From Synergistaceae bacterium (GTDB taxonomy: Bacteria > Synergistota > Synergistia > Synergistales > Aminobacteriaceae): 37,935 bases of DNA. The position numbers were made by a program, and so were the translations under genes. Positions within the stretch are counted from its first letter, which is position 1; every line of letters starts with the position of its first letter. Positions 1-37,935 of this stretch are shown one piece after another. A model generated the notes under the pieces. It was not told the origin of the DNA. It saw nothing but the letters and a program-made list of their open reading frames with translations, and did no database searches. The stretch lies in assembly GCA_017449415.1 (NCBI GenBank), contig JAFSJO010000052.1, positions 1 to 37,935 on the forward strand, read 5' to 3'.

Positions 1-22
1 GGCTGACTTACCAATAAATTCC

Positions 23-808
23 TCATTTAACCTCAAACAGGACGAACGCTCTCAGGTTCAGATGGTCGTAATCTCCCTCGACCCCCGGCAACCCGGACTG
101 AGCCGCTCTGATCCCCCACCAGCCGGGCGCAGTGATCTTCACGTGAGCTTCTCCGTTCTCAGCTTCCGTGTAATACGCGTACGTGTTCTCGTACTCTGTA
201 ACGAAGCCGTCGTATGTCGCCCACACAGGCCCAGTGTAAGGCTGACCGTTGAGCAAAATCTTAACGTCGAAGTACTCGCCGACTTTCGCGTCCGCCGGGT
301 TCGTAATCGGGATAAGCTCCAGCGGGTGCCCCAAAACCTGCGCGAAGTTCTTATCTTCTTTGGAAGTGTTGAAGATTGCCTTGGCGTACTTGTCGTACTT
401 GTTGGCCGAGAGAACTTTCAAGCCCTGAGCTTCCAAGTCTTTTCTTGCGCCTGACTTACCGCCCTCGTTCGTTACGCACCACGACTCGCCGTCCTTGGTC
501 GCAACCACGATAAACGATCCCGATAAATCTTTCGGCGTTACTGAAAAGTCGATGCAGAGTTCCGGGTCGTTGCCTTTGAGTTCGGACTCAATGAACTTTC
601 CGTCTTCGATGATCCCGGCTTTGACTCGCGAGAGTATCTCGACCTCTTCCGGCACTATGAACTTATGTGCGGACTGAACAGTGAGCGCGAAAGGTTCGCC
701 AGCTTTGGGAGAGTTGCCTGCGGTGTTCTTGATTGTCAGCTCGTGAGCGGCGGCGGGGAGAGCAAACAATGAAACGATAAGCGCGACTGCTATAATACGT
801 TTGGACAT
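23..808 (-). CDS. DUF4198-domain secreted protein
   Basis: A 261-residue exported protein. Residues 1-21 form a signal peptide (MSKR, hydrophobic core, ALPAAA) and the mature protein would begin HELT, the usual N-terminus of DUF4198 proteins. The C-terminal half has the family pattern: GHPLELIPITNP, then GEYFDVKILLNGQP, and an aromatic GWWGIRA near the end. Members are periplasmic and often found near nickel or cobalt uptake genes, so metal handling is possible, but no transporter is adjacent. The reading frame stays open upstream to 1072, inside pilT. I chose the ATG at 808 because GGAGGT lies just before it and the signal peptide starts there. The Shine-Dalgarno site sits in a long inverted repeat (813-856). 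Family call fairly sure; function unknown. Confidence 0.8.
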   Translation of the reverse strand: MSKRIIAVALIVSLFALPAAAHELTIKNTAGNSPKAGEPFALTVQSAHKFIVPEEVEILSRVKAGIIEDGKFIESELKGNDPELCIDFSVTPKDLSGSFIVVATKDGESWCVTNEGGKSGARKDLEAQGLKVLSANKYDKYAKAIFNTSKEDKNFAQVLGHPLELIPITNPADAKVGEYFDVKILLNGQPYTGPVWATYDGFVTEYENTYAYYTEAENGEAHVKITAPGWWGIRAAQSGLPGVEGDYDHLNLRAFVLFEVK

Positions 809-812
809 AAAA

Positions 813-860
813 ATTACCTCCGTGAAAATTTGTTGCTTGCTTTCAACGGAGGTAATAATA
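813..860 (-). promoter_or_regulatory. Inverted repeat over the ribosome site and a possible -10
   Basis: The 11-base arms ATTACCTCCGT (813-823) and ACGGAGGTAAT (846-856) are perfect inverted repeats. They are extended inward by GAAA/TTTC (824-827 with 841-844) past one bulged base at 845. In mRNA read from pilT the hairpin would hide the GGAGGT of the DUF4198 gene, and the five U that follow also make it terminator-like. A minus-strand extended -10 (TG-T-TATTAT, TATTAT at 855-860) overlaps the distal arm, so the repeat might instead be an operator with half-sites 33 bases apart. Confidence 0.5.
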
Positions 861-881
861 ACACACTTCATAAAAAAAATG

Positions 882-1961
882 TTACATTCCCATAGCGAGA
901 AGCCTCTCGATCTCTGTTCGATCATAGGCGAAGTCTTTCGCTGTCGTCTGTGAGATCCGTCCGTCATGGAAGAGCCTCGAAAGATCCTGCTCCATCGTGT
1001 GCATACCGAAGGCCATTCCGGTGAGCATAGCGTTGCGGATACTGCTGATCTTGCCCTCGCGGATCGAGGCACGGATCGCCGGGGTCGTGATTAAAATCTC
1101 CGTCGCGCAGACTCGTCCTTTAACTCCCTGAGTCGGTATCAACTGCTGAGAGCAGATCCCGAGCAGCGTATACGAGAGCTGGAGCCGGATCTGGTTTTGC
1201 TGGTGTGGCGGGAACACGTCAACGATCCTTTCGATTGACTGCGACGCGTCCTGAGTGTGAAGAGTCCCGAAGACCAAGTGTCCTGTCTCTGCCGCCGTGA
1301 TAGCCGCCGAAATCGTTTCGAGGTCGCGCATTTCTCCGATCATTATGACGTCGGGGTCTTGTCGCAGGACGTGCCTGATGCCCGAAGCAAAATTCTCAGT
1401 GTCGGCTCCGACCTCTCGTTGATGAATGACGGACAGCGCAGGCGTGTGAACATATTCAATAGGATCTTCGATTGTAACGATGTGGGACTTGGCGTTGCGG
1501 TTGATCTCGCTGATTATCGCGGCGAGCGTCGAGCTCTTTCCGTGTCCCGTGGGGCCGGTCGCGAGGAATAAACCTCTATGCTTGTATGCCATCGTCTTCA
1601 GGATCTCAGGGAGGCCAAGCTCATCGAGCGAGCGAATAATAGACGGAACGAGCCTGAACGTCAACGACAAGCCGCGCATCTCCCTGTAGAGACTGCCTCT
1701 AAATCTCTGAGTGCCGAACGTAAACGCGAAGTCCAAATCTCCCGAGCGCGTGAACCTTTCAAGCTGCGCCGGTGTCAAAATCTCGCTGACGAACTTCTCT
1801 AGCGTCTCGCGCATAAAAATTTCCGACGACTTCACGTAATTCAACTCTCCGTGAACTCGCAGAGCCGGCAATGTCCCGGAGCTTAGATGAATGTCGCTCG
1901 CGCCGCTGTCGATTGCAAGCTGAATTAAATTCTTTAATGCGAAGTCTGTAAATTCCTGCAA
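882..1961 (-). CDS. pilT: Type IV pilus retraction ATPase, PilT family
   Basis: A 359-residue cytoplasmic AAA-like ATPase, normal length for PilT, which depolymerises type IV pili for twitching or DNA uptake. An N-terminal PAS-like domain (about 1-100, with SDIHLSSG near residue 22) precedes the core. The Walker A is GPTGHGKSS, with His where most members have Ser. The Asp box is IVTIEDPIEYVH, Walker B is DVIMIGEMRD, and the His box is GHLVFGTLHTQDA. The start is TTG at 1961, preceded by GAGGAG nine bases upstream. No other pilus gene is in the window, so it is isolated here. The DUF4198 gene follows 73 bases downstream. PilU is the alternative within the family. Confidence 0.92.
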   Translation of the reverse strand: MQEFTDFALKNLIQLAIDSGASDIHLSSGTLPALRVHGELNYVKSSEIFMRETLEKFVSEILTPAQLERFTRSGDLDFAFTFGTQRFRGSLYREMRGLSLTFRLVPSIIRSLDELGLPEILKTMAYKHRGLFLATGPTGHGKSSTLAAIISEINRNAKSHIVTIEDPIEYVHTPALSVIHQREVGADTENFASGIRHVLRQDPDVIMIGEMRDLETISAAITAAETGHLVFGTLHTQDASQSIERIVDVFPPHQQNQIRLQLSYTLLGICSQQLIPTQGVKGRVCATEILITTPAIRASIREGKISSIRNAMLTGMAFGMHTMEQDLSRLFHDGRISQTTAKDFAYDRTEIERLLAMGM

Positions 1962-1984
1962 AGTTTTCTTCTCCTCTCGTTATT

Positions 1985-2013
1985 AAAACAGGGAGGGACT
2001 CGAGTCCGCTCCC
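1985..2013 (-). terminator. Intrinsic terminator of the 29-codon gene
   Basis: Read on the minus strand, GGGAG (2013-2009), a bulged C, the palindrome GGACTCGAGTCC (2007-1996) and CTCCC (1995-1991) form a 10-bp stem with one bulge, followed by TGTTTT. It lies 13 bases after the stop of the small ORF and separates it from pilT. Confidence 0.75.
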
Positions 2014-2025
2014 AACGTCTCGGCA

Positions 2026-2115
2026 CTACTTACGCCGAATTATCGTCAGCGTAACATGCCACAGTCTCAACAGCCAAAAGCTGAGAGTAAAAACCTTTTC
2101 TAAGCGTTCAGACAT
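2026..2115 (-). CDS. Small hydrophobic peptide, 29 residues, unknown
   Basis: An ORF of 30 codons starting ATG and ending TAG. The peptide begins MSERLEKVF, has a hydrophobic middle rich in Leu, Trp and Ile (SFWLLRLWHVTLTII) and ends RRK, so it looks like a single short membrane or amphipathic helix with charged ends. Support for it being real: a strong Shine-Dalgarno (GGAGGGGAG at 2131-2123, 7 bases from ATG), an extended -10 about 55 bases upstream, a 5' hairpin, and a strong intrinsic terminator just after the stop. The whole unit is under 200 bases and stands alone between two terminated genes. I do not recognise the family. A type I toxin or a small membrane regulator are possibilities, but no antisense RNA promoter is evident. 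Confidence 0.6.
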   Translation of the reverse strand: MSERLEKVFTLSFWLLRLWHVTLTIIRRK

Positions 2116-2174
2116 GACAAATCTCCCCTCCCTTTAAGGGATTGCCTGCTGGTGATACAGGCAACGAGATTTTA
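2116..2174 (-). promoter_or_regulatory. Extended -10 promoter, 5' hairpin and ribosome site
   Basis: TG-A-TAAAAT (TAAAAT at 2174-2169) is an extended -10 that directly follows the U-tract of the upstream terminator. The predicted transcript begins near 2162, at the foot of a hairpin with arms TTGCCTG (2164-2158) and CAGGCAA (2148-2142). This is followed by the GGAGGGGAG ribosome site of the 29-codon gene. No good -35 is visible. Confidence 0.55.
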
Positions 2175-2178
2175 TCAT

Positions 2179-2213
2179 AAAAAATGCTCCCCGCTTCACC
2201 ATAGCTAGGGAGC
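2179..2213 (-). terminator. Intrinsic terminator after the YigZ gene
   Basis: Minus-strand stem GCTCCC (2213-2208) with GGGAGC (2191-2186), extended by an inner AGC/GCT pair, followed by ATTTTTT (six A on the plus strand, 2179-2184). It ends the HIT-yigZ transcript. Confidence 0.8.
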
Positions 2214-2259
2214 CCTTGGGTTCATTGCCATTTCTAAAACGCTTAGTGAGGTTATTATA

Positions 2260-2865
2260 TCACGCCAGCCCGGAAGCCTCAAAACCCTTTATAATCTTCC
2301 TAGCTTTCAGCTCTTCAAGCTCTCTCAAAAAATTCTCAAAGATATCCTCGGGCACATTACCCCTGACGTTCACTCCCTCGCCATACTCCCATATTAAATC
2401 AGAAGCTCCGCGAGCCTCTAAGAGTTTCGAGATCGTCCCCATTGCGCCGTAGTCGAGAGATATCTCTATCGGGTGCGTAAAAATCTTCTCAATTCGCCCG
2501 GCCATCGTCAGAGCTTTCTCAGCGACCCCGCCATACGCTTCGATTAGTCCGCGAGTTCCGAGCTTGACACCCCCGAAATATCTCGTAACGATGACCATGA
2601 CATTCACAAGCCCGGATCTCTTTATCGCGTTCAGTATCGGCTTGCCTGCAGTCCCCGAGGGTTCGCCATCGTCGGACGAGTACTCAACGTCGCCAATGAT
2701 ATAAGCTCGGCAGTTGTGGGTCGCGTCCCTGTATTGCGACGTTACGCGAGCTAAGAAGTCTCGGGCTTCGCTCTCGTTATGGCAGGGTTCGAGCGTCGCT
2801 ATAAAGATCGAACGTTTGATCTTCTCTTCGTAAGCGACGGGCTGAGCAGGCTCAACGAATTTCAA
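2260..2865 (-). CDS. yigZ: YigZ/IMPACT family (UPF0029) protein
   Basis: A 201-residue cytoplasmic protein of the YigZ/Impact family. The N-terminal domain shows the hallmarks DDGEPSGTAGKPIL (about 66-79) and RYFGGVKLGTRGL (about 94-106); a C-terminal ferredoxin-like domain (DUF1949) covers about 135-200. Bacterial members have no settled biochemical role; the eukaryotic homologue Impact affects translation control through GCN1. The start TTG at 2865 overlaps the TGA of the HIT gene in the four bases TTGA, so the two are translationally coupled. The stop TGA is part of the sequence TGATATAAT, a possible extended -10 that could drive a short RNA ending at 2179. Confidence 0.88.
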   Translation of the reverse strand: MKFVEPAQPVAYEEKIKRSIFIATLEPCHNESEARDFLARVTSQYRDATHNCRAYIIGDVEYSSDDGEPSGTAGKPILNAIKRSGLVNVMVIVTRYFGGVKLGTRGLIEAYGGVAEKALTMAGRIEKIFTHPIEISLDYGAMGTISKLLEARGASDLIWEYGEGVNVRGNVPEDIFENFLRELEELKARKIIKGFEASGLA

Positions 2866-3344
2866 ATTTCGTCCCAGACCTCTTTAATTCTTCGCCACGA
2901 GTTCTCGATCGCGTCGGAGATGACCCGGGTATCGCCCAGCACCGGCATGAAATTGTTATCGCCGTTCCATCGCGGGACGATATGACGATGAAGGTGTCCG
3001 GCCACGCCCGCGCCCGCAACTTCACCGAGGTTTATTCCCATGTTGAAGCCCGCCTGGTTCATGACCTTCTTCAAAACTTTTATGGCCTTCGCGGTCAGCT
3101 CGTGCATTTCAAGAGCTTCTTCGTCCGTCAGCTCTTCGTAAACGTTCGTGTGTCTGTACGGAATGACCATCATGTGGCCGGGGTTATACGGATATAAATT
3201 CATGATCACGAAGCAGGTCTTGCCGCGGTGAACGATGAAATGTTCGTCGTCTTTGTGTTCGGCTGGGAAGTCGCAGAAGATACAGCCCTCGTGCTTGGGA
3301 GCTTCGATGTACGACATTCGCCACGATGCGTAAAGTTGTTTCAT
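2862..3344 (-). CDS. HIT family nucleotide hydrolase/transferase
   Basis: A 160-residue histidine-triad protein, in the Ap4A hydrolase/phosphorylase-like branch. The catalytic motif HxHxHxx appears as HLHRHIVPRW (about residues 118-127), preceded by the helix around NMGINLGEVAGAG. The N-terminal CIFC (about 21-24) with nearby His residues is the usual zinc site of this branch, and NLYPYNPGHMMVIP is the family β-sheet signature. Such enzymes cleave dinucleoside polyphosphates or nucleoside phosphoramidates. GGAGG lies nine bases before the ATG. It is first in a two-gene transcript with yigZ. Family sure; substrate not determined. Confidence 0.9.
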   Translation of the reverse strand: MKQLYASWRMSYIEAPKHEGCIFCDFPAEHKDDEHFIVHRGKTCFVIMNLYPYNPGHMMVIPYRHTNVYEELTDEEALEMHELTAKAIKVLKKVMNQAGFNMGINLGEVAGAGVAGHLHRHIVPRWNGDNNFMPVLGDTRVISDAIENSWRRIKEVWDEI

Positions 3345-3352
3345 TGTTGTTA

Positions 3353-3376
3353 GCCTCCTTTGTTCAAGATTATAAT
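3353..3376. promoter_or_regulatory. Shared divergent promoter region, symmetric -10
   Basis: The sequence ATTATAAT (3369-3376) reads TATAAT on both strands. On the plus strand TATAAT (3371-3376) has TTGTTA 18 bases upstream and would drive the BMP-kinase operon. On the minus strand TATAAT (3374-3369) would drive the HIT-yigZ pair; I see no good -35 for that direction. Confidence 0.45.
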
Positions 3377-3432
3377 ACAGCGAGGCCGCAGAGTCGGCAG
3401 CTTTTTATAAACGTTACGAAATGAGGCAATCT

Positions 3433-4524
3433 ATGAGGAAAATCATCTTTATAGCGTTCTTTCTCCTTTTCGCCGCTATCGCGGGGATTTATCAAATCCA
3501 GAATAGGCAAGTGGACACGAACGTAACAGCGAAGACTACGAAGGTCGGCGTGCTGATAAACGGAAGCCGCTCGGATCACAGCTATTGCCAGGCACATTAT
3601 GAGGCTCTGGAGGCCATCAAAGACGATCTGAACCTCGAGTTCGTCTATCTGGAGAATGTTCCTATGGATTGCTACAGGGACATTGTCAGCTTCATACGCG
3701 ACAAGGATTGCAAGATCGTCATTGGAGTTTCTTTCGAGTTTGGCAGGGACATGATGAAAGCGGCGGAGGCGTATCCCGACATTTATTTTCTTCACGCGTC
3801 GGGCGTAAATCATCGAAATAATTTCTCGTCGTTCTTTGGGAGAATGTATCAGGCTCGTTACCTTTCGGGGATCGCGGCAGGCATGAACACAAAGACAGGC
3901 GAGCTAGGCTATGTGGCGGCCTTTCCGATCTCGGAGGTCATAAGGGGGATAAACGCTTTCACTTTGGGGGTCAGGAGTGTCCGTCCTGATGCCGTCGTTC
4001 ATGTACGCTATTGCAACTCATGGCAAGGGGACGAGGTCGCAAGGGAAGCCACTCTGAAGCTGCTGAACCTTTATCCCATTGACGTGGTGGCCATGCACAC
4101 CGATTCCCTAGAGCCGCACATAGAAGCCGACGCTAGGGGTATATGGTCTGTCGGTTATAACATTGATAACTCTGCCATGTTCCCGGACACATATTTAATC
4201 GCCTGCGTATGGAGATGGGAAGTGTATTACCGCAAACAAATTCTCAATTGTCTTCAGGGAAAATTTCACGGACATCATGACTTGATAGATATGAATGAGG
4301 GCATCGTAGCTCTTTCGGGGATATCCGACCGCGCCGCCCCGCAAACGAGGGCGAAAGTGCAAGCCGCCGATGAAAAGCTGCGAACTCTGGAATTTGATGT
4401 CTTTTACGGCCCAATCACGGACAACAGGGGTCGCCTCCGCATCGAGGAGGGAGAGTCCATGCCCGACGATGAGATGTTCAACAACTTTTACTGGTATGTG
4501 GAGGGCGTGAAAGTTGAAGAGTAA
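3433..4524 (+). CDS. BMP-family (PnrA-like) periplasmic ligand-binding protein 1
   Basis: About 363 residues, of the basic membrane protein family (PF02608, PnrA/TmpC/Med). An N-terminal hydrophobic segment (about 4-22) lacks a lipobox Cys, so the protein is probably tethered to the inner membrane facing the periplasm. Family landmarks: KVGVLINGSRSD at the start of the fold, FFGRMYQARYLSGIAAG in the middle, and VAMHTDS in the second lobe. Known members bind purine nucleosides and feed ABC transporters, but no permease or ATPase gene is present. The frame is open from 3421; I prefer ATG 3433 because GAGG lies upstream at a proper distance. It is paralogous to the next gene and overlaps it by 11 bases. 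I infer a sensory partner of the downstream kinase. Confidence 0.78.
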   Translation: MRKIIFIAFFLLFAAIAGIYQIQNRQVDTNVTAKTTKVGVLINGSRSDHSYCQAHYEALEAIKDDLNLEFVYLENVPMDCYRDIVSFIRDKDCKIVIGVSFEFGRDMMKAAEAYPDIYFLHASGVNHRNNFSSFFGRMYQARYLSGIAAGMNTKTGELGYVAAFPISEVIRGINAFTLGVRSVRPDAVVHVRYCNSWQGDEVAREATLKLLNLYPIDVVAMHTDSLEPHIEADARGIWSVGYNIDNSAMFPDTYLIACVWRWEVYYRKQILNCLQGKFHGHHDLIDMNEGIVALSGISDRAAPQTRAKVQAADEKLRTLEFDVFYGPITDNRGRLRIEEGESMPDDEMFNNFYWYVEGVKVEE

Positions 4525-5614
4525 GAAATGGGCGGAGCATAATCTGCCTCTGTTGCTGGTGGGAGTTATCTGCGTCGTGCTGGTGGTTGTGATACGGAGT
4601 TTCCAGTTGCCGGAGACGGAGCGGCACATTACGGTCGGCTGTGTCTTGGTTGGTGAGAAAGACGACAAGGGCTGGAACGAAAGCCACAGCACCGGCCTGC
4701 TGAATGCCTGCAACGCTTACGATTGCGGTTTTATGGTTTGGGAACGGGTTGCCGAGAGCGAGCCAACTGTGTCCGCGGCGGTCAGGGAGCTTGTAAACAA
4801 TGGCGCGAACGTCATCTTTCTCACCAGCTTCGGCTACGGGGAGTACATGGACGAGATCGCCCGGAAATATCCGCGTGTGGCATTCTTCGGAATTTCAGGC
4901 GAGGGAGCCGCTAAAAACTCCACAACTTATTTTGCACGGTTGTATCAGGCTCGCTATATTGCCGGCATAATCGCGGGCGCAACAAGCAAAACCGGCGTGC
5001 TTGGCTACGTTACCTCCACGCCGAACCCTCAGTCAAACCGCGGCATCAACGCCTACGCTATGGGAATGCGTGTCGCCAATCCGAGGGCGCGGCTCATTGT
5101 TCGTTTCACAGGTAGCTGGGAAGATGAGGCGGCGGAACGGGGAAGCGTTGCCCTGTTGGCCGAGAAAGGAGCAGACGTTATCACCTATCACGAGGATAGA
5201 CCCTACGCCGTGCAGGAAGCTGAGAAGCGCGGGCTCATGAGTGTTGGCTACGATGCCGTATACGAGGAATATTCTGATAAATTTCTGACAGCGGCGATGT
5301 ATAACTGGGAGGTTCTCTATGAGAAAGTGCTCGGCGATTACATGAGCGGAAGATCGAATTTTTCCAACAGCTATTGGCTCGGGTTCGATGAGGGAGCAGT
5401 AGCTCTGTATCGGCTGTCCCCGAGGGTGTCAAAGGAAACAGCCTCGCTTGCTTCCGCAGAAAAACAAAGGATCGTGAACGACCGCAGCGTGTTTTCCGGG
5501 ATCATTTACGACAATCGCGGAACGCTTCGCTGTGATAAAGACGAACGGATCAGCGACTATGAACTTTTTACCGGCATGGACTGGTTTGTAGAAGGAGTAG
5601 AGATTTATGAATGA
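4514..5614 (+). CDS. BMP-family (PnrA-like) periplasmic ligand-binding protein 2
   Basis: A 366-residue paralogue of the preceding protein. It has an N-terminal membrane anchor (about 10-28, LPLLLVGVICVVLVVVI) and no lipobox. Shared landmarks include FFGISGEGAAKNSTTYFARL, YQARYIAGIIAG and GVLGYVTSTPN; the last part ends IYDNRGTLR, matching ITDNRGRLR in protein 1. The start is TTG at 4514, with GGAGGG nine bases upstream inside the previous gene. The end overlaps the kinase gene by 8 bases, so expression is probably stoichiometric and coupled. The two paralogues differ most in the segment just after the anchor and in the ligand-lobe loops, so they may bind different ligands or form a heterodimer. 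Function inferred from context. Confidence 0.78.
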   Translation: MKSKKWAEHNLPLLLVGVICVVLVVVIRSFQLPETERHITVGCVLVGEKDDKGWNESHSTGLLNACNAYDCGFMVWERVAESEPTVSAAVRELVNNGANVIFLTSFGYGEYMDEIARKYPRVAFFGISGEGAAKNSTTYFARLYQARYIAGIIAGATSKTGVLGYVTSTPNPQSNRGINAYAMGMRVANPRARLIVRFTGSWEDEAAERGSVALLAEKGADVITYHEDRPYAVQEAEKRGLMSVGYDAVYEEYSDKFLTAAMYNWEVLYEKVLGDYMSGRSNFSNSYWLGFDEGAVALYRLSPRVSKETASLASAEKQRIVNDRSVFSGIIYDNRGTLRCDKDERISDYELFTGMDWFVEGVEIYE

Positions 5615-8345
5615 GCGAATATCAATGATGAGTAAAGGCTCTCTATTCGTCATGCTGGCTTTCGGCGTGATGTTGGTCTTTGTGGGAGTGATGTTCAACG
5701 TGCGTATCGGCGAACTTTTGACAGCTTACACTGAGAACCAAACAGAGCGCCAAGCTGAGACATTGGCCGAGAAAGCCGCGGAAACTCTTGGGACTGAGCT
5801 GAAAACGCTCGCTTACGTTGCCTCGAAGATCGAAGCCAATCCCGAGGAGGTCAATTTGCTCGTTCCGTTGCTCTTCAATGAGAAAGGCATACGACAGGGG
5901 CTCTTGGCCATTGACGGGCACGCTGTGTACGGGGACGCGCTCTCTCTTCACACATACAGCGGCATCAAGACCGCGTTCCGCGGCGTGAGTGCCATCACAT
6001 TCGCAAAGGGGGAAGGACTTCTTTTCACCTATCCTGTGTTCCATGGCAAGAACGTCAAGTATGTCCTGTATCGGCTGTACCCGATTAAGTCTATCGCGGA
6101 GCGTTTTTCAATAACCTGTTACGATGACATTGGAAAGATACTTATCGTAACGCGGGATGGAGATATAGTCGTGCCGTTCGCGGAGAACGCCTCCGAAGAT
6201 GTCGCTTTCATGGAGAGCAATGAAGTCAGAGAATTTTATCGCTCCATGCACCGCGAGATGGAAGTGTCGGTTGCGGCGGCTCGTTCATTCCGGACGCTGC
6301 GCGGGGAGATGTTGCTGTTCGAGGCTGAGATCCCCGGCACGGATTATATTCTCATGGGCTTCGTGCCGACGATGAAAGCCTCCGAGGGAATTGAGAATAT
6401 TACTCTCTTGGTTATATGGGTGTTCGGCCTGTTGATGTTGCTGGTTACTGTGGGCTGCATGTATCTGATCCGCGTTCGAGTGCAGATTCAGGAGAGCGAC
6501 GAACTGAGAGAGGCAAAGGCCGCGGCGGAGAATGCGTCTCAGGCCAAGAGCGTATTCCTCTCCAACATGTCGCACGAGATCCGAACGCCTATTAACGCCG
6601 TCCTCGGCATGAACGAAATGATCTTGCGCGAGAGTGAAGAGCCTAACGTCATTGAGTACTCCGAGAACATCAGGACGGCCGGGACTACGCTGTTGGGTCT
6701 CATCAATGACATTCTCGACTTCTCAAAGATCGAGGCCGGCAAAATGGATATCATTCCCGTCAATTACGACCTGTCCTCTTTGATCAACGACCTCGTTACG
6801 ATGATACAGACAAGGACAGATGCCAAAGGGCTGCTGCTCAAACTCGACTTCGACGAGAACATTCCCAAACTGCTTTACGGCGATGAGGTTCGTATAAAGC
6901 AAGTCGCTACGAACATACTCACCAATGCCGTCAAGTACACGGAGGAGGGCAGCGTGACATTCCATATCGGCTATGAAAGGATCGCGGACAATCCCGACGG
7001 CGTAATTCTGAACATCTCCGTAGCTGACACCGGCATCGGCATAAAGCCCGAAGACATGGCGAAGCTGTTCTCGGAGTTCGAGCGCATCGAGGAGAAACGC
7101 AACCGCAACATCGAGGGCACGGGGTTGGGAATGAACATCACGAAACGCTTGCTCGAAATGATGGGGACATCGTTGAAGGTCAAGAGCGTTTACGGCAAAG
7201 GCTCAACGTTCTCGTTCAGACTTCGGCAAAAGGTCATGAAGTGGGAGCCGCTCGGCGATTACGAGGCTGCTCACAGAACGTCGCTGTTGTCGATGAAGAA
7301 ATATCAAGAGAAGTTCACCGCCCCTGATGCTCACGTCCTTGTCGTCGATGACACGCCGATGAATTTGACGGTGTTCAGAGGTCTGCTCAAGCGGACGCTC
7401 GTAAAGATTGACACGGCCGACAGCGGACTCGAAGCTCTTTCGCTGACGATGGAGAAGAAATACGACGTTATCTTCCTCGATCACATGATGCCGAACATGG
7501 ACGGAATAGAGACCCTTCACAGGCTGCGAGCCGAGACGAAAGGGCCGAACATAAAGACAACCGCGATATGTCTGACGGCTAACGCGATATCCGGCGCACG
7601 TGAGGAGTATTTGGCCGAGGGCTTCGATGACTATCTGACCAAGCCGATCGATGCCGTGAAACTTGAAGAGATGATGATACGCTACCTTCCGCCGGAGAAA
7701 GTTCACGCCCACGACAGCACCTCAGGCAACGCCGTCGAGCCTGAACGCAAAATCGAACTGCCGGAGTGGCTGTGCAACATAGACGAGTTAGACATCAACG
7801 CCGGAATGAGACACTGCGGCGACGAGGAGGCTTACCTTGACACCCTCAAAATCTACGGCGATTACTCAGCGACGGGTGCGGACGAGATCGAGGGCTTTTG
7901 GCGCGTTCGAGACATTGCCAACACGACAGTGAAAGTTCACGCCTTGAAGAGTACATCACGAGCTATCGGAGCGGAGTCGCTGGGGGCTATGGCCGAGAAG
8001 CTCGAACTTGCTGGCAAGGCGGGTGATGAGTCTGCGTTGGACGCTGAGCTCGCCGGGCTTCTGAAACGTTACAGAGCTTTGGGCGCGGCGTTATCTCCGC
8101 TGTATGCTCCTGCGACAAATGCTAAGGCCGAAAAGGAGCTTCCGCTCATCTCTGAAAATGAATTGCGCGAGGCGTATAATTCCCTCCGTGAGTGCGCGTT
8201 GAGTTTTGATGCCGAGGGTGCGGCCTATGCGTTGGACTACCTGAGCGGTTTCCGCCTGTCTGACAGCGAGATGCAGCGAGTCGAACAGCTCCGCAGCGCG
8301 GTAGATGACTTTGATTGGGATCGCGTAAGCGAGATTTTGGCGTAA
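5607..8345 (+). CDS. Hybrid sensor histidine kinase (HK-REC-Hpt)
   Basis: A 912-residue membrane kinase. The first membrane segment is at about 11-32, an extracytoplasmic sensor domain of about 230 residues follows, and the second segment is at about 264-290 (ITLLVIWVFGLLMLLV). HisKA carries SHEIRTP with phospho-acceptor His323. The ATPase domain shows the N box NAVKYTEEG, the G1 box DTGIGIK and the G2 box GTGLGMN. A receiver domain begins HVLVVDDT, with phospho-acceptor Asp625 in FLDHMMPNMDG. An Hpt domain carries VHALKSTSRAIGA with His778. A C-terminal extension of about 70 residues ends DWDRVSEILA. The domains allow a full His-Asp-His-Asp relay to the separate regulator downstream. No DNA-binding domain is present. 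Its start overlaps the BMP2 gene, which suggests the BMP proteins present ligand to its periplasmic domain (inference). Confidence 0.93.
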   Translation: MNERISMMSKGSLFVMLAFGVMLVFVGVMFNVRIGELLTAYTENQTERQAETLAEKAAETLGTELKTLAYVASKIEANPEEVNLLVPLLFNEKGIRQGLLAIDGHAVYGDALSLHTYSGIKTAFRGVSAITFAKGEGLLFTYPVFHGKNVKYVLYRLYPIKSIAERFSITCYDDIGKILIVTRDGDIVVPFAENASEDVAFMESNEVREFYRSMHREMEVSVAAARSFRTLRGEMLLFEAEIPGTDYILMGFVPTMKASEGIENITLLVIWVFGLLMLLVTVGCMYLIRVRVQIQESDELREAKAAAENASQAKSVFLSNMSHEIRTPINAVLGMNEMILRESEEPNVIEYSENIRTAGTTLLGLINDILDFSKIEAGKMDIIPVNYDLSSLINDLVTMIQTRTDAKGLLLKLDFDENIPKLLYGDEVRIKQVATNILTNAVKYTEEGSVTFHIGYERIADNPDGVILNISVADTGIGIKPEDMAKLFSEFERIEEKRNRNIEGTGLGMNITKRLLEMMGTSLKVKSVYGKGSTFSFRLRQKVMKWEPLGDYEAAHRTSLLSMKKYQEKFTAPDAHVLVVDDTPMNLTVFRGLLKRTLVKIDTADSGLEALSLTMEKKYDVIFLDHMMPNMDGIETLHRLRAETKGPNIKTTAICLTANAISGAREEYLAEGFDDYLTKPIDAVKLEEMMIRYLPPEKVHAHDSTSGNAVEPERKIELPEWLCNIDELDINAGMRHCGDEEAYLDTLKIYGDYSATGADEIEGFWRVRDIANTTVKVHALKSTSRAIGAESLGAMAEKLELAGKAGDESALDAELAGLLKRYRALGAALSPLYAPATNAKAEKELPLISENELREAYNSLRECALSFDAEGAAYALDYLSGFRLSDSEMQRVEQLRSAVDDFDWDRVSEILA

Positions 8346-8363
8346 TTTTGAGGAGGTATTAGT

Positions 8364-9110
8364 GTGGCAAAAAGAATTTTGCTGATCAACCAGAACGCAA
8401 TTCTGATAACCGGCAGGCTGATCCCGCTTCTGAAAAGCTCGGAGGTTGAGTGTGTCAGTGTCGAGCCTGACTTGGATACGGTGGTGCGAGAGAGGGACAG
8501 CGCAGATATTTTCATGCTCCTTGCGGGTGATTTCGTGTTCGAGGCCGGGGACTTTCTGATCTCTTTGAAAGATTTGTGTTCCGCCGTCGGCAAGCCGCTC
8601 TGCGTCATGGGTTACGACAAAGAGATCGAAGCGATCGAGCGACACATTCCCAAGGACATGATAGCGCGCGAGTTCGTCCGTCCCATAGACATCAACACTC
8701 TGGCCAATGACCTGAAAGCTATGTTTAGCCCCGATGCAAGCGAGGAGAAGAAGCGAATTTTGCTCGTCGACGATGATGTTACGTTCCTAAAGATGATGCA
8801 GAAGTGGCTCGGAACAAAATATCGCGTCGCCGCAACGCGCCTAGGGCCGCAGGCTATCAGCTACCTAGCCGAACACACGGTTGATCTCATACTCCTCGAT
8901 TACGAGATGCCACTGATGGACGGCCCGAAAGTTCTCGAAGCAATCCGCAGCAAGCCACATACCGCTAACATTCCCGTGATCTTCCTGACCGGCAGGAGCG
9001 ACCTTGAAAGCATGATGAAAGTTATGAGCTTAAGACCCGCAAGCTGTCTCCTGAAGTCCCAGAACAAAGAAGCAATAATGAAATCGCTGGAGAGTTTCTT
9101 TAATAATTAG
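8364..9110 (+). CDS. Response regulator with degenerate and intact receiver domains
   Basis: A 248-residue cytoplasmic protein starting GTG behind GAGGAGGT. Residues 1-120 look like a receiver-type fold without the acidic pocket (KRILLINQNAIL at the start). Residues 130-248 are a full receiver: RILLVDDD, the phospho-acceptor Asp179 in LLDYEMPLMDG, FLTGRSD and a late Lys in CLLKS. There is no DNA-binding or enzymatic output domain, so it must act by protein contact. It is the last gene of the operon, 18 bases after the kinase, and the likely end point of the relay from the kinase Hpt domain. Its stop codon TAG lies in the first unit of a heptamer repeat, so the C-terminus abuts that repeat. 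Confidence 0.88.
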   Translation: MAKRILLINQNAILITGRLIPLLKSSEVECVSVEPDLDTVVRERDSADIFMLLAGDFVFEAGDFLISLKDLCSAVGKPLCVMGYDKEIEAIERHIPKDMIAREFVRPIDINTLANDLKAMFSPDASEEKKRILLVDDDVTFLKMMQKWLGTKYRVAATRLGPQAISYLAEHTVDLILLDYEMPLMDGPKVLEAIRSKPHTANIPVIFLTGRSDLESMMKVMSLRPASCLLKSQNKEAIMKSLESFFNN

Positions 9111-9196
9111 GGATTAGGGATTAGGGATTGAAAAACGTTTCATTGAGTGCTTTGAGCTTTTCACAATCCCTAATTCCTCATTCCTCATTCCTAATT
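9106..9196. repeat. Heptanucleotide repeat, inverted arms between convergent genes
   Basis: The left arm has three ATTAGGG units plus ATTG (9106-9130). The right arm (9164-9196) begins CAATCCC and continues as 7-base units with CCTCATT. The arms pair almost throughout a stem of about 25 bp (11 perfect pairs, then pairs with G·U and T·C) around a 33-base loop. The left arm supplies the regulator's stop codon and the right arm encodes the last residues and stop of queH. It may act as a two-way terminator, though it has no clean T-tract. Confidence 0.75.
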
Positions 9197-9729
9197 GAAT
9201 ATACGCACCCGCAGTAATTCTGTCTGTAAAGTCCCAGCTCCCTCGACGCTCTCACGGAACGCAGAAAGCCGTTGTTCTTCCTCCATATTCTATTTTGCCA
9301 CACGATGCCGCTTGAACGCGAGAACTTCTCGCCGAGTTCGTTAATCAGCTTCACGTTCTTATGCGGGCTGATGGTCAGCGTCGTGCAGAAATTCTCAATC
9401 CCAAGCATCTTCGCAAGCCGCGCCCCGGCTTCGAGCTGCAAAGCGAAACATCTCTCGCAACGTCTCCCGCCCTCGGGTTCGTCTTCAAGCCCGGCGACCC
9501 TTTCGAGCCACTCCCCGGGATCATACTCAGCGACCTCGCACTCAATCCCCGCATGTCCCACGAGAGTATTCAGAGCGTCGAGCCTCCTCGCGTACTCGTC
9601 GAGCGGGTGAATGTTCGAGCCGTAAAAATAGCCCCTGACCCTCCAGCCCTCGGCCATAAGATCCGGCACAGGCACTGAAGCATCAGGAGCGCAGCATATG
9701 TGAAGCAGAATATCTTTAGCGTCGGTCAT
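9178..9729 (-). CDS. queH: Epoxyqueuosine reductase QueH
   Basis: A 183-residue enzyme of the DUF208/QueH family, which reduces epoxyqueuosine to queuosine in tRNA without cobalamin. The cysteine pairs expected for metal and iron-sulfur binding are present: LLHICCAPD at the N-terminus, RRCERC near residue 88 and NYCGCVYS near the C-terminus. SPHKN and the preceding TTLTIS are also family features. The ATG overlaps the transketolase TGA (ATGA), so it is translated as the second gene of that transcript. The last residues (SIRNEE and stop) are written in heptamer repeat DNA, so the C-terminus has probably been altered by the repeat. queT and tgt lie elsewhere in this window. Confidence 0.92.
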   Translation of the reverse strand: MTDAKDILLHICCAPDASVPVPDLMAEGWRVRGYFYGSNIHPLDEYARRLDALNTLVGHAGIECEVAEYDPGEWLERVAGLEDEPEGGRRCERCFALQLEAGARLAKMLGIENFCTTLTISPHKNVKLINELGEKFSRSSGIVWQNRIWRKNNGFLRSVRASRELGLYRQNYCGCVYSIRNEE

Positions 9730-11612
9730 AAAATTTCTTTCACGGTCTTGATGACGTTCTCGACGCTCAGCCCCATGAACTTCCTGACATCATCAGCCGA
9801 CCCCGAAGGCCCGTAGTGCGACACGCCGATATTCTTGAACTTCGCGGATATTCCCTCGCGCATCATCGACACGCCCATGATCGCGCCCATTCCGGTGTTG
9901 ACGTTGTGATCTTCGATAGTGATGATCGCGCCGGTCTTGGCAGCCTCTCTGATTGCGTCCATGTCGGGAGCTAACGGGCTAGACACCGAGTACACGCTGA
10001 CGCTGACACCCTGACCCGCAAGTTCGTCGGCGGCCTTCAAAGCTGTGGCTGTCATGTAACCCAGAGCGAACACGGCGGCTTGGCCTCCCTCGCGGAGCTT
10101 GACAGCTCTTCCATATTCAAATTCGAAGCCTTCGTTCGCGAACTCCGGGATCACGGGAGTCTTGCTGCGTCCCATGGCCAGACACATACAGCCCGGAGTC
10201 GTCAAGAGCCATCGCGTAGCGCGGTCGGTCTGGTTGGGGTCAGCCGGGACAATCAGCTTCCAGCCGTACATGTTGTTCATGAGACCGATGTAGTCGATGC
10301 ACTGGTGGGTCGAGCCGTCTTCGCCAACGTCAAGCCCCGTGTGCGTGAGTATCAATTTATTGCCGGCGTTGTTGATGTCGTTGAGACGGTGCTGGTTGTA
10401 AACCTCATCGATCCCAAAGACTCCGAAGTCCGCCCACACCGACACGACCCCTCCGGCTGAAGCCGCGCCCGAGATCGTCGCCGTAGCGTGTTCCTGTATG
10501 CCGCACTGGACGAAGTTATCCGGGCAAAGCTCGCTGAATTTCTTCGTCTGAACGGACGGGCACAAATCGCAATCGAAAACCAAGATCGGAGTCCGGCCGG
10601 GCTTCTTGTAGTTGAGGCTTCCGACCTGCGCCAAAACTTTTCCGAACGCGCTCCTGTTGTCTGTCTTGATGTCCGGGGTGTAGATGAATTTCTCGCCTGT
10701 CTCGAGCGACGGCGTTACGGGCGAAATCTCACGACCAAAATATTTCGGGCTTGTCGTCTTGCGAAGCTCCAAAACTTTTTCGGGCATGTCCTTTTCGCCG
10801 CCGAGGCTCGCTACGATCTCCTCGCAAAGTTCCAGCCCCGTAGCTTTCCCGTGAAATTCCTCCGTGCCCTCCATTTTGAGGCCGTCCTTGCCCATCACAG
10901 TCCTGCATATGATCACGGTGGGCTGCGCAGCTTTGTCCGCCTGTTCGAGACAGTCAAAAATTTCTTCAAACGAATGACCGTCGCACTCCAAAACTTTCCA
11001 GCCGTCGGCCTCCCAAAGCTCTTTGACGTTGCACGGCATGATCTTGTGAATGTCGCCGCATATCTGAATGTTGTTGAGGTCGATTAAGGCCGTGATGTTG
11101 TTCAAGTTCTCCTTGACCGCGACACGACGCGACTCAGCAAGCTGACCTTTGGTCTGCGCCCCGTCCCCCATGAGGACGAACACGCGCCCGTCATGACCCC
11201 TCGCCCTTTGAGCAAGAGCGTAGCCAACTCCCGCGGAGAGTCCCTGTCCGAGATTGCCGGTTGCCCAATCAATGCCGGGAACTTCACGGACGATATGACC
11301 CTGAAAGACGCTATGAAGTTTTCTGAAGTTTATTACTGCCTCGTCAGTATCAATAAAACCAAGCTCGCCAAGTGCCGCATACACTCCCGACGAGACATGA
11401 CCGTGTGAGACTATGACATAATCTCGATTGAATGAGCCGCAATTCTCCGGGGTAACGTCTGCGTATGAATACACGCTGAGTATCATTTCGATGCTGGAGA
11501 ACGCACCGCCCGGGTGTCCGCTGTTCGCCGCCTGCACCATTGTCACCGAGTTGATCCTCGCACGACTGGCCGCAACTTTGAGCCGCGCTATTTTCTCGTT
11601 GGTTAGTAACAA
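9726..11612 (-). CDS. tkt: Transketolase
   Basis: A 628-residue thiamine-diphosphate enzyme of the non-oxidative pentose phosphate pathway, with both halves in one chain (many anaerobes carry split N and C subunits). The N-terminal domain shows ANSGHPGGAFS, GNLGQGLSAGVG and the ThDP/Mg motif beginning GDGAQ with LNN about 28 residues on. The middle domain has CGIQEHATATISGAASAGG with the catalytic Glu, and the C-terminal domain begins near GFEFEYGRAVKL. The start is TTG at 11612 behind GAGGAGGG. Slightly shorter than the usual 650-670 residues. A -10 lies at 11663-11668. A dihydroxyacetone synthase-like role is less likely. Confidence 0.93.
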   Translation of the reverse strand: MLLTNEKIARLKVAASRARINSVTMVQAANSGHPGGAFSSIEMILSVYSYADVTPENCGSFNRDYVIVSHGHVSSGVYAALGELGFIDTDEAVINFRKLHSVFQGHIVREVPGIDWATGNLGQGLSAGVGYALAQRARGHDGRVFVLMGDGAQTKGQLAESRRVAVKENLNNITALIDLNNIQICGDIHKIMPCNVKELWEADGWKVLECDGHSFEEIFDCLEQADKAAQPTVIICRTVMGKDGLKMEGTEEFHGKATGLELCEEIVASLGGEKDMPEKVLELRKTTSPKYFGREISPVTPSLETGEKFIYTPDIKTDNRSAFGKVLAQVGSLNYKKPGRTPILVFDCDLCPSVQTKKFSELCPDNFVQCGIQEHATATISGAASAGGVVSVWADFGVFGIDEVYNQHRLNDINNAGNKLILTHTGLDVGEDGSTHQCIDYIGLMNNMYGWKLIVPADPNQTDRATRWLLTTPGCMCLAMGRSKTPVIPEFANEGFEFEYGRAVKLREGGQAAVFALGYMTATALKAADELAGQGVSVSVYSVSSPLAPDMDAIREAAKTGAIITIEDHNVNTGMGAIMGVSMMREGISAKFKNIGVSHYGPSGSADDVRKFMGLSVENVIKTVKEIL

Positions 11613-11662
11613 GTCGAGACCCTCCTCATGAAAAAAATTTTTGTTACCGACAATCCGAGATT

Positions 11663-11668
11663 ATTATA
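11663..11668 (-). promoter_or_regulatory. -10 box upstream of transketolase
   Basis: A consensus TATAAT on the minus strand about 50 bases before the TTG start. No convincing -35 hexamer is 16-18 bases upstream. The rest of the stretch from 11669 to 11750 shows no gene. Confidence 0.45.
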
Positions 11669-11750
11669 CATGGCGGCCAACCTCGAAAGTCGTCGAACTA
11701 ATTTTGGAAATTTCCTCGCGAGGGTTGATGAGTGGGGAAAGACTTGGGGA

Positions 11751-11822
11751 TTTTTGTAGTTGCAAATGTAGTTGAAAAAACAGCTCCGCGGGATCTCCTC
11801 GGAACTGTTCGCGAACATTATA
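11751..11822 (-). ncRNA. Promoter-hairpin-U6 unit with conserved tail, copy 1
   Basis: On the minus strand an extended -10 (TG-A-TATAAT, TATAAT at 11822-11817) is followed after 7 bases by a 10-bp hairpin. Its arms are AACAGTTCCG (11809-11800) and CGGAGCTGTT (11788-11779), then a run of T, then a tail CAACTACA-TTTG-CAACTACAAAAA. The 30 bases at 11751-11780 are identical to 36726-36755. The stem has a U·G pair only when read as minus-strand RNA, which supports that strand. The predicted transcript would start at the foot of the hairpin. No gene lies upstream to be terminated by it. A frame open through it (from 11818) does not look coding. Confidence 0.5.
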
Positions 11823-11847
11823 TCACACTTCGATTAGCGTGAGGCCG

Positions 11848-11877
11848 CCCCTCACTCCTCACCCCTCACTCCTCACC
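11848..11877. repeat. Heptanucleotide repeat, single arm
   Basis: Four 7-base units alternating CCCCTCA and CTCCTCA, between the promoter-hairpin unit and the rpsF promoter. It is the same family as the repeats at 9106, 30029 and 34619. The preceding GTGAGG (11839-11844) can pair with its first CCTCAC. Confidence 0.8.
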
Positions 11878-11889
11878 AAGCCAAAAGCG

Positions 11890-11939
11890 TGTTATAATTC
11901 TCGCGCCCTGTCTCTCGGGACAACGCACAAACGAGAGAC
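11890..11939 (+). promoter_or_regulatory. rpsF promoter and leader hairpin
   Basis: An extended -10 (TG-T-TATAAT, TATAAT at 11893-11898) is followed by a leader with an 8-bp inverted repeat, GTCTCTCG (11910-11917) and CGAGAGAC (11932-11939). Leaders before rpsF in many bacteria bind the S6:S18 pair for feedback control. The hairpin is in the right place, but I cannot confirm the conserved protein-binding loop. Confidence 0.55.
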
Positions 11940-11967
11940 CAAAGACCATAGGGAGGAGGTGTAGAGA

Positions 11968-12249
11968 GTGCGTAAGTATGAAATGCTCGTCATTCTTGAC
12001 GCGACAACAGACAATCAGGCCGAGGAGATCGCCAAAATCGAGGAGCTTCTGAAAAATCTCGGCGGCACCGTCTCAAAGACGGACGCGTGGGGCAAGAAGA
12101 CCCTTGCTTATCCCATCAGGAAAAAGACCGAAGGTTATTATGTTCTGTTCAACTTTGAACTTGAACCGGCGCAGACTTTTGAGCTTCGTCGTGTGCTTGG
12201 CCTGCGTGCGAACGTTTACCGCCAGCTCGTGATAGCTCTTGATGATTAA
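11968..12249 (+). CDS. rpsF: 30S ribosomal protein S6
   Basis: A 93-residue protein of normal length that binds the platform of the 30S subunit together with S18. It begins MRKYEMLVILDATTD and contains the family pattern GKKTLAYPIRKKTEGYYVLF, ending near LGLRANVYRQLVIALDD. The start is GTG at 11968, preceded by GGGAGGAGGT. It is first in the classical rpsF-ssb-rpsR order, here followed by yybS. It lacks the acidic C-terminal tail of the enteric protein. Confidence 0.97.
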   Translation: MRKYEMLVILDATTDNQAEEIAKIEELLKNLGGTVSKTDAWGKKTLAYPIRKKTEGYYVLFNFELEPAQTFELRRVLGLRANVYRQLVIALDD

Positions 12250-12268
12250 TTAGTCGGGAGGTTTTTCG

Positions 12269-12826
12269 ATGAGAGGTTACAACCGTGTCATAATTGCCGG
12301 CAACTTGGCGCGCGACCCCGAGGTCAGGTACACCATCAACAAGAACGCATACGCGAGGTTCAGCGTCGCCATCAACTCACAGCGCAGGGACGCGAACGGC
12401 ACGTATCAGGAGCATGTCGAGTACGTTAACGTCGTTGTGTGGGGTCAGACGGCCGAGAACTGCGGCAAGTATCTCCGAAAGGGTCGGGGAGTCCTCATTG
12501 AGGGTCGGCTCCAGACAAGCACGTACGAAGCCAAGGACGGCTCGGGAAAGAAATACAGCACCGAGGTCGTCGCCGAGAACGTTCAGTTCTTGAACTCGGA
12601 CTCGCAAGGCTCCGGAGGCTCACGGGGAAATTATTCGCGCCCATCAGGCCAACAAGCCCCGGCTAACAACAACAACCGAGGCGGAGGCAGCTACAACCAG
12701 CCCCCGGCGTTCAATCCCCCGACTGATGAGAGCTTCGGCAAGAGCATCGGCGAAAGTGGTTTCGGAAGTTTCCCGCCTGACTTCATGGGCGGAGACATTC
12801 CCAACAACGACGACATACCGTTCTGA
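12269..12826 (+). CDS. ssb: Single-stranded DNA-binding protein
   Basis: A 185-residue SSB. The N-terminal OB fold (about 1-110) has YNRVIIAGNLARDPEVRYT, EYVNVVVWGQTAENC and GRGVLIEGRLQT. A glycine/asparagine/proline-rich flexible linker (about 115-165) follows, and the acidic tip ends DDIPF, the docking peptide for repair and restart proteins. It lies between rpsF and rpsR, as in many phyla, with its own ribosome site (GGGAGGT). Normal length. Confidence 0.97.
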   Translation: MRGYNRVIIAGNLARDPEVRYTINKNAYARFSVAINSQRRDANGTYQEHVEYVNVVVWGQTAENCGKYLRKGRGVLIEGRLQTSTYEAKDGSGKKYSTEVVAENVQFLNSDSQGSGGSRGNYSRPSGQQAPANNNNRGGGSYNQPPAFNPPTDESFGKSIGESGFGSFPPDFMGGDIPNNDDIPF

Positions 12827-12868
12827 GAGGAATTTTAATTTTTCAAGTAAGGAGGAATTTATACAGCA

Positions 12869-13168
12869 ATGAATGAGCGTGAAAACAATACACGAGAAGC
12901 AAGACCGGGCGCACCCGCACGAAACGGAGCAGCCGGAGGACTGAGAGGCCGCAACTCACGACGCAGGCCGAAGTTCTGCTACTATTGCGTCGAGAAACAG
13001 GAGCACGTCGACTACAAAGACGTTGAGAAGCTCCGCAAGTACATCAGCGAGAGAGGGAAAATCATCCCGCGCCGCGTTACTGGCAACTGCGCCAAGCATC
13101 AGAGGCTTCTGACCGAGGCTATCAAACGCGCAAGATACATGGCTCTTCTGCCCTACTCGCTCGATTAA
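12869..13168 (+). CDS. rpsR: 30S ribosomal protein S18
   Basis: A 99-residue protein with a basic N-terminal extension of about 30 residues before the conserved core. The core has RPKFCYYC (a CxxC seen in zinc-type S18 proteins), [15 protein letters not shown] and [12 protein letters not shown]. It is preceded by AAGGAGGA. It pairs with S6, whose gene starts the operon. Confidence 0.97.
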
Positions 13169-13173
13169 TTTTT

Positions 13174-14106
13174 ATGAAAAGAATAATTCCCTGCGTGCTG
13201 GTCTCATTGGCTCTGGTACTCGCAGGGTTTTTTTTGCCCGTCCTCGGCTTCTTTTGCTTAATGCTGTGTCCGCTGCCGCTGTGCGTACTCGGCTGTGTGG
13301 AGGGTCAAAAGCAAATGGCGATCGCCGAGCTTATGATCGAGATCACGATCTTCATAGTGATATCTCCGTCCATGGCGGTGTACTTCATCGTCGGCTGTGC
13401 GCCAATCGCGGGGATCGTGTACGCGGTCTCGCGTGAGGACATTAAGCGCGTCAAAAAATTTTCCGGGCCTGATAGCTTCCTGCTGTGCGCGGGAGTCTCG
13501 ATAGTCTTCAAAATTATTTTGCTCGCGGGCTTCTATTTCTTCACGGGCAGAAATATCTTTATCCCCGACGTGTCTCAGATGTCAGCGACGCTCGATCAGA
13601 TTTACGGCGGCGATCCTGAGCTTCAAGAGTCGGTCATGCAGATCGTTGGCCTGTTGCCGTACTTGCTTCCGACTATGCTCGTGCTTTATTCGGTGGTGGA
13701 GTCGTTCTTGAATTATTCGCTGTGTGGAAAGTTCGTGAAGAAGATTTCGCCAACCTCGCAGAGCTTCCCGCCCGAGCTTCCTGAGTTCAAGACGTGGCGT
13801 TTCTCTCCGTCGCTTCTGCTCGTGCTTGTGTGCAGCTTCGTCGCGAGTTACTTCGTCAAGACGGATACGTGGTTCGACGGCGCGGTCTACCTCATGAATT
13901 TACAGCTCGTGATCAACGCGTTCATGTTCGTGCATGGGCTTGCGTTTGCGTTTTGGATAATGGACGGTTTCAAAATGAAAAGAGGCGCGAAGATTTTCAC
14001 GTGCGCTGTGCTCGCGATCCCGTTCTTTTGGGCGTGGCTCATCGTGATGGGAATGAGCGACATGGCTCTAAATCTTCGCGAAAGGATCAAATTCAAGTCT
14101 CGTTAA
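13174..14106 (+). CDS. yybS: DUF2232 (YybS-like) integral membrane protein
   Basis: A 310-residue inner-membrane protein with about eight hydrophobic segments. The conserved C-terminal part has FKTWRFSPSLLLVLV (about 206-220) and GLAFAFWIMDGFKMKRGAK. DUF2232 proteins follow rpsR in Bacillus and many anaerobes; their function is not known. The ATG lies five bases after the rpsR stop with no visible ribosome site, so translation probably depends on coupling to rpsR. The stop codon overlaps the stop of the convergent SH3 gene (14103-14106), leaving no room for a terminator. Confidence 0.8.
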   Translation: MKRIIPCVLVSLALVLAGFFLPVLGFFCLMLCPLPLCVLGCVEGQKQMAIAELMIEITIFIVISPSMAVYFIVGCAPIAGIVYAVSREDIKRVKKFSGPDSFLLCAGVSIVFKIILLAGFYFFTGRNIFIPDVSQMSATLDQIYGGDPELQESVMQIVGLLPYLLPTMLVLYSVVESFLNYSLCGKFVKKISPTSQSFPPELPEFKTWRFSPSLLLVLVCSFVASYFVKTDTWFDGAVYLMNLQLVINAFMFVHGLAFAFWIMDGFKMKRGAKIFTCAVLAIPFFWAWLIVMGMSDMALNLRERIKFKSR

Positions 14107-14813
14107 CCCACCGGCGCGCCCCAGCTCATGAAGGTGATGACGGTCTCGTCGTTCTTGCCGACACCAAACCCAAAGAAAATTTCTTCGCCGAGAGCCGTGT
14201 TGCATGTCCAGCCTTCGAGATACTCGTCGGGGTTGCGGATCTCATTGCCGAGAACCTCGAGAAGTTTCTCCTGCGTGTCTCCGATCTGAATTTCTCCGAA
14301 TGGCATTGTGCCGTTGTTGACCTCGACGCGGTGAAGCCTCATATCGCTTTCATCATCTTCCGAGCTGTAGTACAGTCTGAAGTTGTCGTAAATCAAAACT
14401 TCCTCGCCGGGGCCGTCAGCGATCTCTTTCTCGCGTCCGTGAATGGCGTGAGCTTTCTCCGGCGTGATCCCGAACGCCATCTGAATAGCCGCCGACATTC
14501 GACAGCCTGCTGTGTCCACGTTTTCATCGCCCGCGTACTCGGGAGCAACGTAACGCCCGGATATAAACGCCGTGCCCTTGGCCGTCGGGTGGTCGATCTC
14601 GAACCATCGTTGCCCGTCAACGAACGTCTCATCTATCACGACGAACACGTCGCCGCGATTTAATTTCCCGATGATCTCGCCGTCGCCGGGATCCTCACGA
14701 AGCCTCACGCCGTTGCCCTGACACATGCCGATATACGGGAACTGAACAGCCCACGCCGCCGACGAGGACGCGAGCACCAACACAAGCGCAAAAAATTTTG
14801 AAAATCTCTTCAT
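14103..14813 (-). CDS. Secreted SH3-domain protein with BamE-like tail
   Basis: A 236-residue exported protein. The signal peptide (MKRFSKFFALVLVLASSSAA, probable cleavage after AWA) leads to a bacterial SH3 domain (about 25-90) with GNGVRLREDPGDGEIIGKL and FISGRYVAPEY. The rest is less clear, but IQIGDTQEKLLEVLGN near residue 180 resembles the start of SmpA/BamE-like repeats, as in the protein at 32801. It follows the gene at 14817 by three bases with its own GGAGGG site. Both proteins share nearly the same signal peptide, so they may be related envelope proteins. Role unknown. Confidence 0.7.
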   Translation of the reverse strand: MKRFSKFFALVLVLASSSAAWAVQFPYIGMCQGNGVRLREDPGDGEIIGKLNRGDVFVVIDETFVDGQRWFEIDHPTAKGTAFISGRYVAPEYAGDENVDTAGCRMSAAIQMAFGITPEKAHAIHGREKEIADGPGEEVLIYDNFRLYYSSEDDESDMRLHRVEVNNGTMPFGEIQIGDTQEKLLEVLGNEIRNPDEYLEGWTCNTALGEEIFFGFGVGKNDETVITFMSWGAPVG

Positions 14814-14816
14814 GGA

Positions 14817-15518
14817 TTAATCCCTCCCTGCGTTCGTAACCCAATCCGTCGTCATGTCGATGATCACCCACGTATCACCGACAGGCCTGACCGTCGCCGC
14901 GAACATTCCCGGGCGATCTGTCTTTCTCTTCGAGTTGTAGATGTCCCCGGCCAGCGATAGATTTTTCCCCTTGCGAATGACTCCGAGAACATCAGCGTAA
15001 TATATGGTGTCGTTGTCAGGCTCTTTGAAGCTGTCCGCGTCGAAGTGAAATAATTTTCCGTCATACGAGAAGACGACGCTCGGGTTCTCTTCGATCACGC
15101 TCATGTCTCTTTGGCTGATGTCAAGCCCGAAATATTTCTTGACGCTCTCGAAGACAAATTTTTTGTCAACGGTCAGGCTTCCGGACTCGCAGTAGGGGTC
15201 GCTGCATCTTCTTATTCTGCTTTTGTAGTTGTTGATGAGGTTGTGAACAATTCCAAATCTGATTAGCTCGGTTACGTTATTCGGATTTCCGAGATGAATC
15301 TTTGCTTCCTCATATTCGTTGAACGTTTCGTCTTCGTCGTCGTCTCCGTCTTTGAGGTCGAAGTTGAAGAGCCCGGCTTCCGTGAAGTTGCTGAGGAAGA
15401 CGCTCATTCGCTTCATCTCCTTAGTCTGCTCGACTGCGAACGCGGCACCGCAAGACGCGACAGTCAACAGACACAACACAAGCGCGAAAATTTTTGAAAA
15501 TCTTCTCATGTCTGCCAT
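14817..15518 (-). CDS. Exported protein of unknown function
   Basis: About 233 residues. The export signal (MRRFSKIFALVLCLLTVASC) could be a lipoprotein signal with Cys in V-A-S-C, or be cut after AFA. The mature part is acidic, with DLKDGDDDEDE near residue 60, two Cys in RCSDPYCES, and a C-terminal half with DTWVIIDMTTDW that looks like a small β-rich domain. I do not recognise a family. The frame is open upstream to 15698; I chose ATG 15518 because a -10 and AAGGAGGT lie just before it, with a small hairpin between. ATG 15509 is the alternative. It is first gene of a pair with the SH3 protein. Confidence 0.65.
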   Translation of the reverse strand: MADMRRFSKIFALVLCLLTVASCGAAFAVEQTKEMKRMSVFLSNFTEAGLFNFDLKDGDDDEDETFNEYEEAKIHLGNPNNVTELIRFGIVHNLINNYKSRIRRCSDPYCESGSLTVDKKFVFESVKKYFGLDISQRDMSVIEENPSVVFSYDGKLFHFDADSFKEPDNDTIYYADVLGVIRKGKNLSLAGDIYNSKRKTDRPGMFAATVRPVGDTWVIIDMTTDWVTNAGRD

Positions 15519-15564
15519 TACAGAAAATCTGTAACAGCTTTCACCTCCTTTTCGTAGAATTATA
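15516..15564 (-). promoter_or_regulatory. -10, ribosome site and bridging hairpin before the 14817 gene
   Basis: TATAAT (15564-15559) lies about 10 bases before AAGGAGGT (15550-15543). Between the ribosome site and ATG is a perfect hairpin, TTACAGA-TTT-TCTGTAA (15534-15518), whose last A is the A of the start codon. Folding the hairpin would shorten the effective spacing from about 24 bases to about 8. Confidence 0.55.
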
Positions 15565-15643
15565 ACCTCTCTGCGCAATTTGTAATTTTTAGCGGAATAA
15601 TTTAATATTAGCCTTAAAAATTTCACATCGAGGTGTTTGTTAA

Positions 15644-16468
15644 ATGCGCAAGATCCTATCAGCATTACTCGTTCTAACGCTCTTTGCGGGGATAGCATCA
15701 GCAGAGGGCATCAAGGTCGGAATACTTTCAAAGCTCAACATGTCTCAGGAAGACTACAGCGAGTTCATAGCCACCGGAAGAAAAGCGGGAGCTTGGAGCT
15801 TCTTCTCCTCAAAGCCGCAGGAGCCAATCAGCTTCGTCTTCTATGACACTCTTCAGGCAATGCAGCTCGCTCTCAACGCCGGCGAAATTCAGGAGGCAGC
15901 TCTTCCCGAGGTCGTCGCGGAGTACGTCATGAACGTTACGGAGGCTTACAAGATTTCCAGCATCGCGAAGACAAGACCGGCTTATCTCGCATTCGGCTTC
16001 AAAGCAGGCAACGACCCCGAACTGATCAGAAAGTTCAACGAAGCTATCCTCTCAATGAAAGAAGACGGAACTCTCGCGGTTCTTCAGGCGAAGTTCATCT
16101 ATGACGCTGGGGTCGGAACCCCTAAGCCTGTCGAGTTCAGAAAGTTCGAGAACGTCGACAAGAAGATCACCGTTGCCGTTACGGGCGACCTTCCTCCGAT
16201 TGATTACGTTGCTGCTGACGGCAAGGCCGCAGGCTTCAACACGGCTGTAATCGCTGAGATCGGCAAGAGGCTTCAGGTAAACGTCGAGCTTCTTCCTATC
16301 ATGTCGAGCGCAAGAGCTTCGGCGGTTGTTTCGGGGCGTGCTGATGCAGTGTTCTGGATCCAGGGGCACAGGAACGTTCCTAAGAACTCGGACATTCCGG
16401 AGGGGTTGGAGCTTTCCGAGCCTTATTACGAATGGAACGAGTATCTTTTCATCTCTCCATCACGTTAA
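15644..16468 (+). CDS. Solute-binding protein family 3, lobes in permuted order
   Basis: A 274-residue periplasmic protein with a signal peptide (about 1-20, ending IASA). Residues 23-160 resemble the second half of SBP_bac_3 proteins: YDTLQAMQLALNAGEIQEAAL and then NDPELIRKFNEAILSMKEDG. Residues 175-270 resemble the first half: KKITVAVTGDLPPIDYV, GKAAGFNTAVIAEIGKRL, then LSEPYYEWNEYLF. In ordinary members these are in the opposite order, so the gene looks circularly permuted, or like a fusion of two halves. No permease or ATPase is nearby, so a sensing or scavenging role is possible. GAGG lies about 10 bases before ATG, and a terminator follows at 16480. Confidence 0.75.
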   Translation: MRKILSALLVLTLFAGIASAEGIKVGILSKLNMSQEDYSEFIATGRKAGAWSFFSSKPQEPISFVFYDTLQAMQLALNAGEIQEAALPEVVAEYVMNVTEAYKISSIAKTRPAYLAFGFKAGNDPELIRKFNEAILSMKEDGTLAVLQAKFIYDAGVGTPKPVEFRKFENVDKKITVAVTGDLPPIDYVAADGKAAGFNTAVIAEIGKRLQVNVELLPIMSSARASAVVSGRADAVFWIQGHRNVPKNSDIPEGLELSEPYYEWNEYLFISPSR

Positions 16469-16479
16469 GACGATACAGA

Positions 16480-16512
16480 GGGGCAGAGTCATTCTTGCCC
16501 CAAATTTTTTTT
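16480..16512. terminator. Intrinsic terminator between convergent genes
   Basis: The stem GGGGCA (16480-16485) and TGCCCC (16496-16501) is followed by AAA and eight T (16505-16512). It serves the plus-strand solute-binding protein. On the minus strand CCCC, A8 and TTTGGGG could form a second, weaker stem. Confidence 0.7.
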
Positions 16513-16517
16513 GGGGA

Positions 16518-17723
16518 TTAATACGAGGGAACGTAAGCAAGTCCGCGAGTGTTGATCGTGTCGATGTCATAAAAATTGTGATTGCGGACTTCAACAATGA
16601 AAACATTTCGGGCGTTCGGTCTGTGAAGCGCGGGATTGATGTTAAGTATCTGATTGCCGAACGGGATCGACTGAACCTGAGCGAGATTGTTCAGCAAGGC
16701 GGCTCGGGGCATGTCATCAACGGGCTGAGGCATGAGGTCAACGGCTCGCTTAAACCACTCGAACAGAGCTACGGCACGACCTGCGGCCACTGTGTCATCG
16801 ACTGGCGTAGCGCGAGTTCTCCATAACATTCGCTTGGTCTCGATGAAGCCTCCTCGCAGAGCCAACATAATATTCTGATCTGCAAATATCATTCCACGGC
16901 ACGAAAGATACATCTTCTCCGGCGCAGCGCAGTTCCATAACTGCCAAGTCGTATGGAGCCTCATGAAGTTTCGCCATATCTCACGCGCTCCCATGCTCCC
17001 CATGAAAGAGATCACGACCCCGGCTCTATCGCCTTCGAAGCTCTCGATCTCCTCGGACATCATCGCGTAAGAGTCCCGGACTGACGCATCAGCCCAATAG
17101 GGCATCGGCATGAAGCCCTCGCGATCCAACAGGTTATAACATATCTTGGCCTCGCGCTCCTGATTGACCGTGAACCTCGCGGCGGCGAGAGCGATCCTCT
17201 TCTCCCTGTCATAAATTTTTGCGGCGTATTGCGTGAAAGCCGGGCACCTGTAGTCCCGGTAAAGGTCAAGTGCGAAGATGTTGCTGATTGGCCGACCGTT
17301 GCGGTCTATCATGACGCTTTCGCCCCCGGCAAGCAACAGCGGGACGTTCATTCCGGCAAGCCGGGACACCAAAATCTGATCCGACTCCGACGAGAGAGTG
17401 AAGCTCATGACTGCGGCGGTGTGAGTGTCGAACGGGAGATTGATATCGCGTGCGGGTTGGTCGCTGCTCGTGGGATTTTCGAGGAACACGAACTTGACAT
17501 CGTGGCCTCCGATTCCCGAACTGCTCTCGGAGACTTCCTTCTCACACCACGACAGCGTATTGTGGATTGACTTGCCCGGCTCAGAGTTCCAGCCCCCGGC
17601 CGGAGGTACAACTAAGACGTTCCACACCCAGTCATGATTTTGCGCGGAAGGCTGGGCGCAGAACGCCTCATTGAAATTGCACAAGCATAAAAAGATTACG
17701 GCGAACGCAAAAATTTTACGCAT
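16518..17723 (-). CDS. Periplasmic binding protein, LivJ-like (type 1 fold)
   Basis: About 401 residues with an export signal (MRKIFAFAVIFLCLCNF, cleavage probably near AFCA). The order of segments fits a type 1 periplasmic-binding fold (Peripla_BP_6): WNVLVVPPAGG at the first strand, HDVKFVFLENPTS, then RLAGMNVPLLLAGGES and later AGVVISFMGS in the second lobe. No transporter genes accompany it. It starts 15 bases after ompH, and no clear ribosome site is visible, so it depends on coupling or readthrough. A TTG three codons earlier (17732) is the alternative start. The ligand cannot be told. Confidence 0.62.
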   Translation of the reverse strand: MRKIFAFAVIFLCLCNFNEAFCAQPSAQNHDWVWNVLVVPPAGGWNSEPGKSIHNTLSWCEKEVSESSSGIGGHDVKFVFLENPTSSDQPARDINLPFDTHTAAVMSFTLSSESDQILVSRLAGMNVPLLLAGGESVMIDRNGRPISNIFALDLYRDYRCPAFTQYAAKIYDREKRIALAAARFTVNQEREAKICYNLLDREGFMPMPYWADASVRDSYAMMSEEIESFEGDRAGVVISFMGSMGAREIWRNFMRLHTTWQLWNCAAPEKMYLSCRGMIFADQNIMLALRGGFIETKRMLWRTRATPVDDTVAAGRAVALFEWFKRAVDLMPQPVDDMPRAALLNNLAQVQSIPFGNQILNINPALHRPNARNVFIVEVRNHNFYDIDTINTRGLAYVPSY

Positions 17724-17738
17724 GAAAAACAAAAATTT

Positions 17739-18215
17739 TTATTTCTTTCTGGATAACTGCTGGATAACGTCCTGTGTGATGTCAACGCCGCCGATCAGAA
17801 CGACGAACTTGTCGAGAACGAGCGTGAGCTTCTTCTTCACTGCGACCTCTCTCACAGCCTGCTCACAGTCGCGATAGATCGGAGCCATGAGCTTCTGCTC
17901 TTCCTGAGCGAGTTCCATTCTCTTGGCCTGAACAGCCTGAGCTTTCTTGGCCGTGTCTGTCTCCTTGTCAGCCGCCGCCTGAGCTTCGTTCTCTTTCTGA
18001 CGCGCCACCTCAGCGAGCCTCTGACGTGCCTGAGCGAGTCCGGGGTGATTGTTGAGGATCTCTCCCCTGTCAACGACACCTACGAAGTCAGCAGTTGCTG
18101 CCTGAGCCGGAGCTGCCGCTGTTTTCTTGGCTGCTGCCGCCGAAGCGACCGACGCGAGACTCATTATCACGAGCGATGTAGCGATGACCACAAACATAAT
18201 TTTCCTTAACGACAT
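17739..18215 (-). CDS. OmpH/Skp-family periplasmic chaperone
   Basis: A 158-residue exported protein. The signal peptide (MSLRKIMFVVIATSL...) ends near VASAAAA. The mature protein begins FVGVVDRGEILNNHPG, the Skp signature in which a short strand precedes a long coiled coil (about residues 60-115, rich in Ala, Gln, Glu and Lys). The end LVLDKFVVLIGGVDITQDVI returns to the small β body. Skp proteins hold outer-membrane proteins unfolded in the periplasm, which implies a diderm cell. I chose ATG 18215 with AGGAGGA upstream; the frame is open to 18269. The bamA and lpxD genes that often neighbour it are absent here. Confidence 0.85.
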   Translation of the reverse strand: MSLRKIMFVVIATSLVIMSLASVASAAAAKKTAAAPAQAATADFVGVVDRGEILNNHPGLAQARQRLAEVARQKENEAQAAADKETDTAKKAQAVQAKRMELAQEEQKLMAPIYRDCEQAVREVAVKKKLTLVLDKFVVLIGGVDITQDVIQQLSRKK

Positions 18216-18305
18216 TATAAAAATATTCCTCCTAGTGTTGATAAAACGCCAAAACAACTTCGCGTGCATTTTACATTCAACCCTCGCGAAAATAAAACGT
18301 AAAGA

Positions 18306-18785
18306 TTACGCACTCGCGCGAGCCGCCGAGATTATATTACGTTTTTCAAGAATTTTCATTAACGGAACCCCAACGAGGTAGCAAGCTCCCGCCTCGCCAA
18401 GCCCGACATATACGCAAGTCGCGACTAATGGAACGTCAATCAGATAGTGAAGCATCGAGCCGATTATCAGCGCGTTCGAGAGGACAGGCCACGCAGCCGC
18501 GACGAAAATATTTTGAGATTTCAACGTCAGCAACGCCGCTATCAACGTCGCAAGCGACCCAAAGACCATATCCGTAAGTCCGAAGCCCCCGAAGAAGTTC
18601 GAGAACATGCAGCCGAAGAACAGACCCGGGACAGCCTCGGGGAAATAGAACGGCAACAGCGTCAGAGCCTCCGACACTCGAAACTGCACAGGCCCGTATG
18701 AGATTGGCGCAAGCCCGACGGTCAGCGCAGAGTACAGAGCCGCAATCAAAGCTCCGCGAACAATTTTTTTTGTGTAGGTGTTAAT
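18306..18785 (-). CDS. queT: QueT-family queuosine precursor transporter, possible ATT start
   Basis: An integral membrane protein of the QueT family (PF06177), the substrate-binding S component of an ECF transporter for queuosine precursors. The hallmark APISYGPVQFRVSEALTLLP is present, followed by about five hydrophobic helices. The frame is open to GTG 18833, but that start has no ribosome site, and the gene's own -10 (TATAAT, 18827-18822) overlaps codons 3-4 of it. The only good ribosome site, AAGGAG, sits nine bases before an ATT codon at 18785. Starting there gives a 159-residue protein whose N-terminus fits the family. I therefore call ATT as the start with moderate confidence; 18833 is the fallback. 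Confidence 0.85.
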   Translation of the reverse strand: MNTYTKKIVRGALIAALYSALTVGLAPISYGPVQFRVSEALTLLPFYFPEAVPGLFFGCMFSNFFGGFGLTDMVFGSLATLIAALLTLKSQNIFVAAAWPVLSNALIIGSMLHYLIDVPLVATCVYVGLGEAGACYLVGVPLMKILEKRNIISAARASA

Positions 18786-18821
18786 TTTGAATGTCTCCTT
18801 ACTGAAAAATTTTTCCGCGCT

Positions 18822-18827
18822 ATTATA
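18822..18827 (-). promoter_or_regulatory. -10 of queT, overlapping the priA stop codon
   Basis: TATAAT on the minus strand contains the TAA stop codon of priA. Transcription would start near 18815, ahead of the AAGGAG site of queT. No good -35 was found. Confidence 0.4.
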
Positions 18828-20574
18828 CGACACTGGCTCTGATGAGTTTTCTTTTCGACGCGAACGAGCTTAGAACTTTCTCGACGGGTTCGAGCGCGTC
18901 CGTGTTGATGTAGAGGGGCTGAGCCTCGTCGCCGGGATCCATGACGAACACTCCGGCCTCGAAAAAAGCATCGAGCAGTCTCTCACGAAGGGCGTTATCT
19001 TCTGTTTCAAGCTCGATCATGTGGGAGAATGGCGGGAGGTTATATTCGCGTCGTGTCGCGAGTTCGTTTGGAAAAAATTTCTCCCAGCCGCCATATAGAA
19101 ACCTCGCGAGCTTCAGTCCCGACCTGCGTGTCTGTATGATGACCTTGCGCCCGGAGTCCGAACCTCGCCCGCGCCAATACGACTCCCAAAGCAGTGAGAA
19201 GACCTCGCGCCTAGTATCGTAACCCGGCCGCCACAGTTCGAGGTTAAGATCCAGCCACGCGACCAACGAGGGTTTGATTTTTTCGCAAAGTCGCAAGCCT
19301 CGCTGTGTGCTTAAGATCAAGCTCGCTTTCTTTGGCTGAAAATATTTGTCGGCGTAGAGATGAACTTTGTCGTAATATTTCCTCGCGATCCTTTCGAGAG
19401 CTTCAAGCCCCGGCCTGTTGCCCGTGAAAAATTTTCCGCCGCAGTGAGGGCATCTCTCCGGCAGGTCGCTGACCGAGCCGCAGACTCGACACTTCAAAAT
19501 CTTTCCGTCATTCTCGACGCGCATAATATTTTTGCATTTCGGACACGTCAGAGCCTCGCCGCAGTTGTCGCAGAAGACTTCGGAGGCTTCGCCGAGCCTA
19601 TCCATGATCCACATGACGCTGTTACCTTTCGCAAGCTCCCTATATGTGTGCTTGATCAGCGACAGCGTCAGCGGGATCGAACCTTTCACGCCGTGAGCCT
19701 CTTCGTTGCGAGTCTTTGAGTGAAAGATGTCGGCGATGATTATGTCGCTCTTGTCGGGGGAAACTTTTTGTTCGGGCTTCGACCTTATGAAAGTTTTGAG
19801 CGACGGTATCCGGCCTCCCGCGACGAATTCAGCTCCAAGGAACGCCGCTCGCCGCCCCGCGAGACTCCGAGCCGAGATGTTAAGGACAGGCGGAATGACG
19901 TAAGCCGGGTTAGCCTCGTCCTCAATGATGATCTTCTCGGGCATCAGCGGAGCGAACACAGCACCAGCCGAGCCGATGACGATCCGAAATTTTCTATCGC
20001 GTGTCATGAGCCACGTCAGCCATAATTTTTTTCCGCCGACCGACGGCCACAACACAGCCTGAGCTTTCAAGTCCTCCGGCAGCGATTCAAAAAATTCTTT
20101 CGCGGCTTCCTTGCCAGGCAACAGCATCAGAGTTCGCTTGTCCGAGGTCAGCTCGTCGAGATAAAAATTTTTTCGTTCTGAGTCGATTGGGTTGAAGAAA
20201 TCTTTCTCGCGGAAATTTTTCGGGTCGTGGATAGGCTCCGCCGGAGCCGAGAAAAGTTTATCGCCCATGATCACCGGACGAGGTAGAATAACTTTCAAAG
20301 CCGCGCCCGCCCCGCACAGACACACGCGCCCCGCGTAGAGCGACATGTCCCACAGGTCGGAGTCTATCGCGCGACAGTCATCAATGATGCCCTCGATATT
20401 TTTTATTTTTATGTCGGTGAGATCTTTCTTCGAGAGGCCAAGAACAAACCCCGCGTGAAGGTGGCTTTGAACCTCGACGATAACTCTCACGCCCGACTGA
20501 AGCTCGATCGGACATTGATACGTCAGGTCAGTCAGAGCCATCTCCGGGACAGCAACGTCATAAAGAAACGACAT
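18823..20574 (-). CDS. priA: PriA-like primosomal protein, helicase motifs lost
   Basis: A 583-residue homologue of the replication restart protein PriA (usually 700-830). The N-terminal DNA-binding domain is present (VAVPEMALTDLTYQCP, residues 7-22). In the helicase region the Walker A GxTGSGKT segment is missing altogether, the DEEH box is replaced by EDEAN, and the late GRAGR motif is replaced by YWRGRGS. The zinc-binding Cys cluster is intact: CDNCG, CPKC, CRVCG and CPHCG. The C-terminal domain (LATRREYNLPPFSHMIELE) is also kept. It is therefore probably a helicase-dead scaffold that binds forks and partners. Actinobacterial PriA proteins are a known parallel. The start overlaps coaBC by 17 bases, in the order rpoZ-coaBC-priA. 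Confidence 0.88.
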   Translation of the reverse strand: MSFLYDVAVPEMALTDLTYQCPIELQSGVRVIVEVQSHLHAGFVLGLSKKDLTDIKIKNIEGIIDDCRAIDSDLWDMSLYAGRVCLCGAGAALKVILPRPVIMGDKLFSAPAEPIHDPKNFREKDFFNPIDSERKNFYLDELTSDKRTLMLLPGKEAAKEFFESLPEDLKAQAVLWPSVGGKKLWLTWLMTRDRKFRIVIGSAGAVFAPLMPEKIIIEDEANPAYVIPPVLNISARSLAGRRAAFLGAEFVAGGRIPSLKTFIRSKPEQKVSPDKSDIIIADIFHSKTRNEEAHGVKGSIPLTLSLIKHTYRELAKGNSVMWIMDRLGEASEVFCDNCGEALTCPKCKNIMRVENDGKILKCRVCGSVSDLPERCPHCGGKFFTGNRPGLEALERIARKYYDKVHLYADKYFQPKKASLILSTQRGLRLCEKIKPSLVAWLDLNLELWRPGYDTRREVFSLLWESYWRGRGSDSGRKVIIQTRRSGLKLARFLYGGWEKFFPNELATRREYNLPPFSHMIELETEDNALRERLLDAFFEAGVFVMDPGDEAQPLYINTDALEPVEKVLSSFASKRKLIRASVV

Positions 20575-21751
20575 CGCTCCAAACCTCGCAGGCTATGTCC
20601 TCTTTGAGGCCGGAAAAAATTTTTTCAGCTTTGTTAATGTCTTTGGGAATAAGTCTGAGCGTGTTCGTGTCCGTCGCGAAGCCTGAGCCTTCAGCCGCAA
20701 CATCATTGGCGAGAATGTAATCGAGATTTTTCCGCGCGAGCTTCTCTCTGGCGTTGGCGGATACGTTTTGTGTCTCGGCGGCGAAGCCGATTAAAATCTG
20801 CCCGGGGCGTTTGAGCTTTCCGACCTCGGCGGCTATGTCGGGATTGCGTTCGAGTTCGAGGGTCAAGAACTCTTTATGTTCGCGCTTGATCTTCTGAGGC
20901 TCGAAGCTCCTTGCTCTGTAGTCTCCGACGGCGGCAGCCTTGACGATGTAATCAGCCCACGCGGAATTTTCCCTCACAGCCTCCAACATCTCCGATGCGC
21001 TCGTAACATGAACGACATCGAAGCCGTAAGAGTTAATCTCAACCGGCCCGGCGATAACTTTGACCTCCGCGCCCCTGTACCACGCCGCCCGAGCCATAGC
21101 CGCGCCCATCTTGCCGGAGCTTGGGTTAGAGATGAAGCGCACGGGATCGAGATACTCATGAGTCGGCCCGGCCGTAACAAGAACTTTCTTGCCTGTCATG
21201 TCATGCACCGGGTGCAGAGCTTTGAAGATTTCGAGCATGATCTCATCAGGTTCGGGCATTCGTCCCTTGCCTGAGACTCCGCAAGCCAGTGCGCCGTCCG
21301 ACGGTTCGATGATCTTCACGCCGTGATCCAAAAGAATTTTTATATTCTCCTGCGTAGCTTTGTTCGCGTACATGTTCTCGTTCATGGCCGGGAAAATTAA
21401 AAGCGGACACGTAGCCGCGACGGCTGCCGAGGTCAAAAGGTTATCAGCGATCCCCCGCGCGACCTTCGCAAGAGAGTTGGCGGTACACGGAGCGATCACG
21501 AACACGTCAGCCCATTGCGTCAGCTTTATGTGAGGAATGGAGGCATCGAAATTTTCGTCCGACCAGACCCCGCGACCCGCGAGTGTTTCGAGAGCCATCG
21601 GAGCCACAAAATTCCTTGCTGAGTTTGTGAGTATGATCTCAGCCTCGCAGTTTGATTTCTTTATCAGCCTCACTAGCCCGGGGATTTTATAGGCCGCTAT
21701 TCCTCCGGTTACTCCCAAAAGAATTTTGCGGCCTTCCTTCCAGTTACTCAT
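20558..21751 (-). CDS. coaBC: Bifunctional CoaBC (PPC decarboxylase / PPC synthetase)
   Basis: A 397-residue enzyme catalysing two steps of coenzyme A synthesis: joining cysteine to 4'-phosphopantothenate and decarboxylating the product. The N-terminal flavoprotein domain (CoaC, about 1-180) has GVTGGIAAYK, the catalytic His in IPHIKLTQWAD, PAMNENMY, and the active Cys in ACGVSGKGRMPEP. The C-terminal CoaB domain has VLVTAGPTHEYLDPVR, FISNPSSGKMG, KAAAVGDYR and ILIGFAAET. The frame extends upstream to 21880 inside rpoZ; I chose ATG 21751 because the protein then begins right before the family's first strand (GRKILLGVTGG). It overlaps rpoZ by eight bases. Confidence 0.95.
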   Translation of the reverse strand: MSNWKEGRKILLGVTGGIAAYKIPGLVRLIKKSNCEAEIILTNSARNFVAPMALETLAGRGVWSDENFDASIPHIKLTQWADVFVIAPCTANSLAKVARGIADNLLTSAAVAATCPLLIFPAMNENMYANKATQENIKILLDHGVKIIEPSDGALACGVSGKGRMPEPDEIMLEIFKALHPVHDMTGKKVLVTAGPTHEYLDPVRFISNPSSGKMGAAMARAAWYRGAEVKVIAGPVEINSYGFDVVHVTSASEMLEAVRENSAWADYIVKAAAVGDYRARSFEPQKIKREHKEFLTLELERNPDIAAEVGKLKRPGQILIGFAAETQNVSANAREKLARKNLDYILANDVAAEGSGFATDTNTLRLIPKDINKAEKIFSGLKEDIACEVWSDVVSL

Positions 21752-22097
21752 CTGAGTCTGTTTCAAGCTCGTCTTCAAGCTCTTGATCCGGCTCGTCTTC
21801 GTCGGGGTCGGAAATGACTTCTTCGTCTTTAGGTGCGATGACCGGCTTTGGCATTGGCTGAGGCTCCGGGATAGGCGCAACCCTCGACGGATCGTAATCC
21901 ACGCCTATAGGGCTCCTGCCCTCCTCGATCTCCAACAGGACGTTAGAGATGAAACGTTCGTTGACTGCGCTTTTATCTTTCAAAAACGATGCTTCTTCGC
22001 TTTCGCGTCTCGCCTCGGCGGCAACCTTAACAGTGATCTCGTATTTGTTGTCAGTCCCGCACTTCTGGGCGAGCCATTCGAGGTCATAAAATTTCAT
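21744..22097 (-). CDS. rpoZ: RNA polymerase omega subunit
   Basis: About 117 residues. The omega core is visible in NKYEITVKVAAEARRESEE (helices near residues 17-35) and FISNVLLEIEEGR. A C-terminal acidic, proline-containing tail of about 45 residues (ending ETDSDE) is longer than in most omegas. The ATG at 22097 is 11 bases from GGAG; a TTG at 22103 is the alternative start. A -10-like TACAAT (22144-22139) lies upstream on the same strand. The order rpoZ-coaBC-priA is conserved in many bacteria and supports the call. Confidence 0.82.
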   Translation of the reverse strand: MKFYDLEWLAQKCGTDNKYEITVKVAAEARRESEEASFLKDKSAVNERFISNVLLEIEEGRSPIGVDYDPSRVAPIPEPQPMPKPVIAPKDEEVISDPDEDEPDQELEDELETDSDE

Positions 22098-22187
22098 CGG
22101 CAAAAAATCTCCTTACGCAAAAAATTTCGTGCTGACATATTGTAATATATTTTTCGGGATTGAAAGCGAACTATGATAAAATAGGGA

Positions 22188-22430
22188 CAACGTTGAGGGG
22201 TGTTGTACCCTATCGAAAGAATATAAGACGCTCAAACTAGCGAGCCAGCTTCTCCCAAAGCTCTATGAGCATGAGGGCGGGGCTGGTTGTGTTTAAGAAA
22301 CTTGACCCCCCTTGAAAAGGGGCGCAAAAAATCCCGTGTTGCCGCTGTTTCTCTGCCGTCCCTTTTAAGTGAAGGTGGCAGCTGCAAGGCTGACGGAAGG
22401 GTCAATGTTAGCCTGTTGTGGGCTTACTAT
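22188..22430 (+). ncRNA. Candidate structured RNA of unknown family
   Basis: There is no coding frame between rpoZ and rimP, but the sequence folds densely. An extended -10-like TGATAAAAT (TAAAAT at 22177-22182) precedes it. ACAAC and GTTGA near the 5' end (22187-22195) can pair with TCAAT (22402-22406) and GTTGT (22415-22419), closing the whole segment. Inside are a 9-bp stem GCCAGCTTC/GGGGCTGGT (22244-22252 with 22279-22287), a hairpin CCCCTT-GAA-AAGGGG (22308-22322), and CCGTC/GACGG (22356-22360 with 22392-22396). A late AGCC/GGCT hairpin competes with the closing stem. I checked for 6S, SRP, tmRNA, RNase P and common riboswitch signatures and recognised none. Confidence 0.42.
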
Positions 22431-22445
22431 AACGTTCGCTTTGTT

Positions 22446-22473
22446 TTGAATTAATCTTAATCTGCGCTATAAT
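22446..22473 (+). promoter_or_regulatory. Promoter of the rimP-nusA-infB operon
   Basis: TTGAAT (22446-22451), a 16-base spacer and TATAAT (22468-22473). The start would be near 22480, giving a leader of about 70 bases that contains the terminator at 22500. Confidence 0.7.
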
Positions 22474-22499
22474 TCAAACTAATTTCATGATACAACGTG

Positions 22500-22530
22500 A
22501 AAGGAGCGGGAAAAATCCCTCTCCTTTTTT
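22500..22530 (+). terminator. Intrinsic terminator in the rimP-nusA leader (attenuator)
   Basis: AAAGGAG, C, GGGA, loop AAAA, TCCC, T, CTCCTTT and further T: an 11-bp stem with a single C·T mismatch, followed directly by a T-run. It sits between the operon promoter and rimP, so RNA polymerase must read through it to express the operon. NusA-stimulated termination here would give autoregulation, as reported for the Bacillus subtilis nusA operon leader. Confidence 0.78.
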
Positions 22531-22552
22531 GTATTGCAGGATAGAAGTGAAA

Positions 22553-23074
22553 ATGAAGGAAGAGTTTTTGAAGAGAATTGAAGAGATAGTTACGCGTTCG
22601 GGTTATGAGTGTGTTCACGTCGAGATCCGAACGGATTTCGGGCGAATGAAAGTGCAGATATTGATCGACTCGCTCGGGGGGATCAACGTCGATGACTGCG
22701 AGACGGTCTCGCGGCATGTGAATAAGTTCCTCGACGATAATCCCGAACTCCCGGAGCTTGACAAAGGACGCTATTATCTGGAAGTCAGCTCGCCCGGGGT
22801 TGAGCGTCCGCTGTATTCGCTCGGTGATTACGAGAGGTTCCAAGGTCGCGAGGCGCGTCTGAGGCTCGGCAAGTTCATCGGGGATCGAAAAAATTTCACC
22901 GGCGTTATAAATGCCGTCAGAGATGATAATATTGAGCTTGAAACTGACGGCGGCATGATAACGATACCGTTTGAAATCATAAAGGGAGGAAATTTAGTCT
23001 ACAGATTTGAAGATGAGAACGAGAACGACTCAAAGAAAAGCAGAAGCAAAAGAAAGGGGAGCAGAAAAAAATGA
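22553..23074 (+). CDS. rimP: Ribosome maturation factor RimP
   Basis: A 173-residue factor for 30S subunit assembly. The N-terminal α/β domain contains VDDCETVSRHVNKFLDD and the signature YYLEVSSPGVERPL (about 79-92); the C-terminal domain is SH3-like (GREARLRLGKF ... FTGVINAVRDDNIEL). The end is strongly basic (SKRKGSRKK). I chose ATG 22553; GTG 22547 with AGGA five bases upstream is a close alternative. The open frame from 22487 runs through the leader terminator and is not used. The stop overlaps the nusA start (ATGATG). First gene of the operon. Confidence 0.93.
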   Translation: MKEEFLKRIEEIVTRSGYECVHVEIRTDFGRMKVQILIDSLGGINVDDCETVSRHVNKFLDDNPELPELDKGRYYLEVSSPGVERPLYSLGDYERFQGREARLRLGKFIGDRKNFTGVINAVRDDNIELETDGGMITIPFEIIKGGNLVYRFEDENENDSKKSRSKRKGSRKK

Positions 23075-24177
23075 TGCGTCTCGGCCATGAATTTATAGAA
23101 GCTCTTGACGCTCTGGCAGAACAGCGCGGACTTGATATTACGGTGGTCATAGCGACCATGGAGTCGGCGATGCAGTCGGCTTATAACAAATATCAGCCCG
23201 GCGAAGCTGAAACAGAAATAAAAATAGATCACGACACCGGCGATATGACGATCTACGAGCTGCGAACGGTCGTTGAGACACTCAGCGATACGCCAAACAC
23301 TGAGATAACTCTCAAAGACGCTTTGAAATATGACCCCAACGCGGAGATCGGCGAGAAAATCAAGATCGAAAAGAATCCGACGAATTTCGGACGCATAGCG
23401 GCTCAGACTGCGCGTCAGGTCATCACACAGAAGCTGCGAGACGCGGAGCGCAACGTCGTTTACAACTCCTTCGCCGACAGGGTCGGAGACATGGTCAGCG
23501 GCACGATCTACAGGGTCGAGGGTGATGACATCGTGATCAGGATCAACGACAAGACCGACGCTGAACTCCCCAAGCGCGAAAGGATCAACGGCGAACGCTA
23601 CAACCCCGGCACAGTTATGCGCTTCTATGTCCTTGAAGTCAAGCAGAAGCAGCGAGGCCCAAGGATCGTCGTGTCGCGAACGCACCCGGGACTCTTGAAA
23701 AAGCTCATGGAGCTTGAAATCCCGGAGATTGCTGACGGCATCATCGAGATCAAAAACATCGTCAGGGACGGCGGCTCTCGTGCGAAAGTCGCGCTGGCTA
23801 CGCTAGATCCCAATGTCGACCCGGTCGGAGCCTGTATCGGCAACGGCGGCATCAGGGTCAAGGCTCTAAGCTCGTCGCTGAAAGGCGAAAGGATCGACGC
23901 GGTTGTCTACAGTCCTGACCCTCTTGTCTATATCAAGAATGCTCTTGTGCCCGCGCAGATCGTTAAGGTTGAGCCTGTCTTGGATCACGAGAAAGAAGCT
24001 ACAGCTTACGTGTATCAAGATCAGCTCTCGCTGGCGATCGGCAAGGCTGGGCAAAATGTCAAGCTCGCGGCGAAGCTCACCGGCTGGAAGATCAACGTTA
24101 CGACGGTCGAGCCGGATAGAATGCCGACGTTAAAGGATATCTTCCATGAAGTCTTTGAAGACGGACAGCAGGAATAA
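23071..24177 (+). CDS. nusA: Transcription termination/antitermination factor NusA
   Basis: A 368-residue factor that binds RNA polymerase and modulates pausing, termination and antitermination. An N-terminal polymerase-binding domain (about 1-130; EFIEALDALAEQRGLD) is followed by an S1 domain (about 135-200; RVGDMVSGTIYRVEG). Two KH domains come next, with VDPVGACIGNGGIRVKAL and LAIGKAGQNVKLAAKLTGW. It lacks the C-terminal acidic repeats of the enteric protein, the usual state outside proteobacteria. It is coupled to rimP by overlap and overlaps ylxR by 32 bases. The terminator at 22500 makes self-control likely. Confidence 0.96.
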   Translation: MMRLGHEFIEALDALAEQRGLDITVVIATMESAMQSAYNKYQPGEAETEIKIDHDTGDMTIYELRTVVETLSDTPNTEITLKDALKYDPNAEIGEKIKIEKNPTNFGRIAAQTARQVITQKLRDAERNVVYNSFADRVGDMVSGTIYRVEGDDIVIRINDKTDAELPKRERINGERYNPGTVMRFYVLEVKQKQRGPRIVVSRTHPGLLKKLMELEIPEIADGIIEIKNIVRDGGSRAKVALATLDPNVDPVGACIGNGGIRVKALSSSLKGERIDAVVYSPDPLVYIKNALVPAQIVKVEPVLDHEKEATAYVYQDQLSLAIGKAGQNVKLAAKLTGWKINVTTVEPDRMPTLKDIFHEVFEDGQQE

Positions 24178-24751
24178 AGACAGACACGTCCCGCAAAGGT
24201 CATGCGCTGTATGCCGGGCCAAGAGCGATAAAGGCGACCTGATAAGGCTCGTGAAGAGTCCCGAGGGCAAAATCGTAATCGACACGACAAAAAAATTACC
24301 CGGCCGCGGCGTTTATATATGCCCGGATTTAGAGTGTGTTGAACGCGCCAAGAAGTCCGGGATCCTTGCTCACGCTCTCAAAGCTGAAATTGATGAAAAT
24401 TTCTGGCCGGAGCTTGAAGAGCATGTGAAAGATTTCGGCGTTAATGTGAAGCTCAAAATTCGTTCCGTGCTTGGCCTAGCGCGTAAGGCCGGAGCGTTGA
24501 TGATCGGCTCGGAGCGTATCGAAGCCGAACACAAAAAAACTCTCGTCATTCTCGCGAAAGATTCCTCCGACGGCGTGAAAAAGTTCGCGGCCTCCCGTCA
24601 GAGCATCTCGCTGGATATGACGATCAAGGAATTGTCAGACGTTACAGGATTGAGGGACAGCGTACAGATTTTGGGGCTGCCTCTCAATTCGGGGTTCGCA
24701 AAGAAAATAATCAGCATTACTGAAGAAAGGAGCAACGCCTTTGAGCGATAA
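24146..24751 (+). CDS. Fused YlxR-YlxQ (DUF448 + L7Ae-like) RNA-binding protein
   Basis: A 201-residue protein. Residues 12-90 are YlxR/DUF448: VPQRSCAVCRAK, IRLVKSPEGKIVID, and LPGRGVYICPDLECV. Residues 105-195 resemble the L7Ae-like protein YlxQ: SVLGLARKAGALMIGSER then TLVILAKDSSDGVKKF. In Bacillus the two are separate genes between nusA and infB; here they form one chain, as in many α-proteobacteria. L7Ae folds bind kink-turn RNA; the target in bacteria is not settled. It overlaps nusA by 32 bases and infB by 11, so translation of the group is coupled. Confidence 0.85.
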   Translation: MKSLKTDSRNKDRHVPQRSCAVCRAKSDKGDLIRLVKSPEGKIVIDTTKKLPGRGVYICPDLECVERAKKSGILAHALKAEIDENFWPELEEHVKDFGVNVKLKIRSVLGLARKAGALMIGSERIEAEHKKTLVILAKDSSDGVKKFAASRQSISLDMTIKELSDVTGLRDSVQILGLPLNSGFAKKIISITEERSNAFER

Positions 24752-26681
24752 GATAAGGATCTACGACCTTGCCAGAAAATTGAACAAGAGCAACAAAGAA
24801 TTATTAGCCGTTTTGCAGCAGCTCGACGTGCCCGTGAAATCTCATTCAAGTTCGATTGATGAAGAGACGGCTCAGATAGTCGAAAACATAATTCAGGAAG
24901 CAAGCGAGGCCAAGTCTCAGGAGAAGAAACAGAAAGGCGCGGAAGGCTCGAAGACAAAGCCCGAGAAATTCGCAAAGCCACAAAACAAGAAAGAAGCTCC
25001 CGAAGAAGAGAAAGATTTTAACCCCGAAAAACCTCAAAAATCTCAAAAATTCCAGAAGCCTCAGAAATCCCCTAAACCTCAAAATCAAAATCAGAGTCAG
25101 CGTCAGGATCCTCCGAGGGATATCCCGGCTCCGTCAGCTCCGAAAGTTCAGCCGAAGCCCGATACGAAACTCGTTGAGCGTCCGCCGATCATCACGGTTA
25201 TGGGGCATGTTGACCACGGCAAGACGACGCTGCTCGATCACATAAGACACGCAAGCGTCGCAGCTCACGAGGCCGGAGGCATCACTCAGCACATCGGCGC
25301 GTATGTTGTCATTCAGGACGGAAAGCAGATCGTCTTCCTCGACACCCCGGGACACGAAGCCTTCACTGCCATGAGAGCAAGAGGCGCAGGAGTTACAGAT
25401 ATCGTTATCCTTGTGATAGGTGCCGATGACGGTGTCATGCCTCAGACCCGCGAAGCTATAGATCACATCAAGGCCGCCGGTGTCCCTCTCGTCGTCGCGA
25501 TCAACAAGATCGACAAGCAAGGCGCAAAGCCTGACCGAGTTCGTCAGCAGCTCTCGGAGCTTGGAATTTTCGTCGAGGGTTGGGGCGGCGATGTCGGAGC
25601 TGTCGAGATCTCAGCCAAGCAAGGCATCGGAGTTTCAGACTTGCTCGAACGTGTCTTGCTTGAAGCCGAGATGCAGGAGATCAAGGCCGACCCGTCAGCT
25701 ACGCCCGAAGGTGTCGTGATTGAAGCTCGGCTCGATAAGGGCAAAGGCCCGGTTGCGACCGTCATAGTCAAGAACGGAACGTTGAAAGCCGGAGATATCG
25801 TCCTATTCAACTCGACGTGGGGCAAGACCCGCGCTCTGTTCGATTGGGCCGGTAAGGGACTCAAGGCCGCAGGCCCCAGCACCCCCGTGGAAATTCTTGG
25901 CCTCAGCGACGTTCCCAACCCGGGCGAGAGTTTCACGGTCGTGAAGACTGAACGAGACGCAAGAGCCGCACTCGACGAAGCCAAGGTCAAGGAGCGTGAA
26001 GCCGCCGCCGAGGTCAAGCGAGCTTCGTTTGAAGATTTATACTCGAACCTCCAAGAGGGTCAGCTTCCTCATATGAATTTGGTCGTGAAGTGCGACGTTC
26101 AAGGCTCGCTCGAAGCTCTTTGCGCTGTGTTGGAGAAACTCGCGACTAACGAGGTCGGGGTCTCAATCGTTCATCGCGGGGTCGGACGTATCGCCGAGAG
26201 TGATGTCATGCTCGCGTCAGCGTCCAACGCCGTCATAATAGGCTTCAACGTCAGGCCGGACGGAAATTCCAAAAAGGTCGCGGAGCTTAACGGAGTCGAG
26301 ATAAGGATCTACAACGTTATCTATGATGTCATTGATGACGTTAAGGCGGCTATGGCCGGGTTGTTGAAGCCCACGCTTCGGGAAGATACGCTCGGCGAGG
26401 TCGAGATACGACAGATTTTCAAAATCCCGAAGGTCGGGAAGATCGCAGGCTCGCATGTTACGAGAGGAGTTGTCAAACGCACAGCGAAGGTCAGAGTCAT
26501 TCGCGACGGTATCGTCATATGGGACGGCAAGATCGCTTCGCTGCGCCACGAGAAAGACGAAGCTCGCGAGCTGAAAGCCGGAATGGACTGCGGGATATCG
26601 CTGGACGGCTATCAGGACTTTGAGCCGGGAGACATTCTCGAAGTCTACGAGGTCATAGAGGAAAAAAGAACTTTAGAATGA
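24741..26681 (+). CDS. infB: Translation initiation factor IF-2
   Basis: A 646-residue GTPase that places initiator tRNA on the 30S subunit. An IF2_N domain ([18 protein letters not shown], residues 5-22) is followed by a Lys/Pro/Gln-rich linker (about 55-145). The GTPase core has G1 [13 protein letters not shown]2 GGITQHIG, G3 DTPGHEAF, G4 NKID and G5 SAK. The C-terminal domains II-IV are complete, ending near [14 protein letters not shown]. The linker is short, so the protein is shorter than the enteric form (about 890). The start is TTG at 24741, with AAGGAGC upstream inside ylxRQ. It overlaps rbfA by four bases. Confidence 0.97.
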
Positions 26682-27073
26682 GCAGCAATCTTAGAATGTC
26701 GCGCATCAACCGTCAGCTCCAGCGCGAGATAGCTTTGATAATCGAGACCAGGATCCAGAAAGAGAGCATCAAGGGCACGATCATAACCGGCGTTGAATGT
26801 ACGAAGGATCTCGAACGCGCAAAAGTCTTCTTCACGGCTCTCGAAGCTCGCAAGTGTCCGGGCATCTTGAAAGACCTGAACGAGATCAAGGGCGCAATCC
26901 GCGGAATGTTGGGACAATCGATAAAGCTGCGGCGGATCCCGGCTCTCGAGTTCATCATCGACAAGAGCAGCGCGTACGGAGCCAAGATCGACAGCATATT
27001 AGAGCGGCTCGGCTTCGATCACAATTACAAGCAAGAGCAGGAGGCTGAGGACGATGACGACGAAGACATTTGA
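26678..27073 (+). CDS. rbfA: Ribosome-binding factor A
   Basis: A 131-residue 30S maturation factor with a KH-like fold. It contains RMSRINRQLQREIALII, ITGVECTKDLERAKVFFTAL and the end of the fold RRIPALEFIIDKSSAYGAKID. The C-terminus is very acidic (EAEDDDDEDI). It is coupled to infB through ATGA and overlaps nrnA by 20 bases, in the usual order infB-rbfA-DHH phosphoesterase-truB. Confidence 0.95.
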   Translation: MSSNLRMSRINRQLQREIALIIETRIQKESIKGTIITGVECTKDLERAKVFFTALEARKCPGILKDLNEIKGAIRGMLGQSIKLRRIPALEFIIDKSSAYGAKIDSILERLGFDHNYKQEQEAEDDDDEDI

Positions 27074-28073
27074 CCCCCAAGACCTGACTCGGGCTTCTGA
27101 GACTTTGAGGGCTTACGACGAATGGAAAATTTTCACTCACGCTAAGGCTGACGGGGACGCGTGGGGATCGTCGACGGCTCTGTATGTCGCGGGGAAAGCT
27201 CTCGGCAAGCGAGTGAGCTGGCACAACCCGGACAAAGAACTCTCGGATCGCTATAAACATCTCGCGGGCTTCGAGGCTCATGAGACGCTCGAAAAATTTG
27301 ACTTCCCGGACGAGGTCGGCGTGTTGTATGTCTTCCTCGACTGTTCCAACGAGGAGCGCGGAACTCAGGGCTTCGATCCGTCTCGCGGCCTCAACTCCCT
27401 CAACATTGATCATCATGAAGATAACTCGCAATTCGCCCGGGTGAACTGCGTTGACGGGTCAGCATCGTCGACCTGCGAGGTGCTCTATCGAGTCTTCATG
27501 GCCGGAGGCTGGGAGGTAACTCGCGGCATAGCTGAGAGCCTCTACACGGGAATTTTCACGGACACAGGGAGCTTCACATTCTCGAACACTTCGCCGCTGA
27601 CCCACAGGATCACTGCGGAGCTTATGGAGCTTGGAGCCGACGCTTCGTATCTCAGCGACGTTCTGAGCCAAAACAAGAACAGCGCAGATTTTCTTCTATG
27701 GTCGCGTGCAATGTCGCGGGTGAAGATGTTCGGGCCGGGAAATATTTTCGCGCTGTCGATCCTCTACAAGTCCGACTTCGACGAGACCGGCGCGGACATG
27801 ACGGGGACTGAGGGACTGTCGAGCATGTTCATGACCATCAGAGGCGTGAAGCTGATCTCGACGATAACGGAATATCCCAGCGGCGAGATAAGGCTCAGCG
27901 TACGCTCACGCGAGGGAAGCCCGTTCGGTGCCGGGGAGTTCGCGAGGACTCTTGGCGGCGGAGGTCATGAGAGGGCGGCGGGAGCTTCGTTCAAGGTCTC
28001 GATCAACGACGCTATGAGCGAGCTTGAAAGATTAATCATGCAAAAATATCATGAATGTATTGATACTCATTAA
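27054..28073 (+). CDS. nrnA: DHH-family nanoRNase / pAp phosphatase NrnA
   Basis: A 339-residue DHH/DHHA1 phosphoesterase that degrades very short RNAs and dephosphorylates pAp. The first metal motif is HAKADGDAWGSS (about 27-38), the DHH motif is NIDHHEDNS (about 114-122), and CEVLYRVF and TGIFTDTGSFTFSNT follow. The DHHA1 end has GGGGHERAAGASF. In the first motif the common DxDA pattern is DGDA. It lies between rbfA and truB, as in many bacteria, and overlaps truB by 23 bases. The ATG lies in the acidic tail of rbfA, behind AGGAGG. Confidence 0.92.
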   Translation: MTTKTFDPQDLTRASETLRAYDEWKIFTHAKADGDAWGSSTALYVAGKALGKRVSWHNPDKELSDRYKHLAGFEAHETLEKFDFPDEVGVLYVFLDCSNEERGTQGFDPSRGLNSLNIDHHEDNSQFARVNCVDGSASSTCEVLYRVFMAGGWEVTRGIAESLYTGIFTDTGSFTFSNTSPLTHRITAELMELGADASYLSDVLSQNKNSADFLLWSRAMSRVKMFGPGNIFALSILYKSDFDETGADMTGTEGLSSMFMTIRGVKLISTITEYPSGEIRLSVRSREGSPFGAGEFARTLGGGGHERAAGASFKVSINDAMSELERLIMQKYHECIDTH

Positions 28074-28929
28074 CAAGCCCGAGGGCTTTCGGAGTTCGTG
28101 GTGTGTCGGCAGGGCGCGAAAGAGACTTCCCGGGCTGAAAGTCGGACACTCCGGCACGCTCGACTCGACGGCTTCGGGGCTTATGGTGCTGTTGGCCGGG
28201 CACGCTACGCGCTTCTCGGAGTTCGTGATGTCGCTGCCGAAAGTTTATCGCACTGTGATCCAGTTCGGGGTCGAGACAAACACGTACGACTATTCGGGCG
28301 ATGTCGTAGCTGAAGACGGCTTCGAGGGCTTCGACGAAGATTTCTTTCGCGACTCTCTGTTCTCGTTCTCGGGCGTGAGGCTTCAAACTCCTCCGGCTGT
28401 CTCGGCGATCAAGATCGAGGGGCAACCGGCCTACAAGCTCACCCGCGCGGGCAAGGACATCGATATGAAGTCGCGGCCTGTCTTCTTCCGGAACATAAAA
28501 ATTTTAACGCCGTTCAATCCCTCAGACGGAACTGTCGAGCTTGAAGTCTCGTGCGGACGTGGGACTTACATTCGGAGCCTCGCTCACGACCTCGGGAAGC
28601 TCATGGGCTGCGGCGCACACGTCAAGAAGCTCGTTAGGGTCTCGGTGGGAAACTTCCACATCGACAACGCCAACAAGCCCGAAGATAAGATGTACAAGTT
28701 CACGAAGCTGTCGGAGTTTGCGAAGAATTTCAACCGCATCTACGTATCCGAGCGCGACGGCAAGAGCTTCATGAACGGCATGAGCATACTGCTGCGTCAA
28801 GCTGAGAGGTGTCATCGCGGCGTCAGCGTCAAGGGTATGATCTGCGTCGAGGGCGAAAAATTTTTGGGCTTTGGGAGCTACGCAGGCTACGATTACATCA
28901 AGCCCGAAGTTATCGTCCCAAAGGCTTAA
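28051..28929 (+). CDS. truB: tRNA pseudouridine-55 synthase TruB
   Basis: A 292-residue enzyme making pseudouridine 55 in the T-loop of tRNAs. The N-terminus ILINKPEGFRSS and the catalytic segment HSGTLDSTASGLMVLL carry the nucleophilic Asp. VSCGRGTYIRSLAHDLG matches the conserved TruB motif near residue 170. The C-terminal part is short. No obvious ribosome site precedes the ATG inside nrnA, so coupling is likely. The ribF start follows five bases after the stop. Confidence 0.94.
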   Translation: MNVLILINKPEGFRSSWCVGRARKRLPGLKVGHSGTLDSTASGLMVLLAGHATRFSEFVMSLPKVYRTVIQFGVETNTYDYSGDVVAEDGFEGFDEDFFRDSLFSFSGVRLQTPPAVSAIKIEGQPAYKLTRAGKDIDMKSRPVFFRNIKILTPFNPSDGTVELEVSCGRGTYIRSLAHDLGKLMGCGAHVKKLVRVSVGNFHIDNANKPEDKMYKFTKLSEFAKNFNRIYVSERDGKSFMNGMSILLRQAERCHRGVSVKGMICVEGEKFLGFGSYAGYDYIKPEVIVPKA

Positions 28930-28933
28930 CGAG

Positions 28934-29884
28934 ATGCTCATCACTGTAGGCTCGTTTGACGGCTTCCACCGAGGCCACGAAAAATTGTTTGAGGTCTGTC
29001 GAGAGAACTCCCGCAACGGCGATTGGGGAGTCGCGACGTTCTACCCGCACCCTTCGGAGTACATGGGCAAGCTGGCTCACTCTTTGTTCACTCTGAACGA
29101 GCGCGGCTTCCTTTGCAAAATCTTTGACGTTCCGAGGTTCATTGTCTTCGAGTTCGATGAGGCGTTCAGGAATTTAAGCCCAGAAGAGTTCATCGACATG
29201 CTTATAAAGAATTTCAACGTTGACGGGATCGTCGCGGGCAGCGATTTTCATTTCGGACGCGGGAGGCTCGGCAGCGCGGATTACCTCGAAAGGATCTACA
29301 AGGACAGAATAAAAATTTTCCGGCTTGGCCTGTTGGACAAGAACGTCTATTCAAGCTCGCAGGCTCGGAAGAAAATTCTTGCGGGAGATGTCGCAGCTGT
29401 CCGTGAGATATTGGGCTACAGCTTCTTCATGATCAGCGACGTTGTCCACGGCAATGCGCGAGGCCGCACGATGAAATTCCCGACGGCGAATATTAACCTT
29501 TCGGGTCGGATCGTCCCGGCCTACGGAGTCTACGCGACGGCTGTCCTGATTGACGGCTCGTGGCACTGCGGAGCTTTGTCCGTCGGCAACAATCCAACGT
29601 TCCATGACGTGAACGAGACCCGCGCCGAAGTTTTCATCACGGACTTCGATGGCGACATCTACGGCTCGGAGCTTTTAATTTGTTTTCTGGATCGCCTGCG
29701 CGGCATCAAGACCTTCGAGACCCAAGCCGACCTCATGAAGCAGATCGCCGATGACGTGAGAGCCTGCGAAGATATCTTCAACGACGCGATAGGCTCGGAC
29801 AGATTTTTTGAACGCGCCGCAGAGATTTACAGCTCGCAAAAAAATTTTGAACCCAAGATAATAAACATAAAATCATGCTTATAG
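28934..29884 (+). CDS. ribF: Bifunctional riboflavin kinase / FAD synthetase RibF
   Basis: A 316-residue enzyme turning riboflavin into FMN and FAD. The FAD synthetase domain begins almost at the start (ITVGSFDGFHRGHEKL, with the FDGxHxGH motif) and includes VAGSDFHFGRGRLGS. The riboflavin kinase domain has VVHGNARGRTMKFPTANI and YGVYATAVLIDG. The N-terminus is trimmed to the first strand, shorter than usual by about 10-20 residues. The frame is open to 28871 inside truB; I chose ATG 28934. It overlaps tatD by 10 bases. Confidence 0.94.
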   Translation: MLITVGSFDGFHRGHEKLFEVCRENSRNGDWGVATFYPHPSEYMGKLAHSLFTLNERGFLCKIFDVPRFIVFEFDEAFRNLSPEEFIDMLIKNFNVDGIVAGSDFHFGRGRLGSADYLERIYKDRIKIFRLGLLDKNVYSSSQARKKILAGDVAAVREILGYSFFMISDVVHGNARGRTMKFPTANINLSGRIVPAYGVYATAVLIDGSWHCGALSVGNNPTFHDVNETRAEVFITDFDGDIYGSELLICFLDRLRGIKTFETQADLMKQIADDVRACEDIFNDAIGSDRFFERAAEIYSSQKNFEPKIINIKSCL

Positions 29885-30657
29885 ATTCACATTGCCATAT
29901 AAATTCCGAGGAGCTTCGGGCGGACTCGGAGGCCATCATCAGACGCGCTGGCGAGGTCGGGATCGGAAAGATGCTCATCGTGGGCTGCGACCTCGAGGAC
30001 AGTATCGAAGCCGTCGAGATAGCTCACACCCCTCACTCCTCACCCCTAACTCCTCCCTGTTACGCTTCGATCGGCGTTCACCCTCACGAGGCCAAGCGTT
30101 ACGCTGATGTTCCCGAAAAATTTTTTGATTTAGTGAATGATGACAAGGTTGTCGCGGTCGGCGAGATCGGACTCGACTATCATTATGACCTTTCGCCGCG
30201 TGATGTTCAGGCTGATATGTTCGAGCGTCAGTTGGACTTCGCGAAAGCTCACGACATGCCCGTAATCTTGCACATACGCGAGGCCATGAGCGACGCTATG
30301 AAAATTTTGCATCGTCATGAGGGCTTGAAGCTCTTGTTTCATTGCTACGCAGGCGGGCTTGAATATCTCGATGAGGTTTTGGAGCTTGGAGGGCTGTGCG
30401 CGTTCGGCGGTGCCTTGACGTGGAAAGGCAAAGCGTCCGAGGAGCTTCGCGAGGTCTTCAGGAGGATCCCGGCCGAGAGAATTTTGCTCGAAACTGACTG
30501 CCCGTACATGACCCCCGCGCCATTTCGAGGCAAGCTCAATGAGCCGTCGTACATCAAGCTCGTCTATGAACGTGCCGCGGCCGAGAGAGATCTCAGCGTC
30601 GAGGAGCTAGCTGACATAATCGAACGCAACGCCGAAAAATTTTTTAACTGGAGATAG
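29875..30657 (+). CDS. tatD: TatD-family metal-dependent DNase
   Basis: A 260-residue TIM-barrel hydrolase. Metal ligands are seen in LIDSHCHI (HxH), VGEIGLDYHYD, ILHIREA, LFHCYAGG and LETDCPYMTP. Between the first helix (IEAVEIA) and the strand YASIGVHPHEAKRY the chain holds a proline/serine-rich stretch, HTPHSSPLTPPC. It is encoded by four heptamer repeat units at 30029-30056, and most relatives have a shorter, ordinary loop there. The repeat keeps the frame open, so the enzyme may still be active. Relatives are 3'-5' exonucleases used in DNA repair or quality control. The tgt start follows three bases after the stop. Confidence 0.93.
   Translation: MLIDSHCHINSEELRADSEAIIRRAGEVGIGKMLIVGCDLEDSIEAVEIAHTPHSSPLTPPCYASIGVHPHEAKRYADVPEKFFDLVNDDKVVAVGEIGLDYHYDLSPRDVQADMFERQLDFAKAHDMPVILHIREAMSDAMKILHRHEGLKLLFHCYAGGLEYLDEVLELGGLCAFGGALTWKGKASEELREVFRRIPAERILLETDCPYMTPAPFRGKLNEPSYIKLVYERAAAERDLSVEELADIIERNAEKFFNWR
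30029..30056. repeat. Heptanucleotide repeat inside tatD
   Basis: Four units of seven: CCCCTCA, CTCCTCA, CCCCTAA, CTCCTCC. Same family and phase as 11848-11877. It is translated as part of TatD and marks either an insertion or an in-frame expansion in a surface loop. Confidence 0.8.
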
Positions 30658-32761
<2,104 letters not shown>

Positions 32762-32800
32762 ACATAAATTTAATTTCAATAAGGAGTGAAAGCAGAAGAA

Positions 32801-34612
32801 ATGAGTTGGGTAATTTTGGCACTGACGCTAGGTGCCTCGATCACGTCAATAATACATGGTGTGTTCATGCTCTTCGGATCATTATCAGTGAACAGGGGCG
32901 CACTGTTCGGAGTCTCCGCGACTGTCTTGGCGAGCCTGCCTGTCGTGTCGGCGATATTCGCGCTGATCGGCGGCATCATAGCTTTCAACAAAAGCAAGTG
33001 GGGTGCGCTGTTCCTCGCGATTGCCGGCGCGTTGTGCGTGCCCTCGAAAGATACGTGGCTGTATGGAGGAATATATTTCTTCGCGGTGCTTCTGTGCTTC
33101 TTCCTGAAGAGCGACAAGCACGATGACTATCAAGACCTCTTCTATGAGGACGAGAACCCCGAAGCCTACGATGACGATCAGCAGCCTCAGACCCCGCAAT
33201 ATTACCTCGGCAACGAGAGCGAGAACTACGAAGAGGAAGAGAACGCGGTTGACTATCTGCAGGGCGGCTATCCCGAGACGCAAGTCAGAACCCCGGCGGG
33301 CGAGCTGGATATCCCCGACCCGATGTTGAACGGCGATGTTCAAGTCCCGCTTATCGAGCCTGTTATTAACAACGAACCCCCGAAGCTCCGGCGGCGAATG
33401 TCGAAGACCTGTCCCACATGCGGAGCTACTGTCGCGCGCGAAAGCCGTTACTGTTCAGCGTGCGGAACGGCTCTCTTTGTCCCGGCTGAAGACCTACTCG
33501 ACGGCGACGACACCACGCAGCCTGACACTCCGCCGAAGACATCGGAAGCTGATTTTGTTACGCAAAATTCAAATTCAAATATAAATGATGGTGATGATGA
33601 TATGAGCAGCACACAGGCTGCAAGCCCGAAAGTATTCGTGAAGCCCAAGAAAGTTTCTTCCGAGTTCCAGTCGAACAGCGGCACGAGGCAGAGAATGAAC
33701 ACCAGCATCGACGCGGCGGCCTCGTCCTATCAGGAGTTCTCGAAGTACACGCGCAGAGCCAAGAAGCGCAAACGTTCCGTGGGTCGCAAGATCGTGAGTA
33801 TGTTGTTCCTTGTCTCGGTTGTTGGCGGAGCCTTGTATTTCCTCCTCGGCCTTCGCAAGCTCCCACCCGGAGACCTCCCGCCGATCGCGCGCAACGCCGT
33901 AACCAACACGCCAGCTCCGAGCGCAAGCACGCCTCAGACTCAGACTCAGCCGTCTCAGGTCATAGCTGTTCAGGACGCTATCGCGGAACCTGTGGCCGTG
34001 TCGGAAAATCTTCTCCCGAACTTCACGCCCGAGCGCGAGCCTAAGACCGGAATGGTCGTCGGCAGCAACGTCAACGTCAGAGAGGATCACTCGACAAGCT
34101 CCAACAGAGTGGCGCGTCTCAACGTCAACAGCAGGGTTGAGATCATCGGAAACTATAACGTAACCTCGGGTCAGTATCAGGGCATCTGGTACAACGTCAT
34201 GACGGGCGGCAAGGAAGGCTGGATCTACGGACGCTACGTTCAACCGCTTGGCTCAGGACTCCCGGCGGGATATTCGAACGCGCTGTTGAAGTCGTTCGGC
34301 AACGATAAGGCTCAACTCGCTGACGCTCTCGGACAGCCCAAGAGAAGCACCGCGACGAGCGCAGAGTGGGACGGCCTGACTGCGACATTCAAAGGCGACG
34401 ACCTCACCAGGATCAGGATAACGAACGCGAAGCACGAGCTTCAAAATGGCCTGAAGGTTGGAATGAGTCAGACGGCTCTGCTGCAGATCATGGGCTACCC
34501 TTCGGGGTTGAGTAACAAGATCATGCAGTACAACGAGGGCAGCAAGACGGGGCTCAGCGTTCAGCTCGACCGCAACAACGCCGTAAGCGTAATCACAATC
34601 AACTCAATCTAA
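32801..34612 (+). CDS. Membrane protein with zinc ribbon, SH3 and BamE-like domains
   Basis: About 603 residues in an unusual order. Residues 1-105 hold four hydrophobic segments (SWVILALTLGASIT onward). An acidic linker (about 110-200) comes next, then a zinc ribbon CPTCGATV...YCSACGTALF (about 205-227), a Ser/Asp/Lys-rich linker and a further membrane segment (VSMLFLVSVVGGALYFLLGL, about 335). A proline/threonine linker leads to a bacterial SH3 domain (GSNVNVREDHSTSSNRVARL to WIYGRYVQP, about 420-480). Two short repeats end the chain, NGLKVGMSQTALLQIMGYPS being SmpA/BamE-like. The SH3 end would face the periplasm. I start at ATG 32801, although AAGGAG is 14 bases away; a GTG at 32786 is less likely. 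No known family covers the whole chain. Confidence 0.75.
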   Translation: MSWVILALTLGASITSIIHGVFMLFGSLSVNRGALFGVSATVLASLPVVSAIFALIGGIIAFNKSKWGALFLAIAGALCVPSKDTWLYGGIYFFAVLLCFFLKSDKHDDYQDLFYEDENPEAYDDDQQPQTPQYYLGNESENYEEEENAVDYLQGGYPETQVRTPAGELDIPDPMLNGDVQVPLIEPVINNEPPKLRRRMSKTCPTCGATVARESRYCSACGTALFVPAEDLLDGDDTTQPDTPPKTSEADFVTQNSNSNINDGDDDMSSTQAASPKVFVKPKKVSSEFQSNSGTRQRMNTSIDAAASSYQEFSKYTRRAKKRKRSVGRKIVSMLFLVSVVGGALYFLLGLRKLPPGDLPPIARNAVTNTPAPSASTPQTQTQPSQVIAVQDAIAEPVAVSENLLPNFTPEREPKTGMVVGSNVNVREDHSTSSNRVARLNVNSRVEIIGNYNVTSGQYQGIWYNVMTGGKEGWIYGRYVQPLGSGLPAGYSNALLKSFGNDKAQLADALGQPKRSTATSAEWDGLTATFKGDDLTRIRITNAKHELQNGLKVGMSQTALLQIMGYPSGLSNKIMQYNEGSKTGLSVQLDRNNAVSVITINSI

Positions 34613-34618
34613 ATTACA

Positions 34619-34699
34619 GTTAGGGGTTAGGGGTTAGGAGTTAGGAGTTGGCTGTCATGCTTTTCACTCCTCACTCCTACCTCCTCGCTCCTCATTCTC
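34619..34699. repeat. Heptanucleotide repeat, inverted arms between convergent genes
   Basis: The left arm has GTTAGGG, GTTAGGG, GTTAGGA, GTTAGGA (34619-34646); the right arm (34665-34699) has CACTCCT, CACTCCT, ACCTCCT, CGCTCCT, CATTCTC. The arms can pair imperfectly around a short loop. It sits just after the stop of the SH3 membrane protein and at the end of the RpiR gene, as at 9106-9196. Confidence 0.8.
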
Positions 34700-35567
34700 A
34701 ATATCTTAGTCCGTAAGACGGATAATAAATTCTCTTATCGTTCAGATTTTCCCTTTGGGTTTCAAGAGCTGCCTTGCCTGCGCTGCCCATGTCCTGAGCC
34801 AACACCGAAGTCAGAACATGAACGGCGAACATCGAACCGATCAAGCTGCTTCCGAACACAGGCGAGTGATCGCTGACAAAGAAATGAAGCTGCGAGTACG
34901 TACACACGGGCGCGGCCGGGCTGTCCGTTATCGTCGCGACACATGTCCCCTCCGCGCTGATTTTTTTCACGGCCTCCGTAACCTCGATGACGTAGCTGGG
35001 AAGCTCGCAGACTATGAGCATGTCGTTGGCTTTGATGCCGCGAGACTGTTCCATCAGCGACAGCGACCCCCGACGCATCAACACACCTTTGAGACCAAGC
35101 TCAGTGAAGCGCGTATAGAGCCACTCCGCCGGCAGCGAGGATATCCCCCAGCCCATGCAATATATAGCGTCGGACTTCTTGACAGCGTCGCAGAATTTAT
35201 TCACGACGAACGCATCGACGGTGAAATTTTTATATGTCTCGGCGATGTTCGACTGTTCGAGCCTGCAAAGCTCCGAGATGATGTCCGAGCCGTTCTCTAG
35301 CCCCGTCGTCGATGATGACGGTATGACCTGCTTCATCAGCTTCTTCTTCAGCGTGTTCTTGAGATCTGCGTAGCCCTCGAAGCCCAACATTCTCGACACA
35401 CGCACGAGCTGAGCGCGTGAGACTGACAATTTTTCGGCGGTCTCGCTGATTGAGTGAAAAGCTATTTCAGAAGAGTTCGCCAGAATATATTCAGCTACTC
35501 TTCTTGTCTTAGCGGGGAAGTTGTTGAGCCTCCCCCGTATTCTTTCTTCAAGTCGCTGAATGTCCAT
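34698..35567 (-). CDS. RpiR/MurR-family regulator with SIS domain
   Basis: A 289-residue regulator. An N-terminal helix-turn-helix of the RpiR type (about 1-80) has FPAKTRRVAEYILAN and VSRAQLVRVSRMLGFEGYAD. A C-terminal SIS domain (about 125-265), with YCMGWGISSLPAEWL and DMLIVCELPSYVIE, normally binds a phosphosugar. No sugar-metabolism gene is next to it, so its targets must be elsewhere. Its stop lies right at the edge of a heptamer repeat. The gene at 35575 ends eight bases before its start, so the two form one transcript. Confidence 0.9.
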   Translation of the reverse strand: MDIQRLEERIRGRLNNFPAKTRRVAEYILANSSEIAFHSISETAEKLSVSRAQLVRVSRMLGFEGYADLKNTLKKKLMKQVIPSSSTTGLENGSDIISELCRLEQSNIAETYKNFTVDAFVVNKFCDAVKKSDAIYCMGWGISSLPAEWLYTRFTELGLKGVLMRRGSLSLMEQSRGIKANDMLIVCELPSYVIEVTEAVKKISAEGTCVATITDSPAAPVCTYSQLHFFVSDHSPVFGSSLIGSMFAVHVLTSVLAQDMGSAGKAALETQRENLNDKRIYYPSYGLRY

Positions 35568-35574
35568 AGCTTTG

Positions 35575-36141
35575 TTATCTCAATCCGCCGCACATGACGT
35601 AATTAACTCCGCTGCCCCGCGACGAGCGCAGAGTGCCTTCGACCTCGACGGGGTCGTCGGAATTTTTCCCGGCCAGAACCTCGCGAAGAGCCTTGTCATA
35701 AACGCGCACGACGATGAAATCTCGCCTAGAGTGTCCGTGTTCCTCTTGGGTCTCTTGACGGACGGCGAAGCGCACGTATTTGCCCAAACCTGTCTCGCCC
35801 TCCGCCTGAGCTTTCACGAGATGCACGAACCCGGAGAGCTTCACGGAGTTTTCAAGTTCCAATGTCGGCAACACCTCAACTTCGCTGACGGCCAAGAACA
35901 GTTCGCCGCTGCCGGTCGATGTCCTGAGCGAGCCTTTGACTCGGATCGGAGTGTTCTCTTCGAGAGCTTTCAACTTCTCTTGAACGTCCTCAGGAAACGC
36001 CCGAGCGTTCAGAAAGTCCCTGCGCGTTGCTCCGTCGAATAAATTTTCGTGACGGATCGAAAAAGCAAAATGTTTATCTGTTTTTTTGCGGCTCAAGTGG
36101 TGCACAAGCCCCGACAAAATCACAGAATTTTCGTAGTTCAT
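35575..36141 (-). CDS. Tandem OB-fold (SSB/PriB-like) protein
   Basis: A 188-residue protein built of two similar halves. Half one (1-90): ENSVILSGLVHHLSRK, FAFSIRHE, RRDFLNARAF, IRVKGSLRTSTGSGE. Half two (97-188): ENSVKLSGFVHLVKAQ, VRFAVRQET, RRDFIVVRVYDK, VEVEGTLRSSRGSGV. Each half looks like an SSB/PriB-type OB fold, so one chain would hold the OB pair that dimeric PriB forms. There is no acidic SSB tip, so it is not a second SSB. Single-stranded nucleic acid binding is inferred. It is cotranscribed with the RpiR-type gene and is preceded by AAAAGGTGA. Confidence 0.62.
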   Translation of the reverse strand: MNYENSVILSGLVHHLSRKKTDKHFAFSIRHENLFDGATRRDFLNARAFPEDVQEKLKALEENTPIRVKGSLRTSTGSGELFLAVSEVEVLPTLELENSVKLSGFVHLVKAQAEGETGLGKYVRFAVRQETQEEHGHSRRDFIVVRVYDKALREVLAGKNSDDPVEVEGTLRSSRGSGVNYVMCGGLR

Positions 36142-36262
36142 CGGCTATCACCTTTTCATATCAAGATTAAAAAATTTGTATTATTCTACAACTTAGGGGC
36201 GCGAATTTCCTCGTACTTAGCACTCAATTTTCATAAACCCCCATGAAAAGCCGAAAAAACTA

Positions 36263-36290
36263 TTGCATAATTAGAAAAAGCTGATAAAAT
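36263..36290 (+). promoter_or_regulatory. Promoter of the HU gene
   Basis: TTGCAT (36263-36268), a 16-base spacer and TAAAAT (36285-36290), followed about 20 bases later by AGGAGGTG and the ATG of the HU gene. Confidence 0.68.
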
Positions 36291-36321
36291 GCAGAAAAAT
36301 GATTTTTAGGAGGTGTAAACA

Positions 36322-36612
36322 ATGACAAAATCAGAACTTATTGACGCTATCACCAGCAAGCTCGATATGCGCAAAAAGGACGTAGCTCCCGTTGTTGACG
36401 AGGTTTTCGCTCAGATTCAGGGCGCACTTGAAAAAGGCGACAAATGCACGTTCGTTGGCTTCGGCGTTTTTGAGGTCAGAGAGAGAGCCGCCAGAGAGGG
36501 ACGCAATCCTCAGGATCCCACGAAAGTTGTTCTCATTCCGGCGAAGAAAGTTCCTGTGTTCAGACCCGGCAAGGATCTGAAAGACAAAGTCCTCAACGCG
36601 AAAATAAAATAG
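36322..36612 (+). CDS. hup: HU-family nucleoid DNA-binding protein
   Basis: A 96-residue histone-like protein of normal length. It begins MTKSELIDAITSKLDM, has the β-arm region GFGVFEVRERAAREGRNPQDP (with the conserved RxGRNPxT-like segment) and ends VPVFRPGKDLKDKV. It bends and compacts DNA as a dimer. A consensus ribosome site (AGGAGGTG) and its own promoter and strong terminator make it monocistronic. IHF subunits are less likely, as no second subunit is here. Confidence 0.96.
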   Translation: MTKSELIDAITSKLDMRKKDVAPVVDEVFAQIQGALEKGDKCTFVGFGVFEVRERAAREGRNPQDPTKVVLIPAKKVPVFRPGKDLKDKVLNAKIK

Positions 36613-36628
36613 TTTTTTTGGAACTCGC

Positions 36629-36665
36629 AGAGCGGTTTCTCTTTCACGAGAGCCGCTCTTTTTTT
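36629..36665 (+). terminator. Intrinsic terminator of the HU gene
   Basis: AGAGCGG (36629-36635) pairs with CCGCTCT (36653-36659). Inner TCTC/GAGA pairs lengthen the stem, and seven T follow. Confidence 0.9.
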
Positions 36666-36725
36666 CGTTTTTTTAGTTTTGAAATTTTCTTTGCGAAGTC
36701 TTGCGATCACCGCAATAAATCGAAG

Positions 36726-36801
36726 TTTTTGTAGTTGCAAATGTAGTTGAAAAAAGGCAATTCCCCCACGCAAGGAGAACTACCTTTAACGTTGTATTAT
36801 A
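36726..36801 (-). ncRNA. Promoter-hairpin-U6 unit with conserved tail, copy 2
   Basis: On the minus strand an extended -10 (TG-T-TATAAT, TATAAT at 36801-36796) is followed after 8 bases by a 14-bp stem (36787-36774 with 36766-36753). This stem needs U·G pairs that exist only in minus-strand RNA. A T-run and the same tail as at 11751-11780 follow (36726-36755, 30 of 30 bases identical). The stem sequence is unrelated to copy 1, but the layout is the same. It may also simply terminate the peptidase gene, whose stop is 20 bases upstream of the stem. Confidence 0.5.
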
Positions 36802-36807
36802 ACACGT

Positions 36808-37935
36808 TTAATTTTCAACTGCAAGATATATTTCCGCTGATTCGATTTCTGTGTCGCCGTCCATTGCCGTAACTTGAACCTTGAAATCGTCGGTTACGAG
36901 TTCGGCTGGAATCGTGAAGATGCCATCGGAAACAGTGATGCTGTCATTCGGCGTTTCGTCGATGAATACGAGAATGTCCGAAACTTCCACGGGAGTCCCG
37001 TCAGCGCGAGCCCACTCGCCAATCTCAAAAGTTATCGGCGTGCCTACTTTGACACCAACGAGGTCTTCATCGCGCTCCGCGCCCTGCCACAACACTTCAC
37101 TGATGACTTTAAGCTCCGTTGTTCTGTAAGCACCTGCGCTGCCATGAGAAGTATTTGCTTCGGGCGTTGCGGTTGGCGCAGCGTCAAACGTCCTAGCCAT
37201 CACAGAAGAGCTTGAGCTTGAAGTTGTGTTGGCCTTCGTGTAGGTCTTGTAAGCGTTGGCGACCGAGACGAGTTTCGCGGCGTAAGTCTTCACGAGAGCT
37301 GAAGCTGTTTTGCTCGAAGAGGCTGCGGCGATCTTGACAGTGAAACTTTTGCTAAGCGAGATACCCGGCATATGTTTGCGTCCCTGAGGTAATCGTTGAA
37401 GGAGCGAGTTGGTCGAGAATAACGGGACATGTGGGCTTTGAGGTTCCGAGGTCATTGAAGATATAAATTTCGTACTGGACATTATTATCTGTCGTGAAGA
37501 AGCCTACGGACTTCACATACTCGTTACCTTCAGCCTGAAAGACATTCGCGGCGTAGCCTATAGTCGGATAGTTCGTGTATCTGTAGCTGTTTATATAGCC
37601 GAGGTCATCATAGCCGTAATATTTCTCGTTCGGGTTCTCTTTGCCGACAATGAAGACCGTCGCACGCGCGATATACTGCTCGTAGGACATGTAAAAATAT
37701 CCTTCGTTGCCCCAGCCACTCCCCCATGAGTTGCGGACAAGCCACGCGCCGTCAGATTTTGGCTTTGTCTTGAAGTTGTTCTTTGAATAGGTGTCGTCCC
37801 AACCTACGATGCAGACAGCGTGATTGGTATATCTGCCGTAGTTGTTGAAGTACGCATATGTCCCGTTGCCCTCGGGCGAATAAGCTCCCGCGCCAGCCCA
37901 ATATGAAATCTGAATGGCTCCGTGTTTCATCAGCA
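36808..37935 (-). pseudogene. Papain-family (C1) secreted peptidase, frameshifted and partial
   Basis: The gene enters from beyond the window end, so its N-terminus and catalytic Cys are not seen. In the first frame (to 37352) the catalytic His is in NHAVCIVGWDD and the Asn in WLVRNSWGSGWGNEGYFY; a lectin-like β domain follows to GTQTYAGY. There the frame is lost near 37365-37380, and the chain continues one base over as ISLSKSFTVKIAAAS, a low-complexity Ser/Ala/Thr linker and a C-terminal β domain ending IESAEIYLAVEN. One extra base in the DNA explains the break. It could be a true mutation, a read error, or a frameshift the cell uses. Until the N-terminus is seen I list it as broken. Confidence 0.72.

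Follow-up and report, generated by a model that had tools for sequence, protein, structure and literature searches.

Dispersed intergenic elements combining a promoter, a variable hairpin and tandem direct repeats in a genus of gut Synergistaceae

Two copies in the window and the family they belong to

The stretch of DNA analysed here (the window) comprises 37,935 nucleotides from an uncultured gut bacterium of the Synergistaceae, probably of the rumen type, as its named relatives are Synergistaceae MAGs from the rumen. It contains two minus-strand units, at 11751-11822 and 36726-36801, which the first-pass annotation had described as an extended -10 promoter placed just ahead of an RNA hairpin and followed by a U-run and an invariant tail, and both are present as described (Table 1). 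The first sits between the divergent genes for ribosomal protein S6 and transketolase, and the second between the 3' ends of two convergent genes, one unnamed and one HU-like, with its -10 starting 3 bp past the stop codon of the neighbouring gene. Tail and U-run agree at 30 of 30 bases (11751-11780 = 36726-36755), the stems of the two units differ in sequence, and the wobble pairs they contain are valid as G.U solely in RNA read from the minus strand, all of which had been recognised at the outset. The close spacing between -10 and stem also stands, with a recount giving 6 and 8 bases in place of 7-8, and the 8-base direct repeat noted in the tail is present as part of a larger tandem 12-bp unit, the first of which, in copy 1, begins inside the T-run. 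The predicted folding energy of each hairpin is about -19 to -20 kcal/mol (z of about -5.4; 0 of 200 shuffles equally stable), and the 20-nt tail matches twice in the window, against 0 matches in 100 dinucleotide shuffles.

Table 1. Parts of the two element copies in the window.
Feature	Coordinates	Strand	Basis
Copy 1, extended -10 promoter, TGATATAAT	11817..11825 (11825-11817)	-	Sequence and family statistics
Copy 1, RNA hairpin (11-bp perfect stem, 11-nt loop), part of predicted intrinsic terminator	11778..11810	-	Fold z -5.4
Copy 1, U-run closing the predicted terminator	11775..11780	-	Sequence
Copy 1, block 1 (tail), CAACTACATTTGCAACTACA, two tandem 12-bp direct repeats	11755..11774	-	61 genomic copies; sister-species divergence 1.0%
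Copy 1, block 2, AAAATTAGTTCGACGACTTTCGA, at fixed spacing from block 1	11683..11705	-	Ungapped alignment A1; ~1% sister-species divergence
Copy 2, extended -10 promoter, TGTTATAAT	36796..36804 (36804-36796)	-	Sequence and family statistics
Copy 2, RNA hairpin (15-bp stem, 5-nt loop), part of predicted intrinsic terminator	36753..36787	-	Fold z -5.4
Copy 2, U-run closing the predicted terminator	36750..36755	-	Sequence
Copy 2, block 1, CAACTACATTTGCAACTACA	36730..36749	-	Genomic copies; window shuffle test
Copy 2, block 2, AAAACTAAAAAAACGAAAAAAAG	36658..36680	-	Alignment A1; models R1 and R2 match over block

A whole-genome search for the tail, which the first-pass annotation had proposed together with the idea of a new dispersed element, bears that idea out: the genome of the window (G000, ~1.9 Mb in 155 contigs) holds 61 tail copies at <=3 mismatches, where the reversed control finds 1, and the family is restricted to the genus. 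The element is intergenic, ~150-180 bp long, and laid out as an extended -10, ~40 bp of variable DNA, block 1 (two tandem 12-bp units of the form TTTN-CAACTACA) and an AT-rich block 2. Between -41 and -62, TGNTAHAAT is present in 45/61 copies of G000 and 36/40 of G019, against 0.3-0.5% in background windows; its distance from the tail is variable (41 to 62 bp, mostly -48/-49), and no conserved -35 was seen upstream of the elements. Block 2 starts exactly 69 bp from the start of the tail and spans 69-92, and the 58 copies of alignment A1, when aligned on the tail, match without gaps over ~100 bases, with no indel between blocks 1 and 2. In one G000 subfamily (L012, L014, L016, L020, L030, L031, L032 and L034) the similarity extends ~90 bases beyond block 2, reaching ~+180 in some members and including a weak bidirectional A/T hairpin.

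The spelling of the repeat varies by species and subtype (CAACTACA, CCACTACA, CAGCTACA, TTGGTCACTACA, GGACTACA and CCACAACA), and several types can coexist within one genome; G007 has a second type, GGACTACA x2. Both units are often spelt alike (CCACTACA, CAGCTACA, TTGGTCACTACA or CCACAACA, each twice), as would suit tandem sites that a single protein recognises. The halves co-vary strictly in several dialects, not in all: in G019 they are unequal (CAACTACA..CACCTACA), so any dimer symmetry may not be strict. In G064 (L351, G064:C85), two near-identical elements lie in tandem 266 bp apart, with a dialect that differs at both units at once.

Constraint between sister species and the hairpin-bearing subset

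Constraint was assessed in one species pair, G019 and G007 (94% identity, ~5-6% apart), at 25 orthologous loci. Changes affect 5/500 positions of block 1 (1.0%; p=4e-5) and 6/575 of block 2 (~1%; p=1e-5), against 55/1122 between the blocks. At the fixed -10 positions 0/154 are changed, compared with 77/784 for the spacer (p=1e-6). The surroundings of these constrained parts are 5-10% changed, with ~9% just upstream of the tail. As judged from this sequence comparison, the promoter and both blocks are held by purifying selection at individual loci, and the loci themselves are shared by the two species in 29/30 testable cases in one direction and 28/29 in the other. Because their key parts are preserved by selection, these dispersed elements probably do a real job.

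Among 246 copies drawn from many species, 92 carry a stem of >=8 bp with >=3 G-C pairs, whereas shuffled sequences give 2-3 and flanking control regions 6; read antisense, the same copies give only 26, and G.U accounts for 17% of the sense-strand pairs. This excess over controls, the antisense deficit and the share of G.U pairs argue that the hairpin, in sequence terms, is a genuine feature of the sense-strand RNA in some of the copies. Between the sister species, stems changed at 8/249 sites (3.2%) and loops at 9/102 (8.8%), with pairing kept in 5/6 single-sided stem changes, and stems across species share the pattern CAGYYYYC/GRRRRCTG. The early suggestion of selection on structure thus fits the hairpin-bearing copies, but the hairpin is not universal: together with the U-run it closes the variable part in 36/61 copies of G000, 13/20 of G036 and 14/40 of G019, and it occurs in 0/35 sampled copies of G009, G026 and G033 combined (16, 11 and 8, respectively). 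The element's own promoter, present in ~3/4 of the G000 copies, is likewise confined to a subset, and tail copies with neither hairpin nor -10, which the first-pass annotation had named as evidence against its own proposal, are a minority.

These results bear directly on the proposal that the elements encode very short (~35-40 nt) hairpin RNAs, transcribed from dispersed promoters and acting in trans, with the tail as an appendage or a second RNA motif. The strong selection on the -10, the RNA-level behaviour of hairpin and U-run (the G.U share and the slower change of stems than loops) and the stem pattern shared across species all speak for it, but 25/61 copies in the present genome (~40%) and every sampled copy in the three species above are without a hairpin, the best-conserved parts lie beyond the terminator, and the DNA downstream of the tail has no conserved RNA structure. 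Comparison of 14 element loci with Rfam gave no match near the gathering score and none to the element, which also rejects a known structured RNA, and we consider the short-RNA proposal, though it has partial support, unlikely. The strongest conservation, that of the tail and block 2, falls beyond the end of the hairpin-terminated RNA and therefore points to a site at the DNA level, while the rigid spacing of the blocks, together with the lack of a conserved downstream RNA fold, points to a DNA-protein complex. A coding sequence was rejected as well, since no reading frame stays open through the copies of G000 and G019 alike.

Distribution, insertion and neighbouring genes

With a sequence-only model, 25/43 genomes of the genus are positive, fifteen of them with 15 to at least 92 copies (at least 92 in G019, which is 100% complete); a broader model detects the element in 27/43, with one marginal single match among 140 other genomes of the order. 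Virus, phage and plasmid records gave no match to the element. In a tree of rpsF (99/99), the element-rich genomes group together in a single clade, separate from G021, and this clade holds one element-free member.

Most element positions differ between distant species. At one clean presence/absence site (L253 in G019 versus L304 in G007), an insert of ~176 bp has its ends immediately ahead of TTTTTTGTGnTATAAT and immediately past block 2, with a possible 4-bp TAAA target-site duplication at this single site. The empty allele keeps 12 bases, TACATTTACACA, which match the tail core at 11/12 positions, a remnant that may be an excision footprint or may be due to chance (a few percent on a rough estimate). 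In G020 the module lies inside a ~450-bp MITE-like element with long inverted repeats (L068, L079, L119, L386, L388, L394 and L396), the outer of which begins CAGGGCAACAGCATTTACC; this long-TIR element may account for the spread of the module in G020 only.

The differing positions, the presence/absence site and the copies inside a TIR element in G020 would suit a selfish, non-autonomous mobile family of the MITE or REPIN kind that is merely tolerated, as would the sequence common to copies even in their unconstrained middle, the subfamilies with extended identity and the near-identical tandem pair of G064. In G000, however, neither the two window copies nor L003, L009 and L030 have terminal inverted repeats, which speaks against a MITE; the Y1 (PF01797) transposase of REPIN/RAYT systems has 0 matches in G000, G016, G007 and the complete G019; no transposase recurs among the neighbours, which also rejects an autonomous copy; and the elements are under purifying selection in situ, at loci that the sister species share. 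A REPIN/RAYT identity further fails for want of a conserved palindromic stem, the stems differing between copies and being missing from ~40% of them here. Mere tolerance is accordingly improbable in our judgement. As copies are retained and selected, the family appears domesticated and not freely jumping; the moderate similarity of the unconstrained middle among copies shows that they did spread, and a selfish component remains.

Copies occur in all four neighbour orientations, with the direction of the element independent of the genes, and no family is enriched among the neighbours (at most 3/109 flanking proteins), which have unrelated housekeeping functions; a regulon of functionally related genes was therefore rejected. 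Gene ends are reused between distant species in 15/34 cases, against 14% of gaps >=60 bp (p=1e-4), with equal orientation at 11/15 loci counted over two analyses (p=0.06), but the excess disappears when only gaps >=150 bp are counted, and since it depends on which gaps count as eligible, we have softened the claim of conserved position. A role in cis, as leader or operator of the genes next to it (in a one-factor regulon or as an attenuator), would fit the promoter, the terminator, the operator-like repeats and the reuse of gene ends at the lower gap threshold, but is very improbable given that 13/60 copies, including copy 2, lie between convergent genes and given the fate of that excess, the independent direction and the unrelated neighbours.

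Related elements and a proposed role

No description of an element of this sort came up in literature searches; among known systems, REPINs, promoter-bearing MITEs and dispersed nucleoid sites come closest. REPIN/REP sequences are short intergenic repeats that reach tens of copies and persist for long within a lineage (PMC3116915, PMC8049555). The present elements resemble them in all these respects, and the complement of the tail contains GTAG; REPs, in contrast, conserve the palindrome itself, whereas here the stems vary between copies, a promoter and a tandem direct repeat take the place of inverted pairs, and the most element-rich genomes have no Y1 transposase. Correia elements are promoter-bearing MITEs of ~150 bp, intergenic and non-autonomous (reviewed in PMC10969869). 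The likeness extends to size, intergenic position, lack of autonomy and the capacity to carry a promoter, but the elements described here are without TIRs, only the G020 copies lying inside a TIR element, and selection acts on their internal blocks.

The binding sites of Noc or SlmA are dispersed nucleoid sites, short palindromes without promoter or terminator. Like them, our elements are DNA sites found in tens of intergenic positions over the chromosome with no theme of gene function; unlike them, they carry a promoter and terminator, and their protein partner is putative. Group IIC introns insert behind terminators, which recalls the unchanging sequence that comes straight after variable hairpins in the present elements, but here the -10 is part of the unit, many copies are without a hairpin, and there are no intron domains and no Rfam match. 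A tyrosine-recombinase att or integron-like site was rejected because PF00589 has 0 matches in G019, the control genomes being positive in 14/14. Several genomes of the genus that are close to complete (G019, G010, G035, G011, G024 and others) likewise gave no match to this domain, and the usual Xer dimer-resolution system may be missing.

The reading we favour, tentatively, is that the elements are an old, selected DNA site, dispersed and lineage-specific, for a putative protein, fronted by a self-terminating promoter, and that they act as chromosomal sites. The proposal can be set out in four steps:

(i) Blocks 1 and 2 together would form a rigid DNA binding site for a putative lineage-specific protein, or possibly for several paralogous binding proteins, as the coexisting repeat dialects suggest.

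(ii) The promoter would give rise to a transcript of ~40 nt that ends at the margin of the site, halted by the hairpin or, perhaps, by the putative protein, which when bound would act as a roadblock.

(iii) The element would serve as a genome-wide chromosomal site, with a role in local control, insulation or nucleoid organisation, and would not be the leader of a particular gene.

(iv) New copies would have arisen by copying of the whole segment.

A more doubtful, though possible, extension is that these are chromosomal elements of a new type: at 60-90 places per genome, a housekeeping promoter would make a ~40-nt self-terminating RNA at the edge of a tandem-repeat protein site, and the repeat dialects would co-evolve in each species with putative DNA-binding proteins, in a clade-specific genome-organising or immunity-related system. 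A non-coding unit that is dispersed, present in tens of copies and also under selection is rare in bacterial genomes, and the family could bring to light a chromosome-site system beyond the small number already known. With ~20 species, hundreds of copies and several dialects, it should be possible to find the protein partner by co-variation.

The window also holds a second dispersed repeat, consisting of arrays of 7-base units such as TTAGGAG or TGAGGAG, at 9167-9193, 11848-11874, 30029-30055 and 34667-34693. In G019, ~175 clusters of such arrays were counted over 1.18 Mb, and the length of one array is not the same in G007 as in G019.
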